Assembly: GCF_009497655.1 (NCBI RefSeq)
Contig: NZ_CP023317.1
Location: forward strand, 1,331,501 to 1,395,500
Source: Priestia megaterium
Lineage (GTDB): Bacteria > Bacillota > Bacilli > Bacillales > Bacillaceae_H
Direction of reading: 5' to 3'
Length of the DNA: 64,000 bases
In this document: positions 1-64,000 of the stretch, one piece after another
Layout of the letters: each line of letters starts with the position of its first letter
Position numbering within the stretch: position 1 is the stretch's first letter
Notes under the pieces: model-generated
Database searches by the model: none
What the model saw: only the letters and a program-made list of their open reading frames with translations
What the model was told of the DNA's origin: nothing
Made by a program: the position numbers and the translations under genes

Positions 1-276
1 ACCGCCTCCATAACCGGCACCAGGGTAGCCTCCTCCAGAAAATCCAACGCCTCCAAAGCCGGCACCAGGGTAGCCTCCTCCAGGAAATCCACCGCCGTAA
101 AACGGAACTGGATAAGGATAAGGTGGTGGACAGCACCCAGGTCTGCCTCCAAAACCGCCAACAGCTAGTCCGCCAAGCAGCCCACCAGCTAAGCCAGCAA
201 CAAAAGGAAATCCAAAAAAGCGCTCGTCACCATTTGGAATATTACGATATCCTGTATAGGGATATTGATAGTACAT
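1..276 (-). CDS. Glycine/proline/tyrosine-rich small protein (C-terminus cut by window edge)
   Basis: The frame runs from an ATG at 276 off the window start (92 codons seen). An AGGAGG-type site lies just upstream. The N-terminus is rich in Tyr and Pro. Next comes a short hydrophobic Gly/Ala/Leu stretch (about residues 24-44), a CCPPP motif, and a tail of Gly-Phe/Tyr-Pro-Gly repeats. The tail is encoded by an imperfect 45-bp (15-residue) tandem repeat. Such low-complexity Gly-rich proteins in Bacillaceae are often spore-coat or surface associated, but I do not recognise this family and assign no function. The missing 3' end could hold more repeat units. Confidence 0.75.
   Translation of the reverse strand, partial: MYYQYPYTGYRNIPNGDERFFGFPFVAGLAGGLLGGLAVGGFGGRPGCCPPPYPYPVPFYGGGFPGGGYPGAGFGGVGFSGGGYPGAGYGGG
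14..83. repeat. 45-bp direct tandem repeat inside the Gly-rich gene
   Basis: A 25-bp block starting CCGGCACCAGGG at 14-38 recurs exactly at 59-83, and the flanking bases also largely match, giving a period of 45 bp. It encodes a repeated Gly-Tyr-Pro-Gly-Ala-Gly unit on the minus strand. The repeat may continue beyond the window start. Confidence 0.85.
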
Positions 277-388
277 AATTTAACCTCCTTGTCAGTTGTC
301 TTTGTAGTGTATGGCTGAACGGAAGCTTTTGAGCCTGGTTTATTTCTTTAAGACTAGAATTAGGCGGTCACGATCAGCTAAAAAAAGA

Positions 389-433
389 CAATCAACATAA
401 AAACGCCCTGTAAGGGCGTTTTTATGTTGATTG
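389..433 (-). terminator. Intrinsic terminator of ykuE
   Basis: A 21-bp perfect inverted repeat (389-409 / 413-433) has a 3-nt loop and A/T-rich outer arms. The stem includes the last codons and the stop codon of ykuE. Confidence 0.8.
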
Positions 434-1288
434 CAAGGTGAAAAGCGTAATTTCAGGCGTAGCTAAAAAACGAAAAGGAATGCGCGTGGTTCCTAAGCCT
501 CTATTCACATAAAGCTTCATTTTAGAATCTCCAACTTCGTACATTCCTTCAGGGTAAACCGTCCCAAAGGGCGGTGTAATCAAAGGACCGTAAAAAGGAA
601 TTTGAATTTGGCCTCCATGACTATGGCCGGAGAGCTGAAGATCCACTGGAAAAGGAGCTGCTTTGACAGCAACGTCAGGTTCATGAATCATAGCAATAGA
701 AAAGATATCCGGCTGTAATTGTCCTAGCGTTCCCTCATATTGTGGATTCCCAAGCATAATATCATCGAGTCCACAAATATGAATGTAGCTTTTATCGGGC
801 ATGGACACTGTGTCAACTTCATTTACTAGAAGTCTAAATCCTGCGTCTTCAATGGCTTGTTTGTAGATATTTGTTCCATATCCTCCATGATCATGATTAC
901 CATATATAGCATATTTTCCAAGAGGAGCCTGAAGCCTCTGTAAAATCGGGGGAATTCTTTCTGGATGCGGGTATTCATTAGGTACATCCATTAAATCTCC
1001 AGTAAATAATATAATAGTAGGCTTCAAATTATTTATGGTTACCATAAGCTGTTCTAGTTGTAATAAATCATAAGAGAGTCCAAGGTGAATATCACTAAAT
1101 TGTAAAATTTTTATTCCGTTAAAGCTTTTCGGAATGTTTTTAGAAGTAATTGTATGACGAACAATTTGCAGACGTCTAGGCTCAATATATTTGGCATATG
1201 TATACCCAAAAGACGTGGTGAGCAAAGACCCTAACGAAATAGACGCTAGTCCTTTCAAAAAAGATCGTCTTGTATACGTCTTTTTCAT
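422..1288 (-). CDS. ykuE: Tat-exported metallophosphoesterase YkuE
   Basis: 288-residue calcineurin-like phosphoesterase. The N-terminus has a twin-arginine signal (RRSFLKG, residues 7-13) followed by a hydrophobic stretch, so export by the Tat pathway is expected; B. subtilis YkuE is a known Tat substrate. The dimetal-site motifs appear in order: FSDIHLG (64-70), TGDLMD (about 96-101), YGNHDHGG (about 129-136) and the C-terminal LSGHSHGGQ. The preferred substrate is not clear from sequence; phospholipid-type or phosphodiester substrates are known in related proteins. It is divergent from fadH, as in B. subtilis. The ribosome binding site is weak, but the start gives a complete Tat signal. 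Confidence 0.93.
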   Translation of the reverse strand: MKKTYTRRSFLKGLASISLGSLLTTSFGYTYAKYIEPRRLQIVRHTITSKNIPKSFNGIKILQFSDIHLGLSYDLLQLEQLMVTINNLKPTIILFTGDLMDVPNEYPHPERIPPILQRLQAPLGKYAIYGNHDHGGYGTNIYKQAIEDAGFRLLVNEVDTVSMPDKSYIHICGLDDIMLGNPQYEGTLGQLQPDIFSIAMIHEPDVAVKAAPFPVDLQLSGHSHGGQIQIPFYGPLITPPFGTVYPEGMYEVGDSKMKLYVNRGLGTTRIPFRFLATPEITLFTLQST

Positions 1289-1390
1289 GCAAAATCAACC
1301 TATTCCTTATAGTTTTCAAGTTTTCATTATAGCATTGTTTTTTTTATCATCACAACGAGAAGTCTGCTTTTAAGTTAAATAGATAAAAGT

Positions 1391-1419
1391 TTCACTTTAT
1401 TCAGAAAAAATAGTAAAAT
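1391..1419 (+). promoter_or_regulatory. Candidate sigma-A promoter of fadH
   Basis: TTCACT (1391-1396), 17-bp spacer, TAAAAT (1414-1419). The predicted transcript would start about 35 nt before the TTG start of fadH. No FadR-type palindrome was seen. Confidence 0.5.
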
Positions 1420-1459
1420 AATAGTTGTAAAACACTTATGTTTTGGGGAGGAAGATAAA

Positions 1460-2224
1460 TTGAAGAACAAGGTCGTAATTGTTACTGGCGGTTCAAGTGG
1501 AATGGGAAAACATATGGCGAAGCGATTTGCAGAACAAGGTGCTCATGTGGTAATCACAGGTAGGTCAGCCGATCGATTACAAGAGACAGAAAAGGAAATT
1601 AAAACGTTTGATGGACAGGTACTTTCCGTGGTGATGGATGTACGCAATCCAGAAGATGTGGAACGAATGGTTCAAGAAACAGACAAGGCATTTGGACAAA
1701 TTGATTTTTTAGTTAATAATGCTGCAGGAAATTTTATATGTGCAGCTGAAGACTTATCCGTTAATGGATGGAACAGCGTAATTAATATTGTATTAAATGG
1801 TACATTTTATTGCAGTTCCGCAGTAGGGAAATATTGGATCGATAAAGGTACAAAAGGAGCCATTACAAACATTGTGGCTACATATGCGTGGAACGCAGGA
1901 GCAGGTGTTATTCATTCAGCTTGTGCCAAGTCAGGAGTTTTAACCATGACGCGCACGCTCGCAGTAGAGTGGGGAAAGAAATACGGTATACGGGTGAATG
2001 CGATTGCGCCGGGGCCGATCGAGCGAACAGGAGGAGCCGATAAGTTATTTGAGTCAGAAAAAATGAAAGCGCGTACATTGAATTCTGTACCATTAGGACG
2101 CCTTGGAACTCCTGAGGAAATAGCAGGATTAGCTAGTTTCTTATTCTCCGATGAAGCATCTTATATCAATGGTGAATGCATCACAATGGACGGGGGACAG
2201 TGGCTAAATCAGCATCCTTTTTAA
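1460..2224 (+). CDS. fadH: 2,4-dienoyl-CoA reductase (SDR family)
   Basis: 254-residue short-chain dehydrogenase/reductase that reduces 2,4-dienoyl-CoA with NADPH during beta-oxidation of unsaturated fatty acids. The TGGSSGMG nucleotide-binding motif is at residues 9-16 and NNAAG is near residue 88. The usual YxxxK site is replaced by SACAK with an upstream TYAWNAG segment. That arrangement fits dienoyl-CoA reductases, which use a displaced Tyr, and separates this protein from ordinary FabG-like reductases. It ends with a DGG segment near the C-terminus. TTG start with a strong GGGGAGGAAG site 8-10 nt upstream. Orthologue of B. subtilis YkuF/FadH, also next to ykuE. Confidence 0.92.
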   Translation: MKNKVVIVTGGSSGMGKHMAKRFAEQGAHVVITGRSADRLQETEKEIKTFDGQVLSVVMDVRNPEDVERMVQETDKAFGQIDFLVNNAAGNFICAAEDLSVNGWNSVINIVLNGTFYCSSAVGKYWIDKGTKGAITNIVATYAWNAGAGVIHSACAKSGVLTMTRTLAVEWGKKYGIRVNAIAPGPIERTGGADKLFESEKMKARTLNSVPLGRLGTPEEIAGLASFLFSDEASYINGECITMDGGQWLNQHPF

Positions 2225-2329
2225 GGTTGGATACGCACTAAAAAGTACAAAGCAAACCTAGAAGGGCTAGCAAAATTATGCTATTCGTATTATACTAACG
2301 TAAAGTGAACAAGGAGAGGGGAGAGTTGA

Positions 2330-3541
2330 GTGGACCCGTTAGATGTATTAACAAACATAGAGAAAACTCTTCCGTATTATCAAGCAATTTTTAGTGCAGA
2401 TGGACATAGAGTAATTGGCTATGAAGTGTTGGCGAGGTTTCAAAATGAAGGGGAAATTGAAAGTCTCGGCCCATTCTTTCATGATGATGCGATTCCGGAT
2501 GAATATCGCATAGAAGTTGATTATGCTGTTTTAACACAAGCGCTCGAGCATATGTTGACCCAGGAAGAACAATTTTTAATTTTTATTAATCAGAACCCTA
2601 ATTTATTAATGAACGATCATGGAGAATCCTTGCTAGAATTATTGCAACTTTTCGAAAATAAAGGATTATCGCTTGATCGAATTGTTCTCGAAATTACAGA
2701 ACACAATTTTAGTGGAGATTTGGAATCGCTTCAACACTTACTAAAGTATTATCAAACATATGGTATTAAGATTGCAATTGATAATATAGGAAAAGAAAGT
2801 AGTAATCTAGACAGAATTGGGTTGCTGTCACCAGATATCTTAAAAGTAGATTTACATATTCTAAGACAAACGGACATGGCGCAGTCGTATCAAGACGTAT
2901 TGTATTCTTTATCTCTTTTAGCAAGAAAAATGGGTGCTACGCTTCTATATGAAGATATAGAAGCCTCCTATCAGCTGCAGTATGCATGGAGAAACGGAGG
3001 CAGATATTTTCAAGGTTATTATTTACATAAGCCGGCTGCTGAACTTGTCGATCCGAACATCTTAAAGGATAAACTAAAGGAACGTTTCGAAATGTATATC
3101 GCTCATGAAAAGAAAAAGCTGCTTGCTGTTTACCAGCTGACGGAACGCTTTCAAGATAAAATGCAGCAGGTAATGACAAAGTGCAGAAAGCTAGAAACGT
3201 ATGACGATATGCTGCCTGTTATTGCAGAAGAACTATCCAACGTGTGTTTTCGCCTTTACATCTGCGATGAAAATGGATTTCAAAAGTCTTCTAACTATGT
3301 AAAGAAAAACGAGGATTGGATTCTTGAGCCTGAATATGTAAAGAAAAATTGGAGCTGGCGCCCATATTTTCTTGAGAATATTATTCGAATGAGCTATGAA
3401 AAAAAAGGCATATTATCAGATTTGTATAATGATATTGAAACAGGTGAGAATATCCGGACTTTTTCGTATCCGATTGATAATATGCACTATATATTCCTTG
3501 ATATTTCATATTCTTTTTTATATGAAAGAGACGTTTTGTAG
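2330..3541 (+). CDS. ykuI: EAL-domain protein YkuI, probable c-di-GMP binder
   Basis: 403 residues: an N-terminal EAL domain (about 15-250) and a C-terminal PAS-like YkuI_C region (about 270-400). The signature is EVL (32-34). Several conserved residues remain, including the EITEH segment with E121 and K172. The canonical DDFG loop is changed to DNIGKE at 151-156, replacing the second Asp by Asn. B. subtilis YkuI has been crystallised with c-di-GMP, and degenerate EAL domains commonly act as receptors rather than hydrolases; I infer the same here. No membrane segment is visible. GTG start with GGAGAGGGGAGAG upstream. Confidence 0.92.
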   Translation: MDPLDVLTNIEKTLPYYQAIFSADGHRVIGYEVLARFQNEGEIESLGPFFHDDAIPDEYRIEVDYAVLTQALEHMLTQEEQFLIFINQNPNLLMNDHGESLLELLQLFENKGLSLDRIVLEITEHNFSGDLESLQHLLKYYQTYGIKIAIDNIGKESSNLDRIGLLSPDILKVDLHILRQTDMAQSYQDVLYSLSLLARKMGATLLYEDIEASYQLQYAWRNGGRYFQGYYLHKPAAELVDPNILKDKLKERFEMYIAHEKKKLLAVYQLTERFQDKMQQVMTKCRKLETYDDMLPVIAEELSNVCFRLYICDENGFQKSSNYVKKNEDWILEPEYVKKNWSWRPYFLENIIRMSYEKKGILSDLYNDIETGENIRTFSYPIDNMHYIFLDISYSFLYERDVL

Positions 3542-3562
3542 AGAATATATAAGTTGAAGTTA

Positions 3563-3597
3563 AACCGGCAATCAGCAAAAGCGGTTGCCGGTTTTTT
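3563..3597 (+). terminator. Terminator after ykuI
   Basis: AACCGGCAA (3563-3571) pairs with TTGCCGGTT (3585-3593), and a run of T follows. Confidence 0.85.
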
Positions 3598-3697
3598 ATG
3601 TTTTTTTAGAGGGGAACGACAGTCGGTTATAGAGATATGCATAGGCAGGGGAAATTTCGGAATTCTAATAAAAAAGAAGCGAAGGAGCTGAGTTAAT

Positions 3698-4180
3698 TTG
3701 AAGAAAATATGCTTACTTGTCTTTTTGATGATGACCTTGTACTCAGGAAAATCTGTTCATGCAGAAGTGTCAGGAGAGATTAGGCATGAAATCTTTATAA
3801 ATTTGCAGGACGCTTATCAGGCTCAGCTAAGAGCTGCGTCTGCCCATGCTAATCAAGATGCTGCTCGTGAGCTGAAATTATTTTTAGATGATGAGTATGC
3901 ATCCGTATTTTTTAATGAGGCTCTCTTACAAAAAGCTCAAGGGTATGTCGGAGAGGGACCTGAATATTTAACACACTACATCCCTTTCTTTTCTTTCGAT
4001 GAACAGACGAAGGTAGCTCTTCATTCCGACCAAAACAAAGCTTATGTCTATCAATTTTTTCCGGCTGTGCATAATGAACGAGTAAAATACCAAGATCATT
4101 ATGAAATGATCACTTTAGTAAAAAAACAGGGGAAATGGAAGGTGCAAAAGCTTATATATAGTAAGAAACACTCAAAATAG
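3698..4180 (+). CDS. Secreted protein of unknown function
   Basis: 160 residues. The N-terminus is a Sec-type signal peptide: MKK, a hydrophobic core to about residue 17, and probable cleavage after VHA near residue 22. The mature part is acidic to neutral and helical in appearance. It ends with a region resembling small secreted proteins that finish in a beta-strand pattern such as KWKVQKLIY. No catalytic motif is apparent. TTG start behind GAAGGAGCTGAG. It sits alone between ykuI and a convergent glutaredoxin gene and shares a terminator with it. I do not recognise it as part of the B. subtilis yku block. Confidence 0.8.
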   Translation: MKKICLLVFLMMTLYSGKSVHAEVSGEIRHEIFINLQDAYQAQLRAASAHANQDAARELKLFLDDEYASVFFNEALLQKAQGYVGEGPEYLTHYIPFFSFDEQTKVALHSDQNKAYVYQFFPAVHNERVKYQDHYEMITLVKKQGKWKVQKLIYSKKHSK

Positions 4181-4208
4181 CCGAGAAAAGCTTATTTTGA
4201 GTGTTTCT
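4164..4208. terminator. Bidirectional terminator between convergent genes
   Basis: A 16-bp perfect inverted repeat (4164-4179 / 4193-4208) has A/T-rich outer arms. The left arm holds the stop codon region of the secreted-protein gene. The right arm lies at the 3' side of the glutaredoxin gene. Confidence 0.75.
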
Positions 4209-4209
4209 G

Positions 4210-4446
4210 TTACCCAATGTTCAGAAGCTTCTCAAGCGCTTGAAGGTCAAACCCTCTGATAATTTCCTGATCAACACGAATAGTCGGAGTGGAATAAGAC
4301 TCTAACTCAGTAGTCATTCGTTTTCGAGCAGAAGCATCTTTAGATACGTCAAATTCTTTATAGGAAACGTGGTGATGCTGTAAAAACTGTTTAACAATTT
4401 CGCAAGGTGGGCAAGCTGGTTGTGTGTACAGCTCTATAGATCTCAA
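4210..4446 (-). CDS. Glutaredoxin-like thiol oxidoreductase
   Basis: 78-residue thioredoxin-fold protein of the NrdH/glutaredoxin-like family. The redox motif CPPC lies near the N-terminus, followed by a cis-proline region (TPTIRV) and a GFD segment. It probably reduces disulfides or mixed bacillithiol disulfides in the cytoplasm; the partner is unknown. A GTG lies further upstream (4455) but falls inside the GGGAGGTG ribosome binding site. The TTG at 4446, about 6 nt after that site, is therefore the likely start and gives MRSIELYTQPACPPC. Its promoter region faces ykuJ and contains the paired TATATCGCTAT repeats. Confidence 0.85.
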   Translation of the reverse strand: MRSIELYTQPACPPCEIVKQFLQHHHVSYKEFDVSKDASARKRMTTELESYSTPTIRVDQEIIRGFDLQALEKLLNIG

Positions 4447-4512
4447 TGAAAGCACCTCCCTATATCAAAATGAATGGTGTTAAAGTAGAATGAAGTTTTG
4501 GATGATACATAG

Positions 4513-4556
4513 TATATCGCTATGTTATTATAATAAAAAACGACATATATCGCTAT
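4513..4556. promoter_or_regulatory. Two direct TATATCGCTAT repeats, possible operators
   Basis: An exact 11-bp sequence occurs at 4513-4523 and 4546-4556, 33 bp apart (about three helical turns), in the divergent region between the glutaredoxin gene and ykuJ. Each copy is close to a palindrome (TATA-TCGC-TATA). A TATAAT-like sequence lies between them. Confidence 0.5.
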
Positions 4557-4726
4557 AATAAGGCATTTTCTTATGAAAAATCACGTAAAGTACTTGTGTT
4601 TTTTTAGTATGTGGCATATAGTGAAATGGTGTCTTTTAAGTATTAGTTTAGATAAAGTACTTATTTGAATTGATATTGTAGAAAAGTCGAATGCGTAATG
4701 ATGTAATAGGTGAAAGGAGAGATTAT

Positions 4727-4963
4727 ATGTCACAATTACAAGGTATTTTAACTCGTCTTGTGAATCTCCGTGAGCAAGCAAGTGGAAGTGAAGCGCCACA
4801 ACGCTTCTTCGAAGTAGAGGGAAAAAGAATTTGCAGCGTGAAATATCATGCAAAAACTGAAACATACGAACTTGAAGTATATCAAGATGGTGAAAAGCCA
4901 GCTATTTATCAATTTGATAACGTTGATATGATTGCAATTGAAATTTTTGAACTTATTCATTAA
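4727..4963 (+). CDS. ykuJ: Conserved small protein YkuJ
   Basis: 78 residues, orthologous to B. subtilis YkuJ (DUF1797 family), a small cytoplasmic alpha/beta protein of unknown role. Conserved stretches include RFFEVEGKRICSVKY and a C-terminal FDNVDMIAIEIFEL. An upstream in-frame ATG exists at 4691, but the GAAAGGAGA site at 4712-4720 places the true start at 4727 and matches the family length. The gene ends at its own strong terminator. The neighbouring B. subtilis genes ykuK and abbA are missing here. Confidence 0.88.
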   Translation: MSQLQGILTRLVNLREQASGSEAPQRFFEVEGKRICSVKYHAKTETYELEVYQDGEKPAIYQFDNVDMIAIEIFELIH

Positions 4964-4980
4964 GGGATAAAGCAAAACGA

Positions 4981-5018
4981 ATGCCGCAAAGGATTTTATA
5001 CTTTGCGGCATTTTTTTG
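4981..5018 (+). terminator. Terminator after ykuJ
   Basis: ATGCCGCAAAG (4981-4991) pairs with CTTTGCGGCAT (5001-5011), followed by seven T. Confidence 0.9.
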
Positions 5019-5168
5019 TTACTGCGTATGGAGTTTTTGCGGTGGCTTCTGTCCTATTTTCCCGAGAAATACCGACAAAGTGATAGCGGATTTTCTGATA
5101 AATGGAAGGAAAGGGTCGAATGCTGTAAAAAAAACAAAATAAAAAATTCAGATAATTATGAACTTTCG

Positions 5169-5197
5169 TTGACACTTGTTTTAAAAAAATCTAGACT
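5169..5197 (+). promoter_or_regulatory. Sigma-A promoter of the darB leader
   Basis: TTGACA (5169-5174), 17-bp spacer, TAGACT (5192-5197). Predicted start near 5203, leaving about 140 nt of leader before darB. Confidence 0.65.
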
Positions 5198-5220
5198 TAA
5201 CATATAAGGGAGAACATCGA

Positions 5221-5286
5221 GTGTGTCTGCTTCTATTCCCTCTTAAAGGTTCGCATTTACGTAAGCAAGCTATTTTCATTTTGTAG
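5221..5286 (+). CDS. Candidate 21-residue leader peptide upstream of darB
   Basis: The GTG at 5221 follows an AAGGGAGA site (about 5206-5212) at good spacing and opens 21 codons ending in TAG at 5284-5286. The peptide begins VCLLLF, is hydrophobic and leucine-rich first and basic in the middle. The stop codon is the first triplet of the 3' arm of a terminator-like hairpin, so a ribosome finishing the ORF would disrupt that hairpin. This is the geometry of translation-controlled attenuation. It is an inference from sequence alone; such a short ORF could be accidental. Confidence 0.45.
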   Translation: MCLLLFPLKGSHLRKQAIFIL

Positions 5287-5297
5287 CTTGTTCTTTT
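5264..5297 (+). terminator. Terminator-like attenuator hairpin in the darB leader
   Basis: AGCAAGCTA (5264-5272) pairs with TAGCTTGTT (5284-5292, one G-U), loop of 11 nt, followed by a T-rich stretch (CTTTTTCTCTTT). It lies between the promoter and darB, so termination here would reduce darB expression. Confidence 0.6.
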
Positions 5298-5345
5298 TCT
5301 CTTTACACACGTGGAAGTTATGAGAAATGGAAGGAGAATGTATAA

Positions 5346-5801
5346 ATGATTGATATTGATCACAATCAGTTAAATCAAATTGAACTTCGAGATTTGCTTG
5401 TCACTTCTGATAAAGTTGCTCATGTTCAAGTGGGAAATAATTTAGAACATGCTTTGCTTGTGTTAACAAAGACTGGCTATACGTCCATTCCCGTATTAAA
5501 CCCAAGGTTTCAGCTGCAGGGGTTCGTGAGCATGACGCTTATTTTAGATTCGATTTTAGGGTTAAAGCGCATTGAATTTGAACGATTAGAAACCATGAAA
5601 GTAGAAGAAGTTATGAATCAAAATGTTCCTCGTGTCTCCATGAAAAAATCCGTATTAAAAGTCATAAATGCCATGATTAACCATCCTTTTTTGTGCGTAG
5701 AGAATGAAGATGGTATTTTTGAAGGGATTTTAACGCGAAGAAATTTGTTAAAGTCATTAAGGAGGCAGTCCATCATTCTCCCGAAAGAGTCATTTCAATA
5801 A
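5346..5801 (+). CDS. darB: CBS-domain c-di-AMP receptor DarB (YkuL/CbpB)
   Basis: 151 residues with two CBS motifs forming one Bateman module. It closely matches B. subtilis DarB over DKVAHVQVGNNLEHALLVL and the second motif (FLCVENEDGIFEGILTRR). In B. subtilis, apo-DarB stimulates the (p)ppGpp synthetase Rel and pyruvate carboxylase PycA, and c-di-AMP binding blocks both; I assume the same role. It acts in the cytoplasm. ATG start with GGAAGGAGAATG upstream. The leader carries a promoter, a small ORF and a terminator-like hairpin. PycA, one of its targets, is encoded in this window at 43.8 kb. Confidence 0.92.
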   Translation: MIDIDHNQLNQIELRDLLVTSDKVAHVQVGNNLEHALLVLTKTGYTSIPVLNPRFQLQGFVSMTLILDSILGLKRIEFERLETMKVEEVMNQNVPRVSMKKSVLKVINAMINHPFLCVENEDGIFEGILTRRNLLKSLRRQSIILPKESFQ

Positions 5802-5900
5802 TTTTTTTAAGAAATCGTGTTTCAGCCTATCTTTCTCCGTTTTTTTCTTATATGATAAAGGTAAAATGAAAGTAAAAAGAGGCTTGAAAGGAATAACTGA

Positions 5901-6779
5901 ATGCAATTAATAGAATGTCGAATGCTCGTTGTATTAGCTCAAGAATTAAATATGAGAAAAGCTGCAGAGAGATTATTTGTATCGCAACCAGCTTTATCAC
6001 AGAGGCTGCAAACCATTGAAAAAGCATGGGATACACAAATCTTCATTCGTTCGCAAAAAGGACTGTCATTAACGCCTGCTGGAGAAAAGATTGTTCAATT
6101 TGCAAAAGAAGTAGTAGAAAAAGAAGATCGGGTTCGCGAGGACTTGCATCATTTAGATAATGAAGTATATGGTACACTCAAATTAGCGGTGGCTTCGATT
6201 ATTGGACAGCACTGGCTGCCGGCGGTGTTAAAACGCTATATGGATCGTTACCCACATGCTAAAATCTCTCTTGTAACCGGCTGGAGCAGTGAAATGCTTC
6301 GCTATCTGTACGAAGATGAGGTACATATTGGAATCATACGCGGAAATCCGGATTGGAAAGGCGTCAAAGAACATTTGTTTACAGATCCTCTTTACCTAGT
6401 TGATTCAGAAATTGAAAGGGCAGCGGAAGTAGTAAATACTCATCGACCATTTATTCAATTTAAAAGTGACTCAACGTATTATCAAGAAATTTTAGAATGG
6501 TGGCATCGAGAGTTTCATACTACACCGAAGCGTACGATTGTAGTGGATCAGATTGAGACGTGTAAACAAATGGCTTTAAATGGTCTTGGTTTCGCTATTT
6601 TACCATCGATTGCTATCAAAGAAGCTGGAAGCCATATTCATCGGACGCCGCTTCTAAAAGCAAATGGCGAGCCAATTACACGAGACACTTCTTTAGTTGG
6701 ATATGAATCAGCGTTTAAACTGAAGCAAGTTCGAGCATTTGTTGATATTGTACGTGAATACGTAAGAGAAACGGTCTAA
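5901..6779 (+). CDS. ccpC: LysR-family repressor CcpC of TCA-branch genes
   Basis: 292-residue LysR-type regulator. The helix-turn-helix is at about 18-40 (MRKAAERLFVSQPALSQRL), followed by the effector domain. It is very similar to B. subtilis CcpC, which represses citrate synthase (citZ) and aconitase (citB) genes and is relieved by citrate. The conserved segment AVASIIGQHWLP begins the ligand domain. It follows darB as in B. subtilis. The ribosome site GAAAGGAATAACTG is 7-9 nt before the ATG. The flavodoxin genes ykuN-ykuP that follow ccpC in B. subtilis are absent. Confidence 0.94.
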   Translation: MQLIECRMLVVLAQELNMRKAAERLFVSQPALSQRLQTIEKAWDTQIFIRSQKGLSLTPAGEKIVQFAKEVVEKEDRVREDLHHLDNEVYGTLKLAVASIIGQHWLPAVLKRYMDRYPHAKISLVTGWSSEMLRYLYEDEVHIGIIRGNPDWKGVKEHLFTDPLYLVDSEIERAAEVVNTHRPFIQFKSDSTYYQEILEWWHREFHTTPKRTIVVDQIETCKQMALNGLGFAILPSIAIKEAGSHIHRTPLLKANGEPITRDTSLVGYESAFKLKQVRAFVDIVREYVRETV

Positions 6780-6807
6780 AGCGAGCTCAGGTGCTCGCTT
6801 TTTTTAT
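6780..6807 (+). terminator. Terminator after ccpC
   Basis: AGCGAGC/GCTCGCT stem followed by seven or more T. Confidence 0.85.
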
Positions 6808-6845
6808 TTGCAATCGTTATCTTTTTATTAAAACGATAATGATGC

Positions 6846-6874
6846 TTGTCATTGTGAAAGCATTTTGTTACATT
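6846..6874 (+). promoter_or_regulatory. Candidate sigma-A promoter of dapH
   Basis: TTGTCA (6846-6851), 17-bp spacer, TACATT (6869-6874). A GATAATGAT element just upstream (about 6835-6843) looks like half of a Fur box. Confidence 0.5.
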
Positions 6875-6908
6875 AAATGAGACATTGCTTACTTAGGAGG
6901 AATACATA

Positions 6909-7628
6909 ATGAAAATGATGGATGCTAATGAGATTATCTCATTTATTCAAAACAGTACAAAATCAACACCGGTAAAAGTTTACGTAAAAGGTGAAGTAGA
7001 AGGAATTGACTTTGGTTCATCTTCTAAAACATTTGTAACGGGCAACACAGGTGTAGTATTTGGTGAATGGAAAGACATCAAAGCTGCTATTGAAGCAAAC
7101 GAAGGAAAAATTGAAGACTACGTAATTGAAAACGATCGCCGCAACTCTGCGATTCCTTTATTAGATATGAAAGGAATTAAAGCCCGTATTGAGCCAGGCG
7201 CTATTATTCGCGATCAAGTTGAAATCGGCGACAACGCTGTTATTATGATGGGTGCATCGATTAACATCGGTTCTGTAATCGGTGAAGGAACAATGATCGA
7301 CATGAACGTAGTACTTGGTGGTCGTGCAACAGTAGGAAAAAATTGTCATATTGGCGCAGGTTCTGTATTAGCTGGTGTTATTGAGCCACCTTCTGCAAAA
7401 CCAGTTGTAGTAGAAGATGATGTAGTAATCGGTGCTAATGCTGTTGTTCTTGAAGGGGTAACAGTAGGTAAAGGTGCCGTAGTTGCTGCAGGTGCAATTG
7501 TGGTCGAAGATGTAGCTCCTTACACAGTAGTAGCAGGTACGCCAGCACGCGTTATTAAAGAAATTGACGAAAAAACAAAGTCTAAAACAGAAATCAAGCA
7601 AGAATTGCGTCAATTAAACGAAGAATAA
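6909..7628 (+). CDS. dapH: Tetrahydrodipicolinate N-acetyltransferase
   Basis: 239 residues. It transfers acetyl from acetyl-CoA to tetrahydrodipicolinate in the acetylase branch of lysine and meso-diaminopimelate synthesis. The N-terminal domain (1-85) is followed by left-handed beta-helix hexapeptide repeats (about 90-205: [19 protein letters not shown] and similar) typical of acyltransferases. Near-identical to B. subtilis DapH (YkuQ). The AGGAGG site precedes ATG 6909; a second ATG two codons on is less well spaced. First gene of a dapH-dapL-ykuS cluster. Confidence 0.95.
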
Positions 7629-7772
7629 GAAAAACGATCAGTTTGCGCTTTTTCTTTGCTGAATTAATAGGTTTTAGCGATTGGGATACTGAATCCTTAA
7701 ACGTATCATATGGACAAGTTGGAAGCGTGGGCAACCACGCTTTCTTCTTTATTTCGTGAGGAGGACATACAC

Positions 7773-8900
7773 ATGGCTGAAAATGAATTTGTGAAAATAA
7801 GAAGAGAGCTACATAAAATTCCTGAATTAGGGTTTCAAGAGGTGAAAACACAGCGTTTTTTGCTTGATTATATTAACACTCTTCCGCAAGAGCGCTTAGA
7901 AGTAAAGACGTGGAAAACGGGACTCTTTGTTAAAGTACATGGTACAAACCCAACTAAAACAATAGGCTACCGAGCAGATATTGACGGTCTTCCTATCACG
8001 GAAGAAACGAATTATTCTTTTCAATCACAGCATGAAGGACTCATGCATGCCTGCGGACATGATATGCATATGGCCATTGGGCTAGGCGTACTGACTTACT
8101 TTGCTCAGAATGAAATCAAAGATAATGTACTGTTCATCTTTCAACCTGCAGAAGAAGGTCCAGGGGGAGCACAGCCAATGCTCCAAAGCGATATCATGAA
8201 AGAATGGCTTCCAGATTTCATCTTCGCCCTTCACGTAGCGCCTGAATATCCGGTTGGCTCGATTGCACTGAAGGAAGGGTTACTATTTGCTAACACGTCT
8301 GAGCTATTTATTGATTTAAAAGGAAAAGGCGGGCATGCTGCTTATCCACATACAACAAATGATATGGTAGTTGCTGCTTGTCAGCTCGTTTCACAGCTTC
8401 AAACGATTGTTGCTCGCAACGTTGATCCGCTAGACAGCGCTGTAATTACAGTAGGAAAAATTCAAGGCGGGACGGTTCAAAATATTATTGCGGAGCGAGC
8501 TCGCATAGAAGGAACCATTCGCACGCTATCTCCTGAATCAATGATGCGTGTTAAAGAACGAATTGAAGCGATTGTTAAAGGAGTAGAAGTAGGGTATCAG
8601 TGTGAAACAGCCATTGATTATGGTTGTATGTATCATCAAGTATATAATCACCATGAAGTCACGCGAGAGTTTATGGAGTTTGCCAAAGCGCAAACGGACG
8701 TGGATGTTATTGAGTGCAAAGAAGCAATGACAGGAGAAGATTTTGGCTATATGCTAAAAGATATTCCTGGATTTATGTTTTGGCTTGGCGTTCAGTCTGA
8801 ATATGGGCTTCATCATGCAAAGCTGCAGCCTCATGAAGGCGCAATAGATACTGCGATTTCACTCATTACAAAATATTTTGAACATAAAGGCAATCAATAA
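7773..8900 (+). CDS. dapL: N-acetyldiaminopimelate deacetylase
   Basis: 375-residue M20-family metallohydrolase. It removes acetate from N-acetyl-LL-diaminopimelate, the step after transamination in the acetylase branch. Metal-site motifs are visible: [12 protein letters not shown] (about 92-103), QPAEEGPGG, and the C-terminal TGEDFGYM region. An in-frame upstream extension to 7710 is unlikely because GTGAGGAGGA at 7756-7765 places the start at ATG 7773; the length then equals B. subtilis DapL (YkuR). Only about 145 nt separate it from dapH, so co-transcription is likely. Confidence 0.94.
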
Positions 8901-8956
8901 ATCGTATAATCATTTTTCCTTATGGCTAAATTAATAGCATGAGGAGGTGGGCAACG

Positions 8957-9202
8957 ATGGCACGAATTGGTGTAGAATACGGTTTAACAGATGTACAGGC
9001 TGCACTTCAGCAGCTCGGACATGAAGTGGTACAATTACGCAACGAAAGTGATGCACAAGGGTGCGATTGCTGTGTTGTAACAGGACAGGATTCAAACGTA
9101 ATGGGGATTTCTGATGCAGTAACGCAAGGCTCAGTTATTACAGCTAGCGGATTAACGGCAGAAGAAATTTGTCAGCAAGTAGGCAACAAGGTACAAGGAT
9201 AA
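8957..9202 (+). CDS. ykuS: UPF0180 protein YkuS
   Basis: 81-residue cytoplasmic protein of family UPF0180, function unknown. A conserved Cys cluster GCDCC lies near residue 36, followed by [11 protein letters not shown]. The start is chosen at ATG 8957 because GAGGAGGTGG ends 6 nt upstream; this matches the family length, and the longer frame from 8939 would begin inside the ribosome site. Last gene of the dapH-dapL-ykuS cluster before a strong convergent terminator. Confidence 0.88.
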
Positions 9203-9207
9203 AAGAA

Positions 9208-9240
9208 AGCCGAAGGAACAAATCCTTCGGCTATTTTTTA
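9208..9240. terminator. Terminator between ykuS and ykuT (convergent)
   Basis: AGCCGAAGGA (9208-9217) pairs with TCCTTCGGCT (9223-9232), followed by T6; A residues on the left side suit the opposite direction too. Confidence 0.88.
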
Positions 9241-10101
9241 TGCATGCTGAGGCTGCTTGGCATCTTCAGGCTGCTTTTTATCAATATTTACTTGATGAGG
9301 GAACGGAATATCAATACCGTTTGCGTCAAATGCTTCTTTAAACTCTTTGCGAAGCTGACGTTCAACCCCCCACTGCTCACCGTTTTTAGCTTTGCCAACT
9401 ACACGAAGCACAACGTCCGACGCGCCTAGACCTTGAACTCCTATTACGCTTGGTCCTTCTACAATGTTTTCATTTGTTGCAGCAACGCGCTCGCATACTT
9501 TTTCTAGTACGGAAATTGCTTTGTCAATATCATCATCATACGAAATGCCAATATCAATCAACGCGCGCATATTGCCTCGGGAATGATTGCTTAAGCTTGT
9601 AATTTCACGGTTAGGCACATAGTGTAAAGTTCCATCAAACCCGCGAATTTGAGTAGTACGCAGACCTACTGATTCGACAATTCCTGAAAAACTTCCGGTT
9701 GTTACATAGTCGTCAACATCAAGCTGTTTTTCAAGAAGTAAAAAGAAACCTGTTACAATGTCGCTAACCAGTCCTTGAGCACCGAACCCGATTGCTAGAC
9801 CCACAACTCCGGCACCAGCTAATAAAGCTGTCGCATGGATATTTACTGCTTCAAGCAGCATGACGACAAAAATAAAAATAAGTACATATGAAAACACATT
9901 AACGGTTAAACTTTTGAGTGTGAGCATACGTCCGCGCGTAGCGTTTTCGCGCTCACTCATTCTTTCAAAGGAACGTTCAATAACTTTTTTACCAATTGCT
10001 CGTACAAGTAAAAAGACGATAGTAATGGCAATAAGTTTTAACACAATAACTCCAGCATTGGTAAGAAGCTGTTCCCAGTTGATGTCTTGCATCTTAAACA
10101 T
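9238..10101 (-). CDS. ykuT: MscS-type mechanosensitive channel YkuT
   Basis: 287 residues. Three membrane segments lie in the first 125 residues. The pore helix has the Ala/Gly pattern ALLAGAGVVGLAIGFGAQGLVSDIVTG characteristic of small-conductance MscS channels. A cytoplasmic beta/alpha-beta domain follows (LDVDDYV, RTTQIRGFDGTLHYVPNREI). These channels open on osmotic downshift to release solutes. Related to B. subtilis YkuT. The C-terminal tail is rich in Lys, Gln and Pro. ATG with GGAAGGATGAAC upstream; divergent from ykuU. Confidence 0.92.
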   Translation of the reverse strand: MFKMQDINWEQLLTNAGVIVLKLIAITIVFLLVRAIGKKVIERSFERMSERENATRGRMLTLKSLTVNVFSYVLIFIFVVMLLEAVNIHATALLAGAGVVGLAIGFGAQGLVSDIVTGFFLLLEKQLDVDDYVTTGSFSGIVESVGLRTTQIRGFDGTLHYVPNREITSLSNHSRGNMRALIDIGISYDDDIDKAISVLEKVCERVAATNENIVEGPSVIGVQGLGASDVVLRVVGKAKNGEQWGVERQLRKEFKEAFDANGIDIPFPHQVNIDKKQPEDAKQPQHA

Positions 10102-10351
10102 TCGTTGTTCATCCTTCCTATGTTCTGTTTCAATATTACTAAGTGGGAATTTATTCTGTGGAAAAGATTTTGTAAGAGTATGAGCACATTTGTTTATTCC
10201 CGATATTAGACATGCTAAACTGAGAAGGTAAATAAATGCAACCCTTTTATAGCATTTTTTTGCTAAAGTCAGGGTTTAATTTGCCCTCAAGGCGGGCATA
10301 ACAACTATGTTACCATTATAAGGTGTTGTTTAAATTCATTCTTAATTAATA
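10102..10351. other. Intergenic region ykuT/ykuU with a nested inverted repeat
   Basis: No ORF with a ribosome site is visible. A nested stem occurs at 10240-10276: AACCCT (10240-10245) with AGGGTT (10271-10276) enclosing TAGCA (10250-10254) with TGCTA (10261-10265). A GC-rich GCCCTCAAGGCGGGC patch follows near 10290. Function unknown. Confidence 0.4.
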
Positions 10352-10380
10352 TTGACTAAAAAAACAATATCCATTATAAT
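10352..10380 (+). promoter_or_regulatory. Strong sigma-A promoter of ykuU
   Basis: TTGACT (10352-10357), 17-bp spacer, perfect TATAAT (10375-10380). A PerR half-site-like ATTATAA overlaps the -10, but a full PerR box is not present. Confidence 0.75.
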
Positions 10381-10457
10381 GAAAACCGTTATAACAGTAC
10401 ATAAGTGAGAATGTTTTATACATTTTCTCATTTAATAATTATTTGGAGGGATCATGT

Positions 10458-11006
10458 ATGCCAGAACGTATGGTAGGTAAACAAGCTCCACGCTTTGAAA
10501 TGGAAGCTGTATTATCAAACAAAGAATTCGGTAAAGTTAGCTTAGAAGAAAATATTAAAAATGACAAATGGACAGTATTATTCTTCTATCCAATGGACTT
10601 TACATTTGTATGTCCAACAGAAATCACTGCACTTTCTGACCGTTATGATGAGTTTGAAGATCTTGACGCAGAAGTAATCGGTGTTTCTACAGACACAATC
10701 CATACACACTTAGCTTGGATCAACACTGATCGTAAAGATAATGGTTTAGGTGATCTTAAATATCCATTAGCAGCTGATACAAATCACGTTGTTTCTCGTG
10801 AGTACGGCGTTTTAATTGAAGAAGAAGGTGTAGCACTTCGCGGTTTATTCATCATCAGCCCAGAAGGCGAATTACAATATTCAGTTGTAAACCACAACAA
10901 TATTGGCCGTGACGTTGATGAAACTTTACGTGTTCTTCAAGCGTTACAAACTGGCGGACTTTGCCCAGCTAACTGGAAACCAGGTCAAGCTACTTTAAAC
11001 GCGTAA
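10458..11006 (+). CDS. ykuU: 2-Cys peroxiredoxin YkuU
   Basis: 182-residue AhpC/Prx1-type peroxiredoxin that reduces peroxides. The peroxidatic Cys is in the motif FTFVCPTE (about 48-55); the resolving Cys is in GGLCPANWKPG near the C-terminus. Near-identical to B. subtilis YkuU. The TTTGGAGGGATC site selects ATG 10458, giving MPERMVGKQ; the longer frame from 10443 would start within that site. The strong promoter and codon use suggest high expression. It is followed by the thioredoxin-like ykuV, a plausible reductant, though a terminator separates them. Confidence 0.94.
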   Translation: MPERMVGKQAPRFEMEAVLSNKEFGKVSLEENIKNDKWTVLFFYPMDFTFVCPTEITALSDRYDEFEDLDAEVIGVSTDTIHTHLAWINTDRKDNGLGDLKYPLAADTNHVVSREYGVLIEEEGVALRGLFIISPEGELQYSVVNHNNIGRDVDETLRVLQALQTGGLCPANWKPGQATLNA

Positions 11007-11019
11007 GCACAACGTTTAA

Positions 11020-11051
11020 AAGGTCTAACGTCCACGTTAGGCCTTTTTTTC
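11020..11051 (+). terminator. Terminator after ykuU
   Basis: AAGGTCTAACGT (11020-11031) pairs with ACGTTAGGCCTT (11034-11045) with one G-U, followed by a T run. Confidence 0.88.
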
Positions 11052-11108
11052 ATCGGATAATAAAGAACATTTAGTTAATAATAGTGAAAATAAGGGAGGC
11101 TTTTATTC

Positions 11109-11555
11109 ATGAAATTACGTCAGCCAATGCCTGAGTTAACGGGCGCTACAGAATGGTTAAACGGAGAGGTTACAAAAGAGCAGCTAATTGGCGAAAAGCC
11201 AACGCTTATTCATTTTTGGTCAGTAAGCTGTCATCTATGTAAAGAAGCAATGCCTCAAGTAAATGAATTTCGCGACCAATACAAAGAACAACTAAACGTA
11301 GTAGCCGTTCATATGCCGCGCTCTGAAGATGATTTGGACTTAACAAAAATTAAAGAAGTAGCAGCAGAACATGATATTACGCAGCCAATTTTTGTAGACA
11401 GTGAACATAAATTAACGGATGCATTTGAAAATCAATATGTACCTGCATATTATGTATTTGACAAAACAGGTCAGCTACGCCACTTCCAAGCTGGCGGAAG
11501 CGGTATGAAAATGCTTGAAAAGCGCGTGAATCGTGTATTAGGCGAGAACGAATAA
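11109..11555 (+). CDS. ykuV: Thiol-disulfide oxidoreductase YkuV
   Basis: 148-residue thioredoxin-fold protein. The redox motif is SCHLCKEAMP (C-H-L-C near residues 40-43) and the cis-Pro segment is QYVPAYYVFD. There is no signal peptide, so it is cytoplasmic, unlike ResA-type paralogues. Near-identical to B. subtilis YkuV, whose structure is known in both redox states. It probably services YkuU or other cytoplasmic thiols; the partner is inferred from neighbourhood only. ATG with AAGGGAGGC upstream. Confidence 0.93.
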   Translation: MKLRQPMPELTGATEWLNGEVTKEQLIGEKPTLIHFWSVSCHLCKEAMPQVNEFRDQYKEQLNVVAVHMPRSEDDLDLTKIKEVAAEHDITQPIFVDSEHKLTDAFENQYVPAYYVFDKTGQLRHFQAGGSGMKMLEKRVNRVLGENE

Positions 11556-11578
11556 ATACAGGCAGTTGTAACAGGTAA

Positions 11579-11621
11579 AAAGCATTCGATGCTTAGTAGA
11601 ACTTGCATCGAATGTTTTTCT
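11579..11621 (+). terminator. Terminator after ykuV
   Basis: CATTCGATGC (11583-11592) pairs with GCATCGAATG (11605-11614), followed by TTTTTCTTTTTT. Confidence 0.88.
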
Positions 11622-11742
11622 TTTTTGTGTGTAGGAAGTAACTGATAAAGGAAATATAAAAATGTGGATTTTTTCTTGTGAGTTTACACCATACTAACAC
11701 TAACAACATGATACGAAACTTACTATTGGAGGTAATTTACAT

Positions 11743-12639
11743 ATGAAATTAGGTATGATTGGCTTAGGAAAAATGGGAGCAAACTTAGTATTGAATTTAC
11801 TAGATCATAATCATTCTGTGGTAGCATTCGATGTGAACAACGAAGCAGTACAGAAAGTATCAGAAAAGGGAGCAGAAGGAGCTTCTTCCATTCAAGAATT
11901 AGTAAGCAAATTAGAAAAACCACGCATTGCTTGGGTAATGGTTCCAGCCGGAGAGCTCACAGAAAAAGTAATTTCTGAGCTTCAAGAATTACTTGAAGAA
12001 GGAGATATGATTATCGAAGGCGGTAATTCTAAGTATAAAGATTCCGTACGACGTGCTGCAGCTTCTGCTGAAAAAGGAATTCACTACTTCGATGTTGGAA
12101 CGAGCGGCGGAATGGAAGGTGCCCGAAACGGCGCTTGTATGATGATTGGCGGAGATAAAGAAGCATTTGCTACAATCGAACCTATTTTCCGCGACATCAA
12201 CGTAGAAAACGGCTATCTCTATTCAGGTGCAGCAGGAAGCGGTCACTTCTTGAAAATGGTTCATAACGGAATTGAGTACGGCATGATGCAAGCAATTGCT
12301 GAAGGTTTTGATGTGTTAGAGAAAAGTGAATTTGACTATGACTACGAAGCTGTAGCCCGCGTATGGAACAATGGCTCTGTTATTCGCTCATGGTTAATCG
12401 AATTAATGGAACGTGCATTTTCAAAAGATGCAAAACTTGACAGTATTAAAGGAGTTATGCATTCTTCCGGTGAAGGGAAATGGACGGTTGAATCAGCTTT
12501 AGATTTACAAGTGCCAACGCCAGTTATTGCTTTATCTTTAATGATGCGCTATCGCTCACTTGAAGATGATACGTTTACAGGTAAAGTAGTTGCCGCTCTT
12601 CGCAATGAGTTCGGCGGACATGCAGTGGAAAAACAATAA
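11743..12639 (+). CDS. 6-phosphogluconate dehydrogenase (decarboxylating), YqeC type
   Basis: 298-residue short form of 6-phosphogluconate dehydrogenase. It converts 6-phosphogluconate to ribulose 5-phosphate and CO2. The nucleotide-binding motif GLGKMG starts at residue 7 and an Asp ends strand beta-2 (AFDVNN), favouring NAD+. Substrate motifs are GTSGGMEGARNGACMMIGGD and KMVHNGIEYGMMQ (catalytic Lys). The family's usual long C-terminal helical domain is short, as in YqeC. Exact paralogue identity is uncertain because Bacillus has several (GndA, GntZ, YqeC). ATG with TTGGAGGTAA upstream. The gene is followed directly by a dispersed repeat that also supplies a terminator. Confidence 0.88.
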   Translation: MKLGMIGLGKMGANLVLNLLDHNHSVVAFDVNNEAVQKVSEKGAEGASSIQELVSKLEKPRIAWVMVPAGELTEKVISELQELLEEGDMIIEGGNSKYKDSVRRAAASAEKGIHYFDVGTSGGMEGARNGACMMIGGDKEAFATIEPIFRDINVENGYLYSGAAGSGHFLKMVHNGIEYGMMQAIAEGFDVLEKSEFDYDYEAVARVWNNGSVIRSWLIELMERAFSKDAKLDSIKGVMHSSGEGKWTVESALDLQVPTPVIALSLMMRYRSLEDDTFTGKVVAALRNEFGGHAVEKQ

Positions 12640-12785
12640 AAAAAGAAGCTGGGACAAAAGTATTTTAGACGAAGTGAAAAACGAACCATTGATCAATATG
12701 TTTGATTAGTGGTTCGTTTTTTTGTTTGGGTGAATAGTTTCGTCTTTAGATGGAATTCATTTAGCTATATCCCAACCTCTTTTTT
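12639..12785 (+). repeat. Dispersed repeat/terminator element, copy 1
   Basis: The element begins with CTGGGACAAAAGTA, runs through TTTTAGACGAAGTG, and has an internal hairpin near 12676-12722 followed by T7. It shares most of about 75 bases with 32631-32710. An outer inverted repeat (12639-12654 and 12770-12785, 14 of 16 bases) brackets this copy. It also serves as the terminator of the upstream gene. Confidence 0.7.
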
Positions 12786-12899
12786 ATGACTATTTACCTT
12801 TTTTTTGAAAAAATATCTAAAAATTATGGTAATTTATTTCGGGAACCGATATATTTAAATATGTGTGCCACATCTTAACTAAGGGAAAGGACGGGGTAT

Positions 12900-14636
12900 A
12901 TGGGAACGTTTAAAAAACTAAAAGATTTTTATTTGCCGTACCGAATGTACTTTTTTTATTCTGCTATTTGCTTGTTATTTGTAACCTCCATCACTGTGAT
13001 TTACCCTATTGTGCTGCAATATACGATTGATCATATCGTGTTAGGAAAACAATATCAGCTAGTCGATAATGTAGCATTTATTTTTATTGGACTGATGATC
13101 ATCAAAGGAATCTTTACATATATTCAGCAATATTACGGCGACTTATTTGGAATTAAGTCCGTGTATACTCTTCGCAATAAACTTTACCGCAAACTTCAGT
13201 ATTTACCGTTTTCTTATTATGACAATGCTAAAACAGGGGACTTGATGTCCAGGTTGACAGCTGATGTAGAAGGATTTCGTTTTTTTCTATCTTTTGGCTT
13301 CTCAGAATTAATTCGCTTCGTCATTTTACTTACTGCCAGCTTTTCCGTTATGTTCTATTACTCTATTTCACTCACTCTTGTCACAATCTGCCTGCTGCCT
13401 TTTTTGGGGGTAGCTGTTTATCGTTTTGATAAACGCGTTCATCCAGCGTTTCGCTTAATTCGCCAATCGTTTGGAGAACTTAATACAAATGTTCAAGAAA
13501 ATATAAGCGGCATACAGACGGTCAAATCATTATCAAGAGAAAAATTTCAAACCTCTAAATTTAACGATTCCAACGGAGTTTATAAAAATCGAAACATTGA
13601 AACAGCGAATGTGTGGGCAACTTATTTCCCCTTAATGGAGTTTATAGGGAATTTATCTATTGTTGGTCTCCTTGCTTACGGAGGAGCGCTTGTTATGAAC
13701 GGAAGCGTACGTCCTGGAGAGCTTGTTGCTTTCTTTAGCTTAACCTCTTATTTAATGTGGCCTATTATGAATCTAGGGTTTGTTATCAATATGTTTTCAC
13801 AGTCTAAAGCTTCAGGTGAAAGGCTGCTAGAAATTTTAGAAGAAGAAGAAAAAGTCCATGAGCATGCCGGAAGTTTCTCTATTAATGGAACGGTCGAGTT
13901 TCAGCATGTTAGCTTATCCTATCCAAACGAGGATAAAAAATCGCTTGAGAACATATCGTTTTCTGCTTCTAAAGGGAAAGTAGTAGGTTTAATCGGTGCA
14001 ACTGGAGCCGGCAAAACAAGCTTAACACAGCTGCTCACGAGGTTTTATGAACCGACTTCAGGACAGATCTTAGTTAACCATCGTCCGATTAAAGAGTATC
14101 CGCTCTCTGTTCTTCGGAAAGAAATTAGCTTTGTACTTCAAGAAACGTTTTTGTTCTCAAGCAGCATAGGAACCAACATCTCTTATGGCGTGCCGGGTAT
14201 TTCTAGAGAAGACATTATTGATGCTGCAAAACGAGCGCAGGCGCATGATTTTATTATGGAGCTTCCAGATGGATATGATACGATGCTGGGAGAGAGAGGA
14301 CTGGGGTTATCAGGCGGGCAAAAGCAGCGTATTGCGATTGCACGAGCGCTTATCTTAAATCCTAGTATTCTAGTATTAGATGATGCCACCAGTGCCGTTG
14401 ATATGAAAACAGAAAGAGAAATTCAATTGGCTTTAAAAGAAGTGATGAAAAATCGTACGACGTTTATTATCGCGCACCGCCTTTCTTCTTTGCGACATGC
14501 CGATGAAATCTTGGTCTTACATGAAGGTCGTATAAAAGAGAGAGGAAGCCACGAAACGCTCATTCAAAAGCAAGGGATTTATAAAAACATTTACGACATT
14601 CAATATGAAAGCAGTACGTCGGTGATGAACGTATAA
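12900..14636 (+). CDS. ABC exporter half-transporter, degenerate-site subunit
   Basis: 578 residues: six membrane helices (about 1-300), then a nucleotide-binding domain. Walker A GATGAGKTS begins near 366, signature LSGGQ near 470, Walker B LVLDDATS near 493. The residue after the Walker B Asp is Asp instead of the catalytic Glu, so its own ATP site is degenerate; its canonical LSGGQ completes the active site of the partner encoded next. Synteny suggests the B. subtilis YknU/YknV pair; YfiB/YfiC is another candidate, so no symbol is given. The substrate is unknown (lipid or drug export is common in the family). The start at 12900 follows AAGGACGGGGTAT. Confidence 0.9.
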   Translation: MGTFKKLKDFYLPYRMYFFYSAICLLFVTSITVIYPIVLQYTIDHIVLGKQYQLVDNVAFIFIGLMIIKGIFTYIQQYYGDLFGIKSVYTLRNKLYRKLQYLPFSYYDNAKTGDLMSRLTADVEGFRFFLSFGFSELIRFVILLTASFSVMFYYSISLTLVTICLLPFLGVAVYRFDKRVHPAFRLIRQSFGELNTNVQENISGIQTVKSLSREKFQTSKFNDSNGVYKNRNIETANVWATYFPLMEFIGNLSIVGLLAYGGALVMNGSVRPGELVAFFSLTSYLMWPIMNLGFVINMFSQSKASGERLLEILEEEEKVHEHAGSFSINGTVEFQHVSLSYPNEDKKSLENISFSASKGKVVGLIGATGAGKTSLTQLLTRFYEPTSGQILVNHRPIKEYPLSVLRKEISFVLQETFLFSSSIGTNISYGVPGISREDIIDAAKRAQAHDFIMELPDGYDTMLGERGLGLSGGQKQRIAIARALILNPSILVLDDATSAVDMKTEREIQLALKEVMKNRTTFIIAHRLSSLRHADEILVLHEGRIKERGSHETLIQKQGIYKNIYDIQYESSTSVMNV

Positions 14637-14651
14637 CAAGGGAGGAATAGA

Positions 14652-16457
14652 ATGGCAGGCGAAAAAAATAAAGTTGTGCGAGAGCGCTTTTATTATCAAA
14701 CAGATCAAATCATTGATAAGACGTTTAACTGGAAGCAAATGGCCCGCTTGTTTTGTTATCTTCATCCATATCGAAAAAACTTGCTTCCTTTCTCGTTTCT
14801 TATGGTCATTATCACGACGGTCATTAGACTCGCTATTCCTATTTTGATAGGTGTCTATACGCTTGATCATGCTGTAAAAGATAAGAATAGCACGCTGCTC
14901 ATGCAGTTAGTTTTCATCATTTTTAGCTTGTATATCCTATCTTATATTGCGAATGTCTTTCGGATTAAATGGATGAATCAACTCGGGCAGCACGTGATAT
15001 ATGATTTAAGAAAACATTTATTTACGCATGTTCAAGGGCTGTCGCACCGTTTTTTTGATACGCGTTCAGGAGGCTCTATTCTTGTAAGGATTATGAATGA
15101 TATTAACTCTCTTCAAGATTTATTTACCAACGGGGTAGTTAACCTATTTATGGACCTCTTATTGTTAGTGGGAATTGTGGTTATATTATTTTCTCTCAGT
15201 CCTGCTTTGACATGTGCTGTTTTAGTCATTTTACCGATTATGTTTTTGATTTCTACAAAGCTGAGAAGAAGAATCCGTCGGTCATGGCAAGTTGTTCGTA
15301 TGAAGCAGTCAGTATTAAATTCACATTTAAATGAGAGTATTCAAGGCATTCGCGTTACTCAGTCATTTGCTCAAGAACAAGAAAATATGCTGTTTTTTGA
15401 TCGCATAAACAGTGAAAATTACGAGAGCTGGAGGCAAGCTACTCGAAAAAATGCCATGTTTCGACCGTTTGTAGAATTCACAAATGCTGTCGGAACGGCC
15501 ATTTTAATTTGGTTCGGTGCCGCACTTATCCAAGATGAGCGGCTAACAATTGGTATTTTTGTATCATTTGCTTTTTATCTCGGGATGTTTTGGGAACCGA
15601 TTTCTCGTTTAGGGCAAGTGTACAATCAATTATTAATGGGAATGGCTTCATCCGAGCGCATTTTTGAATTTCTAGATGAAAAACCTCTCGTCGCAGATTT
15701 GGAAACCGCTACGTCTTTAGAGAATATGAAGGGGAAAGTTGAGTTCAAGCACGTCTCATTTTCTTATGATGGGAAGCGGAAAGCTCTAAACAACGTATCA
15801 ATTGAAATAAAAGAAGGACAGACGGTTGCTTTAGTGGGGCATACTGGATCTGGAAAAACATCCATTGCTAATTTAATCACACGTTTTTATGATGTGAACG
15901 AAGGGCAGATTTTAATTGATAATATGCCTATTCAAGATATTACGTTAGCGAGTTTACGAGCACAAATTAGTATTGTGCTGCAAGAAACCTTTATTTTTTC
16001 AGGAACCATCACGGAGAATATTCGGTTTGGAAAACCGGATGCTACCGATGATGAAGTAATTAAGGCCGCAGAAGCGGTAGGGGCTGCAGATTTTATAAAG
16101 CGTCTGAAAAAAGGCTATGATACGGAAGTAGAAGAGCGAGGAAACGTCTTATCGGTGGGAGAGCGTCAATTGATTTCATTTGCTCGAACGCTGTTGGCTG
16201 ATCCTCGTATTATCATTTTAGATGAAGCGACAGCAAGCATCGATACAGAAACAGAAGTGAAGATTCAACAAGCGCTTAAAACGCTGTTAAATAACAGAAC
16301 GGCCATCATGATTGCTCATCGGCTATCGACTATACGAGAAGCAGATAACATCATTGTGTTAGACCACGGAAGCATTATTGAAACAGGCAATCACGGGGAA
16401 CTTATGCAGCAAAAAGGCGTATATTATTACCTTGTTCAAACCCATGCTACAGCTTAA
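14652..16457 (+). CDS. ABC exporter half-transporter, catalytic partner subunit
   Basis: 601 residues: six membrane helices (about 40-330) and an ATPase domain. Walker A GHTGSGKTS begins near 396, Walker B LDEATAS near 522 with the catalytic Glu intact. The signature is LSVGE in place of LSGGQ near 499. The changes are complementary to the upstream subunit, giving one canonical and one degenerate ATP site, as in BmrCD or TM287/288-type heterodimers. The gene lies 15 nt downstream, with ACAAGGGAGGAATAG as ribosome site, so it is in the same operon. B. subtilis YknV or YfiC is the likely orthologue. Confidence 0.9.
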   Translation: MAGEKNKVVRERFYYQTDQIIDKTFNWKQMARLFCYLHPYRKNLLPFSFLMVIITTVIRLAIPILIGVYTLDHAVKDKNSTLLMQLVFIIFSLYILSYIANVFRIKWMNQLGQHVIYDLRKHLFTHVQGLSHRFFDTRSGGSILVRIMNDINSLQDLFTNGVVNLFMDLLLLVGIVVILFSLSPALTCAVLVILPIMFLISTKLRRRIRRSWQVVRMKQSVLNSHLNESIQGIRVTQSFAQEQENMLFFDRINSENYESWRQATRKNAMFRPFVEFTNAVGTAILIWFGAALIQDERLTIGIFVSFAFYLGMFWEPISRLGQVYNQLLMGMASSERIFEFLDEKPLVADLETATSLENMKGKVEFKHVSFSYDGKRKALNNVSIEIKEGQTVALVGHTGSGKTSIANLITRFYDVNEGQILIDNMPIQDITLASLRAQISIVLQETFIFSGTITENIRFGKPDATDDEVIKAAEAVGAADFIKRLKKGYDTEVEERGNVLSVGERQLISFARTLLADPRIIILDEATASIDTETEVKIQQALKTLLNNRTAIMIAHRLSTIREADNIIVLDHGSIIETGNHGELMQQKGVYYYLVQTHATA

Positions 16458-16461
16458 AAAG

Positions 16462-16489
16462 CAGAAGGAGCTGATCCTTCTGTTTTTCT
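16462..16489 (+). terminator. Terminator after the ABC exporter pair
   Basis: CAGAAGG (16462-16468) pairs with CCTTCTG (16476-16482), followed by TTTTTC. Confidence 0.75.
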
Positions 16490-16606
16490 ATGAGAAATAG
16501 TAAAGACATATAAGCGTTGTTAACGGGAAAATGAGGTTGATACAAAAGAATTGTGGTAAAATAACGGTAGTTCAGATTTTTTCCTGTACATAATGGAGGA
16601 ATTCAA

Positions 16607-17269
16607 ATGAAAAAAGAATTTGCAGTCATCGGATTAGGTAGATTTGGTGGAAGTATTTGTAAAACATTAAGCGATCAAGGAATGGAAGTTCTGGCGATTG
16701 ACATTGATGAAGAAAAGGTAAATGAGTATGCTAACGTTGCTTCGCATGCAGTAGTAGGCGATTCAATGGATGAAGGGGTTCTAAAAAGTTTAGGAATTCG
16801 TAATTTTGATCACGTTATCGTAGCTATTGGCGACAATATTCAGGCAAGTATTTTGACGACCCTTATACTAAAAGAGCTGGGGGTTGAAAAAATAACGGTA
16901 AAAGCGCAAAATGATTATCATGCCAAAGTATTATCAAAAATTGGCGCCAATTTTATCGTGCATCCCGAACGAGATATGGGACGAAGAATTGCCAATAACA
17001 TGATTTCAAACAGCGTGCTGGATTATTTGGAGCTATCTGAAGAACACAGCATTGTCGAATTAGTAGCAAGCAAAAGAATGGCTGGTAATACGCTGATTGA
17101 GTTAGACATTCGTGCGAAATATGGTATTAACATTGTAGCCATTAAGCGTGATCGAGATATCATCGTTTCTCCTCAGGCGTCCGAAACGATACAAGAAGGA
17201 GACGTGTTGATTGTTATTGGAGCAGACGCAGATATCAACCGCTTCGAAAATAAATTTGCCAGTTCCTAA
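16607..17269 (+). CDS. ktrC: Potassium uptake regulatory subunit KtrC
   Basis: 220 residues: an N-terminal RCK_N (Rossmann) domain with GLGRFGGS (9-16) and a C-terminal RCK_C domain (about 135-220). It gates the membrane subunit KtrD for K+ uptake. It binds ATP/ADP through the RCK_N domain, and in B. subtilis the RCK_C domain binds c-di-AMP. Near-identical to B. subtilis KtrC (YkqB). ktrD is not in this window, as in B. subtilis where it lies elsewhere. The gene is convergent with rnjA, sharing a palindromic terminator. A TGG-TAAAAT extended -10 lies near 16554-16562. Confidence 0.94.
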   Translation: MKKEFAVIGLGRFGGSICKTLSDQGMEVLAIDIDEEKVNEYANVASHAVVGDSMDEGVLKSLGIRNFDHVIVAIGDNIQASILTTLILKELGVEKITVKAQNDYHAKVLSKIGANFIVHPERDMGRRIANNMISNSVLDYLELSEEHSIVELVASKRMAGNTLIELDIRAKYGINIVAIKRDRDIIVSPQASETIQEGDVLIVIGADADINRFENKFASS

Positions 17270-17271
17270 TA

Positions 17272-17305
17272 AAAAAGAGCAGATGCAATTGCATCTGCTC
17301 TTTTT
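17272..17305. terminator. Bidirectional terminator ktrC/rnjA
   Basis: A 34-nt perfect palindrome with core GAGCAGATGC / GCATCTGCTC and A/T outer arms, followed by further T. Confidence 0.92.
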
Positions 17306-17311
17306 CTTTTA

Positions 17312-18979
17312 TTAAACCTCCATAATGATTGGTAAAATCATTGGACGGCGCTTTGTTTTTTCGTAAAGGAATGGAGCCAATGTGTCTGTGATTTCATTTT
17401 TAATCTCAGACCATTGTGATGTACGACGTTCCATCACTTTGTTCAAGTGTTTTGTAATGAGGGACTGTGCATCATTAATTAAGTCGCCAGATTCGCGCAT
17501 ATAAACAAAACCACGAGAGATAATGTCTGGACCAGCAGCGATTTTGAAGTCTTTCATATTGATGCTTACAACGACAATAACAAGTCCTTCTTCAGATAAA
17601 ATACGGCGGTCACGAAGTACGATATTTCCAATGTCACCAATTCCGCTTCCGTCAATATATACAGAGCCTGAAGGGATTTTTCCAGCTACTGAAGCTTCAC
17701 TGTCGCTTAAAGCTAGCACCTCTCCATTATCCATAATGAAGCAGTTTTCTTCAGGAACTCCACAGTCTGTTGCAAGTTTGATGTGCATCTTCTGCATGCG
17801 ATACTCACCGTGAATTGGCATAAAGTATTTTGGTTTCATCAAACGAAGCATTAATTTTTGCTCTTCCTGTCCGCCGTGTCCAGAAGTATGAATATCGTTT
17901 AGAGCACCGTGAATAACCTCTGCTCCTGCACGGAATAGCATATCAATTGTTTTGCTAACACTTACTGTATTTCCTGGAATAGGTGAAGATGAGAATACAA
18001 CCGTATCTCCAGGGATAATTTGAATTTGGCGGTGAGTACCATTTGCAATTCTAGATAGCGCTGCCATCGGTTCACCTTGGCTGCCTGTACATAAAATAGT
18101 CACGCGGTTAGCTGGAATTCGGTTAATTTGAGAAGGCTCAATGAACGTATCTTTTGGACATGAAATATATCCAAGCTGTTGGCCAATCTCAATAGCTGCT
18201 TCCATACTGCGTCCGAATACAGCAACTTTGCGGTTATGCAATACGGCTGCTTCCACTACTTGCTGTAAGCGGTGAATATTTGAAGCAAACGTTGCAAAAA
18301 TAATACGGCCGTCTACTTTACGGAAAATGTCATGAATGCTGTCACCTACGCGGCGCTCAGACATCGTAAAGTTAGGAATTTCACTGTTTGTACTGTCTGA
18401 AAGCAAGCATAGAACGCCTTCTTTACCGATTTCAGCCATTTTTGTTAAGTTAGCCGGTTCGCCCACTGGTGTAAAATCAAACTTGAAATCTCCTGTATGT
18501 ACGATTTGTCCGTTTGGTGTTTTTACCACAATTCCGTAAGAATCAGGAATACTGTGAGTTGTGCGGAAGAACGTTACCGATGTTTTACGGAATTTAATTA
18601 CGTCATCTTCAGTAATTTCATGAAGCTGAGCTGTACGAAGCAACCCATGCTCGTCTAATTTGTTGCGAAGAAGTCCAAGGGCTAATTTCCCTGCATAAAT
18701 AGGAATGTTTAATTCTCTTAATAAGTAAGGAATTCCGCCGATGTGATCTTCATGACCATGTGTAACGAAAAGGCCACGGATTTTATCTGCATTTTTTACC
18801 AAATAACTGTAGTCAGGAATAACGTAGTCAATTCCTAAAAGCTCATCTTCAGGGAATTTAATTCCTGCATCAATAAGAATAATTTCATCTTGAAACTGTA
18901 CGGCATACGTATTTTTACCGATTTCGCCTAGTCCACCCAGGGCGAAAACTGCCGTTTGATTATTTTTTACAAATTTCAT
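17312..18979 (-). CDS. rnjA: Ribonuclease J1
   Basis: 555-residue metallo-beta-lactamase/beta-CASP RNase with 5'-to-3' exonuclease and endonuclease activity; it drives mRNA turnover and rRNA maturation. HGHEDH metal motif at residues 74-79, later conserved GDFKFD and HTSGHGG (beta-CASP). Near-identical to B. subtilis RnjA and essential or important there. Three ATGs (18988, 18985, 18979) compete. 18979 gives the usual MKFVKN start and 555 residues; GGAG lies 11 nt upstream of it and 5 nt upstream of 18985. The 5' end overlaps or abuts the rpoY stop codon, so translation is probably coupled. Confidence 0.95.
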
Positions 18980-18984
18980 TTTCA

Positions 18985-19194
18985 TCATATCTCCAATACT
19001 TTAAAATCTTCATGCTGTTGTTCATATTCTAGATAGTCTCCAGTCACTGCTTGAACAAACTCAATATTAATTGAACGCGCTTTTAACTTTTTACGAACGT
19101 CACGCTCAGAATCTGCGTTCACATACACTGTTTTTGTATTCTCACGTACAGCTACTTCACTCATTTTTTCTTGAAAATAAACTTTAAAAATCAT
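18985..19194 (-). CDS. rpoY: RNA polymerase epsilon subunit
   Basis: 69 residues, matching B. subtilis RpoY (YkzG), the small Firmicute-specific auxiliary subunit of RNA polymerase. Conserved features are the N-terminal IFKVYFQEK strand, SERDVRKKL and the C-terminal [14 protein letters not shown]. Its structure resembles phage Gp2-like inhibitors. The ribosome site is TAAGGAGAGA. The stop codon overlaps the first candidate ATG of rnjA, forming a conserved two-gene operon. Confidence 0.93.
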
Positions 19195-19392
19195 AACAAA
19201 AATCTCTCCTTAATTCCGAAATTCAAATAACTTATTTTATTATATTATAAAATGTGTATGTATTTCATGTATTTTCTAAAGAAACTTGCTTTCACTACAT
19301 TTTAGTCATCTAAATATAACAAGTCAATTAATTATAGAATAATATTAATAGGAAACGGATACAAGACTATATTTTCCGGGCGTATAAAAAAT

Positions 19393-19453
19393 AAGGGCTA
19401 TTCCATTGTACGATGCAGACACACACTCTGCAAATTTTACAACAGAAAGCCCT
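19393..19453 (-). terminator. Terminator-like nested hairpin after the 23-residue ORF
   Basis: Outer stem AGGGCT/AGCCCT (19448-19453 with 19394-19399) encloses a perfect TGCAGA/TCTGCA hairpin (19414-19432). On the minus strand it is followed by TATTTTTT. Confidence 0.5.
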
Positions 19454-19464
19454 AAAAAAATCGA

Positions 19465-19536
19465 TTATGCCATCGTTTTTTTACGCAATAATTCATTCCA
19501 GCGTTTTAGCAGCCTTTTTCGAAAATCTTTTAACAT
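19465..19536 (-). CDS. Candidate 23-residue basic amphipathic peptide
   Basis: The ATG at 19536 has AAAGGAGCTG upstream at 8-10 nt spacing and opens 23 codons ending in TAA. The peptide is strongly basic (five Lys, five Arg) and would form an amphipathic helix with Leu, Phe and Trp on one face. A CATATAATA -10-like element lies about 60 nt upstream and a terminator-like hairpin follows. These features together resemble a real miniature gene, but I do not recognise the family. A membrane-surface or spore peptide is possible. Confidence 0.45.
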   Translation of the reverse strand: MLKDFRKRLLKRWNELLRKKTMA

Positions 19537-19684
19537 GATTTTTCAGCTCCTTTGTTTTTTTTCGATACCTGCCTGTCTCTCTCTGTACTTTTATTATATG
19601 ATGAAAAGGGAGAGGTTTCTCGTGGTTAAATATGGAAAAAATGTAAATAGGAACGTCCATTTATAGAGAAATCAGTGCTTGTTT

Positions 19685-19692
19685 GGTATAAT
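19685..19692 (+). promoter_or_regulatory. Extended -10 promoter of ykrA
   Basis: TGGTATAAT (TGnTATAAT) about 55 nt before the start codon; no good -35 is visible. The 19195-19743 gap otherwise holds only the small minus-strand ORF and its hairpin. Confidence 0.55.
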
Positions 19693-19743
19693 TGGAAATG
19701 CCTAACAAAGAGATAAAAAATTATAAAAAATAAGGTGATAAAC

Positions 19744-20526
19744 GTGGAACGAAAGATTATTTTTTTTGATATTGATGGAACGTTATTGGATCATGATAAA
19801 AAACTGCCTGCTTCTACAAAAAAAGCTGTCCAGCTGTTAAAAGAGCAGGGGCATGAAGTGGCAATTGCAACTGGAAGGGCTCCTTTTATGTTTAAAGATC
19901 TGCGTGAAGAGTTGGATATTCAAACATATATTAGCTTTAATGGTCAGTACATTGTCTTAAATGGAGAAGTTCTTTACAAAAAGCCGTTAAATAAAGAAGA
20001 GCTTCAGGATTTAACGGCTTTTGCTGTTGAGCATGATCATCCTGTCGTATACATGGATCATGAAGATATGAAATCAAACATTGAATTTCATGATTATATC
20101 GAATCCAGCATCAGCACGCTGAAAATTGGATTTACCCACCCTCACCACGATCCTGCTTATTTCAAAGGGCGTGAAATTTATCAATCCCTCTTATTCTGTA
20201 CAGCGGGAGAAGAAGCTCCTTATGAAGAAAAATTTAAGAAATTTGACTTTATTCGCTGGCATGAATTTTCAACTGATGTTCTCCCAAAAGGTGGATCAAA
20301 AGCGCGAGGAATTGAGACCATGATTGAAAAGCTTGGCTTTGATAAAAAAGATGTATATGCATTCGGAGACGGCTTAAACGATATCGAAATGCTTGAGTTT
20401 GTCGGAAATGGCGTAGCGATGGGAAATGCGGAAGAAGTCGTGAAAGAAGTGGCTGATCTTGTTACAAAAGATGTAGCAGAAGGTGGTATTCTCCACGGAT
20501 TAGAGCTAGTAGGATTGTTAAAATAA
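19744..20526 (+). CDS. ykrA: HAD-superfamily (Cof-type) phosphatase YkrA
   Basis: 260 residues. HAD motif I is FFDIDGTLLD near residue 8 and motif IV is FGDGLNDIEML near residue 200; the middle cap region is of the Cof/IIB type. These enzymes hydrolyse small phosphorylated metabolites such as sugar phosphates or FMN; the substrate here is unknown. Matches B. subtilis YkrA. A GTG at 19735 is in frame, but it is part of the TAAGGTGATAA ribosome site, so GTG 19744 is the better start. Convergent with defB across a perfect palindromic terminator. Confidence 0.88.
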   Translation: MERKIIFFDIDGTLLDHDKKLPASTKKAVQLLKEQGHEVAIATGRAPFMFKDLREELDIQTYISFNGQYIVLNGEVLYKKPLNKEELQDLTAFAVEHDHPVVYMDHEDMKSNIEFHDYIESSISTLKIGFTHPHHDPAYFKGREIYQSLLFCTAGEEAPYEEKFKKFDFIRWHEFSTDVLPKGGSKARGIETMIEKLGFDKKDVYAFGDGLNDIEMLEFVGNGVAMGNAEEVVKEVADLVTKDVAEGGILHGLELVGLLK

Positions 20527-20527
20527 G

Positions 20528-20557
20528 AAAAAACGCGAGCTCTAGCTCGCGTTTTTT
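20528..20557. terminator. Bidirectional terminator ykrA/defB
   Basis: AAAAAACGCGAGCT (20528-20541) pairs perfectly with AGCTCGCGTTTTTT (20544-20557). Confidence 0.92.
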
Positions 20558-21110
20558 AGCGTTCATATGGAAAAGCATTTTCAGGTTCTTGAAATGGATG
20601 TTCTTTATTAATGTAATCATAAAACATAATTCCGTCTAAATGATCAATCTCGTGCTGAAATACGACAGCAGGAAGGCCTTTCAAACGAATTTTCACTTCT
20701 TCGCCTTCAAGCGTTGTGCCTTTTACTGTGATGCGTGCATATCGAGGAACAAATCCTGGGATATCTTGATCGACAGACAAGCAGCCTTCACCGCCTGTAA
20801 GGTATGTCTTTTCAACTGAGTGGCTAATGATCTTAGGGTTAAATAATGCATAGCTGTATAGCTTGCCTTTTTCATCCGTAACGTGTACCCCAATCATTCG
20901 TTTTGATACATTAATTTGAGGAGCGGCAAGTCCGATACCAGATCGCAGTCCATATTTAGCAGCAATTTCAGGGTCTTGGCTGTTTTTCACATATTCTAAT
21001 AAGCTATGTAAAATCTTTTTGTCTTCTTCAGAAGCAGGTAACGGTACTTCTTTTGCTACTTCTCGCAGCGTTGGGTGTCCGTCTTGGATAATATCGTTCA
21101 TTGTAATCAA
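20556..21110 (-). CDS. defB: Peptide deformylase (DefB/YkrB)
   Basis: 184 residues. It removes the N-formyl group from nascent proteins. All three deformylase motifs are present: GIGLAAPQ (about 58-65), EGCLSV (about 109-114) and HEIDH (about 153-157) with the metal ligands Cys, His, His. The insertion between motifs 1 and 2 marks a type 2 (Gram-positive) enzyme. The TTG start at 21110 is supported by GGGAGATG at suitable spacing and by the conserved MITM N-terminus of B. subtilis DefB; the internal ATG at 21101 is too far from the site. Confidence 0.94.
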   Translation of the reverse strand: MITMNDIIQDGHPTLREVAKEVPLPASEEDKKILHSLLEYVKNSQDPEIAAKYGLRSGIGLAAPQINVSKRMIGVHVTDEKGKLYSYALFNPKIISHSVEKTYLTGGEGCLSVDQDIPGFVPRYARITVKGTTLEGEEVKIRLKGLPAVVFQHEIDHLDGIMFYDYINKEHPFQEPENAFPYER

Positions 21111-21249
21111 CTTTCACATCTCCCTAGGCTATTTTATAGGTATAAAGTGTACCAAATCCGTATAAAAAAGTCATTACCTCGACCTTGACCACAGAAATGT
21201 TTCTACTAATTATATGTATCAAACATTTGGAAAAACATGCATAAGAAAA

Positions 21250-21279
21250 AATAAAAGCGGCAGTTAGCCGCTTTTATTG
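21250..21279. terminator. Terminator downstream of the small YjcZ-like gene
   Basis: AATAAAAGCGGC (21250-21261) pairs with GCCGCTTTTATT (21267-21278). Confidence 0.82.
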
Positions 21280-21284
21280 TATAA

Positions 21285-21395
21285 TTACCAGCCGCCACAG
21301 CTGCAGCCGATAATAACTAATAAAATGAACAGTACGATTAATAACACGAAACCTTTATTAGAACCGCCGCAGCCATATCCACCATAACCCAACAT
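21285..21395 (-). CDS. YjcZ-family tiny membrane protein (sporulation type)
   Basis: 36 residues: a Gly/Tyr/Cys-rich N-terminus (MLGYGGYGCGGSNKG), one hydrophobic helix (FVLLIVLFILLVIIG) and a Cys/Gly/Trp end. This pattern is typical of the YjcZ/SscA-like small proteins common in spore-forming bacilli, several of which are made during sporulation. GGGAGGTTACATT lies before the ATG and a strong terminator follows. Its sporulation role is inferred from family membership only. It is often missed by gene callers. Confidence 0.82.
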   Translation of the reverse strand: MLGYGGYGCGGSNKGFVLLIVLFILLVIIGCSCGGW

Positions 21396-21564
21396 AATGT
21401 AACCTCCCGTAGTTATCAATCCCAAGGTAAAAAGTAATAAACTCCCTTTTTTTCACGATTGGGTTAGTATAATATATTAAAAGGTGGAAAAAGGGTGTAG
21501 ATAAATTGCTAATTTCCTACAAAAATTGTATAATGACCCATGGATAAGGGAGGATTTACCAAAT

Positions 21565-22230
21565 ATGAAATGCGTCGGAAGATATATAGTTATTGGCATT
21601 GCTGCTATGTCACTAGCAGGCTGTGCAGAGGGCTCATCGCCTGAACTTGAGGTATATAATGGATTAGAAAAAGTGGTAGCACAAGAAAAGCAATTTGCTG
21701 ATCAGCAAAAACCGTTAGCTGATTTAGAACAGCAAGAAAATGCGATATACGACCAAATTATTGAGCTAGGGATTAAAGATAAAAAGAAAATAAAAAATAA
21801 AGCACAAAAAGCGCAGCAGTTATTAGATGAGCGTGAAAATAAATTACAAAAAGAAGAAAAAAGCATCAGCGCTTCGCAAAAACAGTTTGAAGCGACAGAG
21901 CCAAAGATCCAAAAGCTAGAGGACGGCAAAGCAAAAGAAGAGGCGCTTGAACTATCTTCGTTAATGAAGAAGCGTTATAAGGCCTACCAGTCCTTACATG
22001 ATGCCTATCTTCATTCCATTGAATTAGATCGTCAGCTATATACGCTCTTTGAAAAAGACAATGTGAAATTAGAGAATCTTGAAACACAAATCGCTTCGAT
22101 CAATGCTACTTATAAAGAAGTTGAAAAGAAAAAAGAAACGTTTAACACACTAACAGCTGACTATAACAAAGCCAAAGAAGATTTTTATAACAAAACGAAG
22201 TTAAAGGTGAAAAATAGCGAGGATAAATAA
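21565..22230 (+). CDS. ykyA: YkyA-family lipoprotein, coiled-coil rich
   Basis: 221 residues. The signal peptide ends in the lipobox LAGC (about 16-19), so it is a membrane-anchored lipoprotein on the outer face. The remainder is highly charged, Lys/Glu/Gln-rich and almost entirely coiled coil (about 30-215). Function unknown; B. subtilis YkyA also precedes pdhA. GATAAGGGAGGATTTACC selects ATG 21565 over the upstream in-frame start at 21526. A terminator separates it from pdhA. Confidence 0.88.
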   Translation: MKCVGRYIVIGIAAMSLAGCAEGSSPELEVYNGLEKVVAQEKQFADQQKPLADLEQQENAIYDQIIELGIKDKKKIKNKAQKAQQLLDERENKLQKEEKSISASQKQFEATEPKIQKLEDGKAKEEALELSSLMKKRYKAYQSLHDAYLHSIELDRQLYTLFEKDNVKLENLETQIASINATYKEVEKKKETFNTLTADYNKAKEDFYNKTKLKVKNSEDK

Positions 22231-22231
22231 G

Positions 22232-22264
22232 AAGGCCTGTGAAGTTTACAGGTCTTTTTTTTTG
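22232..22264 (+). terminator. Terminator after ykyA
   Basis: AAGGCCTGT (22232-22240) pairs with ACAGGTCTT (22248-22256) with one G-U, followed by T9. Confidence 0.85.
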
Positions 22265-22811
22265 GCTGAAAAGGAAGGTTTTCTGAAATAAAGAAAGAGT
22301 TTCGACACGATTCAAGTAAAAATTACAAAAGGTTATTGTTTTAAAAAATCGTTTATTTGTGGCAAGATAGGAGATGTGCAGACGTAAAAAAAGAGAAGGT
22401 TATTATAAAACATATAATACAGTTTGTATCTGTGTAATAGTACAGCATGTCTTTTTTATGTGTTTTATTTCACAAACTAAAAAAGCGTAATTTCTTGATG
22501 TAAATGCATTGACGAACTGTTTTAGTGTATTGTAAACTAGGTAGCGTAGTAAGTGTTGTATTAATCATTTTTGCAAAATAATTAATACAGTTTAACGAAA
22601 CGCTCGTTTCGCTTAAACTTTCCTTTTACGTAAATGTTTGCACAGAATTCGCTGGGGAATACATAGAAATGTTAAGGATTAGCGAATTCAAAAAGCTACT
22701 CGACAAAATATGACTTTTACTTGTCCATTTGGGACATTCTAAAAGCGTGTATGTTTGTTTGATTAGTAAAATGAATTTATACGGCTTAAATGAAAGGAAG
22801 AGGTGACTTAG
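22265..22811 (+). promoter_or_regulatory. Long pdhA upstream region with promoter candidate and two inverted repeats
   Basis: No ORF with a ribosome site is visible in about 545 bases. A TTGACG (22509-22514) / TGTAAA (22531-22536) pair, 16-bp spacer, is a candidate sigma-A promoter and implies a leader of about 270 nt. Within it lie a stem of GTTTAACGAAACG (22590-22602) with CGTTTCGCTTAAAC (22605-22618), and a perfect 9-bp repeat GAATTCGCT (22645-22653) / AGCGAATTC (22681-22689). Neither has a T tract. Confidence 0.5.
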
Positions 22812-23927
<1,116 letters not shown>

Positions 23928-23930
23928 GCC

Positions 23931-24908
23931 ATGGCGCAAATGACAATGATTCAAGCGATTACTGATGCGTTACGCACAGAAATGAAAAACGACGAAAACG
24001 TATTAGTTTTTGGTGAAGACGTTGGCGTAAACGGTGGAGTATTCCGTGCGACTGAAGGTCTTCAACAAGAATTCGGCGAAGATCGCGTATTCGATACGCC
24101 ATTAGCTGAATCTGGTATCGGTGGTCTTGCTGTGGGTCTATCGACTCAAGGTTTCCGTCCGGTTCCTGAAATTCAATTCTTTGGTTTCGTATACGAAGTA
24201 CTTGATTCTGTATCAGGTCAAGCTGCACGTATGCGCTACCGTTCTGGCGGTCGCTGGAATGCACCAATCACATTCCGTTCACCATTTGGTGGAGGCGTTC
24301 ATACACCAGAACTTCACGCTGATAGCTTAGAAGGTATCGTAGCATCTCAACCTGGTCTAAAAGTTGTAATTCCTTCAACTCCATACGATGCAAAAGGTCT
24401 TTTAATTTCATCAATCCGTGATAACGATCCGGTTGTATACTTAGAGCACATGAAGCTTTACCGTTCATTCCGTCAAGAAGTACCTGAAGAATCATACACT
24501 ATTGACTTAGGTACAGCTGATGTGAAACGTGAAGGTACAGACGTAACGCTTATCGCTTACGGTGCAATGGTACACTCATCGTTAAAAGCAGCTGAAGAAC
24601 TAGAAAAAGAAGGTATCTCTGCTGAAGTAGTGGACTTACGTACAGTTCAACCTTTAGATATCGATACAATTCTTGCATCAGTTGAAAAAACTGGTCGCGT
24701 AGTAGTAGTTCAAGAAGCTCAAAAACAAGCTGGTATCGCAGCTAACGTTGTAGCTGAAATTAACGATCGTGCAATCTTAAGCTTAGAAGCACCAGTATTA
24801 CGTGTAACAGCACCGGATACTGTGTTCCCATTCTCTCAAGCTGAGGGCGTATGGTTACCAGACCACAAAGACATCGTTGAAACAGCTAAGAAAGTACTTG
24901 AATTTTAA
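23931..24908 (+). CDS. pdhB: Pyruvate dehydrogenase E1 beta subunit
   Basis: 325 residues. The transketolase-like fold has the pyrimidine-binding domain first ([18 protein letters not shown] near 27-44) and a C-terminal transketolase domain. It completes the E1 heterotetramer active site with PdhA. The start is ATG 23931; the pdhA stop is three bases upstream and GAAGGAGTCGAAG inside the pdhA end acts as ribosome site, so translation is coupled. A stable hairpin follows before pdhC. Confidence 0.96.
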
Positions 24909-24923
24909 TTAGCATTTTACTGT

Positions 24924-24954
24924 GATAGAAATCAGCTTTGTGCTGATTTCTGTC
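24924..24954 (+). other. Stable hairpin between pdhB and pdhC
   Basis: AGAAATCAGC (24927-24936) pairs perfectly with GCTGATTTCT (24942-24951), loop of 5, extendable to about 13 pairs with one G-U. No T run follows, so it is more likely an RNA stability or processing element than a full terminator. Confidence 0.7.
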
Positions 24955-25010
24955 TTAGATAAAATAAACACTAACAAATTGAACGCAACTAACTAGGAGG
25001 GTGAAGACAC

Positions 25011-26312
25011 GTGGCATTTGAATTTAAACTGCCGGATATCGGTGAAGGTATCCACGAAGGTGAAATTGTAAAATGGTTCGTAAAAGCTGGAGATGAAATT
25101 GATGAGGATGATGTACTAGCAGAAGTACAAAATGACAAAGCTGTTGTTGAAATCCCATCTCCTGTAAAAGGTAAAGTATTAGAAGTAAAAGTTGACGAAG
25201 GTACAGTAGCTACTGTAGGACAAGTTATCGTTACTTTTGATGCTCCTGGATACGAAGACTTAAAATTCAAAGGTGACGATCATGATGATGCACCAGCAGA
25301 AGAAGCTAAAGAAGAAGCTTCAACTGAAGAAGTGACTGAAGAAGCAACAGCTCCTGCAGCACAAGCTGATGTTGATCCTAACCGCAAAGTAATTGCTATG
25401 CCTTCAGTGCGCAAATATGCTCGTGAAAAAGGTATAGACATTAAAGCTGTTCCTGGTTCAGGTAAAAACGGACGTATTGTTAAAGATGACATCGATAGCT
25501 TCTTATCTGGTGGCTCTACAGCTACAGCAACTGCTGAAGCTCCAGCTAAAGAGGAAACTGCTTCAGCTGAACCAAAAGCAGCAGCAGCACAAGCTATTCC
25601 TGAAGGCGATCTACCAGAAACTCGCGAGAAAATGAGCGGTATCCGTCGTGCAATCGCAAAAGCTATGGTTAACTCTAAACACACTGCTCCACACGTAACA
25701 TTAATGGATGAAATCGATGTAACAGCTCTTGTTGCTCATCGTAAAAAATTCAAAACAGTTGCAGCAGATCAAGGTATTAAATTAACATTCTTACCTTACG
25801 TGGTAAAAGCGTTAACTTCAGCACTTAAGAAGTTCCCAGCTCTTAACACTTCAATTGATGATTCTACAGATGAAGTAATTCAAAAACATTACTACAACAT
25901 CGGTATCGCTGCTGACACTGAAAAAGGTCTTTTAGTACCAGTTGTGAAAAATGCTGATCGTAAATCTGTATTCGAAATTTCGGATCAAATTAACGACCTT
26001 GCTGGAAAAGCACGTGATGGTAAATTAGCTCCTGCTGAAATGAAAGGCGCTTCTTGTACAATCACAAATATCGGTTCTGCTGGTGGACAATGGTTTACTC
26101 CAGTTATCAACCATCCAGAAGTTGCAATTCTAGGTATCGGACGTATCGCTGAAAAACCAGTTGTACGCGACGGTGAAATTGTAATTGCTCCAGTATTAGC
26201 ATTATCACTAAGCTTTGACCACCGTATTATCGATGGCGCAACAGCTCAAAACGCTCTTAACCAAATCAAGCGTTTATTAAATGATCCAGAATTATTATTA
26301 ATGGAGGCGTAA
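25011..26312 (+). CDS. pdhC: Dihydrolipoamide acetyltransferase (PDH E2)
   Basis: 433 residues. Domains in order: one lipoyl domain (1-80, lipoyl Lys43 in NDKAVVEIP), an Ala/Glu-rich linker (about 88-120), a peripheral subunit-binding domain (about 130-166, [14 protein letters not shown]), a second Ala-rich linker, and the catalytic acyltransferase domain (about 200-433) with [10 protein letters not shown]. The single lipoyl domain is usual for Bacillus E2. It forms the core of the PDH complex. GTG start at 25011 after CTAGGAGGGTGAAGACAC. Confidence 0.96.
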
Positions 26313-26315
26313 TAA

Positions 26316-27728
26316 ATGGTAGTAGGAGATTTCCCAATCGAAACTGATACTCTTGTCATTGGTGCTGGCCCTGGTGGCTACGTTGCAGCAATTCGTGCAG
26401 CTCAATTAGGTCAAAAAGTTACAATCGTAGAAAAAGGTAATCTTGGAGGCGTATGCTTAAACGTTGGTTGTATTCCTTCAAAAGCATTAATCGCTGCAGG
26501 TCACCGTTTTGAACATGCTAAACATTCTGAAGACATGGGGATTATCGCTGAGAACGTAACAGTTGATTTCTCTAAAGTTCAAGAATTCAAAAACGGCGTT
26601 GTAAACAAACTTACTGGCGGTGTTGAAGGCCTTCTTAAAGGTAACAAAGTTGACATCGTAAAAGGTGAAGCTTACTTCGTTGACAGCGAAACTGTACGTG
26701 TAATGGATGAAAATTCAGCACAAACGTACAAATTCAAAAATGCAATCCTTGCAACTGGTTCTCGTCCAATCGAGATCCCTGGATTCAAATTCTCTGAGCG
26801 CGTAATCAACTCTACAGGTGCATTAGCGCTTAAAGAAGTTCCTAAAAAATTAGTTGTAATCGGCGGAGGTTACATCGGTACTGAGCTTGGTACTGCTTTT
26901 GCTAACTTCGGTACAGAAGTTACATTTGTAGAAGCTGCTGATGAAATTCTAGCTGGTTTTGAAAAACAAATGAGCTCTCTTGTTAAACGTAACCTTAAGA
27001 AAAAAGGAAACGTTGAAATCTATACAAAAGCAATGGCTAAAGGTGTTGAAGAAACTGCTGATGGCGTACAAGTTACGTTTGAAGTAGGCGGAGAGTCAAA
27101 AGTAATCGATGCTGACTACGTATTAGTTACTGTAGGTCGCCGTCCTAACACTGATGAGCTTGGTCTTGAGCAAGTTGGCGTTAAAATGACTGACCGTGGT
27201 CTTATCGAAATCGATAACCAAACTCGTACATCTGTAAGCAACATCTTTGCAATTGGTGATATCGTAACTGGACCACCACTTGCACACAAAGCTTCTTACG
27301 AAGGTAAAATCGCAGCTGAAGTAATCGCTGGCGAACCTGCTGAAATTGACTATTTAGGAATTCCAGCAGTTGTATTCTCTGAGCCTGAGCTTGCATCTGT
27401 AGGTTATACTGAAGCACAAGCGAAAGAAGAAGGATTAGCTGTTAAAGCTTCTAAATTCCCATTCGCTGCTAACGGACGTGCGCTTGCACTTAACGCTGCA
27501 GAAGGCTTCTTGAAGCTTATCACTCGTAAAGAAGACGGAGTAGTTGTTGGTGCTCAAATCGCTGGACCTAGCGCATCTGACATGATCGCTGAGCTTGGTC
27601 TTGCTATCGAAGCTGGCGTAACAGCTGAAGATATCGCATTAACAATTCACGCTCACCCAACATTAGGTGAAATCACAATGGAAGCTGCTGAAGTAGCTAT
27701 TGGAAGCCCAATTCACATTGTAAAATAA
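26316..27728 (+). CDS. pdhD: Dihydrolipoamide dehydrogenase (E3)
   Basis: 470-residue flavoprotein that reoxidises dihydrolipoyl groups with NAD+. FAD motif GAGPGG near 17-22, redox disulfide C47/C52 in [16 protein letters not shown] motif [10 protein letters not shown], and C-terminal HAHPTLGE with the active-site His. It serves PDH and usually other 2-oxo acid dehydrogenases in Bacillus. It starts 3 nt after pdhC with a TGGAGGCGTAATA site. A strong terminator closes the operon. Confidence 0.96.
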
Positions 27729-27735
27729 TGTTTTT

Positions 27736-27770
27736 AAAAAGCTGATGCGTATGCATCAGCTTTTTTTTTT
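27736..27770 (+). terminator. Terminator of the pdhABCD operon
   Basis: AAAAAGCTGATGC (27736-27748) pairs perfectly with GCATCAGCTTTTT (27753-27765), followed by more T. Confidence 0.93.
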
Positions 27771-27977
27771 GAAGAAAACGGTTTTCATCAAGTATCAGAT
27801 GCTTGTCAGACAGTTTTTATTGCTGATGAGTATCTCCTTTAGAAGAAACGTGTAAAAAGCGCTGAGGCAGTCTTAAATGAGCTCTAGATGCATACATATG
27901 AAGTGGGACGTGCTTTCCTTATAGGTAGATAAAAAATTGCTTCTTTGGATAACGAATGAAAAGGCGGCGAAGGAGCT

Positions 27978-28220
27978 ATGAAGACATATTTCGTTTGGAG
28001 CTTACACATTGTTATTTGGATAGGTTATTCACTGGTTGAATTGCTATCAAAACGTGATCAATTGACATCTAAAATTATTTTGTTTTTAGTATTTGCTTAT
28101 TTAGCTTACGGCATAGCAGAAATGAACGTCAAATCTAAAAGACTGGCGCTTATGATGACGGGCACAACGTCAGCTATCTGCTTGACATGTTATCAACTAA
28201 TTTTATTTTGCACGGCGTAA
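27978..28220 (+). CDS. Small membrane protein of unknown function
   Basis: 80 residues with three predicted membrane segments (about 5-22, 32-48 and 57-78) separated by short basic loops (KRDQ, KSKR). GGCGGCGAAGGAGCT sits just before the ATG and the gene ends at a strong shared terminator, which supports a real gene. No family recognised. It occupies the place where B. subtilis has slp, but it lacks a lipobox and is not an Slp homologue. Confidence 0.65.
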   Translation: MKTYFVWSLHIVIWIGYSLVELLSKRDQLTSKIILFLVFAYLAYGIAEMNVKSKRLALMMTGTTSAICLTCYQLILFCTA

Positions 28221-28228
28221 GAGTGCAT

Positions 28229-28266
28229 AAAAAAAGCGTTAGCTTATATAAGCTAACGCTTTTTTT
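28229..28266. terminator. Bidirectional terminator
   Basis: A near-perfect palindrome with core GCGTTAGCTTA / TAAGCTAACGC, flanked by A6-7 and T6, between the small membrane protein gene and the convergent transporter gene. Confidence 0.92.
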
Positions 28267-28269
28267 ATC

Positions 28270-29790
28270 TTACACAGATTTCTTTTCTTTTTTTAATGCG
28301 CCTTCTTCTTTAAATGCTTTCATTAATGAGAAGACCGTTAACACCAGCACAATTGAAAATGGAAGTGCTGCTATAATCGCAGCCGTTTGGAGTGCATCCA
28401 AGCCACCTGTCCAAAGCAGAATGATTGCTGTTAACGATTGAATTAAGCCCCACGTAAGCTTAATAGAGCCTGAAGGATTTAGATCACCATTTGTTGTCTG
28501 CATTCCTAAAACAAATGTAGCTGAGTCAGCTGATGTAATGAAGAATGTAGCAATTAAGCAAATAGCGACAATGGACATGAACGTACCAAATGGAAACTGT
28601 TCAAGTACGTAGAATAAAGCAACTTCTGTTCCTTTATTATTGATAACATCCATAACAGGAAGATCCTTGAAAAAGTCTAAGTAGACCCCAGAACCTCCGA
28701 ATACGGCAAACCATAATCCGCCAAATACGGTCGGAACAGCTAGTACACCAATTAAAAATTCTCGAATGGTTCTACCTCGTGAAATACGAGCAATAAACGT
28801 ACCAACGAACGGTGCCCAGGCGATCCACCATGCCCAGTAGAAAATTGTCCAATCTTGAACCCAGGTGCTGTTATCAAACGGGCTCAATCGAAAACTCATC
28901 GACGGCAAGTTTTGAATGTAGCTGCCAATTGTTGTAACGAATAAGTCCATAATAAAGTTGGTTGGACCTGCAAATAACAAGAATAGCATTAACAGAATAG
29001 CTAAAACAATATTAATGTTACTCAAATACTTAATACCTTTGTTCAGACCTGTCTGTGCTGACAGCATGAACAAGAACGTCACGATAATAATAACAATTAA
29101 TTGAGTCGTGAAATTATTATCAATACTTGGCGACAAGTAAGAGGCTCCACCAGTAATTTGAATAGCGCCCAGTCCTAGAGATGTTGCCACCCCAAAAATA
29201 GTTGCAAATACGGCGATGACGTTTATGATCGTTCCAAGAGGTCCATCAACACGTTTTCCTAATAGTGGACGTAAAATATTACTGATTATGAACGGGTAAC
29301 CTTTTCTAAATTGAAAATATGCAAGGGCCAGTGCAAGAACGGAATAAATAGCCCAAGGATGTAAACCCCAGTGGAAAAACGAATAACGTAGAGCTGCACG
29401 AGCTGATTCTGCTGTACCGCCTTCACCAGAAGGTGGAGTATGAAAATGATTGATTGGTTCTGAAACACCCCAGAATACAAGTCCAATCCCCATACCAGCA
29501 CTAAATAACATAGCAAACCACGAGACATAACCATACTGAGGCTTTTCGTCAGGTTTACCTAGTTTAATGTTTCCGTACTTTGAAAAAATTAAGTACAGCG
29601 TAAAAACTAAGAATAATGTAGCTGCTAATAAATAATACCAGCCAAATTTCTCGATGATAAAACTATGTATTGCCGATGTGACAGGTGTAAGCGCTGCGCT
29701 TCCTAGCACAGATTCCGGAATAACACCCCATACGATAAATACTGCAGCAATAATAACCGAAATGATAAAAACAGGAGTCAGTTTTTTCAT
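28270..29790 (-). CDS. BCCT-family glycine betaine/choline-type transporter (OpuD-like)
   Basis: 506 residues and 12 membrane helices. The family's Trp-rich segment is seen in helix 8 (FYWAWWIAWAPFVGTFIARISRGRT), as is the aromatic box segment in helix 4. Such sodium-coupled carriers import glycine betaine or related compatible solutes during osmotic stress. It is close to B. subtilis OpuD, but substrate choice among betaine, choline or similar cannot be decided here. The C-terminal tail is short and basic. ATG with AAAGGAGTGATAATCG upstream. This gene is an insertion relative to the B. subtilis pdhD-SR1-speA order. Confidence 0.9.
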   Translation of the reverse strand: MKKLTPVFIISVIIAAVFIVWGVIPESVLGSAALTPVTSAIHSFIIEKFGWYYLLAATLFLVFTLYLIFSKYGNIKLGKPDEKPQYGYVSWFAMLFSAGMGIGLVFWGVSEPINHFHTPPSGEGGTAESARAALRYSFFHWGLHPWAIYSVLALALAYFQFRKGYPFIISNILRPLLGKRVDGPLGTIINVIAVFATIFGVATSLGLGAIQITGGASYLSPSIDNNFTTQLIVIIIVTFLFMLSAQTGLNKGIKYLSNINIVLAILLMLFLLFAGPTNFIMDLFVTTIGSYIQNLPSMSFRLSPFDNSTWVQDWTIFYWAWWIAWAPFVGTFIARISRGRTIREFLIGVLAVPTVFGGLWFAVFGGSGVYLDFFKDLPVMDVINNKGTEVALFYVLEQFPFGTFMSIVAICLIATFFITSADSATFVLGMQTTNGDLNPSGSIKLTWGLIQSLTAIILLWTGGLDALQTAAIIAALPFSIVLVLTVFSLMKAFKEEGALKKEKKSV

Positions 29791-30077
29791 CGATTATCAC
29801 TCCTTTCCTATTCTATTTTACATAACATAGTTTCTCATATAACCTTTTTAGCTATACATGAAACCACATGGTTATACATTCTAGTAAAGTTTGTATGAAA
29901 TGTCTACCCTATTAGTAAGAAAAAAAGGCAAGATCTCAAATTCTTATTTTTCGTAATTATTTTAAAGTGCCGAAATAGATATGAAATTAGACATAGTTTT
30001 TTCATATAAATAGAGATGATGCTAAGGGGTCAGTTTTTTGAAAACAAATATAACATTTATGAGAAAAATATTTTTAA

Positions 30078-30121
30078 TGTGACATACTAATTAGTTGTTG
30101 ACATATTTAATGTGACATAAT
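30078..30121 (+). promoter_or_regulatory. Two CcpN-like operators at the SR1 promoter
   Basis: TGTGACATACT (30078-30088) matches the recalled CcpN consensus TRTGHYATAYW at all 11 positions. TGTGACATAAT (30111-30121) matches at 10. Both sit in 14-bp direct repeats (TTTAATGTGACATA), 34 bp apart, one upstream of the -35 and one between -35 and -10. Confidence 0.6.
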
Positions 30122-30126
30122 AATAT
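30098..30126 (+). promoter_or_regulatory. Sigma-A promoter of the SR1-type RNA
   Basis: TTGACA (30098-30103), 17-bp spacer, TAATAT (30121-30126). A cre-like palindrome TGTAAAACGCTTACA follows at 30139-30153, one base longer than a canonical cre. Confidence 0.65.
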
Positions 30127-30183
30127 AATATCAAGAGTTGTAAAACGCTTACAAAAAAAGACGGTTAAAGGGGAGTTTACAAA

Positions 30184-30309
30184 ATGGGAACAATCGTATG
30201 TCAAACATGTAACTGCACAATTGATCATTTCGAAGATGAGAAAGTGACGCGATTATACTCAACATGTAAAAGCGGAGAATGTCAAAAAGCAGATGAAGAT
30301 TTAGATTAA
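30184..30309 (+). CDS. sr1P: GapA-binding peptide SR1P
   Basis: 41 residues beginning MGTIVCQTCNCTIDHFEDEK, clearly the SR1P family. Four or five Cys form a zinc-ribbon-like pattern (CQTC near 6-9 and Cys at 28 and 33). In B. subtilis the peptide binds glyceraldehyde-3-phosphate dehydrogenase GapA and promotes its interaction with RNase J1, whose gene rnjA is also in this window. Ribosome site AAAGGGGAG lies 8 nt before the ATG. The C-terminus is acidic and slightly longer than in B. subtilis. Confidence 0.9.
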   Translation: MGTIVCQTCNCTIDHFEDEKVTRLYSTCKSGECQKADEDLD

Positions 30310-30318
30310 TTCAATAAA

Positions 30319-30348
30319 AAAAGGTGCGGAATTCCGCACCTTTTTTTT
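30319..30348. terminator. Terminator of the SR1 RNA, shared with speA
   Basis: AAGGTGCGGAA (30321-30331) pairs with TTCCGCACCTT (30332-30342) as a perfect palindrome, followed by T8; A-rich on the other side. Confidence 0.92.
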
Positions 30349-31822
30349 ATTGAATTGCTTTATGTTCTTTAATGACACGAAATGTCTTTAATTCAAAATC
30401 TTCCGGACCCTGCACTGGTAAACCTGCCTCTAAGTTTGTTTCAATGTAGGTTAAATTTTCCTCAGTGATGATTTCCCCAGGAATAAAAATAGGAATACCA
30501 GGAGGATAGACCATTACAAATTCTGCAATAATACGACCTGCTGACTCATGAAAAGGTACCACTTCGGTTTCAGCGTAAAAAGCATCACGAGGTGTTAAAG
30601 CCAATACAGGAATATCAGGTAATAAAATAGCCGGTTTTGCCGTTGTCTCAGAAAGGTTATGGAATTTTGCGGATAACTCACGCAGAGCTGTGACAAGACG
30701 TGAAAGATCTTCTTCTGTATCTCCGGGCGTGATAATACATAGAATATTATAAAGGTCAGACATTTCCACTTCGATATTATGAGCTTCACGCATCCATTTT
30801 TCTACGTCATAGCCCGTAATTCCTAAATCTGAAACAGAAATAATTAATTTAGTAGGGTCTAAATCATACGTAGCTTTTGTGCCTAAAATTTCTCTGCCTA
30901 TACATCGGATATGCTCAATTGTATTAATTTCTTTTCGTGCTTTTTCAGCAAGAGAAATTGCACGTTCAGCCAGCTCTTTTCCTTCTGTAGCTAGACGTTT
31001 TCGTGCAACATCTAAAGAAGCCAGCAGCAGATAAGAGGTTGATGTTGTTGTCAGCATGCTTAAAATAGACTGTACGCGTTTTGGAGAAATTAAGCCTTCG
31101 CGTATGTTTAAAATGGAACTTTGCGTCATAGAACCGCCTAATTTATGCACGCTTGTTGCTGCCATATCTGCACCGGCCTGCATAGCAGACAGAGGCAAAT
31201 CATCATGGAAGTGAATATGAACGCCGTGAGCTTCATCAACAAGTACAGGCACTTGATACGAGTGGGCAATTTCTACGATTTTACGAAGGTCTCCGGAAAT
31301 TCCAAAGTAAGTTGGATTGATAACAAGCACTGCTTTTGCTTCAGGGTGCTGCTTTAAGGCTTTTTCTACAGAGTCCGATGTAATACCGTGAGAAATGCCA
31401 AGATTTTCGTCAATTTCAGGATGAATAAAAATAGGCGTAGCTCCTGAAAAAACAATCGCACTCATAACAGATTTATGCACGTTTCTAGGAACGATAATTT
31501 TATCTCCAGGTCCACATGTCGCCATAACCATTGCCATAATTGCTCCGCTCGTTCCTTGAACAGAGAAAAAAGTATGATCAGCACCAAATGCTTCTGCAGC
31601 TAAATCCTGCGCTTGTTTGATAATGCCTTTTGGCTGGTGAAGATCATCAAGGGGACCGATATTAATTAAATCAATGGATAAAGCATCATCGCCAATAAAT
31701 GAGCGGAATTCAGGATCCATTCCATTTCCTTTTTTATGTCCAGGGATATGGAATTGTGTTGGGTTTTTCTTAGCGTGATTAACTAATCCAGTAAATAATG
31801 GAGTTGAAAATTGAGAAGACAA
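30347..31822 (-). CDS. speA: Arginine decarboxylase SpeA (fold type I, Orn/Lys/Arg family)
   Basis: 491 residues. PLP-dependent decarboxylase converting arginine to agmatine, the first step of polyamine synthesis in Bacillus. PLP Lys is in SVHKLGGSMTQS (about 226); DEAHGVHIHFH provides the Asp and His that bind the cofactor. Closely matches B. subtilis SpeA, which was first annotated as lysine decarboxylase (cad). TTG start at 31822 with AGAGGTG 10 nt upstream. It follows the SR1 locus as in B. subtilis. A 13-bp hairpin lies in its presumed leader. Confidence 0.94.
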   Translation of the reverse strand: MSSQFSTPLFTGLVNHAKKNPTQFHIPGHKKGNGMDPEFRSFIGDDALSIDLINIGPLDDLHQPKGIIKQAQDLAAEAFGADHTFFSVQGTSGAIMAMVMATCGPGDKIIVPRNVHKSVMSAIVFSGATPIFIHPEIDENLGISHGITSDSVEKALKQHPEAKAVLVINPTYFGISGDLRKIVEIAHSYQVPVLVDEAHGVHIHFHDDLPLSAMQAGADMAATSVHKLGGSMTQSSILNIREGLISPKRVQSILSMLTTTSTSYLLLASLDVARKRLATEGKELAERAISLAEKARKEINTIEHIRCIGREILGTKATYDLDPTKLIISVSDLGITGYDVEKWMREAHNIEVEMSDLYNILCIITPGDTEEDLSRLVTALRELSAKFHNLSETTAKPAILLPDIPVLALTPRDAFYAETEVVPFHESAGRIIAEFVMVYPPGIPIFIPGEIITEENLTYIETNLEAGLPVQGPEDFELKTFRVIKEHKAIQ

Positions 31823-31855
31823 CTTTGCTATACACCTCTTTTATCATAAATTGTC

Positions 31856-31898
31856 AGTCCCTCTAAGCAAAGCTTAGAGGGACTTTGATTGTTTTTTT
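31856..31898 (+). terminator. Plus-strand terminator-like hairpin upstream of speA
   Basis: AGTCCCTCTAAGC (31856-31868) pairs perfectly with GCTTAGAGGGACT (31872-31884), loop of 3, then TTGATTGTTTTTTT. It acts as a terminator only on the plus strand, where no gene precedes it. On the minus strand it would be a leader hairpin of speA. Confidence 0.65.
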
Positions 31899-32353
31899 AT
31901 CAAATTACAGCATTCAATTTTATATATCAAAAACTAATGGCTGTTGAATTATACATATTAAAATATCAGATCTTTTTTCTACAAAAGAAATTCAACAGAA
32001 ATTCTACTCCGCAGTTTTCTTGATTTTAACCATTATATAAATGAATGAAACGCGTATGTTTACTACTGTTTGATAATATAAATACAATTTTTAGTTAAAA
32101 AAATACAAGTAATTGTAAACTGCTTATTACTTATTATTTTATAGTTCTTTATGTTTTGAAAATCCCCATAAAACAAAAGAATTATAGCACTTATTAACCT
32201 ATTTGCAAAGATATTTTAAAGAGAAAATAAAAAGAAAAAAAAGGAGAAATTCTTTTGGGTGAAAAGAGAATAAATTTTGTGTACATTATAGATTGTGATA
32301 GAGTTAAGAATATAGATATACATAGAATGAAGAAATAAATGGAGTGATGAGAA
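31899..32353. other. AT-rich intergenic region speA/yktA
   Basis: No ORF with a ribosome site and no strong hairpin is seen. A minus-strand TATAAT occurs at 32034-32039 without a good -35 and could belong to speA. The region is very A/T-rich. Confidence 0.4.
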
Positions 32354-32623
32354 GTGGAATATCAATACCCTATCTCCCTTGATTGGAGTACAGAAGAAAT
32401 TATTGATGTAGTGAAGTTTTTTGAAAGCATTGAACGAGCTTATGAAAAAGGTATTGAGCGTGATCACCTAATGGCAGTCTATCGCCGATTTAAAGAAATT
32501 GTGCCAAGTAAAGCAGAAGAAAAAACAATCTGTAACGATTTTGAAGACCAAAGCAAATACTCTTCTTATCGAACGATTCAAAAAGCAAAGGCTGCTTCTT
32601 CTGGAGATATCATAAAAATGTAA
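32354..32623 (+). CDS. yktA: UPF0223 protein YktA
   Basis: 89 residues, family UPF0223, orthologous to B. subtilis YktA. Conserved features are [21 protein letters not shown] at the start and [12 protein letters not shown] in the middle, with [11 protein letters not shown] near the end. Small helical cytoplasmic protein of unknown function. GTG start 10 nt after GGAG. A dispersed repeat follows the stop codon and probably provides termination. Confidence 0.88.
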
Positions 32624-32630
32624 AAAATGA

Positions 32631-32710
32631 GACTGGGACAAAAGTAGTTTAGCCGAAGTAAAAAACGAATCATTAATCAAATTGTTTGATTAATGATTCG
32701 TTTTTTTTTG
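32631..32710 (+). repeat. Dispersed repeat/terminator element, copy 2
   Basis: Begins ACTGGGACAAAAGTA and continues TTTAGCCGAAGTA, matching copy 1 at 12648-12725. The 3' half is a 22-bp perfect hairpin (32661-32682 / 32686-32707, loop of 3) ending in T9. One stem position (A-T versus C-G) covaries between the copies. Confidence 0.72.
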
Positions 32711-32749
32711 TTACGGTGAACATAGAGTTTATCTGTTTCGTTTCTTCTA

Positions 32750-32881
32750 GCAGTTGATTGGAAGGCAAGGCGAAGACTCCTGCGGGGAAAGCGGAACAGG
32801 CGAGACCCCGCAGGAGCGCAAGCGACGAGGAGGCTCACCGGCCGCCGGCGGAAAGCGAAGCCTTGCAGGGAAATCAACTGC
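32750..32881. repeat. GC-rich interspersed Bacillaceae-type repeat
   Basis: 132 bp, far more GC-rich than its surroundings, bounded by a perfect 10-bp inverted repeat GCAGTTGATT (32750-32759) / AATCAACTGC (32872-32881). The interior has CTCCTGCGGGG pairing with CCCCGCAGGAG. It resembles a short repeat I recall from many bacilli and Geobacillus. No transposase and no clear target duplication. The remaining sequence up to yktB holds no gene. Confidence 0.72.
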
Positions 32882-32983
32882 GGTGTCACAAGCGTTTCAG
32901 CTTATGTATCCCATTTATTGGTCTTTCGATGAGCTTCCTTTCGTTATGTGTCACCCTCATTTTTTTATATCAATTCGTTAAAA

Positions 32984-33619
32984 TTATGCATATGCTTTTT
33001 TAGTTAGTTCATATAATGGAGTTACCGTATGAAATGTTTGTTCAATACGAGCCATCCATTCTTCGCCGCTCATTGCAATCGCTTCTTCTTTTGGAATTGT
33101 AATGCCGCATAGGATCTCAGCTTTTTTAACCGTCTCTAGACGTTCAAACAAACTCTCTAAGTCTTCAGAAGATAAGTCGCCCATTTTTTTACTATCAGGT
33201 TTTGTATGATCTTTCGACCAAACAAACGAGTCTGGGATATTTTGACGAATCTCCTCCATGTTTTGTTTTAGCAGCTTTCCAAATTGTTCTTTAATAGGTG
33301 ATTCGTAAATGACGGCAAACCACACAAAGACGTGTGTTTCCCAAAGGCCAATTTGAAAATGAGGGAGCTTTTTATACCCGCGTTTACTGTTAGCAAAGGC
33401 TACCCACGTATCTGCTGGCGGGTTAACTGTTCTTCGTGCATGTTTGGCAATATGTACGAACATTTCATCTCCACAAAGTGAAGAAAGAGTAGGAGCAAAA
33501 TGATTGCTCAATTGTTCGAATTTTGGGCGTATCGTTGTCTTGATGGCTTCCATACGTGCATCAAGCCCCTCGATACGGAATACGTTAAAGTCATCTTGTG
33601 AAAATCCTGAGAATGCCAT
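32984..33619 (-). CDS. yktB: UPF0637 protein YktB
   Basis: 211 residues, DUF1054/UPF0637 family, orthologous to B. subtilis YktB; function unknown, structures of relatives show a novel alpha/beta fold. Conserved stretches include [12 protein letters not shown] at the start and [21 protein letters not shown] longer frame begins at 33664, but GGAGGTTTCAC places the start at ATG 33619 and matches the family N-terminus (MAFSGFS). Divergent from ykzI, with a 268-bp region between them. Confidence 0.9.
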
Positions 33620-33887
33620 GTGAAACCTCCGTTTTTTTAGTGAATATGTATAGCTGCTGTGCATCTATGCAAGTAAGTATGATTTACGCGAAGATTCTAC
33701 CACATGAAAAGCATAAACACCAATTAATTCGCATATGCTTGTCAAAACGTGTCTATCATTTTTTTATAGGTAATCACACAATTTAGTTGCATGAGATTAG
33801 GTTTCGACATAGACTATATCAATCAAAATATCTGAAAATTTAGTTTTCTATAAGTGGGTTCAATAATTTGAGAGGGGTGTTTGAAAC

Positions 33888-34073
33888 ATGAAACAAGTGG
33901 TGAATATGTATAAGAAGAATGATGGACAAAAAAGATTAGGTGTAATTCGGTTGGAGTTAGATTACGAGTTAGCGACGTTATATGAAGCCATGATGGAGAA
34001 TAATGAGGAACAAAAACAAAAATGTAAGCGAAAGCTCGAGAAACTTCGTGAAGAAATGATATCTCTTCAGTAG
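33888..34073 (+). CDS. ykzI: Small conserved protein YkzI
   Basis: 61 residues, matching in position and pattern the B. subtilis YkzI between yktB and yktC: RLGVIRLELDYELATLYEAM followed by a basic helical end. Likely all helical and cytoplasmic; function unknown. The ribosome site GAGAGGGGTG precedes ATG by about 8 nt. Confidence 0.75.
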   Translation: MKQVVNMYKKNDGQKRLGVIRLELDYELATLYEAMMENNEEQKQKCKRKLEKLREEMISLQ

Positions 34074-34151
34074 CAGACACGGGAATAAAATAGAACAAAT
34101 ATGGGTAAACTGTAAAAAAGGATTAAACTGAATGAGCAGATTCATAAGTGG

Positions 34152-34204
34152 TAACAGAGCACGTGGGAGAAGAAGCGGCAGTTCTTCTCCCACGTGCTCT
34201 GTTA
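34152..34204. repeat. 23-bp perfect inverted repeat (very stable hairpin)
   Basis: Arms 34152-34174 and 34182-34204 are perfectly complementary, loop GCGGCAG. Core GAGCACGTGGGAGAAG. No T run follows, so it is not a typical terminator. It lies between ykzI and suhB. Confidence 0.9.
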
Positions 34205-34268
34205 ATTGACATCTTGCAGAGGTTTTTTTAAGCTTAAATAAGAGACGTATTTTTGAGGGGGAATTGAG

Positions 34269-35075
34269 ATGACACAACGCTGGAAAGAAATTGATACATA
34301 CGTTAAAGAGTGGCTAAAAGAAGCTGGACAAAAAATTCAACAGTCGTTTAGTAAAGAACTTCTCATTCAAACGAAATCGAATCCAAATGATTTAGTAACA
34401 AATATGGATAAAGAAATTGAACAGTTTTTTATCTCAAAAATCAATGAAACCTTTCCGGAACATCATATTCTCGGAGAAGAAGGATATGGGGAAGAGCTTG
34501 AATCAGAAGAAGGAACGATTTGGATTATCGATCCGATCGACGGTACGATGAACTTTGTTCATCAGCAGCGAAATTTTGCTATTTCCATCGGTATATTCGA
34601 AAATGGTGTAGGACAAGCAGGTTATATTTATGATGTTATTCATAATGAGCTGTATCATGCTTTAAAAGGACAGGGCGCGTTTATGAATGACATCCAATTG
34701 CCGAAACTTGAACCTGTACCAGTTGAAGAAGCTATTATTAGCTTAAATGCAACGTGGGTGACGGAGAACCGCCGTATTGATCCTTCCGTATTAAGTCCGC
34801 TTGTGCGTAAAGTAAGAGGGACCCGTTCATATGGATCCGCAGCTATTGAGCTTGCTTACGTAGCGGCTGGACGCTTGGATGGATACATTACTTTACGTTT
34901 GGCTCCATGGGACTTTGCTGCCGGTAAAGTGTTGATTGAAGAAGTTGGAGGAGTCATGACGGATTTAGAAGGGAAGCCGTTAGAGATTCTTGAAAAAAGC
35001 AGTGTATTTGTAAGCAAACCAACATTACATGACGAAATCTTTCGTACGTACCTTGAAGGAAAGTGGACTAAATAA
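34269..35075 (+). CDS. suhB: Inositol monophosphatase family phosphatase SuhB (YktC)
   Basis: 268 residues. Mg2+-dependent phosphatase of the IMPase superfamily: GEEGYG (about 74-79), the metal motif WIIDPIDGTMNF (about 87-98), and C-terminal WDFAAGKVLIEEVGG (about 214-228). Relatives act on inositol monophosphate, NADP or other small phosphates. B. subtilis YktC has inositol monophosphatase activity as I recall. ATG with GAGGGGGAATTGAG upstream. A long hairpin lies between it and ykzI. Confidence 0.92.
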   Translation: MTQRWKEIDTYVKEWLKEAGQKIQQSFSKELLIQTKSNPNDLVTNMDKEIEQFFISKINETFPEHHILGEEGYGEELESEEGTIWIIDPIDGTMNFVHQQRNFAISIGIFENGVGQAGYIYDVIHNELYHALKGQGAFMNDIQLPKLEPVPVEEAIISLNATWVTENRRIDPSVLSPLVRKVRGTRSYGSAAIELAYVAAGRLDGYITLRLAPWDFAAGKVLIEEVGGVMTDLEGKPLEILEKSSVFVSKPTLHDEIFRTYLEGKWTK

Positions 35076-35120
35076 AATAGAAGTGAAGACTTACGTGTAG
35101 TCAAAGAATTTAGTGATGAA

Positions 35121-35165
35121 AAAACGTCATGAACCATTTTGATGTTGCAAATGGCCATGACGCTT
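35121..35165. terminator. Weak terminator-like hairpin after suhB
   Basis: CGTCATG (35125-35131) pairs with CATGACG (35156-35162) around an inner CCATTT/AAATGG stem; A-rich on the left suits the minus-strand ylaF transcript. Confidence 0.45.
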
Positions 35166-35183
35166 TCAATCATCGCAAAAAAA

Positions 35184-35369
35184 TTACAGCTGCCCTTTTT
35201 CTCGCATTTTTTTCTTAGTCGTAAAGCCAAGACCCATTACAACAATTAAAGCTACGATAGCTAAAATGACCCCGAGAGCGCTTCCTTCTCCGATAAATAT
35301 GCCAATTGACATAATAGCTGCAGTTGCGATGAATGCATATAAAACGAATACCCACTTAATGTTTCTCAT
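35184..35369 (-). CDS. ylaF: Small membrane protein YlaF (DUF5325)
   Basis: 61 residues with two membrane helices (about 4-24 and 29-49) and a basic C-terminal tail (TTKKKMREKGQ). Orthologue of B. subtilis YlaF, function unknown. GGGAGGAATCAAC selects ATG 35369 (MRNIKWVF); the longer frame to 35426 lacks a ribosome site. Divergent from typA. Confidence 0.87.
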   Translation of the reverse strand: MRNIKWVFVLYAFIATAAIMSIGIFIGEGSALGVILAIVALIVVMGLGFTTKKKMREKGQL

Positions 35370-35482
35370 GTTGATTCCTCCCATTTGTAACGGATATTTA
35401 TAGTGTACAACAAAATCATTCTGCAATTCTAGAGTTAGTGTGATATAATAGCTTAGTTATTACAAGCATAGGAGTGAAATGC

Positions 35483-37321
35483 GTGAACATTCGTAAAGAT
35501 TTACGTAATATTGCCATTATTGCCCATGTAGACCATGGGAAAACAACGTTAGTAGATAAATTATTACATCAGTCCGGAACATTCCGTACTAATGAGCATG
35601 TTGAAGAACGTGCGATGGATTCAAATGACCTTGAGCGTGAGCGTGGAATTACAATTTTAGCGAAAAACACAGCTATTAATTATAAAGATACGCGTATCAA
35701 CATTATGGATACGCCAGGACATGCTGACTTCGGTGGAGAAGTTGAGCGTATTATGAAAATGGTAGACGGTGTTCTACTTGTAGTAGACGCATACGAAGGA
35801 TGTATGCCTCAAACGCGCTTTGTATTGAAAAAAGCATTAGAGCAAAACTTAACGCCGATTGTTGTTGTTAACAAAATTGACCGTGACTTTGCTCGTCCAA
35901 CTGAAGTAGTTGATGAAGTAATTGACTTATTTATTGAACTAGGTGCAAGTGAGGAACAAATTGAGTTCCCTGTTGTTTATGCTTCAGCAATCAACGGAAC
36001 GGCTAGCACGAACCCTGAAAAGCAAGATGAGAACATGTCATCTCTATTTGACTCAATCATCGAGCACATTCCAGCACCAGTAGACAACAGCGACGAACCA
36101 CTTCAATTCCAAGTGGCAATGCTTGACTACAATGACTATCTTGGTCGTATCGGTGTAGGGCGCGTATTCCGCGGAACAATGAAAGTAGGCCAGCAAGTTG
36201 CATTAATGAAGCTTGACGGTACGGTAAAACAATTCCGCGTAACAAAATTATTCGGTTTCCTAGGCTTAAAGCGTGTTGAAATCGAAGAAGCAAAGGCAGG
36301 AGACCTGATCGCTGTATCAGGAATGGAAGACATCAACGTAGGTGAAACAGTATGTCCGTTTGACCACCAAGATGCACTGCCAATTTTACGTATTGATGAA
36401 CCTACTTTACAAATGACGTTCTTAGTAAACAATTCACCGTTTGCTGGTCGTGAAGGTAAATTTGTTACATCTCGTAAAATTGAAGAGCGCTTAATGTCTG
36501 AACTTGAGACAGATGTAAGTTTACGCGTGGAAAATACTGATTCACCGGATGTATGGGTCGTTTCAGGACGTGGAGAACTTCATTTATCTATTTTAATTGA
36601 AAATATGCGTCGTGAAGGATATGAGATTCAAGTATCAAAACCTGAAGTAATCGTTCGTGAAATTGATGGCGTTCGCTGTGAGCCAGTTGAACGTGTGCAA
36701 ATCGACGTGCCTGAAGAACATACGGGTTCTATTATGGAATCAATGGGTGCTCGTAAAGGTGAAATGGTTGATATGATTAACAACGGCAGCGGTCAAGTTC
36801 GTCTGATCTTTATGGTTCCTGCACGTGGTTTAATCGGTTATACAACTGAGTTCTTATCGTTAACTCGTGGATTCGGTATCATTAACCATTCATTTGATAG
36901 CTACCAACCAATGCAGCAAGGTCAAGTTGGAGGTCGCCGTCAAGGTGTGCTTGTTTCTATGGAAAGCGGTAAATCATCTACTTATGGAATCCAAGGCGTA
37001 GAAGACCGCGGTACAATTTTCGTGGAGCCAGGTACAGAAGTATACGAAGGTATGATCGTAGGAGAACACACTCGTGAAAATGATATCGTTGTTAACATCT
37101 GTAAAATGAAGCAAATGACGAATATGCGTTCTGCTAACAAAGATCAAACAACAGGTATGAAAAAACCTCGTATTATGTCTTTAGAGCAATCACTTGAATA
37201 TTTAAACGAAGATGAATATTGTGAAATCACACCAGAATCTATTCGTCTACGTAAAAAAATTCTTGATAAAAATGAACGTGAAAAAGCAGCGAAAAAGAAA
37301 AAATACGCTGACACGAAATAA
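35483..37321 (+). CDS. typA: Ribosome-associated GTPase TypA/BipA
   Basis: 612-residue translational GTPase related to EF-G. G motifs: AHVDHGKTT (G1, about 14-22), [11 protein letters not shown] (G3) and NKID (G4), followed by EF-G-like domains II, III and V and the unique C-terminal domain. It acts on the 70S ribosome in 50S assembly and stress or cold adaptation. Near-identical to B. subtilis TypA (YlaG). A GTG at 35474 overlaps the AGGAG site, so GTG 35483, 8 nt downstream, is the likely start and gives the family length. The C-terminus is Lys-rich. Confidence 0.95.
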
Positions 37322-37331
37322 TAAAAAAAGG

Positions 37332-37367
37332 AAGTCGTTAGCTTTATTTGCTAGCGGCTTGTTTTTT
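37332..37367 (+). terminator. Terminator after typA
   Basis: AAGTCGTTAGC (37332-37342) pairs with GCTAGCGGCTT (37350-37360) with two G-U pairs, followed by GTTTTTT. Confidence 0.8.
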
Positions 37368-37481
37368 ATCAATTATATCAGAATTTTCTATTTTTTGAAA
37401 GCGTTTTATAAAGAGATAATTTGGAAAGGAAAAAGGTGGCTTATATCGAATAATGTAAAGTAAGGAATAGGGGGAAGGAAG

Positions 37482-37799
37482 ATGGATGTAAAAGAACACC
37501 TTTCATTTTTTGCTGCTTTGTATCAAGTAGATGAACATGCAAAAATAGGAATGTGGCTGTTATACTTTACTATTTTAGGGCTATCTGTTCTTGTGTACAA
37601 ACTCGGGTTTGCAAAGAAGCTGCCGCTTTTAAAATCTGTGGTTATTTATCTATTTTTAGCTTTTGGATGTACAATTTTAACGTTTTTAGGCATTTTTTTA
37701 CCTGTAGCTGAAGGGCTTGTGGTTGCAGCGCTTGTATTAATTATTTATAAAATACGGCTGTATCAGGCTAAAAAGCAAAACTCCACGTTGGGTTCATAA
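37482..37799 (+). CDS. ylaH: Membrane protein YlaH
   Basis: 105 residues, three membrane helices (about 22-40, 50-70 and 72-90) and a basic C-terminus. Matches B. subtilis YlaH by position and length; function unknown. ATG with GGGGGAAGGAAG upstream. It ends at a palindromic terminator shared with the convergent ylaI operon. Confidence 0.87.
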
Positions 37800-37809
37800 A
37801 AGACTACAT

Positions 37810-37841
37810 AAAAAGACGCTTGTAGCTACAAGCGTCTTTTT
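37810..37841. terminator. Bidirectional terminator
   Basis: Perfect palindrome AAAAAGACGCTTGTAG / CTACAAGCGTCTTTTT between ylaH and a convergent membrane-protein gene; it overlaps the 3' end of the latter. Confidence 0.92.
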
Positions 37842-38260
37842 AGTATGATATAGCCGAAGACAAGAGCGGCTGCGAAAATTAAATGGCCAGCTGTCCAATA
37901 AAAAATTGCTACTGCATCATCCACCGCAGGCGTAGGCTTAAGCGCAAGCAGCGTCAACGGAAAATACAAAGGAATGGTTGGAAGTGTTAATAAAAAAGAA
38001 CACAATACGATTTTTCGAATAGACATATTGTTTAATTTACCTACTATGTAAACAAAAACGATCCCAATTGCAACGGCAATGAATAAATGAAAAACAAACT
38101 CCACCCATTCAGGCCATTGAATAGGGCCAATGATAGGAATAAAATCAACATTTAATAAAAGGGTATAAACTTGTTTGCCGGTTAGCCATTCTATCCATTT
38201 CAAACATAACCCAAGGATAATCCCGCTGAACATGCCAATACTTATTCCTAAACGGAGCAC
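37826..38260 (-). CDS. Polytopic membrane protein, YqhR/YlaI-linked type
   Basis: 144 residues with four hydrophobic segments (about 7-24, 53-76, 82-103 and 116-138). A longer ORF starts at ATG 38293, but its first 11 codons overlap the end of ylaI and hold the GAGGAGG site. The GTG at 38260, 9 nt after that site, is the better start. It lies one base after the ylaI stop, so the two are co-transcribed and probably coupled. It resembles YqhR-type integral proteins loosely; I assign no function. Confidence 0.72.
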   Translation of the reverse strand: MLRLGISIGMFSGIILGLCLKWIEWLTGKQVYTLLLNVDFIPIIGPIQWPEWVEFVFHLFIAVAIGIVFVYIVGKLNNMSIRKIVLCSFLLTLPTIPLYFPLTLLALKPTPAVDDAVAIFYWTAGHLIFAAALVFGYIILKRRL

Positions 38261-38261
38261 C

Positions 38262-38462
38262 TTACCAATCCTCCTCTGTCTTTTTCGACTCATATAGTTT
38301 AAAGTTACCAGTAGCTATGCGTTCTTTTGTTCGTTTTTCAATCCGTTCAGAACATTCATTGCACATATATGTATGGATAGGACGGTTGCGCAGTCGTTTT
38401 GCCACGAGCGTTTCATCCTCAATTGTTTCAATTTTATCGCACATGACACATTGTACTCTCAT
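38262..38462 (-). CDS. ylaI: Zinc-ribbon protein YlaI (DUF2197)
   Basis: 66 residues. Two CxxC pairs (C5/C8 and C33/C36 approximately) form a probable zinc ribbon. Conserved AKRLRNRPIHTYMCNEC and the basic region ERTKERIATGNFKLY follow. Orthologue of B. subtilis YlaI; function unknown, nucleic-acid or protein binding is plausible. The upstream in-frame ATGs are disfavoured: GAGGTGATAGAA places the start at 38462. Confidence 0.88.
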   Translation of the reverse strand: MRVQCVMCDKIETIEDETLVAKRLRNRPIHTYMCNECSERIEKRTKERIATGNFKLYESKKTEEDW

Positions 38463-38647
38463 TTCTATCACCTCAACTTCTCTATACATCATTCTAGCCG
38501 AAAATTCTTGTTTTATAAAGTTTTTTTGCGGTGCTATCTCTCAGGAGAAAAGGAACGATAGGAAAACATTCCTAAAGAAGCAGGTAATTTTGCTTGTTAG
38601 CTCGAAGATAGTAACTAGTAAGTACATAAACAGTAGGAGGGATGAAA

Positions 38648-39103
38648 ATGGCCAACGAAGTCGAGACTCAATTAGTAGATGCATTATACGATGAGCTACA
38701 GACAGAGAGATTTGCAACCATTTCAACTATTGATTTTGAAACAAACGCTCCAAATGTTAGTGCCATTTCGTGGTTAGTAGCTCCGACTAAACAAAAAATT
38801 CGATTTGCCGTAGATGTCAAATCGAGGATTGTAGAAAACATTAAACATACGAATAAAGCAGTGGTAAATATTCTTGCTAATGAATCATGCTACTCAATCA
38901 GCGGAATAGCTGAGGTAGTGCAGGAAAAGTTAGAAGGAGTAGCTTTAAAGCTGACGCTAATTGAACTAGATATTAATGAAGTAAGAGATGTCATGTTCTA
39001 TGGCTCTAAGATTTCAGTAAACCCTTCATATGAAAAGACCTATGATCCAGTAGCAGCCGCTAAACTCGATAAGCAAGTAATTGAAGCGATAAAAAAAGCT
39101 TAG
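38648..39103 (+). CDS. Pyridoxamine 5'-phosphate oxidase-like FMN-binding protein (YlaL-like)
   Basis: 151 residues with the split-barrel flavin fold: FATISTIDFETNAPNVSAISWLV near the start and KIRFAVDVKSRIVENIKHTNKAVVNIL in the middle are typical. It probably binds FMN or F420 or heme; activity unknown. In B. subtilis, ylaL has a similar product but lies after ylaK, so this copy would be displaced. The ATG at 38642 abuts GGAGGG, so ATG 38648 (MANEVE), 7 nt downstream, is the likely start. Confidence 0.82.
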   Translation: MANEVETQLVDALYDELQTERFATISTIDFETNAPNVSAISWLVAPTKQKIRFAVDVKSRIVENIKHTNKAVVNILANESCYSISGIAEVVQEKLEGVALKLTLIELDINEVRDVMFYGSKISVNPSYEKTYDPVAAAKLDKQVIEAIKKA

Positions 39104-39129
39104 CAGCGGCCTGCCGCTAAGCGACTTTC

Positions 39130-39729
39130 TTATTCATTTTTTTGAAGATGATTATTAGATTGTTTTTCCTGCTCATTCTTTAAATTTTGCTCTTGTTTAT
39201 TATTTAATTTTTGATTGTTTGTATCTGTTGAACTAGGATTTCGGCGGATTTCTTCTGCAAATTCAGGCATCACTCGGTTTACAATGGCTGCTAATTCATC
39301 TAAAAATCCTGTAACCGGCCGACCTTTGCGAATTTCATTTCCAATTTGTTTTAGCCGAGCGACCGTATCAGGATCTGCAATAACAACAGAGTTAGCGCCG
39401 TACGGATCAGCTTTCAGACCTTCGGCAACTGTATATTTGATTGAACTTACTTCTGAACGATCAATATCTTTGCCGACGTCAATGCCTACGATTGCATACT
39501 TGCCGAGCACAATGGCAGTAGCATCATTTACATTCGGAACGCTTGAAGCCAGTTCAACTAAATGCGCTGATATTTCATTAGCAGTACGCTTGTGAGAGCG
39601 TTCAGGAGATGAATTTTTGACCTGTACAATTCGATCTGTCTTTTGCCCTTCTTCAACGTCTGCTTGATTATTGTTGCAGCCGGTTAGTGTAATAAAACAT
39701 AAGCTAATGGATAGAAAAAATTTGTTCAT
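39130..39729 (-). CDS. ylaJ: YhcN/YlaJ-family sporulation lipoprotein
   Basis: 199 residues. The signal peptide ends in the lipobox LTGC (about 15-18). A YhcN/YlaJ domain (about 50-150) follows, with DATAIVLGKYAIVGIDVGKDI and NSVVIADPDTVARLKQIG. The C-terminal 35 residues are Asn/Gln/Lys-rich low complexity. In B. subtilis this lipoprotein family is linked to the forespore and germination. ATG with AAGGAGGAGTCTCCC upstream. Divergent from ylaK. Confidence 0.9.
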   Translation of the reverse strand: MNKFFLSISLCFITLTGCNNNQADVEEGQKTDRIVQVKNSSPERSHKRTANEISAHLVELASSVPNVNDATAIVLGKYAIVGIDVGKDIDRSEVSSIKYTVAEGLKADPYGANSVVIADPDTVARLKQIGNEIRKGRPVTGFLDELAAIVNRVMPEFAEEIRRNPSSTDTNNQKLNNKQEQNLKNEQEKQSNNHLQKNE

Positions 39730-39945
39730 GTGGGAGACTCCTCCTTATGAATGACTCATTTTTTGTAGTAATTTGTATTTAGTTTCTAATAGTTCTTCTA
39801 TCTTTATACACGTGTTCATATATTTAAAGAAAATGGTCCGTCCATTTAAGGTCACTTCACACATGTGCGTTACATAGTATATAAATGGATGGGTGCCTTG
39901 TTTCACTCCTTACAGGAAAAACAATCGGAGTAGGAGGCTGAATTA

Positions 39946-41274
39946 TTGGGAAAAATTTATGTATTAGATACGAATGTTTTATTACAAGATCCGCATTCAA
40001 TTTTTTCATTTGATGATAACGAAGTAGTGATTCCAGCCGTTGTACTAGAAGAAGTTGATTCGAAAAAAAGAAATATGGATGAAGTCGGACGAAATGCAAG
40101 GCAGGTATCCAAACTCATTGATAACTTGAGACAACATGGAAAGTTATATGAGAAAATCCCGTTAGAAAATGGGGGCCATTTGCGAATTGAACTCAATCAT
40201 CGCTCTTTTCAACAGCTTCAAGAAATCTTTGTGGAAAAAACAAATGATAATCGAATTTTAGCTGTTGCTAAAAATTTATCCCTTGAAGAGGAAACAAAAG
40301 AAGATGGACGTGAAGTGATACTAGTGAGTAAAGATGTGTTGGTACGTGTGAAGGCTGACGCAATCGGTTTAAGAGCAGAAGATTTTTTAAGTGATCGAGT
40401 AGTGGAATTCAATAGTATTTATACAGGCTTTTCAGAAGTCTATATTGCAAAAGAACTGCTGAGTCAATTTTACGAAAAAGGAGAGCTGCTAACGTCTCAA
40501 ATTGCAAACCACTCCTTTTTTGCAAATCAATTCTTAGTGATGAAAGATGCATTTGGAGGATCCGGATCAGCCATCGGCATTGTCGATCAAACAACAACGA
40601 AAGTAAAAAAACTTTTATTTGAATATGATCATATATGGGGAATTAAACCTCGAAATGTTCAGCAAATTATGGCGTTAGAACTTCTTCTTAGAGACGACGT
40701 TCAACTGGTCACGTTAATTGGAAAGGCAGGTACGGGGAAAACGCTGCTTGCTTTAGCTTCAGGACTTATGCAGACGGAAGATCTAGGGTGTTTTAAAAAG
40801 CTGCTTGTAGCTCGTCCAATTGTTCCTTTAGGGAAAGATATTGGATTCTTGCCAGGAGAAAAGCAGGAGAAGCTTCGTCCATGGATGCAACCAATTTATG
40901 ATAACCTAGAGTACTTATTCAACACTAAAAAACCTGGAGAACTGGATGCGATTCTAGCGGGTCTGAGTTCAATAGAAGTGGAAGCCTTGACGTATATAAG
41001 AGGCCGAAGCATTCCGGAACAGTTTATTATTATTGATGAAGCACAAAATTTAACGAAGCATGAAATTAAAACAATTTTAACAAGGGTAGGGGAAAAGAGT
41101 AAAATTGTGCTTATGGGAGATCCGGCTCAAATTGATCATCCTTATTTAGATGAGTATAACAACGGATTAACGTACGTAGTTGAAAAGTTTAAAGAGCAAA
41201 AAGTATCGGGCCACGTTCGGTTAATCAAAGGAGAGCGCTCCGGGCTAGCACAATTAGCAGCTGATATTCTTTAA
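39946..41274 (+). CDS. ylaK: PIN-PhoH ATPase/ribonuclease YlaK (PhoH2)
   Basis: 442 residues: an N-terminal PIN nuclease domain (1-150, acidic DTNVLLQDP near 6-14) fused to a PhoH ATPase (about 220-442, Walker A GKAGTGKT near 262, Walker B FIIIDEAQNLT near 363). Known PhoH2 proteins unwind and cleave RNA. Orthologous to B. subtilis YlaK; essentially cytoplasmic. TTG start with GTAGGAGGCTG upstream. It shares a terminator with the convergent unknown gene. Confidence 0.92.
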   Translation: MGKIYVLDTNVLLQDPHSIFSFDDNEVVIPAVVLEEVDSKKRNMDEVGRNARQVSKLIDNLRQHGKLYEKIPLENGGHLRIELNHRSFQQLQEIFVEKTNDNRILAVAKNLSLEEETKEDGREVILVSKDVLVRVKADAIGLRAEDFLSDRVVEFNSIYTGFSEVYIAKELLSQFYEKGELLTSQIANHSFFANQFLVMKDAFGGSGSAIGIVDQTTTKVKKLLFEYDHIWGIKPRNVQQIMALELLLRDDVQLVTLIGKAGTGKTLLALASGLMQTEDLGCFKKLLVARPIVPLGKDIGFLPGEKQEKLRPWMQPIYDNLEYLFNTKKPGELDAILAGLSSIEVEALTYIRGRSIPEQFIIIDEAQNLTKHEIKTILTRVGEKSKIVLMGDPAQIDHPYLDEYNNGLTYVVEKFKEQKVSGHVRLIKGERSGLAQLAADIL

Positions 41275-41310
41275 AAAAAAGTGGGGTCCCTTTTGGAACC
41301 CCACTTTTTT
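41275..41310. terminator. Bidirectional terminator after ylaK
   Basis: AAAAAAGTGGGGT (41275-41287) pairs with ACCCCACTTTTTT (41298-41310), extended inward by CC/GG. Confidence 0.9.
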
Positions 41311-41312
41311 TA

Positions 41313-41813
41313 TTATGTAACGATGATTTCTTCCACATATTTAATAGGGTTATTTCGGTTAGATCCGTCCGGTAAATAGACATAGATAGGCCCGTCTTCT
41401 CTAAGAGGCTTTCCGTCTTGGCTGAAACCAAAGATTAGTTTTTGCGCTTCTTCTAATGAAAAAGAAATCAGCGCGTCTTTTGTTTTAAATGAAACGTTGG
41501 TAGCGTCTTCAGTAGGTGAAGCGTTTGCTAGAAAAGGTGCAAATAAAATCCCAAATGTTCCATTTACTAGCTCCTGTTTTTTGAATTTCTTTTCGGTTTT
41601 TAACGTAGGAGGAAAGACGGCTCCTTCTTGAATTTCACGGTCCCAATGCTTCGAAACAGCCTTTGTGTACGCTTCTGTCTCATCTTTTTGCTCTGGTGGA
41701 TGTTCAAAGAAAACGTCCATATCGAGCTTGCGGTCATCGAAAATCCACACGCTTGGGTCGAGTGTCAGCGTATATTTTACTTTTCCTTTTAACATAATAA
41801 TTGAATTCATCAT
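41313..41813 (-). CDS. Conserved cytoplasmic protein, function unknown
   Basis: 166 residues, no signal peptide or membrane helix. Notable stretches are KGKVKYTLTLDPSVWIFDDRKLD, HWDREIQEG and the C-terminal KYVEEIIVT. I have a faint recollection of relatives annotated as peptidyl-prolyl isomerase in bacilli, but no isomerase motif is visible, so I assign no function. Two adjacent ATGs (41813, 41810) follow AAGGGGGCATTT. It sits where B. subtilis has the glutaminase gene ylaM. The divergent region towards ylaN has a Fur-box-like element 67 bp from its start. Confidence 0.82.
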   Translation of the reverse strand: MMNSIIMLKGKVKYTLTLDPSVWIFDDRKLDMDVFFEHPPEQKDETEAYTKAVSKHWDREIQEGAVFPPTLKTEKKFKKQELVNGTFGILFAPFLANASPTEDATNVSFKTKDALISFSLEEAQKLIFGFSQDGKPLREDGPIYVYLPDGSNRNNPIKYVEEIIVT

Positions 41814-41879
41814 AAATGCCCCCTTGCTAAAAGTATAAGCGCTTTCTCCTTATTTGTCACTTTGATGAAAAAATTTAGT

Positions 41880-41905
41880 TGAGAGTGATTCTCGTATGAT
41901 ATAAT
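41880..41905 (+). promoter_or_regulatory. ylaN promoter with overlapping Fur-box-like site
   Basis: TGAGAGTGATTCTCG (41880-41894) differs at two of 14 fixed positions from the common Fur-box form TGAGAATnATTCTCA. It overlaps a weak -35 (TTGAGA). A perfect TATAAT at 41900-41905 follows, 15-bp spacer. Confidence 0.55.
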
Positions 41906-42079
41906 GTAAGAGTCAACGAAAGTGCGAAATTTCCTATATCTATGGTAATGGTTTTGAGAAAGTAACAGTATAAAAAAGACGGCCAGCCTCACGGACATGT
42001 TTATCCTTGCTTTTTTGGAGCATAGCCTTTAGAATTGAGAGATAGATTAGGTAATCGCTCGCGAACGGAGGGATTGAGT

Positions 42080-42361
42080 TTGACGCCTGAGACAATGATA
42101 GATCATCGTGAAAAAGCGTATGCGTTGTTAAAAGCTGATGCAGATAAGATTTTGCAATTAATTCAAGTTCAAATGGATAACTTAACAATGCCACAATGTC
42201 CTCTTTATGAAGAGGTTTTAGATACACAAATGTTTGGTTTATCAAGAGAAATTGATTTTGCAGTTCGTCTTGGTTTAATTGATGAACGTGTTGGAAAAAC
42301 ATTGCTAGACCGCCTCGAGCGTGAACTTTCTGCACTGCATGAAGCGTTTACAAAAAAATAA
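42080..42361 (+). CDS. ylaN: UPF0358 protein YlaN (Fur partner)
   Basis: 93 residues, helical UPF0358 protein. Essential in B. subtilis under low iron; reported to bind Fur and relieve repression (also studied in Staphylococcus). Conserved [30 protein letters not shown] longer frame from 42035 exists, but GGAGGG at about 42067-42072 favours the TTG at 42080, which gives the family length. The promoter carries a Fur-box-like element. The 3' end is marked by a terminator. Confidence 0.9.
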
Positions 42362-42375
42362 AAATCACGCGATCG

Positions 42376-42413
42376 AAACTCAAACTATATACAAACGTAG
42401 TTTGAGTTTTTTA
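42376..42413 (+). terminator. Terminator after ylaN
   Basis: AAACTCAAACTA (42376-42387) pairs with TAGTTTGAGTTT (42398-42409), followed by T. Confidence 0.87.
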
Positions 42414-42504
42414 TTACAGGTGGTTTAAATTTCCTAATTTACTCAAATTTGTACATAAAAGATGAAACGAAACAGAAACACGTCATTTTTAAAGGAAGAG
42501 GGTT

Positions 42505-43695
42505 ATGGTAAAAAAAATATTTAGGCATTTTGACTATTCAATTGTAATTCCAGTGCTGCTTCTTTGTGCGGTTGGACTAGTTATGGTTTACAGTTCAAGT
42601 ATGATTGTAAGTATTACAAGATATCATACGTCAAGTGATTTCTTTTACAACAGACAAAAAATGTGGCTTGCGTTTACGCTTGTATTGTTCATTTTAACAA
42701 TGCTAACACCTTACAAGCTGTATCCTAAAATACTGCCTTATGCGATTCTGGGCATTTTTGTACTGCTTTTGCTTGTGTTTGTAATGGGGCATACGAGTAA
42801 CAATGCGCAAAGTTGGCTGCAGCTTGGCGGAGCAAACATGCAGCCGGCTGAGTATGCCAAGCTTGTTGTCATTTTATACTTATCGTATGTTTTGTCTAAA
42901 AGGCAAGAGTATATTGACAACATCAAAAAAGCTTTTTTTGGACCTATGGGTCTTGTATTTCTAATATTAGGTTTTGTAGCGATTCAGCCTGACCTTGGAA
43001 CGGGATCAATTATTTTTGCGATTTCCGTTACCATTATGCTATGTTCGGGAATCTCTAAAAAAACCTTTTTCCGCATGTTAGCACTAGGTATTATTTTGCT
43101 TACGGTCATTATTACGATTGGTTTTTTTACAGGTCAGTTTACTGCCAATCGAATCGGCCGTTTTACCGGTGCGTCAGATCCGTTTGCTAATGCTCAAGGA
43201 ACCGGTTATCAGCTGGTTAATTCATATTTAGCAATAGGTACAGGAGGCTTAAAAGGCCTTGGTTTAGGAGAAAGTGTACAAAAGTATGGTTATCTTCCCG
43301 AGCCCCATACCGATTTCATTATGGCCATTATTGCAGAAGAATTAGGATTCTTTGGAGTTATGCTCGTGCTGGGCCTTTTAGGCTTCTTAATTTTCAGGAT
43401 TTTAATGCTGGCTAAAAAATCTCAGGATCCGTTTGCTAGCATGATTTGTATTGGAGTAGCCAGTATGATAGGTATTCAAACAGGCATTAACCTTGGAGGG
43501 CTTACGGGACTCATTCCGATTACCGGCGTCACGCTTCCGTTTATCAGTTACGGAGGGTCTTCGCTGCTAACGCTTATGGTGTCTATGGGAATTATTGTAA
43601 ATATTTCGTTTTTCGTAAATTATCAAAATAAAAAACAGAAAAATACGGAAAATATTGTGCTACATCCGAACAATACATCAACAACAAGTGATTGA
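42505..43695 (+). CDS. ftsW: Septal peptidoglycan glycosyltransferase FtsW
   Basis: 396-residue SEDS-family protein with about ten membrane helices. Conserved segments include the PAEYAKLV region (about 113), GLGLGESVQKYGYLPEPHTDFIMAIIAEELG (about 252-282, with the catalytic Asp) and the C-terminal LPFISYGGSSLL. It polymerises lipid II with class B PBPs at the division septum. Family assignment between FtsW and RodA/SpoVE rests on position (ylaN-ftsW-pycA, as in B. subtilis). ATG with AAAGGAAGAGGGTT upstream. A hairpin terminator follows. Confidence 0.92.
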   Translation: MVKKIFRHFDYSIVIPVLLLCAVGLVMVYSSSMIVSITRYHTSSDFFYNRQKMWLAFTLVLFILTMLTPYKLYPKILPYAILGIFVLLLLVFVMGHTSNNAQSWLQLGGANMQPAEYAKLVVILYLSYVLSKRQEYIDNIKKAFFGPMGLVFLILGFVAIQPDLGTGSIIFAISVTIMLCSGISKKTFFRMLALGIILLTVIITIGFFTGQFTANRIGRFTGASDPFANAQGTGYQLVNSYLAIGTGGLKGLGLGESVQKYGYLPEPHTDFIMAIIAEELGFFGVMLVLGLLGFLIFRILMLAKKSQDPFASMICIGVASMIGIQTGINLGGLTGLIPITGVTLPFISYGGSSLLTLMVSMGIIVNISFFVNYQNKKQKNTENIVLHPNNTSTTSD

Positions 43696-43720
43696 TTTTC
43701 GTAAAAAAATTGTGTAAAAA

Positions 43721-43776
43721 AAGCAAAAATTTATTGGAATTTTATTATTTTCCATTGATTTTTGCTTTTCTTTTAT
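43721..43776 (+). terminator. Terminator after ftsW
   Basis: AGCAAAAAT pairs with ATTTTTGCT around an inner TGGAA/TTCCA stem, followed by TTTTC and more T. Confidence 0.75.
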
Positions 43777-43828
43777 CCAATTTTGCTATATATTGAAGTT
43801 TATACGAAATTGAGAGGAGATTAGCAAC

Positions 43829-46800
43829 ATGAGTTTTGTAACTAAAAAAATCAAAAAAGTATTAGTAGCAAACCGAGGAGAAATTGCGATTCGTGTATTT
43901 CGAGCATGTACTGAACTGAATATTCGGACTGTTGCAATTTATTCGAAGGAAGACGCAGGTTCTTATCACCGTTACAAAGCGGATGAAGCCTATTTAGTAG
44001 GAGCGGAGAAAAAGCCGATTGATGCTTATTTAGATATAGAAGGCATCATCGACATTGCTAAGTCTCATGATGTAGATGCTATTCACCCTGGCTATGGTTT
44101 TTTGTCAGAAAATATCCAATTTGCAAAACGTTGCGAAGAAGAAGGCATTATTTTCATTGGCCCAAAATCCAAGCATCTTGATATGTTTGGCGATAAAGTA
44201 AAAGCACGTCATCAGGCTATTCAAGCAGATATTCCCGTTATTCCTGGTACAGATGGTCCTATTGATTCAATTGACGAAGCAAAAGAATTTGCTAATCAGC
44301 ATGGATATCCTCTAATGATCAAAGCAGCTTTGGGCGGAGGCGGTCGAGGCATGCGTATCGTTCGCGATGCAGACAGCCTGAATGAATCTTATGATCGTGC
44401 CAAATCAGAAGCAAAAGCGGCTTTTGGTAATGATGAAGTATACGTCGAGAAACTAGTTGAAAATCCAAAACATATTGAAGTGCAAATTTTAGGTGATGAA
44501 CAAGGAAATGTTGTGCACCTTTACGAACGCGACTGTTCAGTGCAGCGTCGTCACCAAAAAGTAGTAGAAGTAGCACCAAGTGTTTCTATAGATGAAGACT
44601 TACGTCTCCGCATTTGTGAAGCAGCTGTGCAGCTGATGGAAAAAGTGCAGTACATAAATGCTGGTACAGTAGAATTTTTAGTATCAGGAAACGATTTTTA
44701 TTTTATTGAAGTAAATCCACGTGTTCAAGTAGAGCACACAATTACTGAAATGATTACAGGTATTGATATCGTTCAATCGCAAATTTTAATTGCGGACGGC
44801 TACGCACTTCACAGCAAGGAAGTGTCTATTCCTGCACAAGACCAAATTCACGTACATGGATATGCAATTCAATCTCGTGTAACGACAGAAGACCCGTTAA
44901 ATAACTTTATGCCGGATACGGGTAAGATTATGGCTTATCGTTCTGGCGGCGGTTTTGGCGTACGTTTAGATACGGGAAACAGCTTCCAAGGCGCTGTCAT
45001 TACGCCGTATTATGATTCACTGTTAGTAAAAGTAACAACATGGGCCTTAACATTCGATCAAGCCGCATCAAAAATGGTACGGAACTTAAAAGAGTTTCGT
45101 ATTCGTGGAATTAAAACCAATATTCCATTTCTTGAAAATGTAGTAAAGCATGATAAGTTCTTAACAGGCGCTTATGATACATCCTTTATTGATACAACGC
45201 CTGAACTTTTTGTCTTCCCTAAGCGAAAAGACCGCGGAACTAAAATGCTTACATACATTGGGAATGTTACGGTAAACGGATTCCCGGGTGTATCGGAAAA
45301 GAAAAAGCCAATCTTTACGAAACCGCGTGTTCCTAATGTCGATATAAAACAACCAATTCCAAACGGAACAAAGCAGATTTTAGATGAAAAAGGCGCTGAA
45401 GGGCTAGTAAATTGGGTGAAAGAACGCAAGGAAGTGCTATTAACGGATACAACCTTCCGTGACGGCCATCAGTCTCTTTTAGCAACGCGTATTCGTACAA
45501 ACGACTTAAAACAAGTAGCTAACCCAACTGCTCGCTTGCTTCCGGATTTATTTTCTATGGAAATGTGGGGAGGAGCAACGTTTGATGTCGCTTATCGATT
45601 CTTAAAAGAAGATCCGTGGGATCGCTTGCTTACTTTACGTCAACAAGCGCCAAACGTTCTTTTCCAAATGCTTCTTCGCGCGTCAAATGCGGTTGGATAT
45701 AAAAACTATCCTGATAATGTAATCAAGGAATTTGTTGAAAAATCAGCTTATGCAGGTATTGATGTTTTCCGTATCTTTGACAGCTTAAACTGGGTGCAAG
45801 GAATGACTCTTGCAATTGACTCTGTTCGTCAAACAGGGAAGATTGCAGAAGCAGCGATGTGTTATACAGGTGATATTTTAGATCCGACGCGCCGTAAGTA
45901 TGATTTAGATTACTACAAGAACTTAGCAAAAGAGCTTGAGCAGTCTGGAGCACATATCCTGGGCATTAAAGATATGGCGGGTCTTTTAAAACCACAGGCA
46001 GCTTATGATTTAGTATCGGCTCTAAAAGAAACGGTTGATATCCCAATTCACCTTCATACGCATGATACAAGCGGAAACGGTGTATATACGTACGCAAAAG
46101 CAATTGAAGCAGGTGTAGACATTGTAGACGTAGCCGTAAGCTCAATGGCAGGCTTAACGTCTCAGCCGAGCGCTAACTCTCTTTATTACGCATTAGAAGG
46201 TGCGGACCGCAGACCAAATCTGGATATTAAAAATCTAGAAGAGCTTTCTTACTATTGGGAAGACGTGCGAAAATATTACCAAGACTTCGAAAGCGGGATG
46301 AATGCTCCTCATACGGAAGTGTACGAGCATGAAATGCCAGGCGGTCAATATAGCAACTTACAGCAACAAGCAAAAGCAGTTGGTTTAGGAAACCGCTGGG
46401 ATGAAGTAAAAGATATGTATTCACGCGTGAATTTGTTATTTGGTGATATTGTAAAAGTTACGCCATCATCAAAAGTAGTTGGAGACATGGCATTGTTTAT
46501 GGTTCAAAACAATTTGACAGAAGAAACGCTGTTTGAGCGCGGTGAAACGCTTGACTTCCCGGATTCCGTTATTGAATTGTTTGAAGGGTATTTAGGACAG
46601 CCTCACGGGGGATTCCCTAAAGAGCTTCAGCGCATCATTCTAAAAGGCAGAAAACCTATTACAGTTCGTCCTGGAGAACTGTTAGAAGATGTGGACTTCG
46701 ATGCAGTGAAAGAAAAGCTATTTAAAGACTTAAATCGTCAAGTGACGAGTTTTGACGCCATTGCTTATGCGCTGTATCCAAAAGTATTTATGGATTATCA

Positions 46801-47278
46801 CAAAGCAGTCGAACAATACGGAGACATCTCTGTTCTTGATACACCGACTTTCCTATACGGCATGCGTTTAGGAGAAGAGGCTGAAATTGAGATTGAAAAA
46901 GGAAAAACCTTAATCGTTCGCCTTGTATCCATTGGAGAACCGCAGGCAGACGGTACGCGAACAGTATACTTTGAATTAAACGGTCAGCCTCGTGAAGTCG
47001 TGATTAAAGACGAAAGTGTCAAAACAACCGTTACGGCAAAACAAAAAGCCGACCAAGGAAATCCGGCCCACATTGGCGCTTCAATGCCTGGAACCGTTAT
47101 TCGAGTAGTAGTAGAAAAAGGCGATAAAGTCTCAAAAGGTGATCACTTAATGATCACAGAAGCAATGAAAATGGAAACAACCGTGCAAGCACCATTTGAC
47201 GGCGTGATTAAACAAGTACACGTATCGAATGGAGATGGCATCCAGCCGGGAGATTTATTAATTGAATTAGAAAGCTAA
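43829..47278 (+). CDS. pycA: Pyruvate carboxylase
   Basis: 1149 residues. Biotin carboxylase (1-460, GGGGRGMRIV near 170, VEVNPRVQVEHT near 290), carboxyltransferase (about 530-800, TTFRDGHQSL, HLHTHDTSGNG), a tetramerisation/PT domain and the C-terminal biotin carboxyl carrier (EAMKMET near 1112). It makes oxaloacetate from pyruvate with ATP and bicarbonate, refilling the TCA cycle. The TTFRD motif is followed by GHQ where the usual residue is AHQ; the metal-ligand Asp is intact. In B. subtilis, DarB (here at 5346) activates PycA unless c-di-AMP is bound. ATG with AGAGGAGATTAGC upstream. Confidence 0.96.
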   Translation: MSFVTKKIKKVLVANRGEIAIRVFRACTELNIRTVAIYSKEDAGSYHRYKADEAYLVGAEKKPIDAYLDIEGIIDIAKSHDVDAIHPGYGFLSENIQFAKRCEEEGIIFIGPKSKHLDMFGDKVKARHQAIQADIPVIPGTDGPIDSIDEAKEFANQHGYPLMIKAALGGGGRGMRIVRDADSLNESYDRAKSEAKAAFGNDEVYVEKLVENPKHIEVQILGDEQGNVVHLYERDCSVQRRHQKVVEVAPSVSIDEDLRLRICEAAVQLMEKVQYINAGTVEFLVSGNDFYFIEVNPRVQVEHTITEMITGIDIVQSQILIADGYALHSKEVSIPAQDQIHVHGYAIQSRVTTEDPLNNFMPDTGKIMAYRSGGGFGVRLDTGNSFQGAVITPYYDSLLVKVTTWALTFDQAASKMVRNLKEFRIRGIKTNIPFLENVVKHDKFLTGAYDTSFIDTTPELFVFPKRKDRGTKMLTYIGNVTVNGFPGVSEKKKPIFTKPRVPNVDIKQPIPNGTKQILDEKGAEGLVNWVKERKEVLLTDTTFRDGHQSLLATRIRTNDLKQVANPTARLLPDLFSMEMWGGATFDVAYRFLKEDPWDRLLTLRQQAPNVLFQMLLRASNAVGYKNYPDNVIKEFVEKSAYAGIDVFRIFDSLNWVQGMTLAIDSVRQTGKIAEAAMCYTGDILDPTRRKYDLDYYKNLAKELEQSGAHILGIKDMAGLLKPQAAYDLVSALKETVDIPIHLHTHDTSGNGVYTYAKAIEAGVDIVDVAVSSMAGLTSQPSANSLYYALEGADRRPNLDIKNLEELSYYWEDVRKYYQDFESGMNAPHTEVYEHEMPGGQYSNLQQQAKAVGLGNRWDEVKDMYSRVNLLFGDIVKVTPSSKVVGDMALFMVQNNLTEETLFERGETLDFPDSVIELFEGYLGQPHGGFPKELQRIILKGRKPITVRPGELLEDVDFDAVKEKLFKDLNRQVTSFDAIAYALYPKVFMDYHKAVEQYGDISVLDTPTFLYGMRLGEEAEIEIEKGKTLIVRLVSIGEPQADGTRTVYFELNGQPREVVIKDESVKTTVTAKQKADQGNPAHIGASMPGTVIRVVVEKGDKVSKGDHLMITEAMKMETTVQAPFDGVIKQVHVSNGDGIQPGDLLIELES

Positions 47279-47280
47279 TC

Positions 47281-47316
47281 AAAAAAGGTACGAGCTCAGA
47301 GCTCGTACCTTTTTTG
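47281..47316. terminator. Bidirectional terminator pycA/ctaA
   Basis: AAAAAAGGTACGAGCT (47281-47296) pairs perfectly with AGCTCGTACCTTTTTT (47300-47315). Confidence 0.95.
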
Positions 47317-47317
47317 A

Positions 47318-48220
47318 TTAATTATGTGTATGACGCGTTGCAAGTAAGGTCAAGTAGCTTAATACACCGAATAGGAAAGAGATAATTAAAGAATGAGCAA
47401 GCGCGAGCTCTAGCTGCAGACGTGTGACAACAACAAGCATACCGGAAACCGCCTGAAAAATAACTAGAATGAGAGCAGCTAACCATCCGTAAAAAATATT
47501 TTTTTGATGACGATAATATTTAACTGCATGGATAAAGGCAGCTAAAATCCATACAAACGTTAAAACAGCAGCGGATCGATGTCCCATTTGAATCCACTGA
47601 TTCAAATCAACGGGTAGCCAACCGTTTCCGTTTGAACAAAATGGAACGTCTGGACAGGCTAAGCTAGCTTCTTTATGGCGAACAAGCGCGCCCGTGTACA
47701 CAACGGCATATGTGTATAAGATAACCCCGTAAATATGTTTTTTCATTTTAGAGCCTAGCTGCATGTTAGCTGTGTCGAGCTTTTGATCCACTTCAAAGAT
47801 GATAAGTGTTAACAGCAGCACAGAAGCAAACGAAATAAGGGAAATACCAAAATGAAGAGCAAGCACCGCATCTGATTGCCCCCACATAACGGCAGCGGCC
47901 CCAATTAATGCTTGCAGTACTAGGAAGAAAAAAGAGATAAACGCTAAAGGTCTAACTTCTTTTATATGTCCTAGTGAAATCCACGCCCATACGCATAAAG
48001 CGAGTACAAGAAAGCCCGACACGCCAGAAACTAAGCGGTGGCTTAATTCAACAACGGTTTCAAATGTTAAAGGGTCGGGAATGAGCTGTCCGTTACACAG
48101 AGGCCAAGAATCTCCGCACCCGTCTGCTGAACCAGTTTTCGTAACAAGAGCACCGCCAAGTAGAATAAGTAACATGGCTATGCTCGTCACAACGGATAAA
48201 AACTTTAATCCAAGTCGCAC
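47318..48220 (-). CDS. ctaA: Heme A synthase
   Basis: 300 residues, eight membrane helices. It oxidises the C8 methyl of heme O to heme A for caa3 oxidase. Cys pairs are visible (CGDSWPLC near 32-39 and CPDVPFC near 190-196). The heme-ligand His residues are in [22 protein letters not shown] and AHSLIIS. An upstream ATG at 48232 overlaps the AGGATGGTGAT ribosome site. The GTG at 48220 aligns the N-terminus exactly with B. subtilis CtaA ([10 protein letters not shown]), so it is preferred. Divergent from ctaB, as expected. Confidence 0.92.
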
Positions 48221-48724
48221 AATAATCACCATCCTAAAAGCAAAGTAAGTAATATAACGAGCTAAACATTTTATCCTAATCTTTTTGTATATTAAACATA
48301 AATTTCATTTATTCTCCATAAACTTGATTGAATTTGTTATAATGGTAGAAAGTGTAAGGGTTGTTCATGAGTTTGACTCTGCAGATATGTAAAAGGTACC
48401 GTACAGAAAACTATTTTACTTGCAGAAATATCTTTTAACAAGTGACAGGGACATGCATTTAGCTCATGACAAAAAAAATCCATATTTTTTTCATGAATTC
48501 TTCACAAAGTAACGGCAAAATATGGTTTAATAAACATGAGAAATAGATAATTCTCTACTATTTTATCGTTTACATGTGAAGCTTTTAAGTAGTTTCGGTG
48601 AGAGGAATATGACTTCTTTGTGAACAAAGAGGAGATTTTTGTAAAAATATGTTGAAAACGCCTTCATTTATAGACTCTTTATTTACTAGATAAAAGTCTG
48701 TGGATGAGTAAAGGAGGAAGCGCC
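48221..48724. promoter_or_regulatory. Divergent ctaA/ctaB regulatory region
   Basis: An extended -10 (TGTTATAAT, 48335-48343) points towards ctaB. A cre-like site occurs at 48653-48666. A short palindrome CTTTGTGAACAAAG lies near 48616. No clear ResD site could be assigned by eye. No ORF with a ribosome site. Confidence 0.5.
48653..48666. promoter_or_regulatory. CcpA cre-like site upstream of ctaB
   Basis: TGAAAACGCCTTCA matches TGWNANCGNTNWCA with one mismatch. It lies 59 bp before the ctaB start. Catabolite repression of the cta genes is known in B. subtilis. Confidence 0.6.
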
Positions 48725-49663
48725 ATGGAAGATTCAAAAATGGTGGAAGATTCAACGCTTTCTGCATCGCCTAACACAGCTCATGTAAGCGAAAATAGTT
48801 CCATTTGGTCAGATTTTTTAGCTACGATTAAAATCGGAATAGTCAACTCAAATTTCATCACCACCTTTACTGGTTTTTGGCTAGCTCTTTTCTTCAACGA
48901 ACAACACTTCTTAGAAAACCTGGATAAAGCATTTTTTACTTTAATAGGTTCTTCACTTATCATCGCCGGTTCATGCAGTTTGAACAATTACATAGATCGT
49001 GACATTGACCCTCTAATGGAACGAACAAAGGGACGACCTACAGTGACAGGAAGCTTTACACCTTTGACGGTCCTTGGGATTGGAATCGGTTTGACGTTAA
49101 CCGGCTTGCTTATGCTACTAGTTGTTTCTTCCGTAGCCGCTCTCATCGGATTAGCAGGAATACTTACATATGTAGTTCTTTACACCATGTGGTCCAAAAG
49201 ACTATACACAATTAATACAGTAATCGGAAGTATATCAGGCGCTGTCCCGCCATTAATTGGATGGGCCGCTATCGATCCCAATTTACACGTAGTGGCTTGG
49301 GTATTATTTTTAATCATGTTTATTTGGCAGCCGCCTCATTTTCTAGCTCTTGCTATGCGAAGATGTGAAGAATATCGAGCAGCGGGAATCCCTATGTTGC
49401 CTGTTGTACATGGTTTTGAGCTTACAAAACGACAGATTCTCATTTGGATTGCTTGTTTGTTGCCATTACCTCTTTATTTATACGAATTAGGCATTCCATT
49501 TCTAATTTTGGCCACTGTTTTAAACATAGGATGGCTATTTTTAGGATTTGCTCAATACAATAAACAAGAAGACACAAAGTGGGCTAGCATGATGTTTGTC
49601 TACTCACTAAACTATTTAACTATTTTATTTGTCTCAATGATTGTCGCAACGCTTTTTGCCTAG
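48725..49663 (+). CDS. ctaB: Protoheme IX farnesyltransferase (heme O synthase)
   Basis: 312 residues, UbiA-type prenyltransferase with about eight helices. It attaches farnesyl to heme B to give heme O. The first Asp-rich motif is [15 protein letters not shown] (about 83-97); the second region lies near [18 protein letters not shown] (about 215-232). The N-terminal 30 residues are polar and poorly conserved. AAAGGAGGAAGCGCC selects ATG 48725 over the upstream in-frame start at 48704. First gene of ctaBCDEFG. Confidence 0.93.
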
Positions 49664-49800
49664 ATAAAATCTTTCACTGAATGCGACGCTGCACAAGGGG
49701 GATTTCTTCTACATGTAGAATTCATTATAGAAGGAATAAGTTTTATGCTCAAGAGGGCATAGATGAAATCACGTCAATGAAAGAGAGGTTGGGGAATGGT

Positions 49801-50856
49801 ATGAAAAAATGGCGATTGAACTTTCGTGTTTTGTCGTTATTTACGCTGCTTGCATTCGTGTTATCGGCCTGTGGAAAACCGTTTTTGTCAACACTTAAGC
49901 CTGCAGGTGAGGTAGCTGAAGAACAATATTCGCTTATGCTTCTTAGTACAGCCATCATGGTTTTAGTTATTATTGTGGTCACCATTATATTTATATTTGT
50001 TATTCTGCGCTTTCGTCGTCGTAAAGGCGAAGAAAACGTGATTCCAAAGCAAGTGGAAGGAAGCAGAAAGTTAGAAATTATATGGACAGTGATTCCTATC
50101 TTGCTGCTCATTATTTTGACTGTTCCAACGGTCATCTCAACATTTAAGCTAGCGGACGTAAAAGGAATGAAGGACAAAGATGCTGTCGTAGTAAATGTGC
50201 GTGCTAACTTGTACTGGTGGGAATTTGAGTATCCTAATCAAAAAATTATTACATCCCAAGATCTAGTTGTTCCAACGGATAAAAAAGTCTACTTTAATAT
50301 TAAAGCTTCTGACGTCAAGCACTCATTCTGGATTCCTTCAGTTGGAGGAAAGCTCGATGCTAACACAGAAAATGATAATAAATTTTGGCTAGTGTTTGAT
50401 TCTAAAAAATCGAAGGAAGCTAACGGGGTTTTCTACGGAAAATGTGCTGAGCTTTGCGGTCCATCTCATTCTCTTATGGACTTTAAAGTACGGGCTGTAT
50501 CAAGCAATGAATTTGATACGTGGGCAAAAGATTTGAAAAAGGCAAAGCCTGATGTAGAAACAGCATCCGCAAAAGCGGGTCAAGAGGTCTTTAATGAAAG
50601 CTGTATCGGATGCCATGCTGTTGATGTCAAAGACAATCGTCCAGAGCAAGCTCGTCAAGCACCAAACTTAGCCGGTTTTTCTGAACGTGAGCGTGTAGCC
50701 GGAGTGCTTCCTCACAACAAGGAAAATATCAAAAAATGGTTAAAAAACCCTGAGAAAGTTAAGCCGGGTAATAAGATGAGTGGTACATATCCTGACTTAA
50801 CTGATGAACAAGTAAATGAGCTAGCAGACTATTTAATGAGTTTAAAAGAAAAATAA
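49801..50856 (+). CDS. ctaC: Cytochrome caa3 oxidase subunit II
   Basis: 351 residues. Signal peptide with lipobox (Cys24 in LSAC), two membrane helices (about 42-62 and 92-112), and the cupredoxin domain with CuA ligands in CAELCGPSHSLM (about 218-229). A fused C-terminal cytochrome c domain follows with CIGCH (about 277-281) and a later Met ligand. It accepts electrons from cytochrome c pools and passes them to subunit I. The long upstream frame is discarded: ATG 49801 begins a proper lipoprotein signal, preceded by GAGAGGTTGGGGAATGG. Confidence 0.95.
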   Translation: MKKWRLNFRVLSLFTLLAFVLSACGKPFLSTLKPAGEVAEEQYSLMLLSTAIMVLVIIVVTIIFIFVILRFRRRKGEENVIPKQVEGSRKLEIIWTVIPILLLIILTVPTVISTFKLADVKGMKDKDAVVVNVRANLYWWEFEYPNQKIITSQDLVVPTDKKVYFNIKASDVKHSFWIPSVGGKLDANTENDNKFWLVFDSKKSKEANGVFYGKCAELCGPSHSLMDFKVRAVSSNEFDTWAKDLKKAKPDVETASAKAGQEVFNESCIGCHAVDVKDNRPEQARQAPNLAGFSERERVAGVLPHNKENIKKWLKNPEKVKPGNKMSGTYPDLTDEQVNELADYLMSLKEK

Positions 50857-50890
50857 ACGTCCAGTCGTTTTTAAAAGGGGAGGTTTAGCG

Positions 50891-52756
50891 ATGAGTACAC
50901 TCAGTCAAAAGAAGGGTGTAGGTGGAACAATTTGGGACTTTATGACAACTGTGGATCATAAGAAAATCGCCATTCTTTATTTAATTGCCGGCGGTATCTT
51001 TTTTCTAGTCGGAGGAGTGGAAGCGCTATTTATACGTATTCAGCTGGCTATACCAAGCAATGACTTTGTTAGTGCAGGAACGTATAATGAAATTTTAACA
51101 ATGCATGGAACAACGATGATTTTCTTAGCTGCCATGCCGCTTCTTTTTGCTATGATGAATGCAGTTGTTCCGCTGCAAATCGGAGCTCGAGATGTAGCAT
51201 TTCCATTTTTAAATTTGTTAGGTTTTTGGTTGTTTGCCTTTGGGGGACTCTTTTTAAATCTAAGCTGGTTTTTAGGAGGAGCACCTGATGCAGGTTGGAC
51301 ATCATATGCTTCGCTGTCTATTGCATCGCCTGGTCACGGAATTGATTTTTATGCGATAGGTTTGCAGATTTCCGGAGCCGGGACATTGATTTCAGGTATC
51401 AACTTTCTCGTAACAATCATTAACATGAGGGCGCCAGGTATGACTTATATGCGTATGCCGCTGTTTACGTGGACGACGTTTGTTGCATCAGCTCTTATTT
51501 TGTTTGCGTTTCCAGCACTGACGGTTGGATTGTTTTTAATGATTTTTGACCGCTTGTTCGGTGGAAACTTTTTTGACGCCACAATGGGTGGAAATACGAT
51601 TATCTGGGAACATCTTTTCTGGATATTCGGTCATCCGGAAGTATATATTTTAATTCTTCCAGCGTTTGGTGTTTTCTCAGAAATTTTACCTACTTTTTCA
51701 AGAAAGAGATTATTCGGATACTCGTCGATGGTTTTTGCTACCGTATTAATCGGATTTTTAGGGTTCATGGTGTGGGCTCACCACATGTTTACAACCGGAC
51801 TTGGTCCGATTGCAAATGCCATTTTTGCTGTCGCTACGATGGCCATCGCCGTTCCAACTGGAATTAAAATTTTTAACTGGCTGTTTACGCTTTGGGGAGG
51901 AAGTATTGAGTTTACGTCTCCAATGCTTTACGCTGTCGCCTTTATTCCGTCATTTGTTATCGGGGGAGTAACAGGAGTTATGGCAGCTGTAGCACCTGCA
52001 GATTATCAATTTCAAGATTCTTATTTTATCGTTGCTCACTTCCATTACGTTATCGTAGGCGGTGTCGTATACGCTATATTAGCAGGTGTCACATACTGGT
52101 GGCCAAAAATGTTTGGCAAGATGTTAGATGAAAAGTTAAGTAAAGCAACGTTCTGGCTCTTTTTGATTGGTTTCCACTTAACGTTCTTTATTCAGCATTT
52201 CTTAGGTCTAATGGGGATGCCTCGCCGCGTATGGACGTTCTTGCCTAATCAAGGTCTCGACCTTGGGAATGCAATCAGTTCATCAGGAGCTGCTTTCATG
52301 GCGGTTGCTACGCTCATTTTACTTGTTAACATTATAAAAACCACTGCCAAAGGACAAAAGGTAGGAGGAGATCCTTGGGGAGACGGACGTACATTAGAAT
52401 GGGCTATTTCATCTCCGCCACCAGAGTATAACTTTAAACAAACGCCGCTTGTACGCGGGTTAGATGCATATTGGATTGAAAAAATGGCAGGAAATAAAGA
52501 AATGACGCCAGCCGAACCTCTTGGTGATATTCATATGCCAAACTCATCGTTTATTCCATTTATGATATCGCTTGGGATGTTTATTGCAGGGATTGGCTTT
52601 TTGTATCGAAATGATCATGCGTGGGGAGATGTTGTAGGGATTATCGGAATGATCGTCATGTTTTTATCGATGTTCTTCCGTTCATGGATTGATGATCACG
52701 GTTTTCATATTCACAAAGAAGACTTAGTTGATGATGACAAGGAGGCGAAGATGTAA
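50891..52756 (+). CDS. ctaD: Cytochrome caa3 oxidase subunit I
   Basis: 621 residues and 12 or more membrane helices; houses heme a, heme a3 and CuB. Conserved segments: MHGTTMIFL (heme a ligand His), WEHLFWIFGHPEVYILILPAFG (CuB ligands and His-Tyr crosslink), VWAHHMFTTG, and HFHYVIVGG (heme ligands). It reduces O2 to water and pumps protons. The C-terminal extension ends in an acidic tail. ATG with AAAGGGGAGGTTTAGCG. The last base of the stop overlaps the ctaE start. Confidence 0.96.
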   Translation: MSTLSQKKGVGGTIWDFMTTVDHKKIAILYLIAGGIFFLVGGVEALFIRIQLAIPSNDFVSAGTYNEILTMHGTTMIFLAAMPLLFAMMNAVVPLQIGARDVAFPFLNLLGFWLFAFGGLFLNLSWFLGGAPDAGWTSYASLSIASPGHGIDFYAIGLQISGAGTLISGINFLVTIINMRAPGMTYMRMPLFTWTTFVASALILFAFPALTVGLFLMIFDRLFGGNFFDATMGGNTIIWEHLFWIFGHPEVYILILPAFGVFSEILPTFSRKRLFGYSSMVFATVLIGFLGFMVWAHHMFTTGLGPIANAIFAVATMAIAVPTGIKIFNWLFTLWGGSIEFTSPMLYAVAFIPSFVIGGVTGVMAAVAPADYQFQDSYFIVAHFHYVIVGGVVYAILAGVTYWWPKMFGKMLDEKLSKATFWLFLIGFHLTFFIQHFLGLMGMPRRVWTFLPNQGLDLGNAISSSGAAFMAVATLILLVNIIKTTAKGQKVGGDPWGDGRTLEWAISSPPPEYNFKQTPLVRGLDAYWIEKMAGNKEMTPAEPLGDIHMPNSSFIPFMISLGMFIAGIGFLYRNDHAWGDVVGIIGMIVMFLSMFFRSWIDDHGFHIHKEDLVDDDKEAKM

Positions 52757-53376
52757 TGGAGACTGAACAAAAGCTAACCGCTGAAACTTTCCCTGCTTCG
52801 CCTGAAAAAGCAACGCTTGAAGGGAAAAATAAATTTACCGGCTTTTGGCTCTTTTTAGGCGGGGAGACGGTTTTGTTTGCTTCACTTTTTGCTACTTATT
52901 TAGCTTTGCGCAATTCAACGATGTCAGGACCTAAGCCGGAAGAATTGTTTGATATTAAGCTTGTTTTTGCAGCAACCATGATTTTATTAACAAGTTCACT
53001 AACAAGCGTATATGCTATGTATCATATGAAAAATTTTGAGTTTAAAAAGATGCAGCTATGGTTAGGCGTTACGTGGCTTTTAGGTTTAGCGTTTTTAGGG
53101 CTAGAAATCTATGAGTTCAGGCATTATGTTCATGAAGGGCATACGTTTACAAGCAGCGCATTTGGTTCTTCTTTCTACGCGCTGGTTGGGACACACGGAG
53201 CTCACGTAACGTTCGGACTGCTTTGGATTGGTTCTTTGATGATTCGAAATGCGAAGCGGGGGCTAAACTTATATAACGCTCCTAAATATTATGTCGCAAG
53301 TTTATACTGGCACTTTATCGATGTTGTGTGGGTCTTTATTTTCACGGTTGTATATTTAATGGGAATGGTGGGATAA
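52756..53376 (+). CDS. ctaE: Cytochrome caa3 oxidase subunit III
   Basis: 206 residues with five membrane helices, the short form of subunit III. Conserved GFWLFLGGETVLFASLFATYLALRN and GTHGAHVTFGLLWI and HFIDVVWVFIF are present. The start overlaps the ctaD stop (TAATG), so translation is coupled. It stabilises subunit I and supports proton uptake. Confidence 0.95.
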   Translation: METEQKLTAETFPASPEKATLEGKNKFTGFWLFLGGETVLFASLFATYLALRNSTMSGPKPEELFDIKLVFAATMILLTSSLTSVYAMYHMKNFEFKKMQLWLGVTWLLGLAFLGLEIYEFRHYVHEGHTFTSSAFGSSFYALVGTHGAHVTFGLLWIGSLMIRNAKRGLNLYNAPKYYVASLYWHFIDVVWVFIFTVVYLMGMVG

Positions 53377-53380
53377 GCTG

Positions 53381-53713
53381 ATGACGACAAATCAATCAAA
53401 CTCAGATAACCCAAGGCTCAATTTAGAATATCGTAAAAAAAGAAACGCAGAAGATATGAAGATGCAAGTTATCTCTTTTGCAATGATGTTGTTTTTAACA
53501 CTAATTGCTTTTTTTGCGGTTTATCAAGAGTTTAGCGGATGGTACATTATGCCGGTGATTGTGCTCTTGGCGGTTGTTCAAGTCATCTTTCAACTTTATT
53601 ATTTCATGCATATGAACCACAAAGGACATACCATACCAGCATTTTTCTTGTATTCAGGCGTATTGGTAGCTCTTTTAACCATTTTAGCTTTTGTAACCAT
53701 TATTTGGTGGTAA
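53381..53713 (+). CDS. ctaF: Cytochrome caa3 oxidase subunit IV
   Basis: 110 residues: a polar N-terminus, then three membrane helices (about 27-45, 50-71 and 82-105). Belongs to the bacterial subunit IV family that assists CuB site assembly. VIFQLYYFMHMNHKGH is characteristic. It starts 4 nt after ctaE. A terminator-like hairpin separates it from ctaG. Confidence 0.93.
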   Translation: MTTNQSNSDNPRLNLEYRKKRNAEDMKMQVISFAMMLFLTLIAFFAVYQEFSGWYIMPVIVLLAVVQVIFQLYYFMHMNHKGHTIPAFFLYSGVLVALLTILAFVTIIWW

Positions 53714-53714
53714 A

Positions 53715-53745
53715 GAAAAGGGCTGGCATGCGCCAGTCCTTTTCA
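53715..53745 (+). terminator. Terminator-like hairpin between ctaF and ctaG
   Basis: GAAAAGGGCTGGC (53715-53727) pairs with GCCAGTCCTTTTC (53732-53744) with one G-U, 4-nt loop. The T run is inside the stem, so readthrough into ctaG is possible. Confidence 0.6.
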
Positions 53746-53770
53746 TCATCTGTAGAAGGAGGAATAGACG

Positions 53771-54709
53771 TTGATTAACAATTTGCAGATGTTTGGTTTT
53801 GAAGCACTTTGGAGCCCTTACTATTTTGTAACCATTTGTCTGGTGACCGTCTTATATTTTTTCATCGTTGGTAGATGGAGAGGGAATTTTATAGGAGCGG
53901 CGGCCGTAGACAGAAAAACAAAAGCGTATTTTGTTATCAGCATGGTTCTTTTGTATATATGTAAAGGAGGACCTGTAGATTTACTAGGGCACTTTATGTT
54001 TAGTGCTCATATGACGCAAATGGCAATTGTTTACTTGGTGATTCCCCCGCTTTTTATTTTAGGAATTCCACCGTGGTTAGCTCGTTCTGTTATTTATGTA
54101 AGAGGGGTTAAACCTGTTTTTAAATTTTTTACAAAGCCCTTAATTGCTTTACTATTATTCAATGGGTTATTTTCTTTGTATCATATTCCGCTGCTTTTTG
54201 ATGTTATTAAAACGGATATGACGCTTCACGGAATCGTGAGTGTTGTATTATTTATCGCTGCATTTTGTATGTGGTGGCCACTCATTAATCAGCTAGAAGA
54301 AGAACAAACGCTAAGTTCTTTAAAAAAGCTTGGATACATTTTTGCAGATGGCGTACTTCTTACTCCAGCGTGCGCGCTGATTATTTTTGCAAACCATTCT
54401 TTGTATGCGACGTATACAGACTCAAGCGCTTGGGTACAAGCTCTTTCCCTTTGTGTACCGCCTTCTATGATTGCAAGTTTAGGGCAGCTTGCTCCTGAGA
54501 TGTTTAATACGCTGCCACCCGTGGAAGACCAGCAGCTAGGCGGCGTTATTATGAAGATCATTCAAGAAATTGTGTATGGAACGGTTTTAGGCTTTATTTT
54601 TTTTCAGTGGGCTCGAAAAGAACGAGAGAAAGATACGTACATGCCTGATTTTACTGAATCTCAAGATATAAAACCAAAGGAATTTCCGTCTACTCCTCCT
54701 TTGAATTAA
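53771..54709 (+). CDS. ctaG: Cytochrome c oxidase assembly factor CtaG
   Basis: 312 residues with about seven membrane helices; caa3_CtaG family. FGFEALWSPYYF at the start, FSAHMTQMAIVYLVIPPLFILGIP near 78-101. It is needed for caa3 assembly, probably copper delivery to the CuB site. TTG start nine bases after GAAGGAGG. It ends in a polar tail with Pro and Lys. Not related to the Cox11-type CtaG of proteobacteria. Confidence 0.92.
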   Translation: MINNLQMFGFEALWSPYYFVTICLVTVLYFFIVGRWRGNFIGAAAVDRKTKAYFVISMVLLYICKGGPVDLLGHFMFSAHMTQMAIVYLVIPPLFILGIPPWLARSVIYVRGVKPVFKFFTKPLIALLLFNGLFSLYHIPLLFDVIKTDMTLHGIVSVVLFIAAFCMWWPLINQLEEEQTLSSLKKLGYIFADGVLLTPACALIIFANHSLYATYTDSSAWVQALSLCVPPSMIASLGQLAPEMFNTLPPVEDQQLGGVIMKIIQEIVYGTVLGFIFFQWARKEREKDTYMPDFTESQDIKPKEFPSTPPLN

Positions 54710-54740
54710 AAAAAGCGCAGTCTGATTACTGCGCTTTTTC
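54710..54740. terminator. Bidirectional terminator ctaG/ylbA
   Basis: AAAAAGCGCAGT (54710-54721) pairs with ACTGCGCTTTTT (54728-54739). Confidence 0.9.
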
Positions 54741-54745
54741 TAATT

Positions 54746-55105
54746 CTATAGCTGAACGGTTTCAAGCTGTGATTTGATTTGTGTTAATATCTTTTCACAC
54801 TGTTCTACAAGGGATGGCGGGAAATATTCTCCGTCTCCATATTCTACACCGTGAGGATAATAATGTTTGCCTAATAGAGGTGTCATAAGGTGAATAACAG
54901 CATGCCTGCCCCCTACATCGCCTGAAATAGCATGTCCTTGGACTCGCAAATAGAAGGTATCTCGCTGAAACTCGAATTTTCGATCGTACGTGACGCGTTC
55001 ATAATCCCATTGTCCGGCGCGGACCAGGCCAAATTGATGCATAATCTCATCTAATAAATCTAAATCTACCTTTAATGAATCAAACTTTGCATATTCAAAT
55101 TTCAT
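54746..55105 (-). CDS. ylbA: YugN-like family protein YlbA
   Basis: 119 residues. YugN-like family (PF08868 by memory): GQWDYERVTYDRKFEF, FYLRVQGHAISGDVGGRHAVIHLMTPLLGKHYYPHG. Cytoplasmic, no catalytic motif recognised. In B. subtilis ylbA also follows ctaG in opposite orientation. ATG with GGGAGGGAGTTCAT upstream. Confidence 0.85.
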   Translation of the reverse strand: MKFEYAKFDSLKVDLDLLDEIMHQFGLVRAGQWDYERVTYDRKFEFQRDTFYLRVQGHAISGDVGGRHAVIHLMTPLLGKHYYPHGVEYGDGEYFPPSLVEQCEKILTQIKSQLETVQL

Positions 55106-55187
55106 ATGAACTCCCTCCCAAAACAGATATACCCCAACTAAATCATAAGCCGAATGGATAAAACTTGCAATATCTAATAAGGAAAAA

Positions 55188-55259
55188 TGTAAACGTTATC
55201 TATTTTTATTTAAACGTTTTAAATGCGAAAGTTTACTAAAAAGTTGGTCACACTATAAA
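55188..55259 (+). promoter_or_regulatory. ylbB promoter with an upstream cre-like site
   Basis: TGTAAACGTTATCT (55188-55201) matches the cre consensus TGWNANCGNTNWCA with one mismatch. A second AAACGTT lies nearby. The promoter is TTTACT (55232-55237), 16-bp spacer, TATAAA (55254-55259). Confidence 0.45.
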
Positions 55260-55290
55260 GCGAACACACTATGTAAAGGAGGATAAAACA

Positions 55291-55710
55291 ATGAAAACTG
55301 TACAAGAGGTAATGACAGCTGATACGGAAACATGCACCACGCTCGATAACGTATATGAAGTGGCAGTGAAAATGAAGGAATGGAATGTAGGCGCAATTCC
55401 AATTGTCGATAGAGATCAGTTAGTAGGAATGATTACAGATCGAGACTTAGTTATAAAAGGCATTGCAGAAAAGAAGCCAAATTCAAGTAAAGTAACGGAT
55501 GTTATGAGTGAAGAGCTTATAACTATTACAGCGGAAGCCTCTGTAGAAGAAGCTTCTAAGCTTATGGCTCAACATCAAATCCGTCGTCTTCCTGTTGTGG
55601 AAAATCAAAAGCTAGTCGGGATTGTTTCGCTAGGTGATTTATCAACGTTTCGCTATGCAAATGAACGTGCAGGAGAAGCGCTCTCAGACATTTCAGAACA
55701 TACGCATTAA
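55291..55710 (+). CDS. ylbB: CBS-domain protein YlbB
   Basis: 139 residues made of two CBS motifs (about 5-60 and 70-125), each with the GIITDRDLV/GIVSLGDL pattern. Such single Bateman modules bind adenosyl or other nucleotides as sensors. Orthologue of B. subtilis YlbB; ligand unknown. ATG with TAAAGGAGGATAAAAC upstream. Spacing to ylbA and the strong promoter suggest a monocistronic unit closed by a terminator. Confidence 0.9.
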   Translation: MKTVQEVMTADTETCTTLDNVYEVAVKMKEWNVGAIPIVDRDQLVGMITDRDLVIKGIAEKKPNSSKVTDVMSEELITITAEASVEEASKLMAQHQIRRLPVVENQKLVGIVSLGDLSTFRYANERAGEALSDISEHTH

Positions 55711-55716
55711 AAAGCG

Positions 55717-55763
55717 AAAGCCAACTGTTTGCAGGATATTCGTAAATAGTTGGCTTTTTCTTT
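55717..55763 (+). terminator. Terminator after ylbB
   Basis: AAAGCCAACT (55717-55726) pairs with AGTTGGCTTT (55748-55757), followed by TTTCTTTT. Confidence 0.82.
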
Positions 55764-55867
55764 TGTTTCCTTCATACCGATAGCTATTTTTTTTTGAATG
55801 CATGTATAATAGAGATAAAAATAAGTTAAACAGGTAAAGAAAACAGGTGTAAGGAGAGGAAGAAAAG

Positions 55868-56917
55868 CTGAAAAAAGTTATTTTTATTCTCGTATTAATA
55901 GTGGCATTTGTATACGCGGAGGATTATTTACCTCAGCTAGAAAAATATCTAACGGGTCAAAATATTGAGCAAAACCAAACGGATTCCAAAAGTCAGCCCA
56001 CCCAAGAAGTGGCTTCTTATGAAAAACAAAGTGAAAATATGATGAGGCTCATTGGAGATCATTCAGAACAGTTAATTGGAATGCTTGGAGAGCCGGATCG
56101 TATTGATTCTTCTGCATATGGCTATGACTGGTGGATTTACAAAAAGAATCGTCAAACGTATGCGCAGGTAGGAGTAGAAAATAATCAAGTCGTATCCGTA
56201 TACGTCATTGGTTCAAAAACAAATACAGATCCTTTTGAGATTGGTGAGAAGCGAGAAGAAGTGGAAAAAAGAGTTTCACTTTCATCCGAACTCACGCTTC
56301 AAAAAGACGGAAATGAATACCGATTTCGTCTGAGTGAAGAGGATATGAAAATGCGTCCAATTATTAAATATGGAGATGTATACGTCCAACTATATTTTGA
56401 TCAGTTCCTTAATACAATCTCAAGTATTCGAATTATGGATATGGACACGCTATTAAAACAGCGTCCGTACGAAATTGTTTATCGCGGCGAGCTTCCAACA
56501 GCTCCGTCATTGACAGCAGAGGAGTGGAAAAGTGTCCAAGAAGGAGAAGAGCAGCAAATTATCGATATTACAAATGTAATTCGAGACCGTTTTCAGCTGT
56601 CACCTTTAGCTTGGGACGAAGCCACTGCCGGAGTAGCTTATTTACACAGCAAAGAAATGAGTGACTTAAACTATTTCTCTCACGTTTCACCAGCACAAGG
56701 TGATTTAGGCAACCGTCTGCAAAAAGGTGATGTAGTATACCGTATCGCGGGCGAAAATATTGCCTCGAATTATCAGGATGGAATCGCTGCGGTTGAAGGG
56801 TGGCTTAATAGTGAGGGACATCGTAAGGCTTTACTCAATAAAGAGTTTACGCGTCTTGGTGTAGGTGTGTATGAGAAGTATTATACGCAAAACTTTATCA
56901 CTCCGATGAATGAATAG
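55868..56917 (+). CDS. ylbC: CAP-domain exported protein YlbC, apparent CTG start
   Basis: 349 residues from CTG 55868. An N-terminal signal or anchor helix (KKVIFILVLIVAFVYA), a linker, a CAP-associated N-domain (about 55-190) and a SCP/PR1 CAP domain (about 220-349, SPLAWDEATAGVAYLHSKEM, YFSHVSPAQG, ENIASNY). Secreted or membrane-tethered; CAP proteins bind lipids or act on the cell wall, exact role unknown. The first canonical start in frame is GTG 55901, which would delete the signal. AAGGAGAGG at 55851-55859 lies 8 nt before CTG, and an in-frame TAA at 55850-55852 rules out anything upstream. Confidence 0.87.
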   Translation: MKKVIFILVLIVAFVYAEDYLPQLEKYLTGQNIEQNQTDSKSQPTQEVASYEKQSENMMRLIGDHSEQLIGMLGEPDRIDSSAYGYDWWIYKKNRQTYAQVGVENNQVVSVYVIGSKTNTDPFEIGEKREEVEKRVSLSSELTLQKDGNEYRFRLSEEDMKMRPIIKYGDVYVQLYFDQFLNTISSIRIMDMDTLLKQRPYEIVYRGELPTAPSLTAEEWKSVQEGEEQQIIDITNVIRDRFQLSPLAWDEATAGVAYLHSKEMSDLNYFSHVSPAQGDLGNRLQKGDVVYRIAGENIASNYQDGIAAVEGWLNSEGHRKALLNKEFTRLGVGVYEKYYTQNFITPMNE

Positions 56918-57001
56918 TAAGATTAAAACTTCCTTTTGAAAATAGGTCTACTCTTGTCCTCTTTCTCATAAGTTTTAGTAGAGGTTAGAGGAGGGACGAG
57001 A

Positions 57002-57778
57002 ATGAAAGGAAGAATAGTAGGAATATTGCTCGTACTTTTCTTTGCATATACGACTACTGTACATGCAGCTGAAGGGCAGTGGGAAAAGCTTGATAACTTA
57101 TCTGATCAAACGCTATCGCTTGTAGAGCAAAAGGAGTATAAAGCAGCCCAACATTTGTTCAGAAATTTTTCGAATGAATTTACCAGTCTCAATACAGCTT
57201 CTTTGGGCGTATCGGCCGAAGATATACGTATTTTAACTCTTTGTTATGAACAGGTAGAAAGGTCTCTTTTATCTTCTGATTCCAGTGATGAAGAACGTCT
57301 TCAAAAAGCTACTCAATTTCGATTATTAGTCGATGCGCTGCACAGCAAGCATCAGCCTATGTGGACTGAACTCGAAGGCAGTATGCTAGCAACATTTAAA
57401 GAGATGCGAAATGAAGCAGTAAAAGGAGAACAGGCGGCTTATGAAGCGCAGCTTAAGCAATTTTTAAAGGAATATGATATGATCTTACCGAGCGCGCAGG
57501 TAGACGTGTCGTCTCCCTACGTACAGCGTGTGAGCGCAGACGTTCACTTTTTACAAAGTGAAGGAACGCTAAGTGAGATTAACGATGACCAGTTCAACCA
57601 AATGGAACAAAATTTAAAAGATTTTTTTGAACAAGTAAAAGAAAATCGTACGGACCCGTCTTTTATTTGGGTTACAATCACCACCGGAAGTATTATTATT
57701 GCTACACTTTTTTATGTAGGAGCGCGAAAGTATTTCGCTGACCAGAAAAGAAAGTCAGCCAGAGGGCGTAATGATTGA
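57002..57778 (+). CDS. ypjB: Sporulation protein YpjB
   Basis: 258 residues: an N-terminal signal peptide (cleavage after VHA near residue 22), a helical extracytoplasmic region, one C-terminal membrane helix (about 222-243, FIWVTITTGSIIIATLFYVG) and a short basic tail. Orthologue of B. subtilis YpjB, a sporulation-associated protein. It marks the start of a ypj block that in B. subtilis lies far from ylbC. ATG with GAGGAGGGACGAG upstream. The next gene (yugP-like) follows by 64 nt. Confidence 0.87.
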   Translation: MKGRIVGILLVLFFAYTTTVHAAEGQWEKLDNLSDQTLSLVEQKEYKAAQHLFRNFSNEFTSLNTASLGVSAEDIRILTLCYEQVERSLLSSDSSDEERLQKATQFRLLVDALHSKHQPMWTELEGSMLATFKEMRNEAVKGEQAAYEAQLKQFLKEYDMILPSAQVDVSSPYVQRVSADVHFLQSEGTLSEINDDQFNQMEQNLKDFFEQVKENRTDPSFIWVTITTGSIIIATLFYVGARKYFADQKRKSARGRND

Positions 57779-57842
57779 CGTAAAAGCGCAGAATTGTCTA
57801 AAATAAAAGAGTAGTCAAACACATAATGAAAGGTGTGGGTAA

Positions 57843-58520
57843 ATGAGCTTTTTGATTTATTTTCTCATTATTATCCTTGTGCCAATTTGGGCACAGTTTA
57901 AGGTGAGAAGTGCTTACAAAAAATATTCACAAGTAAGCAACTCATCAGGAATGACAGGCGCAGAAGTAGCAAGAAAAATTTTGGATGAAAACGGATTGTA
58001 CAACGTTCACGTAGAGCCTGTAGGCGGATTTCTATCCGATCACTACGATCCTCGCTCAAAAGTCATTCGTTTGTCAGAAGACAACTATTACGGAACGTCT
58101 GTCGCAGGCGCTGCCGTTGCGGCTCACGAAGTGGGACACGCGATTCAAGACAAAGAAAACTATTCGTTTTTACGCCTTCGCCACTCGCTTGTGCCGGTGG
58201 CAAGCCTTGGATCAAACGCTTCTTGGATTTTAATTATGATTGGAATTATCGCGTCGATTAAGCCGTTGCTATTGTTAGGTATTATCTTCATGGCAGCAGC
58301 GGTCGTATTCCAAGTTGTAACACTGCCTGTTGAATTTAACGCTTCAAGCCGAGCGATGACGCAAATCGTCTCAGTCGGAGCGATTCGAAATGACGAAGAG
58401 CGCGAGACGCGCAAAGTGCTTAACGCAGCGGCTTTAACATACGTAGCAGCCGCAGCAGTAGCAGTTCTTGAGTTGGTTCGTTTAATCATGATTTATACAG
58501 GAATGAATAACGACGACTAA
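57843..58520 (+). CDS. yugP: YugP-type zinc membrane metallopeptidase
   Basis: 225 residues. N-terminal membrane helix, the zinc motif HEVGHAIQ (about 95-102), further helices at about 118-160 and 195-218. DUF2342/peptidase family M-type (Zn_peptidase_2). B. subtilis YugP is the same length; in B. subtilis it lies elsewhere, so this is a different neighbourhood. Substrate unknown; sporulation or membrane-protein quality control is possible. GTGTGGGTAA precedes ATG; a palindromic terminator follows. Confidence 0.88.
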   Translation: MSFLIYFLIIILVPIWAQFKVRSAYKKYSQVSNSSGMTGAEVARKILDENGLYNVHVEPVGGFLSDHYDPRSKVIRLSEDNYYGTSVAGAAVAAHEVGHAIQDKENYSFLRLRHSLVPVASLGSNASWILIMIGIIASIKPLLLLGIIFMAAAVVFQVVTLPVEFNASSRAMTQIVSVGAIRNDEERETRKVLNAAALTYVAAAAVAVLELVRLIMIYTGMNNDD

Positions 58521-58521
58521 T

Positions 58522-58556
58522 AAAAAAATACCGCATTAGCGGTATTTTTTTATCTT
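58522..58556. terminator. Bidirectional terminator yugP/ypjC
   Basis: AAAAAAATACCGC (58522-58534) pairs perfectly with GCGGTATTTTTTT (58539-58551), loop ATTA. Confidence 0.93.
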
Positions 58557-59416
58557 TCAAGCGGTTTTTTATTTTCATCAAGGGTAAATCCTTCACCTAA
58601 GACATCATGAACATCCGTAACTGCAACGAAGGCGTGTGGATCTACAGAAGTAATAACTTGCTTTAAACGGAAAATTTCATTTTTACTAACAACGCAGTAT
58701 AGCACGTTGGTATCTTGCTTAGAAAAAGAACCCTGTCCTTTTAAAATCGTCACGCCTCGATCCATTTCTTTCATAATTTTATCCGATATGGCTTCGTTAT
58801 GATTCGAAATGATGGTTGCGCCTTTGGCCGCATACGCACCGTCTTGCATAAAGTCAATAACCCGTGCAGCGACAAAGACTGCAACAAGTGTGTACATAGC
58901 TTCTCGGTAGGATAAATAAATGAGAGACGCACTAATCACAATAAAGTCAAAAAGAAACATCGTTTTCCCCATATTCCACCCGATATATTTTTGAACAACA
59001 CGGGCAATGATATCGACTCCTCCTGTTGTTCCTCCAAACCTGAAAATAATGCCAAGACCCACTCCAATAAAAACACCGGCAAAAAGAGCTGCTAGAGTCA
59101 TATCATGGCGCAGGGGCATATTCACCGGAAAGCGCTGGAATATCCATAAAAATAGCGATAAGCTAACAACTCCGAGCATGGTATAAATAAATGCTGTTCT
59201 CCCTAATAGTTTCCACCCTACAAAAAACAAAGGAATATTTAACACTAAGTTAGAATAAGAGGGATCAATGTTAAATAAGAAAAATAAAAGCAGGGTAATG
59301 CCTGTGAATCCACCTTCAGCTAAATTGTTTTGCATGTTAAAATTAACAAGTCCAAACGCAAATATAGCAGAACCAAGCAGTATAAAAATAATATTTTTTA
59401 ATCTGAGACCTTTCAT
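58550..59416 (-). CDS. ypjC: YitT-family membrane protein YpjC
   Basis: 288 residues. Six membrane helices in the first 195 residues, then a cytoplasmic DUF2179 domain (about 205-280, GVTILKGQGSFSKQDTNVLYCVVSKNEI). Conserved FRFGGTTGGVDIIARVVQKY. Function unknown; YitT proteins may be transporters. Orthologue of B. subtilis YpjC, next to ypjD. ATG with TAGGAGGTTTGTAAGT upstream. The 312-bp gap to ypjD holds no other gene. Confidence 0.88.
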   Translation of the reverse strand: MKGLRLKNIIFILLGSAIFAFGLVNFNMQNNLAEGGFTGITLLLFFLFNIDPSYSNLVLNIPLFFVGWKLLGRTAFIYTMLGVVSLSLFLWIFQRFPVNMPLRHDMTLAALFAGVFIGVGLGIIFRFGGTTGGVDIIARVVQKYIGWNMGKTMFLFDFIVISASLIYLSYREAMYTLVAVFVAARVIDFMQDGAYAAKGATIISNHNEAISDKIMKEMDRGVTILKGQGSFSKQDTNVLYCVVSKNEIFRLKQVITSVDPHAFVAVTDVHDVLGEGFTLDENKKPLER

Positions 59417-59679
59417 ACTTACAAACCTCCTATGACCGTTTTTGCACTACCTTATCATAAAGGAATATATTTCATTTCGTAAATAACTATCGAAAAGATT
59501 TTTGAAAATAGTAAAAAGTGATGATGTTTCTTCTAGTGCTATGTATTAGTAGTATCCTCAATTCGTAAAATATAGACAGATTTTTGAGAATTAAGGGAAA
59601 CGTGAGGAATATTGTGAAAGACCATCTGACAAAGGCGTGGTAAGAAGAAGTAATTACACTAAATAATTTGAAGTAAAGA

Positions 59680-59688
59680 TGTTATAAT
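59680..59688 (+). promoter_or_regulatory. Extended -10 promoter of the ypjD-dapB operon
   Basis: TGTTATAAT (TGnTATAAT) at 59680-59688, about 40 nt before ypjD. No clear -35. The rest of 59417-59728 shows no ORF with a ribosome site and no strong hairpin. Confidence 0.55.
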
Positions 59689-59728
59689 AGTAAGCTGAGT
59701 GTACTTCTAAAAGAGGTGAAATAAAAAG

Positions 59729-60058
59729 ATGTCAAAAAAAACGATGGAGCAAATGCAGCAAGAAGTTGATGCATATATTAGCCAATTTAAAGAAGGATAT
59801 TTTAGTCCTCTTGCTATGCTTGCGAGAATGTCGGAAGAAGTGGGCGAATTATCGCGCGAAATTAACCACTATTATGGTGAAAAGCCGAAGAAAACGACTG
59901 AAGCAGAACGTACGGTCGAAGAAGAAATGGGCGACATTTTATTTGTATTAATTTGCTTTGCAAATTCATTAAATATTGATTTACAAGAAGCGCATGATCG
60001 CGTTATGAATAAATTTAATACGCGTGACAAAGATCGCTGGACGAAAAAAGAAGACTAA
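59729..60058 (+). CDS. ypjD: MazG-family nucleotide pyrophosphohydrolase YpjD
   Basis: 109 residues. Single MazG domain with the metal-binding [10 protein letters not shown] (about 36-45) and [11 protein letters not shown] (about 64-74). Such enzymes hydrolyse abnormal or excess NTPs. Orthologue of B. subtilis YpjD, first gene before dapB there as well. The ribosome site AAAGAGGTGAAATAAAAAG is upstream of ATG. dapB starts 13 nt downstream. Confidence 0.92.
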
Positions 60059-60071
60059 GGAGAGAAAAAGA

Positions 60072-60872
60072 ATGGACAAAATTCGAATTGTACTTGCAGG
60101 ACCAAGAGGTCGTATGGGAAAAGAAGCTGTATTATTAATAGAAGAAACAGAGCATTTTGAATTAGTAGCAGCGGTGGATCGTATCAATGAAGGAAAATAC
60201 ATAAGTGATATTGAAGGAATGCCAAATGTACAAGCGCCGATCTACACGGATATTGAAAAATGTTTTCAAGACGTTAAGGCAGATGTTTTAGTTGATTTGA
60301 CAACACCTGAAATTGGACGCGTTCATACTAAAACAGCTTTAACATATGGAGTACGACCTGTTGTAGGAACAACTGGCTTTTCAGAAGAAGATTTAAAAGA
60401 ATTAAAGCAGCTTGCTGAAGAGAAGGAACTTGGCTGTATTATTGCACCTAATTTTGCGATTGGCGCTATTTTAATGATGAAGTTTTCACAAATGGCAGCT
60501 AAATACTTTGATGATGTAGAAATCATTGAAATGCATCATGATCAAAAGTTAGATGCACCATCAGGAACAGGCTTAAAAACAGCGGAGCTGATCAGTGAAG
60601 TTCGTGAAGCAAAAAAACAGGGCCACCCTGAGGAAAAAGAATTACTAGAGGGCGCACGCGGTGCAGATTATGAAGGAATCCGCCTACATAGCGTACGTTT
60701 GCCAGGACTGATTGCTCACCAAGAAGTGATGTTCGGAGGATTTGGACAAACGTTAAAAATTCGTCATGATTCATACAACCGCGCTTCTTTTATGTCAGGT
60801 GTGAAGCTAGCTGTTGACACAGTTATGAACGTAGACACACTTGTATATGGGTTAGAAAATATTATTGACTAA
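60072..60872 (+). CDS. dapB: 4-hydroxy-tetrahydrodipicolinate reductase
   Basis: 266 residues. It reduces hydroxy-tetrahydrodipicolinate to tetrahydrodipicolinate, the substrate of DapH (6909). Nucleotide motif GPRGRMG (about 11-17), active-site [14 protein letters not shown] (about 156-169). AAGGAGAGAAAAAG overlaps the ypjD end and places the start at ATG 60072; the earlier in-frame ORF start at 60024 is inside ypjD. Also contributes to dipicolinate precursor supply in sporulation. Confidence 0.95.
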
Positions 60873-60884
60873 GGAGCGAGAAAA

Positions 60885-61283
60885 ATGAAAATCGCCTTAA
60901 TTGCACATGATAAAAAGAAAAATGATATGGTACAATTCACAACAGCCTATCAAGCGATTTTACAGGAACATTCGCTGTTCGCAACAGGAACAACAGGAAC
61001 GCGTATTTCAGAAGCAACGGGTTTGCAGGTTCACCGCTTTCAATCAGGACCGCTTGGAGGAGATCAGGAGATAGGAGCTTTAATTGCTCAAAATGAAATG
61101 GATATGGTTATTTTTTTCCGCGATCCGTTAACAGCTCAGCCTCATGAACCTGATATTTCAGCTCTGATGCGTCTATGTGACGTCTATGCGGTTCCTCTTG
61201 CAACGAATATGGGAACAGCAGAGATTTTAATTCATGGACTTGAACGAGGCGATTTGCATTGGCGTTCAATTATAAAAAAATAG
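60885..61283 (+). CDS. mgsA: Methylglyoxal synthase
   Basis: 132 residues. It converts dihydroxyacetone phosphate to methylglyoxal and phosphate, a bypass of lower glycolysis under phosphate limitation. [14 protein letters not shown] at the start, TGTTGTRIS (phosphate site, about 38-46), and [13 protein letters not shown] with the catalytic Asp. It lies between dapB and the bacillithiol genes, as in B. subtilis; bacillithiol helps detoxify methylglyoxal. AAGGAGCGAGAAAA precedes ATG. Overlaps the next gene region by two bases. Confidence 0.95.
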
Positions 61284-61293
61284 GGTGAAGATA

Positions 61294-62004
61294 ATGAAAG
61301 AAACAATAGATATCCTTGCCTTTGGTGCTCATGCCGATGATGTAGAAATCGGCATGGGTGGAACCATTGCAAGAATGAGTGAACAAGGTTTGAAGGTAGT
61401 TATTTGCGATTTGACGCAAGCTGAACTTTCTTCAAACGGAACGGTTGAAATTCGAAAACAAGAAGCGTCTAAAGCAGCTGAAGTCTTAGGTGTTCATGAG
61501 CGAATTCATCTGCATTTGCCAGACAGAGGTTTGTTTTTAAAGCCAGAATATATAGCTGAAATTGCATCAGTCATTCGCACGTATCAACCAAGGATTATAT
61601 TTGCTCCTTATTTTGAAGATCGTCATCCTGATCATGGAAATTGTGCAAAGCTTGTAGAAGAGGCCATGTTTTCCGCTGGCGTTAAAAATTATATAGATGA
61701 TAAGAAGCAAAAAGCTCATCGTGCGGAGTCTCTATATTTCTATATGATAAATGGATTTCATAAGCCAGATTTTATCGTAGATGTATCAAGCACGTTTCAA
61801 AAGAAAGTAGCTAGTCTAGAGGCTTATGAAAGTCAATTTATAAAAACAGCAGATACGTTTGATACGCCGCTCGTAAACGGATATATTGAAACGGTAGAGA
61901 GCAGAGAGCGGTTATTTGGCAAAGAAGTCGGGATAGCTTACGGTGAAGGTTTTTTATCTAAAAAACCGATTTTGATGTACGACGATTTAGTAGGTGGAAA
62001 ATAA
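61294..62004 (+). CDS. bshB1: Bacillithiol N-acetylglucosaminyl-malate deacetylase BshB1
   Basis: 236 residues, LmbE/GlcNAc-PI de-N-acetylase fold. Zinc motif AHADDVEIG (about 11-19) and HPDHG (about 108-112). It deacetylates GlcNAc-malate in bacillithiol synthesis. The in-frame GTG at 61285 lies in the AGGGTGAAG ribosome site, so ATG 61294 is the start; this equals the B. subtilis length. Stop codon directly precedes bshA. Confidence 0.94.
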   Translation: MKETIDILAFGAHADDVEIGMGGTIARMSEQGLKVVICDLTQAELSSNGTVEIRKQEASKAAEVLGVHERIHLHLPDRGLFLKPEYIAEIASVIRTYQPRIIFAPYFEDRHPDHGNCAKLVEEAMFSAGVKNYIDDKKQKAHRAESLYFYMINGFHKPDFIVDVSSTFQKKVASLEAYESQFIKTADTFDTPLVNGYIETVESRERLFGKEVGIAYGEGFLSKKPILMYDDLVGGK

Positions 62005-63132
62005 ATGAAGTTAAAAATTGGTATTACATGTTATGCTTCCGTTGGAGGTTCAGGAGTGGTAGCAACGGAGCTAGGGAAGCTGCTGGCTGAAAAGGGGCAC
62101 GAAATTCATTTTATTTCCTCTAGCATGCCTTTTAGATTGACGAAAGTATATCCAAATATTTATTTTCACGAAGTAGATGTAAATCAATACTCCGTCTTTA
62201 AATACCCTCCGTATGATCTCGCTTTATCCAGTAAAATGGCTGAAGTGGCTAAAAGAGAAAAGCTTGATATTATTCATACGCACTATGCAATCCCCCATGC
62301 CGTTTGCGGGATTTTAGCTAAACAAATGGTAGAGCACGAAGTGAAAATTGTGACGACTCTTCATGGAACAGATATTACGGTTCTAGGAGAGGATCCATCG
62401 TTAAAAGACTTAATTAAATTTGGAATTGAGAAATCAGATGCAGTGACGGCTGTATCTCAGTCACTTGTTGACCAAACTCACCATTTAATTAGTCCAGATA
62501 AAGAAATTGAAACGATGTATAATTTTATTGATGAACGAGTTTATCATAAAAAAGAAGTTCAGTATTTAAAAGCGGAGTATGGCATATTAGAAAATGAAAA
62601 AGTCGTTATTCATATTTCAAACTTTCGTCAAGTCAAACGAGTTACAGATATAGTCAAAACATTTGCTATTATTAATGAAAAGCTTCAGTCTAAGCTGCTG
62701 CTTGTAGGAGACGGCCCTGAAATGACGGTTGTGTCTCAATTGGTAAAAGAGCTAAATCTTCAAGATTCTGTGTTATTTCTTGGGAAACAAGAAAATGTAG
62801 CAGAATTATATTCGATTAGCGATTTAAAACTGTTATTATCTGAAAAAGAAAGCTTTGGGCTTGTACTTTTAGAAGCTATGGCTTGTGGTGTTCCATGCAT
62901 CGGAACAAATATAGGCGGAATTCCCGAAGTAATTGAACACGAAAAAACAGGATATATTTGCGAAGTTGGAGACGTCGAAGAGGCAGCGAGCAAAGCAATT
63001 CAGCTACTTGAAAATGAACAGCTGCATCACCAAATGAGGGAAGCGTCTCTAAGCGCAGTTAATCATAAATTTCATTCAACAGAGATTGTGAGTCAATATG
63101 AAAAACTTTATTATAAATTGGTACAGGGTTGA
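62005..63132 (+). CDS. bshA: N-acetyl-alpha-D-glucosaminyl L-malate synthase BshA
   Basis: 375 residues, GT4 retaining glycosyltransferase that joins UDP-GlcNAc and L-malate, the first step of bacillithiol synthesis. [11 protein letters not shown] near 16, catalytic EX7E pattern in [30 protein letters not shown] (about 283-312). Begins immediately after the bshB1 stop codon (TAAATG), so translation is coupled. Followed by cca. Confidence 0.94.
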
Positions 63133-63147
63133 AGAATGGAGGACGTT

Positions 63148-64000
63148 ATGAAAGAACCGTTCATTCATCCGCTTTATATTATTGAAAAACTGGAGACAGC
63201 CGGTTACGAAGCGTATTTTGTTGGAGGAGCGGTCCGGGATCTCATTTTAAATCGGACGATTGGAGATATTGATATCGCTACGTCAGCTAGGCCGGAACAA
63301 GTGATGGAACTCTTTCCTAAGACGATTCATGTAGGAATCGAGCATGGTACGGTTGTCGTTGTTCATGAGAACGAGACCTATGAGGTGACCACTTTTCGCT
63401 CTGAGGGAGAATATGATGATTTTCGTCGTCCCTCGTCCGTTACGTTTATTTCGTCTCTGATAGAAGATTTGCAGCGTCGCGATTTTACAATTAATGCAAT
63501 GGCTATGAATGCAAAAGGAGAAATTATTGATCCATTTAATGGAAGGGAAGATTTGCGAAACCAGTTAATTCGTACTGTCGGAAATGCTAAAGAACGCTTT
63601 CATGAAGATGCTCTTCGTATGATGAGAGCCGTTCGCTTTGTCAGTCAGCTGGCGTTTTCGCTGTCTGATCAAACTAAAAGAGCCATTCAGCAATACGGTG
63701 AACTACTGAGGCATGTTTCTATTGAACGCATTACAGTTGAATTCGAAAAAATGCTGAGCGGAAAGCGGCCGTCTTTAGCATTAGCACTTGTAGCAGATAC
63801 GGAGCTGTATCGCTACTTGCCCGAATTGAATGTAGATCCGCAAAAATTCCGATCTGTTTGTGCACACGATTGGATGATGCTTCAGCGAGTATCGGAGTCG
63901 TGGACACTTCTTGTACATCTGCTCGACATTCAAGACAAGCAGGCATTTTTTAAAAGCTGGAAATTATCTAATAAGCAAATTAAAGATATTCAGCTTCAGT
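63148..64000 (+). CDS. cca: CCA-adding tRNA nucleotidyltransferase (3' end outside window)
   Basis: 284 codons seen of about 400. Class II nucleotidyltransferase that adds CCA to tRNA 3' ends. Nucleotidyltransferase motif GGAVRDLIL (about 21-29) with catalytic DIDIAT, RRDFTINAMAM (about 108-118), and DALRMMRAVRF (about 148-158). Matches B. subtilis Cca (PapS), which also follows bshA. The ATG at 63136 overlaps GGAGG (63138-63142), so ATG 63148 is the start. In B. subtilis birA follows. Confidence 0.92.
   Translation, partial: MKEPFIHPLYIIEKLETAGYEAYFVGGAVRDLILNRTIGDIDIATSARPEQVMELFPKTIHVGIEHGTVVVVHENETYEVTTFRSEGEYDDFRRPSSVTFISSLIEDLQRRDFTINAMAMNAKGEIIDPFNGREDLRNQLIRTVGNAKERFHEDALRMMRAVRFVSQLAFSLSDQTKRAIQQYGELLRHVSIERITVEFEKMLSGKRPSLALALVADTELYRYLPELNVDPQKFRSVCAHDWMMLQRVSESWTLLVHLLDIQDKQAFFKSWKLSNKQIKDIQLQ

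Follow-up and report, generated by a model that had tools for sequence, protein, structure and literature searches.

The leader of the darB gene in Priestia megaterium most probably consists of the promoter and terminator of abbA, which were left in place when abbA was lost, with darB likely read through the leaky terminator; a probability of roughly 0.7 is assigned to this reading. The window analysed is a stretch of 64,000 nucleotides, and all positions below refer to it unless another locus is named. Leader matches were found in six of 16 family genomes, five of them carrying the leader in full (G000, G001, G003, G006 and G008, referred to here as the megaterium group) and the sixth (G009) the promoter part only. 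The features of the locus are as follows:

4961-5018, plus strand: stop codon of ykuJ and, behind it, the strong terminator of that gene (hairpin 4980-5012 with U tract)
5114-5120, plus strand: Spo0A-box-like sequence GGTCGAA, matching TGTCGAA at 6/7 positions
5169-5197, plus strand: sigma-A-type promoter TTGACA-17-TAGACT, an orthologue of the abbA promoters in G007 and L010
5206-5212, plus strand: ribosome site of the short ORF, invariant in 5/5 genomes
5221-5286, plus strand: 21-codon ORF starting with GTG, its 5' half variable and its 3' part inside the old terminator
5264-5304, plus strand: intrinsic-terminator hairpin with an interrupted U tract, an orthologue of the G007 abbA terminator
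5346-5801, plus strand: darB/cbpB, encoding the c-di-AMP receptor with CBS domains (NCBIfam CBS_CbpB, E 4.1e-48)
5901-6779, plus strand: ccpC, the gene next after darB (NCBIfam)

According to an excerpt of PMC7900238, darB and ccpC share an operon that is conserved in B. subtilis and Listeria. In B. subtilis, DarB is reported to stimulate Rel to synthesise (p)ppGpp. The elements on which the original prediction of a translation-controlled attenuator had been built, namely a promoter of consensus spacing, a 21-codon ORF with a good ribosome site, a terminator-like hairpin and darB downstream, were all recovered. The promoter matched the consensus at 10 of 12 positions. For the ribosome site the duplex energy was computed as -8.8 kcal/mol, weaker than five of the six window genes checked (-9.6 to -12.8, with the sixth at -0.9). 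The hairpin comprised 10 pairs between arms at 5264-5273 and 5283-5292, with a stability of -11.1 kcal/mol that was equalled by none of 200 shuffled sequences (z -4.86), and was followed by a U tract interrupted by C; its omission from the terminator-scan list was probably owing to a loop longer than 8. The stop codon had been placed at the very beginning of the 3' arm. The TAG (5284-5286) does overlap this arm, but as its bases 2-4 at the loop end, the first forming a G-U pair, and not from base 1. Upstream, the ykuJ terminator hairpin had a stability of -18.3 kcal/mol, equalled by 0/200 shuffles, and is predicted to set ykuJ transcription apart from the darB leader.

The gene abbA, which encodes an AbrB antirepressor, was located between ykuJ and darB in three of the ten genomes of the genus as the search tool defines it (G005, G007 and G009); the same placement was seen in P. 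abyssalis (L003) and in L002, a near twin of it. Of the 80 fetched loci, 30 had abbA ahead of darB in the same orientation, and in 50 it was not found, so that the absence of abbA is not unusual; as the search ran with two AbbA queries over about 2 kb, the count of 30 is a minimum. The AbbA protein search gave no match in any of the five megaterium-group genomes, and none was obtained there with the PF14156 profile at E<=1, for which 4/14 control genomes were positive, including B. subtilis, with one over the cut-off. Although AbbA is absent, the AbrB/MazE DNA-binding family (PF04014) was matched seven times in the G000 genome, with two of these matches sharing a reading frame. G002 and G004 were found to be without both abbA and darB, with some 250 nt between ykuJ and ccpC; this gap lies at L121 1738-1983, with a matching gap in L119.

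In a tree built from 17 ccpC protein rows, without G005 and G009 because their ccpC was truncated or missing in the loci fetched, the five leader genomes joined G007, G002 and G004 at 100/99. Inside that group only the five leader genomes were resolved together (100/100). Mapping the presence of abbA on this tree required at least two changes.

Alignment of the leader with the abbA units of relatives revealed homology at both ends. With the abbA promoter of G007, the region before the ORF could be aligned across some 98 nt at a score of 80 (0/500 shuffles as good, the highest of them 32), and it scored 70 with the abbA promoter of L010 (0/500), 35 with that of L002 (0/500) and 30 with that of L003 (1/500); the score of 28 with L007 was not significant, 25/500 shuffles being as good. 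The hairpin side aligned with the terminators that follow abbA in G007 (score 35, 0/500), L003 (30, 0/500) and L002 (30, 1/500), and was not alignable to those of L007 (20, 59/500) or L010 (22, 20/500). Crossed comparisons gave scores of 16 to 26. The TAG is part of the hairpin stem, a feature shared by G007 and P. abyssalis, in which the hairpin simply comes after abbA. Because the promoter and terminator are homologous to those of abbA, and AbbA itself is absent, we infer that abbA was lost in the five genomes, and parsimony together with this homology favours loss over gain. That the hairpin separating the promoter from darB is a true intrinsic terminator is very likely, as judged from its alignment with the hairpins behind abbA in G007, L003 and L002 and from its invariance in all five genomes.

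The segment between the two homologous ends, 5205-5263, gave no match better than shuffles with the 5' untranslated region and abbA of four relatives; since it matches no part of abbA there, the break points of the loss were not located. No abbA coding sequence or recognisable piece of it was detected in the leader, which would therefore be a remnant of the abbA flanks and not of the abbA gene. The possibility that the short ORF is a decayed AbbA was considered and rejected, as neither Pfam nor NCBIfam gave a match to the ORF up to E 0.1 and 5205-5263 did not align to abbA. No copy of the leader was found in the plasmid collection, and no exact copy of the promoter in viral contigs.

Promoter-like sites, ORFs and hairpins might also coincide in AT-rich intergenic DNA with no function at all. 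Such sites are frequent here (15 promoter-like sites in 3 kb compared with 9.8 expected), 90 ORFs of at least 20 amino acids overlap a 6 kb region, and the fold of the whole leader was no better than that of shuffled sequences (z -0.81 and -1.21). A coincidence of this kind is nevertheless highly improbable and is already contradicted by the homology of promoter and hairpin to the abbA parts and by the conservation of the leader across five genomes, and the z of -4.86 for the hairpin also stands against it.

The variation between the five genomes was unevenly distributed and the leader was free of indels. From the ykuJ stop to 5135, 14 of 172 positions vary; none of the 84 positions of 5136-5219 does so, while six changes fall in the 30 positions of 5220-5249 and none in the 96 positions of 5250-5345, leaving promoter and hairpin invariant in 5/5 genomes. 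The leader outside the ORF core (5136-5219 and 5250-5345, 0/180) differed from the upstream spacer (14/172) with a Fisher p of 3.3e-5, and 5250-5345 differed from the ORF core with a p of 1.2e-4, both values referring to boundaries drawn after inspection of the data and to a sample of five close genomes. For scale, fourfold sites vary at 1/27 in ykuJ, 4/54 in darB and 15/124 in ccpC. The leader is not alone in being invariant, since the spacer between darB and ccpC (5802-5900) is itself nearly invariant, with 1/99 positions varying compared with 15/456 in darB.

It was in the ORF that the alignment of leaders, proposed originally as a check on attenuation, gave a divided answer. The hairpin, the TAG and the open frame were kept in all five genomes, each of which also retained a start codon and an unchanged ribosome site, but the sequence of the ORF was not. 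Five of the six changes lie within the first ten codons: the start codon GTG to TTG (in G006), the substitutions C2R, L4F and G10D, and a silent change. The sixth affects a base just before the start. Conservation of the short ORF as sequence, as an attenuator would lead one to expect, was thus not observed. Five of the six variable sites of the leader fall within a predicted stem at 5205-5245, which would hide the ribosome site of the short ORF and was no better than shuffles (z 0.10).

According to the attenuator proposal, a ribosome translating the 21-codon ORF would cover the hairpin on reaching the stop codon and let transcription enter darB, and poor translation would allow termination. 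The good ribosome site at the usual spacing, the stop codon within the hairpin and the retention of frame, start codon and ribosome site in five genomes are all consistent with this. Its chance frequency was measured by shuffling 5198-5263 with the hairpin kept and counting ORFs that stop inside the hairpin arms (n=1000). ORFs of at least 8 codons with a ribosome site of -4 or better occurred in 110 of 1000 shuffled leaders, and those of at least 15 codons in 40; when the site had to be at least as strong as -8.8, the counts fell to 7 and 1 respectively, and as this cut was derived from the observed value the test overstates the surprise.

Several results weigh against the attenuator. The arrangement is made of abbA parts, and the six changes in 5220-5249, which touch the start codon and three amino acids, are the only ones in 5136-5345. 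No strong fold was found to compete with the hairpin: no mutually exclusive antiterminator of the vmlR type was detected, the hairpin forming in the free fold at -23.4 as compared with -11.3 when its 3' arm was kept open. Folding of the nascent RNA gave a weak helix of six pairs, 5248-5254 with 5265-5271, which takes up part of the 5' arm of the hairpin and in which one base changes in G006. In addition, excerpts of PMC9226507 state that RNA polymerase in B. subtilis moves faster than the lead ribosome, so that a ribosome would have to be given time by a pause. Control of darB by translation of the ORF was for these reasons not upheld: the parts come from the lost abbA unit, the TAG belongs to the terminator stem, and the 5' part of the ORF is variable. 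The attenuator is considered unlikely.

Promoters available to darB were sought in the window and in relatives. On the plus strand from 5198 to darB no promoter-like site of 9/12 was present, and a second darB promoter behind the hairpin was rejected on the same ground, none there reaching 9/12. Equal stretches of 106 nt before darB were scored in 79 of the 80 loci, L001 with the leader of the window being left out, and in 1580 shuffles. With an extended -10 adding 2, a score of at least 9 was reached in 60/79 relatives and in 313/1580 shuffles, while the window scored 5 and G007 scored 7; a score of 5 or less was also obtained in 55/500 shuffles of the window's own sequence. Plain hexamers matching at 9/12 were present in 16/79 relatives (20%) compared with 206/1580 shuffles (13%), a small difference, so that relatives stand out clearly from shuffles only when the bonus is counted. 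The darB promoters of relatives, if real, would be of the extended -10 kind. Since no 9/12 site lies downstream and the strong ykuJ terminator lies upstream, the likeliest promoter for darB is the old one of abbA.

These observations also bear on the possibility that the promoter-terminator pair is an inert scar which makes only a short RNA, darB being transcribed from an unrecognised promoter or from ykuJ. The RNA would be roughly 95 nt long, with inferred ends at about 5204 and 5298, and might itself be a small RNA. This view agrees with the presence of a full promoter-terminator pair whose ends are conserved and whose middle varies. The strong terminator behind ykuJ and the plus strand before darB, with no promoter-like site of 9/12, speak against either source of darB transcription, and the small-RNA variant is disfavoured by the leader matching no Rfam family at gathering score. 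This explanation is regarded as quite improbable. The sole Rfam match at gathering score in the window was the SR1 small RNA at 30130-30347 (54.6 bits, gathering 45).

Spo0A~P controls abbA in B. subtilis (excerpts of PMC12421865 and PMC3667857), and the promoters were searched with the Spo0A-box consensus TGTCGAA, taken from an excerpt of PMC5295017. A site with at most one mismatch was located on the plus strand upstream of the -35 element in all seven promoters checked (the window, G007, L010, L007, L003, L002 and L077), against a background of 0.37 such sites per 130 nt on both strands. The site lies at -55 to -57 in four of them, at -46 in two near twins and at -15 in B. sonorensis, the window sharing the strand and nearly the spacing of the abbA promoters of G007, L010 and L007. 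The first base of the candidate box at 5114-5120 is A in G003, which still leaves a 6/7 match, and the base two positions before the box also varies.

The loss of abbA suggests the following course of events. An ancestor would have had the order ykuJ, abbA, darB and ccpC. In the megaterium group the abbA coding sequence would then have been lost, together with any darB promoter behind abbA, joining the abbA promoter and its Spo0A-box-like site through about 60 nt to the abbA terminator directly before darB. The gene would now most likely be transcribed from the old abbA promoter, whose activity is predicted from its sequence, part of the transcripts stopping at the old terminator and the remainder entering darB; a leaky terminator before darB is credible, and some attenuation of darB would follow if the leader promoter is used. 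Expression of darB would consist of read-through that tracks the activity of Spo0A~P, provided that Spo0A acts at the retained site. The short ORF would have no regulatory role. The good ribosome site of the ORF and its persisting frame are left unexplained by abbA loss, and this new short ORF with such a site may bring in control by translation as a further layer.

The darB leader would thus provide a concrete case of a regulatory leader formed by deletion of a gene from between its own promoter and terminator, and it illustrates that a promoter, a short ORF and a terminator before a gene need not represent an evolved attenuator. It also leads to the prediction that DarB follows Spo0A in the P. 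megaterium group. Among open PubMed Central papers none named both abbA and ykuL, those on megaterium and abbA included none apt by title, and no P. megaterium start-site map was among the matches listed.

In the pyrBI and ampC leaders of E. coli a ribosome near the leader stop codon disrupts the terminator hairpin, and these leaders rely on close coupling of transcription and translation. This type of mechanism corresponds to the original model for darB; the short ORF of darB is not conserved as sequence. Attenuation of the vmlR type in B. subtilis, as described in excerpts of PMC9226507, resembles the darB leader in having a short ORF with a ribosome site before an intrinsic terminator and the main gene downstream, but its ORF has three residues and acts by antibiotic-induced stalling with pausing, and it uses an anti-antiterminator and an antiterminator where only a weak alternative helix is predicted for darB. 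The abbA unit of other Bacillaceae shares with the leader its promoter, the upstream Spo0A-box-like site, the terminator and the genomic place, and differs from it in that the group of the window is without the abbA coding sequence and its terminator is followed directly by darB.
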